Shown in pieces: positions 1-25,311 of a stretch of DNA of 25,311 nucleotides. Within the stretch, counting starts at the first letter, position 1; each line of letters starts with the position of its first letter. The notes beneath the pieces were generated by a model. It saw only the letters and a list, made by a program, of their open reading frames with translations. It was not told the origin of the DNA and ran no database searches. Origin of the DNA: a virus; the IMG/VR virus record IMGVR_UViG_3300027710_000121, positions 1-25,311 of that record; one strand, 5' to 3'. Position numbers and translations under genes: made by a program.

Positions 1-2
1 CA

Positions 3-1241
3 TCTAAACACCTTGATATGAAAGATATAAGTGATAAGAACTTATTCCGTAATGATAGTTTCGATATTGGTGATGCAAATAACAATCCATTAATTGTAAC
101 AATACCCGGTGTGTTTAGTAGTGGTGACATGACTAAATCAAATAAGGTAGTTGCTTTTGAAGTAAGTGTTGGCGACCAAAATCAAAATATTTTTAAAAGT
201 GTGGGATTAGACCAATCATCAGTAAAAAATACCACAGAATCATTTGCGGTACTTGAAAATTTAGGTCGTTCTGAAAATGGTGCAGGTGTACAACAAGTCG
301 ACACAGGTTTATTTGACATATATAGAACACAATCATATACATGTGATGTTACCTGTATGGGTAATGTGATGATTCAGCCTACTATGTATTTCTTTTTAAA
401 AAATGTACCGATGTTCAGAGGTTCATATTGGATTACTGAGGTGACACATAACATTAAAAATAATTCAATCACCACATCATTTAAAGGTACAAGAATACCA
501 TATGCATCCCTACCAAATCCAAAAGATTCGTTTATGGCAAGTTATCGTGCGCTGTTTGATAAAATTACAGCTAAAGCACAAGCAAGACAAAATCAATCAG
601 ATAGTATGATTGCCGGTCCAAAAGCAAATGAAACTACAATTAACACACCTCAAGGTAATTTAACAATTGACACTGGTGATTCAAAAAACATTATCAACGG
701 TGAAAAAATTGTTAATGAGGCGGGTATGAATGAGTTTGGCGTTAGATACAATGGTTATAATGGTGAGAAGTATATTCAAAAAGTAACATTTAATGGTGTT
801 GAATACTTTAGAGCAATAGCGGTGAAAATGGGTAGCTCAAATTATGAAATCGACCCCGATATTAAAATGAATATTTTTAGTTACACCAAAGATGTTGTGG
901 TAACAGGTGTAACCGGTAATGCGATAGTTTGGGCAGAAGTGCAAAAATTTGCAGCAAAATCGGATTTTTATTCATTAAGATTTGATTTACCCAATGTTCA
1001 ATATAACTCACCAGGTAATCATATATTATCATCAACAGTTACATTCTTCAATCCCAAAAAAATGGAAAAGAAGGTTACAATTACACCATTAACCGGCGTT
1101 CCTATAATTACGGCTGAGGATGTAAAAGGACCAATTAATGTGGGACCTAATGTTACAGGATATGGTGTAGCATTATCTAACGAATTGGCAAGAAAATTAG
1201 GTATTAGTGACGGCGATGTTGTTTATTTTCAAATGGAATAA
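3..1241 (+). CDS. Tail/baseplate hub-like structural protein, 5' truncated
   Basis: The reading frame is open to the window edge: codons before the ATG at 18 read S-K-H-L-D without a stop. The gene therefore probably begins upstream, although the ATG at 18 is a possible start giving 407 aa. Residues about 95-165 (numbered from that ATG) contain a tract with Y-T-C-D-V, an aromatic patch, then F-R-G-S-Y-W-I-T-E-V-T-H-N-I and S-F-K-G-T-R. This resembles the strand pattern of hub barrels of the gp27/gpD/VgrG type, in which a 'G-x-Y-x-I-x-x-V-x-H' segment is common. The last 25 residues carry A-L-S-N-E-L-A-R-K-L-G-I-S-D-G-D-V-V, which recalls the end of double-psi-type beta-barrels. It lies first in a run of structural genes, which fits a virion role. 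The hub assignment is inference from pattern; 'virion structural protein' is the safer label. Confidence 0.5.
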   Translation, partial: SKHLDMKDISDKNLFRNDSFDIGDANNNPLIVTIPGVFSSGDMTKSNKVVAFEVSVGDQNQNIFKSVGLDQSSVKNTTESFAVLENLGRSENGAGVQQVDTGLFDIYRTQSYTCDVTCMGNVMIQPTMYFFLKNVPMFRGSYWITEVTHNIKNNSITTSFKGTRIPYASLPNPKDSFMASYRALFDKITAKAQARQNQSDSMIAGPKANETTINTPQGNLTIDTGDSKNIINGEKIVNEAGMNEFGVRYNGYNGEKYIQKVTFNGVEYFRAIAVKMGSSNYEIDPDIKMNIFSYTKDVVVTGVTGNAIVWAEVQKFAAKSDFYSLRFDLPNVQYNSPGNHILSSTVTFFNPKKMEKKVTITPLTGVPIITAEDVKGPINVGPNVTGYGVALSNELARKLGISDGDVVYFQME

Positions 1242-1281
1242 TGAATATTAACTAATTACAGATATTTATAATAAAAATGTT

Positions 1282-1485
1282 ATGAATAATTCAAGAATTA
1301 ACAACGCAATGGACCAATTCTTAACCCCAAAACAAGTTAGAAGCGTTTCTAATGATAGTATGGAAAGAGAAGAGTGTGATATGGTAACAGGAGAATGTTA
1401 CACAATCAGAGAAAAAGACGGAATAGTCGAAAGAATAAATAAAAAATATATTACCAATGACGGTAGACAATTATTACAAGATTAA
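1282..1485 (+). CDS. Small hypothetical phage protein, 67 aa
   Basis: This is a short, highly charged protein. It has no membrane segment or signal peptide. Its only notable feature is a Cys pair, C32 and C39, in the context C-D-M-V-T-G-E-C-Y. The start ATG follows an A/T-rich leader containing TATTTATA at 1263-1270, with no Shine-Dalgarno sequence. The stop is 3 nt before the next ATG at 1489, so it is almost certainly cotranscribed with the coiled-coil gene. I do not recognise the family. Its place among structural genes suggests a minor virion or assembly protein, but nothing in the sequence shows this. Confidence 0.6.
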   Translation: MNNSRINNAMDQFLTPKQVRSVSNDSMEREECDMVTGECYTIREKDGIVERINKKYITNDGRQLLQD

Positions 1486-1488
1486 GCC

Positions 1489-2148
1489 ATGTTAGAAAAC
1501 AAACTACAAGAAGAACTGAATCGTTATAATGCGATTAACAAATACGCTAAGAAAATGATTATGGAGCAAGAAGCCCCACTTCCACCGTTACCGGCAGACC
1601 CCGCATTAGATGCAGCGGCAGCACCGGCAGATGCGGCGGGAGCTGAAATGCCACCAATGGATGCAGGTGCGGCACCGGTACCTATGGATGCAGCAGCAGC
1701 GCCTGCAATGGGTGATACTGAAGAAATTGATATAACAGACTTAGTTAATATGACTAAGAGTCTTAAAAAAGATATTGAAGGTTCACAAAATGATAACTCA
1801 ACAGTTATCAGTAAGATGGATGATGTATTTACCAAACTTGATGATTTAGCTTCTAAATTATCTGAAATGGATACGTTAGTTCAAAAAATTGAGCAATTAG
1901 GTGTTGAAGTAAAACAAATGAAACCTGAAACTCCACAAGAAAAATTGGAAATGCGTTCATTAGATTCATATCCATTTAATCAAAAGCCAACTGATTTCTT
2001 CTCACAAAAACAAGAAGAAATGAGAGCAAGTGGTAAGAACGAGTACGTTTTAACTAAAGACGATGTAAATGATTTTACACCGGAAACATTAAGAGATACG
2101 TTTAACGACACAGGAGAAGAAGAAAATGAAAATGAATTTAAATTCTAA
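1489..2148 (+). CDS. Coiled-coil protein with Ala/Pro-rich linker, probable structural or assembly protein
   Basis: The 219-aa protein has three parts. The N-terminal ~28 residues form a charged helix. Residues about 29-74 are a low-complexity Ala/Pro/Asp/Met linker with alternating A-A-A, A-P and P-M-D units. Residues about 83-145 show heptad-like spacing of I, L, V and M and are a likely coiled coil. The tail is acidic and ends E-F-K-F. The linker is encoded by locally GC-rich DNA (about 1570-1710), which stands out in this AT-rich genome. There is no signal peptide or membrane helix. Its 3' end overlaps the start of the Dps-like gene by 23 nt, implying translational coupling. I do not recognise a named family. 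A scaffold, chaperone or virion accessory role is plausible from architecture only. Confidence 0.6.
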   Translation: MLENKLQEELNRYNAINKYAKKMIMEQEAPLPPLPADPALDAAAAPADAAGAEMPPMDAGAAPVPMDAAAAPAMGDTEEIDITDLVNMTKSLKKDIEGSQNDNSTVISKMDDVFTKLDDLASKLSEMDTLVQKIEQLGVEVKQMKPETPQEKLEMRSLDSYPFNQKPTDFFSQKQEEMRASGKNEYVLTKDDVNDFTPETLRDTFNDTGEEENENEFKF

Positions 2149-2506
2149 TGTAAATTTCCTAATAGGATTACATACTCAATTAAAAATATTTCATTGGCAA
2201 ACTAAAGGTTTTTCAAGACATAATGCTTTTGCAGATACAAGAGATGCACTTGAAGATTTGATGGACGAATTTGTTGAACAAGCAATGGGTCAATATGGTA
2301 GATTTCAGTTAGACGATGAAACAAATACAATTGAATTAGTAAATATCGGAGATGTAAAGCCCGAAGAGATGTTAGAAACCGTATGTCAATCTTTTGTTCA
2401 ATGGACTGAGAGTATTGATGAAAAAGATACTAATCTTTTGAATTTACGAGACGAGATGCTTGGGTTATTCCAAAAATTAAAATATTTACTTACATTAAAC
2501 AAATAA
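2126..2506 (+). CDS. Dps/ferritin-like four-helix protein
   Basis: The 126-aa protein opens with a helix reading L-H-T-Q-L-K-I-F-H-W-Q-T-K-G, the hallmark of Dps-type mini-ferritins. Residues H23, H32, D47 and E51 line up with the ferroxidase residues of Listeria Dps (H31, H43, D58, E62). The H-to-D (+15) and H-to-E (+19) spacings are identical, and only the first H-H loop is 3 residues shorter. Known Dps proteins oxidise and store iron and protect DNA; related phage proteins of unknown function (the DUF5856 type) share this fold. At 126 aa it is shorter than the usual 150-170 aa. The start at 2126 overlaps the previous gene; a second in-frame ATG at 2132 is equally possible. It sits in a virion gene cluster, so it may be a structural four-helix protein rather than an enzyme. 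Confidence 0.7.
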   Translation: MKMNLNSNVNFLIGLHTQLKIFHWQTKGFSRHNAFADTRDALEDLMDEFVEQAMGQYGRFQLDDETNTIELVNIGDVKPEEMLETVCQSFVQWTESIDEKDTNLLNLRDEMLGLFQKLKYLLTLNK

Positions 2507-2524
2507 GAAAAAAGATAAAATAAA

Positions 2525-3415
2525 ATGATATCAGGGTCAGCGGCCACTACGGGGTCAACACAAACGAGAACAACATTATCATATGTTAATAATTTAGTAA
2601 CCGGTGCAACATCATCAGGTTCATATCACATATACGTACCAAACGACTATATGGACGATGATATGATGGACGATTTAATTGGTTATGGATATAGAGTAAC
2701 CAAGAGAAATACTCTTATGGGTACTAATATGGATTATTTAATTAATTGGGCACCTAATCCGGTTGCACCAAGTCCAACACCAACAACATCTCCGACTCGT
2801 ACTCCAACACCAACAATAACACCAACGGGTACACCTGCGGCTACAGTTACTCCAACACGTAGTGCGACTCCAACACCGACACCTACGATGACATCAACAT
2901 CAACACCAACAGTTACACCAACTAAAACAGTAACGCCTACGGCAAGTATAACTTCGACAGTTACACCAACACCAACCTCAAGCCCATTGGCTGCAAGTGT
3001 TACACCAAGTGTTACACCAACACGTACACCAACACCAACACCAACCTCAAGCCCATTGGCTGCAAGTGTTACACCAAGTGTTACACCAACACGTACACCA
3101 ACACCATCTTTTCAACCTTTTCAATCATATAACTACAGTATTAGCGCAACAGATTTAGCTGATGCAACAGGTAATACAGGTTCTTTAGTAGGCTATAATA
3201 ACAATGTTGTTGTTGTAGTAACAAACGGTTACAATTGTGGAAATACAACAGAACGTAACTTCACATATGCGTTTGGTGCTGCGGGACCGTCATACGTTTC
3301 ATGGTTAATCTCAAGAAAAACGGATATACCAGTTTTAGGATATTATAAAAATAACGGATTGGTTACTACGGGACTTGTCTCTACTCAAACAATTAACTCA
3401 TCAGTTCCTTGTTAA
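2525..3415 (+). CDS. Thr-Pro repeat stalk protein, candidate fibre/adhesin (296 aa)
   Basis: The architecture has three parts. Residues 1-80 form a small N-terminal domain with an acidic D-Y-M-D-D-D-M-M-D-D stretch. Residues about 81-194 are a low-complexity Thr/Pro stalk built of T-P-T, S-V-T-P and T-R-T-P units. Residues 195-296 form a C-terminal domain rich in N, G, Y and V with cysteines at N-C-G and at the very C-terminus. The stalk contains a perfect 69-bp (23-codon) tandem duplication. The same stalk style recurs in two larger genes at 20658 and 24146. There is no signal peptide, consistent with a virion protein rather than a host secreted protein. The gene is followed by a strong terminator at 3443. 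The start ATG has an A-rich leader and no Shine-Dalgarno sequence. A fibre, head-decoration or adhesion role is inferred from architecture and position. Confidence 0.6.
   Translation: MISGSAATTGSTQTRTTLSYVNNLVTGATSSGSYHIYVPNDYMDDDMMDDLIGYGYRVTKRNTLMGTNMDYLINWAPNPVAPSPTPTTSPTRTPTPTITPTGTPAATVTPTRSATPTPTPTMTSTSTPTVTPTKTVTPTASITSTVTPTPTSSPLAASVTPSVTPTRTPTPTPTSSPLAASVTPSVTPTRTPTPSFQPFQSYNYSISATDLADATGNTGSLVGYNNNVVVVVTNGYNCGNTTERNFTYAFGAAGPSYVSWLISRKTDIPVLGYYKNNGLVTTGLVSTQTINSSVPC
2765..3106 (+). repeat. Thr-Pro low-complexity repeat tract of the 296-aa protein
   Basis: The DNA is built of degenerate ACA-CCA/ACT-CCA type units. It is rich in A and C and nearly free of G on the + strand, and it encodes alternating Thr-Pro with S, V, R or A inserts. 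Synonymous codons vary between most units, so the tract is old, except for the exact 69-bp duplication inside it. Confidence 0.9.
2963..3106 (+). repeat. Perfect 69-bp tandem duplication
   Basis: Positions 2963-3037 match 3032-3106 base for base, giving a period of 69 bp with 75 matching nt. The unit encodes T-S-S-P-L-A-A-S-V-T-P-S-V-T-P followed by T-R-T-P-T-P-T-P, 23 codons, so the frame is kept. Identity even at synonymous positions indicates recent duplication by slippage or unequal recombination. Confidence 0.95.
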
Positions 3416-3442
3416 TATTTTAAATTTTTCAATAAATAAAAT

Positions 3443-3470
3443 AACCGTATTTCGTAATGCGGTTTTTTTT
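3443..3470 (+). terminator. Intrinsic terminator after the first structural block
   Basis: A 9-bp stem pairs 3443-3451 (AACCGTATT) with 3456-3464 (AATGCGGTT), including one G-T wobble. The loop is TCGT, and a run of eight T follows at 3463-3470. It lies 28 bases after the stop of the Thr-Pro gene and separates the structural block from the replication block. Confidence 0.85.
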
Positions 3471-3473
3471 ATG

Positions 3474-3481
3474 TATATTTG
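3474..3481 (+). promoter_or_regulatory. Possible Bacteroidota-type promoter (-7 element) for the replication block
   Basis: TATATTTG matches the known Bacteroidota -7 consensus TAnnTTTG. It sits just after a terminator and 26 nt before the gp32-like start, where a promoter is expected. The -33 element is poor: only TTCG at 3451-3454, 19 nt upstream, inside the terminator. It is plausible but unproven. Confidence 0.4.
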
Positions 3482-3507
3482 TTCCATAACTAAAAACATA
3501 TATTATT

Positions 3508-4380
3508 ATGTCTACATTTGATGCAGTACTAGCGCAGTACGAAAAAAACAAAAACGCCACAAGTGGCAACGCAAATCGAGTGTCCTCTGAGGACCGCATG
3601 AAGAAGTATTTCACAACCGTATTACCGAAAGGTTCAAGAGGTGAAGAAAAACGTATTCGTATTCTACCTACAAAAGATGGTTCTTCGCCATTTGTTGAGG
3701 TATACTTCCACGAAGTACAGGTGGATGGAAAGTGGGTTAAATTATTTGACCCTAAGCAAGAAGGAAAACGTTCTCCATTAAACGAGATTCATGATGAATT
3801 AATGATGACAGGTGTTGAGTCTGACCGTGAGTTAGCTCGTCAATATCGTTCTCGTAAATTCTACATTGTGAAAGTTATCGACCGTGATAACGAGAATGAT
3901 GGTGTTAAGTTTTGGAGATTTAAACACAACGCAAAAGGAGATGGTATCTTAGATAAGATTATTCCAATCTTCCGTAACAAAGGTGATATCACAAGTATTA
4001 CTGAAGGTCGTGACTTAATCTTATCATTAACCTTAGCTAAGTCAGGTAATGGTAAAGAGTACACAACAATTAATTCAGTAATTCCTGAAGATAAAGGACC
4101 TTTACACACCGATGAGAATATCGGTAGCACATGGGCTAAAGATGAGTTAATGTGGTCAGATGTTTATTCTAAGAAAGGTGAAGACTACTTAGACATGGTT
4201 GCAAAAGGTGAGGTACCACGTTGGGATTCTAACTCAAATAAGTGGGTATCTAACTCAACAGGTGAAGAAACGGTTGGACAACAACCATCAGCACCTTCAG
4301 CTCCATCGGCACCTGCTTCGGCTCCCGTAATTGAGGACCCACAAGCGGATGATGATATTGATGAAGAATTACCATTCTAA
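3508..4380 (+). CDS. 32: gp32-like single-stranded DNA-binding protein
   Basis: The protein coats ssDNA during replication, recombination and repair and recruits partner proteins. The length (290 aa) is close to T4 gp32 (301 aa). The N-terminus is basic and helical, for self-association. An OB-fold core follows, with R-I-R-I-L-P, F-V-E-V-Y-F-H and R-K-F-Y-I-V-K-V-I-D motifs and K-F-W-R-F-K. Next come a Ser/Ala/Pro linker (about residues 260-276) and an acidic tail ending D-D-D-I-D-E-E-L-P-F. The protein has no cysteine at all, so the zinc ribbon of T4 gp32 is missing. The last residues resemble the acidic tip of bacterial SSB rather than the T4 tail. It is first in the replication block, after a terminator and promoter-like site, and is followed by a hairpin, which fits high separate expression. 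Confidence 0.88.
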   Translation: MSTFDAVLAQYEKNKNATSGNANRVSSEDRMKKYFTTVLPKGSRGEEKRIRILPTKDGSSPFVEVYFHEVQVDGKWVKLFDPKQEGKRSPLNEIHDELMMTGVESDRELARQYRSRKFYIVKVIDRDNENDGVKFWRFKHNAKGDGILDKIIPIFRNKGDITSITEGRDLILSLTLAKSGNGKEYTTINSVIPEDKGPLHTDENIGSTWAKDELMWSDVYSKKGEDYLDMVAKGEVPRWDSNSNKWVSNSTGEETVGQQPSAPSAPSAPASAPVIEDPQADDDIDEELPF

Positions 4381-4386
4381 TATCAC

Positions 4387-4408
4387 GGGGTGGTGAAATA
4401 TCCACCCC
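4387..4408 (+). terminator. GC-rich hairpin between ssb and uvsX, attenuator or partial terminator
   Basis: GGGGTGG at 4387-4393 pairs perfectly with CCACCCC at 4402-4408 across an 8-nt loop. It is followed by only ATTTTA, so the T tract is weak. It lies 6 nt after the gp32-like stop. It could dampen transcription into uvsX or stabilise the 3' end of the ssb mRNA. Confidence 0.6.
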
Positions 4409-4426
4409 ATTTTAAAAACAAAACAT

Positions 4427-5467
4427 ATGGGAATTAAAAAACAAGATTTTTCAAGCATTGCGAGTGTTGTTAACAAATATTCAACTAAAACCACATATAA
4501 GGCTGACAGGTTCTTAGATTTGGGAGATGCTTTCTTGGATGCAACGGGTATTCCCGGTCCTGCTATTGGTCATATCAATATGTTGTTAGGACATTCAGAT
4601 ACAGGTAAGACAACCGCATTATTAGGTGCTGCTGCTGATGGTATCAAAAAAGGAATGTTACCTGTGTTTATTATCACAGAACAAAAGTTTGATTTTGGAC
4701 ACGCAAGGATTATGGGTATCCCTATTGAACAAGAAGTGGATGCCGAAACTGGTGAAGTGACATATTCAGGTCCTTACATTTTTAAAAATGATTTTGATTT
4801 CATCGAACAAATCACAGACTTTATGAATGATTTGATGGATGCTCAAGACAAAGGTACTATACCTTACGATTTATTATTCCTTTGGGATTCTGTGGGTTCA
4901 ATTCCTTGCAAGATGACATACGAAGGTAAGGGTGGTAAACAACACAACGCTGCGGCTTTAGCTGACAAAATTGGTATGGGTATCAATCAACGTATTTCAG
5001 GTTCTCGTCGTTCTGATAAACCTCACACAAATACATTGATTATTGTTAACCAACCTTGGGTTGAGTTACCGGACAACATCTATGGACAACCAAAAATTAA
5101 AGCAAAAGGTGGTGAGGCAATTTATTTGAACTCAACATTGGTTTTCTTATTTGGTAATCAAAAGAATGCCGGTACAACTAAAATACCAATCACAAAAAAC
5201 AAAAGAACTATTAGTGTGGCTACGAGAAGTAAAATCTCTGTAATGAAAAACCACGTTAATGGTATTGCTTTTGCTGATGGTAAGATTATGGTTACGCCAC
5301 ACGGATTCTTAAGAGCAAAAGAGGCGGCAGAAGAAAAAATTTCACGTGAACAATATGTTAAGGATAACTTAGAGTATATTAGCTCATTGTTTGGTGAAAA
5401 GGTATCTGACTTAAAAGATATCAAATTCGATGATGTGGCAGATGCTACGGATTCAGACGAAGAATAG
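4427..5467 (+). CDS. uvsX: UvsX-like RecA-family recombinase
   Basis: This is an ATP-dependent strand-exchange protein that drives phage recombination and recombination-primed replication. The RecA core is clear. Walker A is G-H-S-D-T-G-K-T-T at residues 55-63, after the strand I-N-M-L-L. A Walker B strand, L-L-F-L-W-D-S-V-G-S, has Asp at 154. The L-I-I-V-N-Q-P-W segment follows at about 204-211, then K-A-K-G-G-E-A-I at about 225-232. The length (346 aa) is near T4 UvsX (391 aa). The C-terminus is acidic, D-A-T-D-S-D-E-E. The start is preceded by an A-rich leader without Shine-Dalgarno. It sits directly after gp32, its known functional partner, and before the RNase H gene. The intact frame shows no intron or intein. 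Confidence 0.92.
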   Translation: MGIKKQDFSSIASVVNKYSTKTTYKADRFLDLGDAFLDATGIPGPAIGHINMLLGHSDTGKTTALLGAAADGIKKGMLPVFIITEQKFDFGHARIMGIPIEQEVDAETGEVTYSGPYIFKNDFDFIEQITDFMNDLMDAQDKGTIPYDLLFLWDSVGSIPCKMTYEGKGGKQHNAAALADKIGMGINQRISGSRRSDKPHTNTLIIVNQPWVELPDNIYGQPKIKAKGGEAIYLNSTLVFLFGNQKNAGTTKIPITKNKRTISVATRSKISVMKNHVNGIAFADGKIMVTPHGFLRAKEAAEEKISREQYVKDNLEYISSLFGEKVSDLKDIKFDDVADATDSDEE

Positions 5468-5490
5468 TTTCACATTTTAAATTAAAATAA

Positions 5491-6510
5491 ATGTCCGTTT
5501 TACTTGTCGATGGTGACAATTTATTAACAATCGGATTTTACGGGTGTAAAAACTTCTTTTATAAGGGGAATCATATTGGGGGGATATATCATTTCCTCAA
5601 TACCCTTAGAAGGTCTTTTGAAGAATATCACTTAGATAAGATTGTTGTATTTTGGGACGGACATGAAGGTTCATCATCACGTAGAAAAGTTTATCATCTA
5701 TATAAAGAAAATAGAAAAAGTAGACTTCGTAGTGATGAAGAATTAAATTCATACAATTATCAAAGAGAAAGAGTTAAACAATACCTTGAGGAGCTATTTG
5801 TTCGCCAAGGAGAGTACGAATTCTGCGAAACCGATGATTGTATCGCTTACTACACAAAGAACTCACCAGAGGAAAAGAAAATAGTCTATTCCTCAGATGG
5901 AGACTTAACTCAATTAGTTTCCGAAAACACAAAAATTTATAACCCATCGCATCATAAACTTTATAGTGTCAATGATACTATCAAGTATAGTCATGAAGAT
6001 GTCTTAATTGAAAATGTTAAAATTATAAAGATATTATGCGGCGACCCATCCGATAATATCTCCGGTATTAAAAATATGGGTATCAAACGATTGATTACTC
6101 TCTTCCCTGAAGTACAAACAAAAAAACTATCTTTAGATGACATTATACAAAAAAGCAATGTTATCTTCGAACAAGATAAAAATAATAAACTAATAACCAA
6201 TTTATTAACTGGTGTAACAAAACACGGTGTGTTTGGTGATGAGTTTTTTGAAATTAACAATAAAATTGTTAACTTAGATGAACCGTTATTAACCGAAGAT
6301 GCTAAGGGAAATATAGACCAGTTAATTGGGGAGAATCTTGACTCAGAAGGAAGGTCATACAAGAACGCAATCAAATTAATGACGGAAGATGGAATTAATA
6401 ATGTCCTACCAAAATCAGATGATGCATTTGCCAAATTCTTAAATCCTTTCTTAAGATTAACAAGAAAAGAAAAAAATAAAAGAATTATTAAAATCAAAAA
6501 CTATGAGTAA
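5491..6510 (+). CDS. rnh: RNase H / FEN-type 5'-3' exonuclease (T4 Rnh-like)
   Basis: The enzyme removes RNA primers and 5' flaps during lagging-strand synthesis. Metal-binding acids of the PIN/FEN fold are visible: L-V-D-G-D-N (D7, D9), V-F-W-D-G (D56), E-T-D-D-C (D115, D116) and S-S-D-G-D (D136, D138). The basic bridge around S-R-R-K and Y-K-E-N-R (residues 63-75) is present. The helix-3-turn-helix signature begins at G-D-P-S-D-N-I-S-G-I-K (residues 184-194) and continues through G-I-K-R. The length (339 aa) is slightly above T4 Rnh (305 aa). The last 8 nt overlap the next gene in an ATGAGTAA arrangement. The position between uvsX and the helicase matches a replication role. Confidence 0.88.
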   Translation: MSVLLVDGDNLLTIGFYGCKNFFYKGNHIGGIYHFLNTLRRSFEEYHLDKIVVFWDGHEGSSSRRKVYHLYKENRKSRLRSDEELNSYNYQRERVKQYLEELFVRQGEYEFCETDDCIAYYTKNSPEEKKIVYSSDGDLTQLVSENTKIYNPSHHKLYSVNDTIKYSHEDVLIENVKIIKILCGDPSDNISGIKNMGIKRLITLFPEVQTKKLSLDDIIQKSNVIFEQDKNNKLITNLLTGVTKHGVFGDEFFEINNKIVNLDEPLLTEDAKGNIDQLIGENLDSEGRSYKNAIKLMTEDGINNVLPKSDDAFAKFLNPFLRLTRKEKNKRIIKIKNYE

Positions 6511-6949
6511 CGAGCAATCAATCACTAAATTTGAGTTCATTTTAACATTAGAAAAAAACATTGTGTGCCAACGCTTTTTTAACGTAATGGAACACAACCC
6601 TAAATCACGCCGTTCAGTTGACCTTTATGAATATGTTAAAAATATTTGTGAGGAAATTTCGGATGATTTGAAAATAAAAACTTCCGATTATTTATGCGAA
6701 AATCAAAATTTTTTCCTGTCTTCGGATTATGTGGAAGAAAATTCTGATAAAGATAAAGAACAGTTTTTACTACAACTAAAGTTGGGTGAAGATGTATTTA
6801 TAGAAAGAGTATTTCCGGCGCATTATTTTCACCCAAAGGTGAGATATACTGTTGATATTCGTCCGAAACTAAAGAGAATGTTGGGTAACCTAACTGACAT
6901 ATTATCATCTGAAGAATTGGAAACAACTTATTTAAATTACCAACTTTAA
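6503..6949 (+). CDS. Unknown 148-aa protein in the replication block
   Basis: The protein is charged, appears largely helical, and starts M-S-N-E-Q-S-I-T-K-F-E-F. The middle has an L-Y-E-Y-V-K-N-I-C-E-E-I helix and acidic patches. The C-terminal third has F-H-P-K-V-R-Y-T-V-D-I-R-P-K-L-K-R-M-L and ends Y-L-N-Y-Q-L. It has no signal peptide, membrane helix or nucleotide-binding motif. The start overlaps the rnh stop by 8 nt, and the helicase gene follows 19 nt after its end, so the three are probably coupled. In T4 the genes near rnh and 32 include dsbA, 33 (late transcription co-activator) and 59 (helicase loader). This gene may fill one of these roles, but I see no sequence match to any of them. 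Confidence 0.7.
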   Translation: MSNEQSITKFEFILTLEKNIVCQRFFNVMEHNPKSRRSVDLYEYVKNICEEISDDLKIKTSDYLCENQNFFLSSDYVEENSDKDKEQFLLQLKLGEDVFIERVFPAHYFHPKVRYTVDIRPKLKRMLGNLTDILSSEELETTYLNYQL

Positions 6950-6968
6950 TAAACTTTTTAAAAATATT

Positions 6969-8348
6969 ATGGAAGAAAGAAATTTTGGATACCTTGGTTT
7001 TTCTTTTCAACAATCGTTGTTAAAAGCGATTATTGAAGACAGAAAATATGGTGAAACTATCATCGAAGTTTTGGAAACAAAGTTTTTTGATAACAACTCA
7101 TTTAGATATATTATCGAAAATGTTAAAGAATTATATTCATCATATGGTAAGATACCAAATTATGAAACTGTTATTCAAAAAATTATTTCAGAAAGTGGAA
7201 ATAAGGATAGCAATCGTATTCATATTGATACTTTGGAACAAATCAAAAATGATGAAAATGATGTAAACTTTGTAAAAGATAGAGCGTTAAACTTCTGTAA
7301 ACAACAAAATCTTAAAAAGGAATTAAAGTCTGTAAACCATATTATTGATAATGGTAACTTTGAAGAATACCATAAAATCGAACAAATTATTCAAAAAGCA
7401 CTACAAGTTGGTACGGATGATAATGATGTTGTCGATGTGTTCTTTGATATTGATTCTGCATTGGAAAAAGATTTTAGATTACCGATACCAACCGGTATTG
7501 TTGGCATTGATAACTTATTAAAAGGTGGATTAGGACGTGGTGAGTTAGGTATTATCTTAGCACCAACCGGTACGGGTAAAACAACAATCTTAACTAAGAT
7601 TGCCAACACCGCTTTTAATTTGGATAGTAATGTTTTACAAATATTCTTTGAGGATAACCGTGATAACATAAGAAGAAAACATTTTACCATTTGGACAAAT
7701 GTTGAACCTGATGACCAACCTGAATATGCTGAGGAGGTAAAAGAAAAAGTGCTTGAAGCACAAGCTCGTTCTAAGGGTATACTAAAGATGATAAAGATGT
7801 CAAGCGATGACGCAACTATATCTAAAATTAAGTCAAAGATTAGAAAACTAATCTCTGAAGGTTTTAAACCCGATATGTTAATTTTAGACTATGTGGACTG
7901 TGTTAGTTCGGATAAGAGTGTCGATGGCGAAGAGTGGAAAGGTGAGGGTTCTGTAATGAGAAGTCTTGAATCTATGACCACTGAATTTGACATGGCAATA
8001 TGGACAGCAACACAAGGTAGTCGCGATTCAATTTCATCGGAAGTTGTAACAAGTGACCAAATGGGTGGCTCAATTAAAAAAGCACAAATTGCTCACGTTA
8101 TTATTTCTATCGCTAAGACATTAGAACAGAAAGAACACAATTTGGCAACATTAAGTTTATTAAAATCACGTATTGGTCAAGATGGAATTATATTCCAAAA
8201 TTGTAAATTCGATAATAAAATGTTAATTATTGATACCGATACTCAAAATACTTTACTTGGTCATGAAGAACAAAAGACACAAGATAGAGCAAACAGAGCG
8301 GCTGAAGCGTATAGAGCAAGACAACAAAGAGAAAATCAAACAATTTAA
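6969..8348 (+). CDS. 41: gp41/DnaB-like replicative DNA helicase
   Basis: This is the hexameric 5'-3' helicase that unwinds DNA at the replication fork and works with primase. The N-terminal ~150 residues are helical, as in DnaB-type N domains. After the linker, P-T-G-I-V-G-I-D-N-L-L-K-G-G-L begins the RecA-like domain. Walker A is A-P-T-G-T-G-K-T-T (residues 198-206). F-E-D-N at about 227-230 carries the catalytic-type Glu. Walker B is L-I-L-D-Y-V-D (304-310). T-A-T-Q-G-S-R (346-352) is the sensor-like strand. The length (459 aa) fits T4 gp41 (475 aa). The C-terminus is a charged, Gln-rich helix. The frame is intact. The stop lies 3 nt before the nrdB start. Confidence 0.88.
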   Translation: MEERNFGYLGFSFQQSLLKAIIEDRKYGETIIEVLETKFFDNNSFRYIIENVKELYSSYGKIPNYETVIQKIISESGNKDSNRIHIDTLEQIKNDENDVNFVKDRALNFCKQQNLKKELKSVNHIIDNGNFEEYHKIEQIIQKALQVGTDDNDVVDVFFDIDSALEKDFRLPIPTGIVGIDNLLKGGLGRGELGIILAPTGTGKTTILTKIANTAFNLDSNVLQIFFEDNRDNIRRKHFTIWTNVEPDDQPEYAEEVKEKVLEAQARSKGILKMIKMSSDDATISKIKSKIRKLISEGFKPDMLILDYVDCVSSDKSVDGEEWKGEGSVMRSLESMTTEFDMAIWTATQGSRDSISSEVVTSDQMGGSIKKAQIAHVIISIAKTLEQKEHNLATLSLLKSRIGQDGIIFQNCKFDNKMLIIDTDTQNTLLGHEEQKTQDRANRAAEAYRARQQRENQTI

Positions 8349-8351
8349 ATT

Positions 8352-9329
8352 ATGACTGAAAAAATACTACAAGACAACCCAGGACGGTTTGTCCTCTTCC
8401 CTATCGAACATAACGATATATGGAAATACTATAAACAACAAGAAGCATGTTTTTGGACTGCTGAAGAAATCGATTTGGCTCAAGATATTCAAGATTGGGA
8501 TTACAAATTGAATGATGATGAAAAACATTTTGTAAAACACATCTTAGCTTTCTTTGCGGCATCTGATGGCATTGTAAATGAAAACATTGCGTTGAACTTT
8601 GTGAATGAAGTACAATATACGGAAGCAAAGATGTTTTATGGTTTCCAAATCATGATGGAAAATATCCATAGTGAAACGTATTCGTTGTTAATTGATTCAT
8701 ATATCAAAGACAAAGAAGAACAATTAAATTTATTTAATGCAATTGAAACTATACCGGCAATCAAAAAGAAAGCTGAGTGGGCTATGAGATGGATTGAGAA
8801 AGGAACATTTACTGAACGACTTATTGCATTTGCGGCTGTTGAAGGTATTTTCTTTTCAGGTTCATTCTGTTCAATCTTTTGGCTAAAGAAACGTGGGTTA
8901 ATGCCGGGTTTAACATTTTCTAATGAGTTGATTTCACGTGACGAAGGAATGCACTGTGACTTTGCTTGCCATTTATCTAACAATCACATTCAAAATAAAT
9001 TATCAGAAGATAAGATTAAAGAAATTATCGTTAGTGCATTAGCAATTGAAAAGGAATTTATCTTGGAAGCACTACCGGTTCGTTTAATTGGTATGAACTC
9101 TGATTTAATGTCACAGTATCTTGAGTTTGTTACAGATAGATTATTAACAGCATTAGGATGTTCAAAGGTATACAATTCGGAAAATCCTTTTGATTTTATG
9201 CAGAACATTGCATTGCAAGGTAAAACTAACTTCTTTGAGAAACGCGTTGCTGAGTATCAAAAAGCGGGAGTTAATAATAAAAGTGATGAAAGCATTGAAG
9301 ATGCATTTAACGGAGATATAGATTTTTAA
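8352..9329 (+). CDS. nrdB: Ribonucleotide reductase small (R2) subunit, class Ia
   Basis: The subunit carries the diferric-tyrosyl radical used to reduce ribonucleotides to dNTPs. All expected ligands are visible: D72, E103, H106, E164, E198 and H201. The radical tyrosine Y110 has the E-x-x-H-x-x-x-Y spacing (E-N-I-H-S-E-T-Y). R-D-E-G-M-H-C-D and [10 protein letters not shown] are family signatures. The C-terminus, N-G-D-I-D-F, is the short peptide that docks on the large subunit. The sequence style is closer to eukaryotic/viral R2 than to E. coli R2. It is complete at 325 aa, without the introns found in T4 nrdB. It lies 3 nt after the helicase and 3 nt before nrdA; the order is B then A. 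Confidence 0.95.
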
Positions 9330-9332
9330 AAT

Positions 9333-11756
9333 ATGAAAGTAAAAAAACGCGACGGTTCCCTTGAGGAAATGAGATATGACAAGATTACTAAACGGATTAG
9401 TATCTTATGTCACGATTTAAATATGGAATACATTGACCCTACCTATGTTACATTAAAAGTAACACAAGGTATCTATGATGGTATTTCAACAATTGAATTA
9501 GATAAATTGGCGGCAGAGACTGCGGTTGCAATGACCACAACACACCCTGATTATTCTAAGTTGGCCGGTAGAATTGAAGTATCAAGTTTACACAAGTCAA
9601 CACCAAAAAAGTTTTCACAGTGCATTAGAGAATTACATTCATTTATTGAGCCAAGAACAGGAAAGCAGTCATCATTAATTGATACGCAACTTTATAAGTT
9701 TGTCCTTGAAAATAGAGAAACTATTGATGCTGCAATTGTTATGGATAGAGATTTTGATTTCGATTATTTTGGTATCAAAACTTTAGAACGTTCTTATCTT
9801 ATTAAGATTGGACAAAAAATTGTAGAAAGACCACAATACCTATATATGAGAGTCGCGTTAGGTATTTGTAACTTTAATCTTGAAGAAGGTTTGAGAATCT
9901 ATCACGATTTGTCAAAACATCTTTATACACACGCAACACCAACATTATTTAATGCAGGAACTCCAAGACCACAGATGTCTTCTTGTTTCTTAATTGGTAA
10001 CAAAGGTGATGACATTAACGGACTATTTGATACATTAGGTGATGTTGCAAAGATTTCTAAGTGGGCGGGTGGTATTGGATTACACGTACATGATGTTCGT
10101 GCTAAAGGTTCATATATTAAGGGAACCGGTGGAGAATCTGATGGTTTATTACCAATGATGAAAACTTATAATGAAGTTGCTCGTTGGATTAACCAAGGTG
10201 GTAAGCGTAAAGGTTCATTTGCGGTATATTTGGAACCATGGCATGCAGATGTTATGGAGTTCATTGAATTAAGAAAGAACCATGGTAAGGAAGAAATGAG
10301 AGCAAGAGATTTGTTCTTGGCTTTATGGACTCCCGATTTGTTTATGAAACGTGTTGAAGAAGACGGTAATTGGACATTGTTCTCACCTGATGAAGCACCG
10401 GGTTTATCTGATGTATATGATACACCGGAAGACAAGAAATTCACAGAGTTATATGAATCATACGAACAACAAGGTTTGGGTCGTCAAACAATCAAAGCAA
10501 GAAAGTTAATGGATGCAATCCTAACTGCGCAGATTGAGACCGGTGTTCCATACATGTTATATAAGGATGCTGCGAACTATAAATCAAATCAAAAGAACTT
10601 GGGTACTATTAAGTCATCTAACTTATGTACTGAAATCATTGAGTATAGCTCACCAACAGAGCAAGCTGTTTGTAATTTAGCATCGATTGCATTACCAAAG
10701 TATATTGTTGACGAGGAATTTGACCATCAGTTATTATATGATGCAACATATCAAATTGTTAAGAACTTAAACAATGTAATTGATTTAAACTTTTATCCAA
10801 CTGCGGAGACAAAGTTATCAAACTTTAAACACAGACCGGTTGGTTTAGGTGTTCAAGGTTTAGCTGACGTTTTTTGTATCTTAGGATTACCATTTGAATC
10901 AGATGACGCAGATAAATTACAAACAGATATTTTCGAAACAATTTATTTTGCGGCATTAACGTCTTCAAAAGATTTGGCAAAATTACACGGTGCGTATGAG
11001 TCAATTGATGGGTCACCAATTTCACGTGGAGAATTTCAATATCAAATGTGGGGTAAAACAGATGAAGATACTTCAGGTCGTTGGGATTGGAAATCATTAC
11101 GTAAAGAAGTTGTAAACAATGGTGTTAGAAACTCATTATTAGTTGCACCGATGCCAACAGCATCTACAGCACAAATTTTGGGTAACAACGAATGTTTTGA
11201 ACCATTTACAACAAACTTATATGCAAGAAGAACATTGGGTGGTGAGTTTATTGTAATTAACCAACACTTAGTTAAAGATTTATTGAAGTTTGATTTATGG
11301 AACGAAGAGATTAAAAATAAAATCATTATGGAAAATGGTTCTATTCAAAACATCCCTGAGATTCCAACTGAATTGAAAGAAATCTATAAAACAGTATGGG
11401 AGATGTCACAAAAGAAAATATTGAACATGGCAGCAAACCGTAGTGTTTATATTGACCAATCTCAATCAATGAACTTATTTATTAGTGGGGTGAATAAAGC
11501 TAAGTTATTGGCGGCACACTTACACGGATGGAAGTTGGGGTTAAAAACGGGTATGTACTACTTACGTTCTACATCTGCTGTCGACGCTATGAAGGGATTA
11601 GGTATTGATACTTCAACAGTTAAGCCTGCAGAACCATCACAAGTTTTTCCAACACCCAATAATAATTCACTGATTAGTGAAAGCACACCGGAGGTTGAGA
11701 TGACTATTGAAAGACCGTCTGACTCACCATTTGACTGTGAAGGTTGTGGTTCTTGA
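9333..11756 (+). CDS. nrdA: Ribonucleotide reductase large (R1) subunit, class Ia
   Basis: This is the catalytic and allosteric subunit for making dNTPs, paired with NrdB. An N-terminal ATP-cone begins K-V-K-K-R-D-G-S (residues 2-9). Active-site redox cysteines are C218 (M-S-S-C-F-L) and C447 (A-V-C-N-L-A-S). The thiyl radical site is C432 with N430 and E434 (S-N-L-C-T-E-I). The numbering is almost that of eukaryotic R1 (218, 429, 444). The S-V-Y-I-D-Q-S-Q-S-M-N block carries the radical-transfer region. The tail ends F-D-C-E-G-C-G-S, giving the C802/C805 pair for re-reduction by thioredoxin or glutaredoxin. The N-terminal cone suggests dATP control. The 807-aa frame is intact. It is the last gene of the block and is followed by a strong terminator. 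Confidence 0.95.
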   Translation: MKVKKRDGSLEEMRYDKITKRISILCHDLNMEYIDPTYVTLKVTQGIYDGISTIELDKLAAETAVAMTTTHPDYSKLAGRIEVSSLHKSTPKKFSQCIRELHSFIEPRTGKQSSLIDTQLYKFVLENRETIDAAIVMDRDFDFDYFGIKTLERSYLIKIGQKIVERPQYLYMRVALGICNFNLEEGLRIYHDLSKHLYTHATPTLFNAGTPRPQMSSCFLIGNKGDDINGLFDTLGDVAKISKWAGGIGLHVHDVRAKGSYIKGTGGESDGLLPMMKTYNEVARWINQGGKRKGSFAVYLEPWHADVMEFIELRKNHGKEEMRARDLFLALWTPDLFMKRVEEDGNWTLFSPDEAPGLSDVYDTPEDKKFTELYESYEQQGLGRQTIKARKLMDAILTAQIETGVPYMLYKDAANYKSNQKNLGTIKSSNLCTEIIEYSSPTEQAVCNLASIALPKYIVDEEFDHQLLYDATYQIVKNLNNVIDLNFYPTAETKLSNFKHRPVGLGVQGLADVFCILGLPFESDDADKLQTDIFETIYFAALTSSKDLAKLHGAYESIDGSPISRGEFQYQMWGKTDEDTSGRWDWKSLRKEVVNNGVRNSLLVAPMPTASTAQILGNNECFEPFTTNLYARRTLGGEFIVINQHLVKDLLKFDLWNEEIKNKIIMENGSIQNIPEIPTELKEIYKTVWEMSQKKILNMAANRSVYIDQSQSMNLFISGVNKAKLLAAHLHGWKLGLKTGMYYLRSTSAVDAMKGLGIDTSTVKPAEPSQVFPTPNNNSLISESTPEVEMTIERPSDSPFDCEGCGS

Positions 11757-11783
11757 TAAATTATAATACATCAACATAAACAT

Positions 11784-11809
11784 AATCCCGGCTTAGGTCG
11801 GGATTTTTT
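11784..11809 (+). terminator. Intrinsic terminator after nrdA
   Basis: AATCCCG at 11784-11790 pairs with CGGGATT at 11799-11805. G-C to G-T extension inside the stem leaves a TTAG loop, and a T tract follows to 11809. It lies 27 bases after the nrdA stop and ends the replication/nucleotide block. Confidence 0.87.
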
Positions 11810-11846
11810 ATTTATTACCATTTCTATATTGTTTATATTTATAGGT

Positions 11847-12299
11847 ATGGCAGTAAAATATGGAATAGAATTTCCTTTCAGAGAAAGTCGTGATGGTAGT
11901 TTTGTAAAGATGACATTATCACCTGAAAGAGAAATTAGAACAAATCTTATTCATCTATTATTAACTAGAAAGGGTTCAAGATATTTCTTACCTGATTTTG
12001 GTACCCGTTTATATCAATTTATCTTTGACCAAAACGATGCGGTAACATTCGATTTAATTGAAAGTGAAATAAGAGATTCGGTTAGAAAATATATCCCCAA
12101 TCTTGATATTACAAGATTAGATGTTATGTCGGCGGAAGATGACCCCGATGGAACACGTTCATTTAATCAAGATGAGGACGAAAGATTATTTAGAGTATCT
12201 GACGCCTCAACTAAACCATATACTGCGGTGGTTAAAATAGAATACACGGTTAATAACGGAGCATTTACATCTTCGGATTTTGTAATTATCAACATTTAA
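11847..12299 (+). CDS. 25: gp25-like baseplate wedge protein
   Basis: This is a baseplate wedge component of contractile tails, related to T4 gp25 and the TssE/lysozyme-like family. The signature is clear: D-G-S-F-V-K-M-T-L-S-P-E-R-E-I-R-T-N-L, then L-L-T-R-K-G-S-R-Y-F-L-P-D-F-G-T-R-L, then F-I-F-D. The remaining part has the usual I-E-S-E-I-R-D-S-V helix and a C-terminal V-K-I-E-Y-T-V strand. I chose the ATG at 11847, giving 150 aa (T4 gp25 is 132). An upstream TTG at 11829 would add six residues inside an AT-rich promoter-like stretch and is less likely. It is followed 1 nt later by the gp6-like gene, the standard pairing in baseplate clusters. Confidence 0.9.
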   Translation: MAVKYGIEFPFRESRDGSFVKMTLSPEREIRTNLIHLLLTRKGSRYFLPDFGTRLYQFIFDQNDAVTFDLIESEIRDSVRKYIPNLDITRLDVMSAEDDPDGTRSFNQDEDERLFRVSDASTKPYTAVVKIEYTVNNGAFTSSDFVIINI

Positions 12300-12300
12300 A

Positions 12301-14133
12301 ATGGCAAAAAAGATTTCATACGCAACAAGAGATTTTGCGGGATTAAGACAAGAATTAGTAAACCTAACAAAAGAGTATTATCCTGACTTAGTAAAAAATA
12401 CTAACGACGCATCAATATTTTCAGTGTTATTGGACTTAAATGCTGCGGTTGCCGATAACTTACACTTTCACATTGATAGAGTTTGGCAAGAAACTATGTT
12501 GGATTTTGCACAACAAAGACAATCATTATTTCATATTGCAAAAACATATGGTATTAAGATACCGGGTAATAGACCATCAGTTGCATTGTGTGATTTCTCA
12601 ATAAATGTTCCGGTTCGTGGTGATAAGGAAGATGAAAGATATCTTGGTGTTTTAAAAGCGGGTGCTCAAGTATCGGGTGCGGGTCAGGTATTTGAAACAT
12701 TGGAAGATATTGACTTCTCAAATCCTTTTAACACTAAAGGTGAACCCAATAGATTAAAAATACCAAATTTTGATAGCAACAATACATTAATTTCATATAC
12801 AATCACAAAAAGAGATGCTGTTGTTAACGGTGTTACAAGAATTTACAGAAGAGTAATGACTGAGTTAGACCAAAGACCATTCTTTAAAATATTTTTACCC
12901 GAACAAAATATTTTAGGTGTGACATCTGTTATACATAAAGAAGGAACAAGTTTTGGTGCTAACCCAACAAGTTCGGAATTTGAATCGGGTGCCAATAGAT
13001 GGTACGAAGTAAAAAGTTTAATTGAAGATACATTATTCTTACCTGACCCAACAACCGCATCTGACAAAGATAATTTCAAAGCAGGTACGTATGTTCCCGT
13101 GAAAAATAAGTTTATCACAGAATTCACACCGGAAAGTTATTTCTCACTTACATTTGGTTCAGGAACTGTTGACCCATTAGATAATCTTGATGATTATATG
13201 AATGGTTCAATGAAAGTTAATTTAGGAACTTATCTAAATAATATTTCATTAGGCACAATACCTAAAGCAAACACAACATTGTTTGTTAGATATCGTATTG
13301 GTGGCGGTAAAGATTCCAACTTAGGTGTTGACGTAATATCAAATGTTGATAATATTGAATTCAATATAAGTGGTCCATTATCGTCAATTAATTCTCAAGT
13401 TGAACAATCATTACGTGTTACCAATGTAACACCTGCTGTTGGTGGTGCAGACCAACCAACAATTGAAGAGCTAAGAAACATGATTGGTTACAACTTTTCT
13501 GCACAAAATAGAGCGGTAACTTTAAATGATTATAAATCGTTAATTGAAACTATGCCCGGTACATTTGGTGCACCGGCAAAGGTTAATGTAATGGAAGAAG
13601 ACAACAAGGTTAGGGTTAAACTATTATCATATGATGATAATGGTAATTTAACTGACATAGTTTCAAACACCTTAAAAGATAATATCATTAACTACCTTTC
13701 AGAATACAGAATGATTAATGATTATATTGACATTCAAAGTGGTGAGGTTATTGACTTGGGCTTAGAGATTGATTTAATCACGGACAAAAACGCAACAACA
13801 ACCGATGTGGTTAAGACAACCATTCAAAATGTAATTACTTTCTTTGCAATTGAAAAACGCAAAATGGGTGACCCGCTATTTGTTGGTGACTTAATGAGAG
13901 AAATTGGTAATGTTACCGGTGTTGTTAACGTAATTGATATACGTGTTTATGGTAAAACCGGTGGTGATTATTCATTGTCTGAGGTTTCACAAGCTTATAA
14001 AGTTGCTTCGACAAAAGAAATACAACAGTACGACATGACAATTAACATGAAATCCAATCAAATTTATCAAATTAGATTTCCTAACGTTGACATAAAAGTA
14101 CGTACTAAAACTGTAGGAACGACTACATTTTAA
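12301..14133 (+). CDS. 6: gp6-like baseplate wedge protein (baseplate J family)
   Basis: Gp6 forms the wedge ring that clamps the baseplate and triggers sheath contraction. The N-terminus has the typical Y-A-T-R-D-F-A-G-L-R-Q-E-L. It is followed by D-L-N-A-A-V-A-D-N-L-H-F-H-I-D-R, where helices pack in the wedge core. Later parts show J-like features: N-R-A-V-T-L-N-D-Y-K-S-L-I at about residues 400-412, and G-D-L-M-R-E-I-G-N-V-T-G-V-V-N-V at about 534-549. The length (610 aa) is near T4 gp6 (660). It starts 1 nt after the gp25-like stop. A 53-nt gap with an AT-rich hairpin follows before the next large structural gene. Confidence 0.88.
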   Translation: MAKKISYATRDFAGLRQELVNLTKEYYPDLVKNTNDASIFSVLLDLNAAVADNLHFHIDRVWQETMLDFAQQRQSLFHIAKTYGIKIPGNRPSVALCDFSINVPVRGDKEDERYLGVLKAGAQVSGAGQVFETLEDIDFSNPFNTKGEPNRLKIPNFDSNNTLISYTITKRDAVVNGVTRIYRRVMTELDQRPFFKIFLPEQNILGVTSVIHKEGTSFGANPTSSEFESGANRWYEVKSLIEDTLFLPDPTTASDKDNFKAGTYVPVKNKFITEFTPESYFSLTFGSGTVDPLDNLDDYMNGSMKVNLGTYLNNISLGTIPKANTTLFVRYRIGGGKDSNLGVDVISNVDNIEFNISGPLSSINSQVEQSLRVTNVTPAVGGADQPTIEELRNMIGYNFSAQNRAVTLNDYKSLIETMPGTFGAPAKVNVMEEDNKVRVKLLSYDDNGNLTDIVSNTLKDNIINYLSEYRMINDYIDIQSGEVIDLGLEIDLITDKNATTTDVVKTTIQNVITFFAIEKRKMGDPLFVGDLMREIGNVTGVVNVIDIRVYGKTGGDYSLSEVSQAYKVASTKEIQQYDMTINMKSNQIYQIRFPNVDIKVRTKTVGTTTF

Positions 14134-14152
14134 AATGTTTTTTGTTTATAAT

Positions 14153-14177
14153 AATAGAAAATCGTTAGCTTTCTATT
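14153..14177 (+). promoter_or_regulatory. AT-rich hairpin in the leader of the 1298-aa gene
   Basis: AATAGAAA (14153-14160) pairs with TTTCTATT (14170-14177) across a 9-nt loop. It ends 9 nt before the ATG at 14187. A proper T tract is absent, so an mRNA leader structure seems more likely than a terminator. Confidence 0.4.
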
Positions 14178-14186
14178 TATTATAGT

Positions 14187-17100
14187 ATGATACAAAAACA
14201 CAGAATCTCCACCAATATTGGGGAAGACCAATTAGTTACAGTTGAGTTAAAGCAGGATTACGATTTTCTTGAGATTTTATCATTAAAATTTACTCAACAA
14301 GACGTATATACTTCAATCTGTGCCGACTATGGTGTTGTTTGTGGTAGAATTACCGCCAACAATGGTTTGGGTATCCCTAACGCAAGAGTATCAATTTTCA
14401 TTCCACTATCAGATTCAGATTCCGAAGACCCCGTAATTTCTAAATTGTATCCTTACACTTCGGTGGATATGAGAAACGATGAAAATTATCGTTACAATTT
14501 ATTACCCGCAAGAAAACAACATGGAGGACACATTCCAACCGGTACATTTCCTGACCAAAGAGATATTTTAACAAGAGAAGAGGTATTAGAAGTTTACGAA
14601 AAATATTATAGATATACGGTAAGAACAAATGATGCGGGTGACTTTATGATATGGGGTGTACCGGTTGGGGAGCAAAACATCCACGTGGATGTTGACTTAT
14701 CCGACATTAGTTGTTTTTCATTTAGACCGGATGACTTTATTAGAAAAGGTGCGGGTGTTGATGACTTCAAATCGACATATGAATTTAAATCTTCATCAGA
14801 TATTGATTCGTTACCACAAATAGTTTCATTTGACAAATCATTAACAGTTTACCCATTTTGGGGTAATCAAGACTTATGTGAGTTAGGTATCTCAAGAGTT
14901 GATTTTGACTTATCATCTTTGGGTATTAAGATAGAACCTATGGCTTATTTCATTGGTTCAGTTTATACGGATTCAGGAAACGTGGCAGTCGGTAAAGGGT
15001 GTGGTCCATCTAATAGAATGGGGGAAAAATGTTCATTAATTACTGGTGGTGCAAAAATTGAAGCCATTCGTTTTAAAAATGCAATGGACACATTGAATAG
15101 ACCAATACTTGAAGAATTTGAATTAAAAGAAGATGTTGATGAAGAAGGTTCATTTGTTATGAATTTACCGATGAACTCAGAATATCTATATACAAACGAA
15201 TTTGGCGAAAATGAAATTACTAACGACCCAAACAAAGGTGTGCCAACATCGGCTTGTTATCGTTTTAGGATAACAATGAACGATACACAATCCAATGGTA
15301 GTCGTTCTATGGGTTCTTATTTGGTACCCAACATTAGAGAGTACAGTAATGAAGACCAAGATTTATCATATAACTTCTCATTAAATTGGGAAGATTATCC
15401 AACAGGTGCCACAAATAATGATGTTATTTTTAGTAACATACAAGGTTCTTTTTACCCAAAAGATTATTTTTTTAGATTAACTTACAATAAGGTATATACC
15501 TTATCATCATTTATGGGTTCTTATTTCAGTTCAAATGGACTTGGAACACATACATATCTTGGTATTAAAGAGATAGCACCAAAGAAAGAAGACGATTGCG
15601 AAAGTTCAATCGTTACACCACCCGCAAACTGGGGTATGATGAATATTAATTTTGCAATATTACTTGCAATCACAATTAATATTTTTGAAAGAATTATATA
15701 TCAAGCATATATTGCAGTCATTCAAGTTTTGATATTACCATTTCAAAAAATTGTTGAATTTGGTCGGTTTAAGGTACTTGGATATAAATTTGATTTATTT
15801 GGTGGATTAGATTATGTTATAGAAGAATTACAGGACTTTGGAACTGTTCAATTAGGTATAACACCGTATCCCGATTGTGTGCAATGTAATAATATTAATG
15901 GTGAGGAAGTTACAAGAACATCAAATGGAATTACGAGCCCAACACAAATATATACCGTAGTTAAACGAGGTACTATTTATCCCGATAGTTTTTATTCGGG
16001 TACAGGTAGTAATAGTATTACTAATCCCGATACGAGTACTAATAAGTTATACCTAACAATACCAAGCGGTGTTTATCCCCCGCCATCAAATGCTTCGGGC
16101 GAACCAACATGGAGTCAAGTTGTACAAAATCCCTCAAAATATTACATTAGATTAAATGGGGTTGGATTTGGAAATCCACTTGGAATTTATGCATATACAA
16201 ACACAAATAACCCAAGTGACACTAACACATATTATTACACGGATAATTCGATTTACGATTACACCGTACCATCAAACAATAATAAAGGTGTGACATTTGA
16301 ATTATTTGATACAACACAGGTGCCAACAAATTCTCCATTATCAAATACGTCATCGGCAAGTGAATCATTACCAACGGGCTGCTCTCAATATATGACATTA
16401 TATAATGAATCGTATGCTAAAGAAACATATTGTGTTAACGGATTTACTTCAACATATGACGAATTAAAAACTGTTACAAGAACCACCGGTTTTAGTTGTA
16501 GTGGGGGTAAAAATCCTGCAGGTCAAGTAATATATAGTAGCAAAGGTAATGAATGTTCAAGATGTATAACGTGGTCAGGATATTCTGAATTTAGAAACGG
16601 TTTATATACAATCATACCTTTTGCTGAAAGTAAGAATTGGGGTGCAAATATTGCGGCAATTGATGAATACTGTAGAAGAAAATTGGTTGGAAAGTTATTC
16701 TGTGAGGGTTTAGTAAATTATTCGTTCTTAGATAATTGGTTGTCAGGTTCATTGTATTTCTTTCCATTTAAATCAAGAGTTGTTTGGGATGACGAAGAAA
16801 ATTTAGACATTAGCGATTACGCAACTTCATACTGTAAAGATTTAGTTTATTACAAAGTAGGAACAAAAGAAAATCCCGATAAGAGATTTTATTATCGTTC
16901 GTCTTGGTATAACCCTGTAACAAATAAATTTGACTCAGCAAGAGGAACATTGGCACACCCAACAACACTTGTTGATTTAGGTCCAAGAGACGAGTTTATT
17001 AAGGAGATATGTATTGACCCTAACTTAGACCCGAACTGCTCTGTGGTAAGGAATATAGGCCCAACATCGTATCAGGATATAAGACCTATCTTGGGATTAT

Positions 17101-18083
17101 ATATTAACTATAAATTAGATGTTGCAACTCCCGCAATCACTGGCGATATCTACGCATTTTTTAGGAACGAAGGATTTGATTCAAGATTACCATTCAAAAT
17201 GCAAGGTCAAGTTTTAAATGGTGATATCCTACAATTGATGTCAATGAATAGTGAAGCGGGTATAGATGGTTTTGATTTGTTAAGCAAGAAATATGAAATG
17301 TATAATCCTATACTTTTAGACCCCGATGTTTATACTGAATTCTTTAAATCAGATAATGGTAGTGCAAATGGTCCATTACCTGTGCAATTAAAATTAGATG
17401 AAACTGACGGATATCGTGTTAGAGCTTGTTTAAATGAACCTGGTAGATTAACAGAATCTTCGCAGGTTGTTCCATTTTATTTATGGGAAAAAAATGGTAC
17501 CGGATTTGGTACCGGCGTTGACCAAGCTTGGTACTATCCTTCACCTGTAAATGGAAGCACCGTTGAAGCGCAACCATTACAAGGTATGACTTATAATTAC
17601 AATTACAGCGGTGATACGACTCATCCTTATTTGTTATTACCAATGACCAAAGAATATAGTGGCGATGTTATTAAATTAAATGCTATCGCTAATCCATTGG
17701 TTGCTTCCACATTTAATATAGAACATTTTAATTACGACATATACGGTAATTTTAACACAACCGGATTTACCACACATCAAATTTATGATGAACAAGAGGA
17801 AGGATTTACATTCCTTTATATTATTGGTGGTAACGGAACATTAAGCGGAGCTACGGTTGGTAAACTGTATACTAGAAAAGGTAATACAGGGAGTTGGAAT
17901 GTAATTGATTGGGACAATACAGTTGATTTTATATTACCACCGACATCAAGAAACTATAGTGGAACAAGACAAATATTGTCAACACCATACCTTTATTATT
18001 TTGGATTGAAACCGGGTAAAACTGCGGTTGATAAATTTATTAAAAGATTTGGACCTTTAGGTGCATTCCCGTCTGCTGAATAA
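14187..18083 (+). CDS. Large baseplate/tail structural protein in the gp7 position, 1298 aa
   Basis: The N-terminal region contains a carboxypeptidase-regulatory-like (transthyretin-fold) module. G-R-I-T-A-N-N-G-L-G-I-P-N-A-R-V-S-I-F (residues about 53-71) is its first strand set, and T-N-D-A-G-D-F-M-I-W-G-V-P-V-G-E-Q (about 144-160) its closing signature. A striking hydrophobic run lies at residues about 484-524. The central part has Cys pairs such as C-V-Q-C and C-S-R-C, and Asn/Ser/Thr-rich beta-like segments. There is no signal peptide. In T4 the gene after gp6 is gp7, a long (1032 aa) wedge protein. The position and size suggest an equivalent, but I see no convincing sequence match. The stop overlaps the next ATG by one base (TAATG). 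Confidence 0.65.
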   Translation: MIQKHRISTNIGEDQLVTVELKQDYDFLEILSLKFTQQDVYTSICADYGVVCGRITANNGLGIPNARVSIFIPLSDSDSEDPVISKLYPYTSVDMRNDENYRYNLLPARKQHGGHIPTGTFPDQRDILTREEVLEVYEKYYRYTVRTNDAGDFMIWGVPVGEQNIHVDVDLSDISCFSFRPDDFIRKGAGVDDFKSTYEFKSSSDIDSLPQIVSFDKSLTVYPFWGNQDLCELGISRVDFDLSSLGIKIEPMAYFIGSVYTDSGNVAVGKGCGPSNRMGEKCSLITGGAKIEAIRFKNAMDTLNRPILEEFELKEDVDEEGSFVMNLPMNSEYLYTNEFGENEITNDPNKGVPTSACYRFRITMNDTQSNGSRSMGSYLVPNIREYSNEDQDLSYNFSLNWEDYPTGATNNDVIFSNIQGSFYPKDYFFRLTYNKVYTLSSFMGSYFSSNGLGTHTYLGIKEIAPKKEDDCESSIVTPPANWGMMNINFAILLAITINIFERIIYQAYIAVIQVLILPFQKIVEFGRFKVLGYKFDLFGGLDYVIEELQDFGTVQLGITPYPDCVQCNNINGEEVTRTSNGITSPTQIYTVVKRGTIYPDSFYSGTGSNSITNPDTSTNKLYLTIPSGVYPPPSNASGEPTWSQVVQNPSKYYIRLNGVGFGNPLGIYAYTNTNNPSDTNTYYYTDNSIYDYTVPSNNNKGVTFELFDTTQVPTNSPLSNTSSASESLPTGCSQYMTLYNESYAKETYCVNGFTSTYDELKTVTRTTGFSCSGGKNPAGQVIYSSKGNECSRCITWSGYSEFRNGLYTIIPFAESKNWGANIAAIDEYCRRKLVGKLFCEGLVNYSFLDNWLSGSLYFFPFKSRVVWDDEENLDISDYATSYCKDLVYYKVGTKENPDKRFYYRSSWYNPVTNKFDSARGTLAHPTTLVDLGPRDEFIKEICIDPNLDPNCSVVRNIGPTSYQDIRPILGLYINYKLDVATPAITGDIYAFFRNEGFDSRLPFKMQGQVLNGDILQLMSMNSEAGIDGFDLLSKKYEMYNPILLDPDVYTEFFKSDNGSANGPLPVQLKLDETDGYRVRACLNEPGRLTESSQVVPFYLWEKNGTGFGTGVDQAWYYPSPVNGSTVEAQPLQGMTYNYNYSGDTTHPYLLLPMTKEYSGDVIKLNAIANPLVASTFNIEHFNYDIYGNFNTTGFTTHQIYDEQEEGFTFLYIIGGNGTLSGATVGKLYTRKGNTGSWNVIDWDNTVDFILPPTSRNYSGTRQILSTPYLYYFGLKPGKTAVDKFIKRFGPLGAFPSAE

Positions 18084-19831
18084 TGGAAGAGAAAAAAGAA
18101 ATAATTTTACCAAGTAAAAGATACGCTAATGCGGATGACCAAGAATTATCAATTAAGTTAAATCTTGAGACATCAGAATCTTTATTAAGAATTGGTGATA
18201 GAGATATCATTTTAGATGTTGCAAAATTATATGATGATGAAAGAAATCGAAGTGTAAACTATAAGATATTTGGTAAAATGAATATGGTATTCCGTAATAT
18301 GTACAGCGGAAATAGCAATTACGAATATCTTAAAGAAAGACTTTATTTAGTTGGTGATGGTAGTAACAATGATTTCACCGGTTTTATTCCATATGACGAG
18401 TTTGCATTCTTAAGAAGGGACTTATATAGAGAGGTAACATTAGTTCCAACTGGTACAACATTAGGCGGAGATTATAACCCATCAACAATAACATCAGGCT
18501 CGACACAACACACCACGGTTACTGCAATGAGTGCGCCATATCAAAATTGGAACATTTATTTATCGTACGCATATACCGGAGATACTCAATTCCCAATGAA
18601 ATATTCATTAAGTGGGGGTACAACACATGAATTTGTTGCATCAGATGGTATACCATTTAGAGTGACCGGCAATACCAAAACATTTATATTAACAAGTCCT
18701 GTACCTCACGGTTTAAGTAGCGGTGAATATGTCATCATAAACGGTAAAACATATTATGTTAATAATGTGGGAAATGAAATTTATGATTCCGAGAATTATG
18801 TGATAGTGCTTAATAAATCTCAATTTACATCGACGGATGTTGATACATTAAACGCTTCATTAGTTGTTACAGGTAAAAGGTGTTTAGATAGAAACAATGT
18901 AAGTGGTTCCACATCAACATATTATGTAAGAAAACATAAAACATTGACAAATACATCGGGATACATTTTAGATAATGTTGGTTTTGAGAATCCAATATTT
19001 GAACATGAAAGAAAATTATTGATAGAAAATAGTAATGGTGTAAATGATGTTCTTGTTGAAAGAAATAGACCTGAATCGGTTTTATTTGATTTTAAAGTGC
19101 CACTTGTATTAAGTGGATTAACAAACAATTTAGGATTTACACCAACCGAAGTTTTTGTTACAACAATTTATAGAAACGGAAATGGTTATTTTAATTATCC
19201 ACCAAAGGTGGGATATAAATTTAATTTTCACGATTCTTGGGTCGACGAACAATTTGATGGTGACACATCAAAAGAAACTAACATTGGTAGTGATACATTT
19301 ACTAAATCGGGTTTCACATTTACATATGGCGAAGAGATACCAACGGGCACAACCTTAGTTGGTGATTTTGTTGAGTATAACAAAAAGGAAATAAAAGAAA
19401 GAGTAATCAGTGGCACATTTCATAAGATATATAATCCAACCACACTATTTGATTATGGACAAACCGACAGTGAGGTTTACTCAGGTGCCACAGAAACAAA
19501 CCCAATCGGTTTATATTATCAAGTACACCATAGGGTTAAGCTAAGAGAATTATCACCTTATTTAGAAACTGCAAAAACAAATCAGATTTATAATCTACCT
19601 GAGAATACGGTTTATGATAAAGATGAAAATGTATGGAGATGGAGAGATTTATATTCACACGGATATATTGACCCAAATGGTTATGGTACAAATTTCCCAT
19701 ATGTTAATAATATTCATTACATAAAAAATGAAATTAATCTTTATCTAAGAAACGAAAGATATTACACCAATAAACAAAATGGAGTTGCAAGTTTCAATTC
19801 AAGAACAAATACAAACAATTTAATCTGTTAA
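18083..19831 (+). CDS. Tail/baseplate structural protein, 582 aa
   Basis: A mostly beta-rich protein begins with a charged segment, L-P-S-K-R-Y-A-N-A-D-D-Q. An F-R-N-M-Y-S-G-N-S-N-Y-E-Y-L-K-E-R-L motif follows at about residues 70-87. Gly/Thr/Ser-rich strands continue, including S-G-G-T-T-H-E-F and G-L-S-S-G-E-Y-V-I-I-N-G-K-T-Y-Y-V, typical of phage tail beta modules. The C-terminal ~100 residues are rich in Tyr and Asn. It starts at the A of the preceding stop (TAATG) and ends the same way into the next gene, so three genes form a translationally coupled set. I do not recognise a named family. A baseplate wedge or peripheral role is inferred from position. Confidence 0.6.
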   Translation: MEEKKEIILPSKRYANADDQELSIKLNLETSESLLRIGDRDIILDVAKLYDDERNRSVNYKIFGKMNMVFRNMYSGNSNYEYLKERLYLVGDGSNNDFTGFIPYDEFAFLRRDLYREVTLVPTGTTLGGDYNPSTITSGSTQHTTVTAMSAPYQNWNIYLSYAYTGDTQFPMKYSLSGGTTHEFVASDGIPFRVTGNTKTFILTSPVPHGLSSGEYVIINGKTYYVNNVGNEIYDSENYVIVLNKSQFTSTDVDTLNASLVVTGKRCLDRNNVSGSTSTYYVRKHKTLTNTSGYILDNVGFENPIFEHERKLLIENSNGVNDVLVERNRPESVLFDFKVPLVLSGLTNNLGFTPTEVFVTTIYRNGNGYFNYPPKVGYKFNFHDSWVDEQFDGDTSKETNIGSDTFTKSGFTFTYGEEIPTGTTLVGDFVEYNKKEIKERVISGTFHKIYNPTTLFDYGQTDSEVYSGATETNPIGLYYQVHHRVKLRELSPYLETAKTNQIYNLPENTVYDKDENVWRWRDLYSHGYIDPNGYGTNFPYVNNIHYIKNEINLYLRNERYYTNKQNGVASFNSRTNTNNLIC

Positions 19832-20643
19832 TGGAAATTTTAAGAAAACCGGGTGATTATAATGTAATTCTTAATCAAGAAAATGACTTTCAAACAAATT
19901 TAGGTTGGGAGGAAGGTATGGATATTTTTGAAGACGAGGTATTATCAACAATAATAAATCCAATTGACAATTATGAAACGGTTAGATACATTCACAAATC
20001 ATATAGCGGTTTAACGGAAAATAGTAACGATATGCAATGTGATATTTGGTATAAATTTTATTTTATTGATTCAAATAACACATATACCAATGGTTTAGAT
20101 TATAGTTTGGTAGGTATTGCACCAAAAGATAATGCAAATATGATAAAAACTTCTACTGAAAGTTATTTTAGGTTGGAATATTTTAAAACACCAAATAATG
20201 AACCACCAACCAGAATAAATAGAAAGTTGGTTTTTTCAAAAAATTTGCAATTACCAATAGGTGAAAAATTTTATTACAACACACTTAGACAAAATATACA
20301 CGTTCCTGTTTTTATGGGTTCAAATTATAGAAACAAAGAAAACATGTACCTATTTTGGTTTCAAGACGACACTGTTTTAAGTGATTCAACATTAAGTGGC
20401 GATACATTTTTTATGACTGCAAAATTTTTGAATGCAAATGATGGTTCAATCATAGATTTTACAACAACAGGGTTAACTGCGAATCAACAAATTGTTGAAC
20501 AAAGAGACATGTACTATAAAATTGTCATAGATAAAACAGATTATTCATACAAAGTGTACAATTACACCGGTGGCACAACAACGGAAAATAATTTAGTTGG
20601 AAGGGGTATGGATAATTCAATTAAATTTTTTGAAAAACGATAG
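19831..20643 (+). CDS. Tail/baseplate structural protein, 270 aa
   Basis: The protein is beta-rich and starts M-E-I-L-R-K-P-G-D-Y-N-V-I-L-N-Q-E-N-D-F. Aromatic motifs such as D-I-W-Y-K-F-Y-F-I-D and M-Y-L-F-W-F-Q-D-D lie in the middle. A C-terminal strand pair Y-Y-K-I-V-I-D-K-T-D-Y-S-Y-K-V-Y-N-Y resembles the laminin G/concanavalin-like strand pattern in which a protein reports a bound ligand. That resemblance is weak. It overlaps the 582-aa gene by one base and is followed after 14 nt by the large Thr-Pro protein. It may be an adaptor between the baseplate and the stalk protein. The function is not recognised. Confidence 0.58.
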   Translation: MEILRKPGDYNVILNQENDFQTNLGWEEGMDIFEDEVLSTIINPIDNYETVRYIHKSYSGLTENSNDMQCDIWYKFYFIDSNNTYTNGLDYSLVGIAPKDNANMIKTSTESYFRLEYFKTPNNEPPTRINRKLVFSKNLQLPIGEKFYYNTLRQNIHVPVFMGSNYRNKENMYLFWFQDDTVLSDSTLSGDTFFMTAKFLNANDGSIIDFTTTGLTANQQIVEQRDMYYKIVIDKTDYSYKVYNYTGGTTTENNLVGRGMDNSIKFFEKR

Positions 20644-20657
20644 TTATAGTAATATAG

Positions 20658-23600
20658 ATGAAAAAAAATAAGTATACCATTAGACGTAAAAACATTTTAA
20701 ATGTTAGACTGGTCTCTTTGACCGGACAGACTTGGTATGATATTAGTGATTACGAAACTCTTATTCCTTGGAGTGGCAATACTGGAGTTATGCCAACAGG
20801 CTCAACACCTTTTAATGGATATGTTGTTTATAATGTTTCAGGTAATACAGGTAACACTTTAACTCAAAATTATTATAAATGGGGTATACCAACAGATAAC
20901 ACATGGAATTTAATGGTTGGTGCACCAATAACTAATTTAACTTCTACATCATTAAGAAACCCAACAGATGAATACGGTGCTTTAATTACCGGCACGACAT
21001 TATATAATACCGGAACAACATTTAATATCGGATATTATGAATGGGTCAGTTCGTGGAATTTATTTAATCAAACATCGGGCGAAACATATAATGAAATTAA
21101 TGGCGTATTAAACGGTAAAATCTACGATAACCAACAACTTCCATTATACTTAGAAGCGACCGCAGATGAAATGGGTTCCATGGTTGCATTTGATGGTGCG
21201 GTTGGTGTTGAATCAACACAAAATCAAATTAATGCAAACTTTATTTACGAAGTTGATTGTAATAAAGTTACTGTAATTAATACAACCAATCTAAATAATA
21301 TTGCGGGTGTCGGTGAAATTATATTTACGGTAGATTGGGGTGATGGAACCACATCGCCAATTGGCGTTGAAGGTATTTGTTCGGGAATTAATTGTCATAA
21401 AGCATTTAAAACATATACAACTAATGGTAGTAAAAACATTACCGTTAGATTAGATTCACCTTGGACTAATAATACATTATCTAAGTCGACAATGATTGAT
21501 TGCAATGCTTTAGTGTCACCAACACCGCCGGCAACAAGAACACCAACACCATCAATTACTGCAACACATACATTAACTCCAACATCAACACCAACAAATA
21601 CTGTTACACCATCTATGACTCGTACACCAAGACCTACGGTTACGAGAACACCAACAATGACACCATCAATGACACCAACGTTATCTATTGGTGCCACACC
21701 ATCAATGACGCCATCAATAACACCAACAATTCTTTGTGTGTTTGAAATTGATATTGATGTAATATCAATATCGCAAGGTGATGGATGTTCAACATTATAT
21801 ACGGGCGGATATTCACCGGTACCACAAGAATTTGTTTTAGATATGTTACCTGCTGCGGGTACATTTACGTTTAATTTCACCGGTGGTACAATAACAGATA
21901 CATTTAACATATATTACCCTGAGAACGTATTATTAACAGGATACACATCAGTATCTAATGTGGCGGGTGGTCCATACGTATTATCTGTTGATGGTTCATC
22001 AGATAAAGTAAAAGTGGTTGTTAACCCTGTTGATAATGGTCAAATTGAAACATTGTGGTCATTTATTGTTGGTTGTATCGTGCCGATTACACCAACTCCA
22101 ACACCTACAAGAACTATTACCCCAACTGCGACGCCAACGGCAACTCCAACCATTACACCAACACATACGGTTACACCAACATCAACGCCTACAAAAACAT
22201 TAACACCAACTCCATCTGTAACAAGGAATTATCTATGTAGTGATGTTGTGACAGGTAAGTATTCACCTGTTGTTCAAACATTCTTTATTAGTGCCGGTTC
22301 GTTACCGGGCGTTAGTGTATTTGAATATGGTACGTATACGATTAATGATACGTTTCAATTATATTACCCATCAACAAGTTTAACGCCAACTTCAACATTT
22401 AGCGGAACTGGTTTTGGTAATATTACCGTGACCGGTTCTACATTAGCCGACAATATTATAAAAATTGTAATTGACGGTACCTCAGATGTTGAAACACAAT
22501 GGTATTTTAATTTATATTGTGCAAATGTTTCTGTTTCGCCATCGGCAACAAAAACAGTAACACCTACTCCAACAATTACACCTACTAATACCAAAACATT
22601 AACACCTACACCTACTAAAACACCGGGTGCAAGTTTATCACCAACACCTACAAGAACACCGGCTTCTACTGTAACTCCAACAAGTACGGTTACTAATACA
22701 CCTACAATCACACCAACTTCGACGATTACGCCGACCAACACACCATCTAATACAGGAACACCGGCGGTCACAAGAACACCGACACGTACCGCTACACCAA
22801 CAGCAACAATTTCACCTACACCAACAATTACTAAAACTCCAACAACAAGTGTAACGCCATCACCTGGTTCATCATCCTCGCCTACACCTACAATAACTCC
22901 AACTAATACGATTACACCAACGCGCACTGTTACGCCAACAAATACCGTTACACCAACAGCTACAGTTACCCCAACAAACACGGTTACACCAACTCCTTCG
23001 GTAACCGCAACAATAACGCCAACATCGACAATTACACCATCGTCGACAGCAACAATAACACCAACAAGTACATCAACAGTAACACCAACTGCGAGTGTCA
23101 CCGCAACCATAACCCCTACGAGCACTATTACACCAACACCAACGGCAACTGAAACGCCATCAGTAAGCGACACGCCAACCCCTACACCGACATCAACGAT
23201 TACGCCAACATCAAGCGTAACACCTACCGTTACGCCAACAAACACCATTACGCCAACAATCACACCTACCAATACAGTTACACCAACTGAAACAGTAACC
23301 CCTACACCGTCTGTAACTAATAGTGAAACACCTACACCTACCCCAACAGAAACGGTTACACCTACAGGCACACCAACCCCAACAGCGACCGAAACACCGA
23401 CAATGACCGCAACACCAAGTGTTACGCCGTCCGAGACAATTACGCCAACACCAACAGAAACACCAACGCCAACACCGTCTGTAACGTCTTCTTATGGTTC
23501 TTCACCAACACCAACGGAAACTATTACACCTACCCCAACATTAACGCCAACAGGTACACCAACCCCAAGTGTAACCACAACAGTTACACCAACCAATACC

Positions 23601-24119
23601 ATTACCCCCACCAACACACCAACAACAACTGAGAGTGAGACACCTACTCCAACTCCAACAAGCACGGTTACACCAACAAATACTGTAACACCAACACCTT
23701 CTGAGTCAGAAACTCCAACTCCGACACCGACAAGTACGGTTACACCAACAAATACTATAACACCAACTGAGACACCAACTCAAACTGCAACACCAACAAT
23801 TACCCCAACAAATACAATTACACCAACGGAGACCGTTACTCCTACATCAACGATTACACCAACTCAAACTGCAACACCATCTGTTACACCAACCAATACT
23901 ATTACCCCAACCACCACACCAACAATAACAGAAAGTGAAACACCGACGCCTACACCAACCAATACGATTACACCAACAAGTACAATTACACCAACAAGTA
24001 CAATTACACCAACACCTACCAATACACCAATATCAACACAATCCGCACCACCATGCGACATCACATATAATGTGGTACCGTTTGATATGACTTGTGATAT
24101 TACATATAATGTAATATAA
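20658..24119 (+). CDS. Giant Thr-Pro stalk protein with PKD-like and duplicated domains, candidate tail fibre
   Basis: The 1153-aa protein is modular. Residues 1-~285 form an N-terminal region with a PKD-like segment (F-T-V-D-W-G-D-G-T-T at 223-232, then K-A-F-K-T-Y-T and I-T-V-R-L). Linker 1 spans about 287-358. Globular domain A spans about 359-475. Linker 2 spans about 476-523. Globular domain B spans about 524-626 and is homologous to A. Linker 3 is a very long Thr/Pro/Ser/Val tract, about 627-1132. The C-terminus has two copies of C-D-I-T-Y-N-V. A and B share Y-S-P-V-x-Q, I-x-D-T-F-x-x-Y-Y-P and a C-terminal W-x-F plus Cys. There is no signal peptide. The position after baseplate genes suggests a tail-fibre or whisker role, inferred only. 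The linkers could be glycosylated on Thr, but no Bacteroidota D-S/T-x glycosylation motif is frequent in them. Confidence 0.65.
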   Translation: MKKNKYTIRRKNILNVRLVSLTGQTWYDISDYETLIPWSGNTGVMPTGSTPFNGYVVYNVSGNTGNTLTQNYYKWGIPTDNTWNLMVGAPITNLTSTSLRNPTDEYGALITGTTLYNTGTTFNIGYYEWVSSWNLFNQTSGETYNEINGVLNGKIYDNQQLPLYLEATADEMGSMVAFDGAVGVESTQNQINANFIYEVDCNKVTVINTTNLNNIAGVGEIIFTVDWGDGTTSPIGVEGICSGINCHKAFKTYTTNGSKNITVRLDSPWTNNTLSKSTMIDCNALVSPTPPATRTPTPSITATHTLTPTSTPTNTVTPSMTRTPRPTVTRTPTMTPSMTPTLSIGATPSMTPSITPTILCVFEIDIDVISISQGDGCSTLYTGGYSPVPQEFVLDMLPAAGTFTFNFTGGTITDTFNIYYPENVLLTGYTSVSNVAGGPYVLSVDGSSDKVKVVVNPVDNGQIETLWSFIVGCIVPITPTPTPTRTITPTATPTATPTITPTHTVTPTSTPTKTLTPTPSVTRNYLCSDVVTGKYSPVVQTFFISAGSLPGVSVFEYGTYTINDTFQLYYPSTSLTPTSTFSGTGFGNITVTGSTLADNIIKIVIDGTSDVETQWYFNLYCANVSVSPSATKTVTPTPTITPTNTKTLTPTPTKTPGASLSPTPTRTPASTVTPTSTVTNTPTITPTSTITPTNTPSNTGTPAVTRTPTRTATPTATISPTPTITKTPTTSVTPSPGSSSSPTPTITPTNTITPTRTVTPTNTVTPTATVTPTNTVTPTPSVTATITPTSTITPSSTATITPTSTSTVTPTASVTATITPTSTITPTPTATETPSVSDTPTPTPTSTITPTSSVTPTVTPTNTITPTITPTNTVTPTETVTPTPSVTNSETPTPTPTETVTPTGTPTPTATETPTMTATPSVTPSETITPTPTETPTPTPSVTSSYGSSPTPTETITPTPTLTPTGTPTPSVTTTVTPTNTITPTNTPTTTESETPTPTPTSTVTPTNTVTPTPSESETPTPTPTSTVTPTNTITPTETPTQTATPTITPTNTITPTETVTPTSTITPTQTATPSVTPTNTITPTTTPTITESETPTPTPTNTITPTSTITPTSTITPTPTNTPISTQSAPPCDITYNVVPFDMTCDITYNVI
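21516..21731 (+). repeat. Thr-Pro linker 1 of the 1153-aa protein
   Basis: A degenerate ACA-CCA-type tract of 72 codons. It encodes T-P-T, T-x-T-P and M-T-P-S-M-T-P units, with occasional Arg. Confidence 0.9.
21732..22518 (+). repeat. Two homologous domains (A and B) with a Thr-Pro linker between
   Basis: Domain A (21732-22082) and domain B (22227-about 22518) flank linker 2 (22083-22226). They share Y-S-P-V, then I-T-D-T-F-N-I-Y-Y-P against I-N-D-T-F-Q-L-Y-Y-P, a K-V-V/K-I-V-I strand, and an E-T-L-W-S-F / E-T-Q-W-Y-F ending followed by Cys. The DNA is well diverged, so this is an old duplication. Confidence 0.75.
22536..24053 (+). repeat. Long Thr-Pro linker 3, about 506 residues
   Basis: A continuous tract of about 1.5 kb of degenerate (T-x)-(T/S)-P repeats. 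The recurring higher-order unit is roughly [11 protein letters not shown]-x-T. An S-E-T-P-T-P-T-P-T block recurs several times (near 23325, 23640, 23700 and 23935). All four Thr codons and all four Pro codons are mixed. An exact 18-nt motif, ACAAGTACAATTACACCA, is tandem near 23975-24010. Confidence 0.9.
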
Positions 24120-24133
24120 AAATAAAAAAAAAC

Positions 24134-24141
24134 TATTTATA
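24134..24141 (+). promoter_or_regulatory. TATTTATA motif before the last gene
   Basis: TATTTATA lies 4 nt before the ATG at 24146. The same 8-mer lies just before the starts at 1282 (1263-1270) and 11847 (11836-11843), and a one-base variant (14174-14181) precedes 14187. It may be a late-gene signal; see the findings. Confidence 0.35.
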
Positions 24142-24145
24142 AAAA

Positions 24146-25311
24146 ATGGCAACAACAGTTCAAATATTAACAACAAATTATAGCGGTCAAACCGCCACAA
24201 TTACATTTTCACCATGTAGTGGAGGAACTGTCAATTTAGGTTCACATATTTTGCCATACAATTATGTAAGTGACAACTATTTGGGTGATTATTCTTTATT
24301 TTTTGCCGATTTTAATCAAACTTGTACGTTTAATATTCCATGTGTAACACCAACACCAACATCGACCGTTACACCAACTAACACACAAACACCTACAAAT
24401 ACTGTTACACCAACTGAAACTGTAACACCAACAAGTACAGTTACACCAACAAACACAGTAACTCCGACATCAACGTTGTCAGAAACTCCAACACCTACTG
24501 CAACAAGCACAATTACACCCACAAATACAATAACCCCAACGCAAACACCAACAAATACAATTACTCCGTCAACTTCAGTATCGGAAACTCCAACACCCAC
24601 ACCTACAAATACTATTACACCAACACAAACACCAACTGAAACTGTAACACCAACAAGTACAGTTACACCAACAAACACAGTAACACCAACACCAACGGAG
24701 ACTGTTACACCAACCGGTACAGTTACACCAACAGCAACTATAACAAGCACACCAACAGTTACACCAAGTGTTACTAACCCGCTTGATGGTGTAAATTATT
24801 TTATATCGGCAGATGCGTATGAAGTATGTTATAATCAATCTATTAATCAAATAACAATATATGATGCGGATGTAATCGCTATTAATGATGTTTTATATCA
24901 ATCACCATTAGGTATTGATACTTGGACAATTTCTGAATTACAAGCATTGTATGGAACAGGATTTACAACATTCTATATAAGAAAGAGCGACGGTACCGGT
25001 GACGTGTTTATAGTTACGGATAACGGAAATGGTGACGCTTTTGTTTCGACTTCAACTATCTGTGTAAGTCAAACACCAACCCCAACCCCTACACCAACAT
25101 CTACAGTTACACCAACTTCAACAGAAACACCAAGTCAAACACCAACAAATACCATTACACCTACGAATACCGTGACACCAACCAGTACTGTGACACCAAC
25201 TAGTACAGTAACACCATCAATTTCGACATCAGAAACACCTACTCCGACACCAACATCTACCATTACACCAACCGCAACAGAGACACCAAGTCAAACACCA
25301 ACAAATACTAT
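24146..25311 (+). CDS. Thr-Pro stalk protein, 3' truncated by the window edge
   Basis: The frame from the ATG at 24146 is open without a stop to the last base, giving at least 388 codons. Residues 1-66 form an N-terminal domain with cysteines at F-S-P-C-S-G-G and F-N-I-P-C. Residues about 67-210 are Thr-Pro linker. Residues about 211-306 form a globular module with [16 protein letters not shown] and [16 protein letters not shown] second Thr-Pro linker then runs off the edge. It begins 26 nt after the 1153-aa gene and has the same stalk style, so both probably belong to one fibre-like group. There is no signal peptide. The leader contains TATTTATA and an A-rich stretch, with no Shine-Dalgarno. 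The function is inferred from architecture only. Confidence 0.65.
24407..24684 (+). repeat. Exact 56-nt direct repeat, 222 bp apart
   Basis: Positions 24407-24462 match 24629-24684 base for base. The offset of 222 bp (74 codons) preserves frame. The repeat encodes [16 protein letters not shown] within the first linker of the last gene. Synonymous identity points to recent copying. Confidence 0.92.
25067..25311 (+). repeat. Thr-Pro linker, second in the last gene, cut by the window edge
   Basis: The same degenerate ACA-CCA tract as in the other linkers. A near-identical unit encoding [10 protein letters not shown] occurs at about 25121 and again at about 25277. Confidence 0.85.

Follow-up and report, generated by a model that had tools for sequence, protein, structure and literature searches.

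A minimal DUF5856 protein with the Dps metal-ligand register in a phage genome fragment, and its candidate role in iron oxidation

Gene neighbourhood and the encoded protein

The window, by which we mean the whole stretch of 25,311 nucleotides analysed here (positions 1 to 25,311 of IMG/VR record IMGVR_UViG_3300027710_000121), encodes a small Dps-like protein between a probable tail gene and a set of replication genes. The features that bear on this gene are listed below.

18..1241 (+): C-terminal part of a probable tail/baseplate protein, the window beginning inside the gene (phrog_52 tail protein, E 0.0017; weak fold matches)
1489..2148 (+): coiled-coil-like protein whose gene runs into the 5' end of the mini-ferritin gene and immediately precedes it (-1) in 37 of the 136 relative loci
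2112..2116 (+): AGGAG, ribosome-binding-site-like, read from the sequence 5' of the mini-ferritin ATG
2126..2506 (+): DUF5856 / Dps-like mini-ferritin, 126 aa (PF19174, E 3.1e-16; phrog_858, E 9.4e-14; AlphaFold model)
2192..2194 (+): codon of H23, which aligns with E. coli Dps H51
2219..2221 (+): codon of H32, which aligns with E. coli Dps H63
2231..2233 (+): codon of A36, at the position of the E. coli Dps ligand D67; not conserved
2264..2266 (+): codon of D47, which aligns with E. coli Dps D78
2276..2278 (+): codon of E51, which aligns with E. coli Dps E82
2450..2452 (+): codon of D109, an invariant acidic residue in helix 4
3508..4380 (+): gp32-type single-strand DNA-binding protein (PF08804, E 1.7e-15)
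8352..9329 (+): class Ia ribonucleotide reductase small subunit NrdB (PF00268, E 9.3e-112), 5.8 kb downstream

The mini-ferritin ORF begins with ATG, and its first 23 bases are shared with the ORF before it. The AlphaFold model of the protein encoded at 18..1241 had a pLDDT of 64 and gave weak matches to tail-hub folds, and a search of the PDB with its profile returned no match. A 67-aa ORF separates this gene from the coiled-coil-like gene, whose product and its relatives gave no informative match in family searches. Downstream, the gene order is a Pro/Thr-repeat protein, gp32, a UvsX-like recombinase, an exonuclease, a DnaB-like helicase, NrdB, NrdA (starting at 9333) and baseplate wedge genes; the class Ia reductase that the original prediction had noted about 6 kb downstream is thus present. 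The same prediction had described the gene as lying inside a virion gene cluster, which holds only in part: the probable tail gene lies upstream, whereas replication genes follow downstream and the prohead protease of a 269-kb close relative is encoded about 50 kb from the mini-ferritin gene. The window gives no evidence of a head-module location. Two window proteins contain long Pro/Thr-rich repeats (TPTPT), encoded at 2525-3415 and 20658-24119, and may belong to a fibre or appendage; the long ORFs on the reverse strand across 20658-24119 are likely by-products of the repeat.

Residues 23, 32, 47 and 51 of the 126-aa translation were confirmed as H, H, D and E with spacings of +9, +15 and +19, as had been predicted by comparison with the Dps ferroxidase site, and the predicted shortening of the first loop was seen as a 3-residue gap in the alignment with E. 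coli Dps. When the protein was shuffled 200,000 times, the pattern H-x8-H-x14-D-x3-E arose in 59 of the shuffled sequences (297 of 200,000 when the first gap was relaxed to 7-12 residues), and one of the 132 stop-to-stop frames of at least 50 aa in the window carries it. Since it is rare by both measures, the motif exceeds chance. The protein is acidic, with a pI of 4.67 and a net charge of -9, its N-terminus (MKMNLNSN) lacks a basic tail, and the median pI over 132 relatives is 4.86. No targeting peptide or maturation cleavage site was seen in its sequence.

Family assignment, ligand register and predicted fold

The protein matched DUF5856 (PF19174) over the full model (1-94 of 94) with 60.6 bits against a cut-off of 34.6. 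Scores for PF00210 Ferritin (16.2 against 24.5) and for the NCBIfam Dps family NF006975 (17.8 against 114) were below their cut-offs. PHROG 858 bears the label 'starvation-inducible transcriptional regulator', which is identical to the RefSeq label of T4 rI.-1, itself a strong DUF5856 member (5e-33) whose gene adjoins rI; the Dps link is therefore already implied by automatic names. T4 RI.-1 shares with the window protein the whole-domain match and the residues H23, H32, D47, E51, G55 and D109. It differs in having only about 24 per cent identity, in lacking W24 and in carrying an N-terminal MKFSDF extension, and its gene sits in the rI operon, away from tail or head genes.

Alignment with a single Dps sequence, that of E. 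coli, using hhalign paired H51 with H23, H63 with H32, D78 with D47 and E82 with E51 (E 0.005, probability 7 per cent). A PDB sequence search with a profile of 39 relatives recovered Dps proteins in the same register, with a best E of 0.0017. Of its best nine rows, eight carried the names Dps, Dlp, MrgA-type or neutrophil-activating protein and one was CAIP, a Helicobacter relative of Dps-type proteins, and the printed alignments place H23, H32, D47 and E51 on the Dps ligands.

An AlphaFold monomer model was built from an alignment of 39 window-and-locus sequences. It reached a pLDDT of 91.5 and a pTM of 0.85, with predicted helices at 5-25, 29-57, 79-95 and 102-123. Foldseek returned 454 matches in the PDB, none of them at E <= 0.001; the best 50 of the 454 were all Dps proteins, with a top E of 0.019 and a TM of about 0.70. 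Using VIA-align, the best Z was 13.4, for M. smegmatis Dps2 over 126 residues, and other ferritin-like bundles came close (YciE 12.9, YciF 12.1), values of Z below about 13 being possibly generic for helical bundles. The fold scores of this model do not tell Dps from other ferritin-like bundles, and because of this overlap the sequence register is the discriminating evidence for Dps.

Like the cellular Dps proteins (E. coli Dps, B. anthracis Dlp-1, B. subtilis MrgA and M. smegmatis Dps2), the window protein has a four-helix fold in its predicted structure, an HW pair ending helix 1 and the H/H/D/E register. It is shorter than E. coli Dps (126 against 167 aa, with a first loop of 9 against 12 residues), lacks the fifth ligand D67, is acidic without a basic tail, a feature that is not universal among Dps, and falls under the Ferritin and Dps cut-offs. 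The description of the gene product as a Dps-like mini-ferritin thus holds for the Dps-related fold and the conserved H/H/D/E set and does not extend to Dps proper. Judged by sequence and model, the protein belongs to DUF5856 and is a pared-down representative, confined to viruses, of the Dps/ferritin superfamily, and not a canonical Dps.

Dps proteins have a short BC helix between helices 2 and 3, at the dimer interface. The monomer model contained no helix of four or more residues between positions 58 and 78, which lie between helices 2 and 3, although pairing of subunits might order one. The ferroxidase site of Dps is shared between two subunits, and by analogy a distance of about 20 A between H23/H32 and D47/E51 is to be expected inside one chain. 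The original prediction had proposed that a structure placing these residues apart would refute it; since the Dps site spans two subunits, their separation in one chain is a poor test.

Conservation, gene contexts and candidate head targeting

Relatives were collected in two ways, viral contigs being scanned with patterns and phage records searched by tblastn, which gave 146 sequences, of which 133 were distinct (at least 100 aa) and fell into 54 clusters at 70 per cent identity. Only six positions were invariant in all 133, namely H23, H32, D47, E51, G55 and D109, although this invariance is partly built in because the scan patterns include H23 and, in one case, also D47/E51. Four of the six are Dps ligands, while W24 and nearly everything else varies. 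The isolates found by tblastn, which are free of this bias, agree (14 were read, out of 881 records in one search and 4 in another). They take in 11 sequences from T4, Ackermannviridae, Thanatos-1 and other phages, at 21-33 per cent identity, and two 0.63-Mb phages, all of which keep the ligand set. The ligands are also kept as the His-His spacing grows from 9 residues in the window protein up to 13 in jumbo phages. Position 36, where Dps has its fifth ligand (Asp, four after the second His), was G in 40, D in 6, A in 4 and N in 3 of the 54 representatives, and is A in the window protein. D109 might be a candidate replacement for the lost fifth carboxylate, or else a pore-lining residue.

Homologues that had lost the H/D/E set while keeping the fold, the other refutation originally proposed, were looked for among these relatives, and all 133 retained the set. 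Three entries under 100 aa (L169, L202 and L050) were left out of this count. Two of them, L169 and L202, are short through their start calls, and their full frames carry all four ligand residues. The third (L050, 3819-4028) has an internal deletion, real or an assembly error, that takes out the D47/E51 stretch and keeps the remainder.

Gene contexts were surveyed in 136 relative loci, four genes to each side, redundant contigs having been partly removed. A gp32-type gene lay one to four genes after the mini-ferritin gene in 40 loci and at -3 in one more (41/136). An S77 head protease and a gp23 capsid gene occupied -2/-1 in 14 of the 136 loci, one of them shifted by one gene. In a further type of context, seen in 20 loci, the gene was surrounded by a siphovirus portal/cement/capsid module, with a lambda-type portal upstream in 17, a common +1 protein without assigned identity in all 20, cement at +2 in 12 and capsid at +3 in 13. 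None of the virion probes used was detected within four genes in 67 of the 136 loci. A Fe/Mn superoxide dismutase gene lay at -1 or -2 in three of the 136, all on phage-like or jumbo-phage contigs (L150 35-529, L151 3572-4276 and L152 4312-5004). A HesB/IscA-like gene, recognised by eye and without a family match, was seen in three loci, including L150 and L152. At one further locus (L144) the mini-ferritin (3564-4064) and the product of the next gene (4069-5772) share the N-terminal tag MAENxNxxxPxxDxGxGAxY, which is a hint only; an N-terminal motif common to the L146 protein and L175 neighbours was set aside as too thin.

The Chryseobacterium phages MA9V-1 and MA9V-2 carry the DUF5856 domain within a protein annotated as prohead core serine protease. 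The MA9V-1 protein (L052 6648-10691, 1347 aa) is polyprotein-like, its assigned parts being the protease and the mini-ferritin; the N-terminal S77 match scored 29.1 bits (cut-off 27), and the DUF5856 segment reached 50.9 (cut-off 34.6). A scan with the MA9V domain alone found no relative. The MA9V-1 protein contains 15 [ILVAYF]NES motifs, against a shuffle mean of 0.17 (maximum 3 in 2,000), and the MA9V-2 protein 12, against 0.20 expected. The DUF5856 segment of MA9V-1 is flanked by YANE|A and TLNE|S, and in MA9V-2 the start boundary reads YVSE|A; the TLNE|S boundary coincides with the end of free-standing relatives (YLLTLE, YLLTLK). The MA9V-1 capsid protein contains similar sequences around residues 26 (FINE|A) and 64 (FLNE|S), and a further five MA9V-1 proteins start with short peptides such as MKNFFSFINE|A. 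T4 gp21 cuts after (I/L)xE, and T4 internal proteins carry such tags. Published work on the MA9V-1 virion, in the available part of the article, is limited to SDS-PAGE (PMC10537231).

In two 0.63-Mb phage records the N-terminal stretch of the mini-ferritin ends in INE followed by a linker, and thus looks capsid-targeting-like. Many ORFs of one 634-kb phage (LR745206; L238, L239) start with MKxLKxFNE-like peptides, as if capsid-targeted. Near its mini-ferritin gene, 'NE' was present in the first 25 residues of 14 of 56 ORFs, against 4 of 56 for residues 26-50; since a distant region also has such peptides frequently (11 of 66 against 6 of 66), they are not special to the mini-ferritin locus. 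The mini-ferritin is probably carried in the head of the Chryseobacterium phages, of the 0.63-Mb phages and of those phages that have the gene in a head module. We infer packaging from gene context and candidate cleavage or targeting sequences, and regard it as attractive in some lineages and as no more than possible for the window phage.

Proposed function, alternatives and distribution

We favour, with a probability of roughly 60 per cent, the reading of the window protein as an iron-oxidising or iron-sequestering mini-ferritin that would protect phage DNA from Fenton chemistry by means of a predicted two-subunit H/H/D/E site. In a pair of subunits, Fe(II) would be bound by H23 and H32 from one chain together with D47 and E51 from its partner, D109 perhaps standing in for the lost fifth Dps ligand. 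The Fe(II) would then be oxidised or sequestered with peroxide or oxygen, and hydroxyl radicals would thereby be kept from forming beside the phage DNA, whether the place of action in the window phage is the infected cell or the virion. This reading is supported by the fold model, the register, the invariance of the ligands, the superoxide dismutase context and the head contexts of some relatives. Against it stand the fold scores shared with other ferritin-like bundles, the PF00210 score under its cut-off, the lost fifth ligand, the helix missing between helices 2 and 3 of the model, the 67 loci in which no virion probe was detected, the deletion in L050, and the mild lysis-inhibition effect and laboratory dispensability of T4 rI.-1.

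Ligand invariance and the neighbouring superoxide dismutase genes also bear on a structural reuse of the fold, as a virion or scaffold four-helix bundle in which a metal (e.g. zinc or a single iron) merely joins subunits and no ferroxidase turnover takes place. Such reuse would suit a gene that occurs within head modules and inside a protease polyprotein, and a site without the fifth ferroxidase ligand. We consider it unlikely, however, as the residues retained are exactly the Dps metal ligands, superoxide dismutase adjoins in three loci and the T4-type members lie outside head modules. Conservation speaks similarly on lysis timing, for which DUF5856 would modulate lysis inhibition by contacting other proteins, its metal site being structural or regulatory. 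The T4 member, next to rI, is listed as a lysis-inhibition accessory gene whose over-expression slightly lengthens the lysis-inhibited period, according to the accessible portion of a review (PMC6832632). Sublines of T4 are described as differing by a frameshift in rI.-1 in the available text of another report (PMC8573959), and the gene is therefore dispensable in the laboratory. Against a general role of this kind, no neighbouring rI was noticed for those aquatic or Chryseobacterium relatives whose loci were read by eye, and phage RaK2 has an RI.-1 relative without recognised RI, RI.1, RIII or T in what is accessible of its genome description (PMC3622015). Protein contacts, moreover, need no fixed H/H/D/E while W24 and nearly all else vary, and we regard an accessory function in lysis timing as improbable for the family.

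The original prediction had also suggested that the protein could store or donate iron for the class Ia reductase encoded 6 kb downstream. This found little support: although NrdB and NrdA are encoded in the window, and the long contigs of L151 and L152 have NrdB too, an NrdB homologue was present in only 4 of the 12 records carrying a mini-ferritin (fragments may hide some) and within four genes of it in none of the 136 loci, making such a donor very unlikely. Compaction or coating of DNA in the manner of Dps, with no iron chemistry, could draw on the superfamily resemblance and on the nearby gp32-type genes, yet the acidity of the protein and of its relatives and the missing basic tail make it scarcely credible, and we rejected it on charge.

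The ferroxidase-type reading can be extended to the family as a whole, more tentatively. DUF5856 could be a stripped-down virus ferroxidase that in several lineages has become head cargo, by way of a targeting peptide or of a protease polyprotein from which it would be freed at NE|S sites, and that would guard the packaged genome from Fenton damage or be delivered with it, T4 RI.-1 being the laboratory member; we hold this broader version to be possible rather than probable. To our knowledge, no antioxidant role has been ascribed to the known T4 internal head proteins. If the protein does travel in the capsid, phages would bring their own antioxidant. The proposal supplies a concrete biochemical hypothesis, ferroxidase activity, for a common phage protein lacking an assigned function, and it can be tested directly in a laboratory phage, T4, which carries a member of the family.

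Phage-encoded proteins of Dps type have been described elsewhere. Protection from oxidative damage was proposed for the Dps proteins of gut phages of the Gratiaviridae (PMC8008677) and of Lactobacillus phages (PMC6669764), and a Campylobacter phage Dps protein has been tabulated (PMC2853527). The available parts of these papers report them as relatives of bacterial Dps and make no mention of DUF5856 or RI.-1; the comparison with the window protein is one of published descriptions. In the part of the open-licence literature that was consulted, we found no paper that ascribes ferroxidase activity or a capsid location to RI.-1 or DUF5856.

DUF5856 relatives were detected in 602 phage records at E <= 0.01, mostly T4-like, and by pattern scan in at least 577 environmental viral stretches. 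A scan of 84,980 GTDB species genomes with two short patterns, which divergent forms can escape, found one relative, on a 5.8-kb MAG contig with phage-like genes (L150), and a plasmid scan found none; recent capture from a host was dropped on these counts. Closer structural matches than those in the PDB came from viral structure predictions (BFVD), among them a protein of Pithovirus LCPAC404 (A0A481ZC29; TM 0.83/0.91, 30 per cent identity) and one of Fadolivirus (A0A7D3V608); both resemble the short form, with identities of 30-31 per cent. The DUF5856 family may extend to giant viruses.
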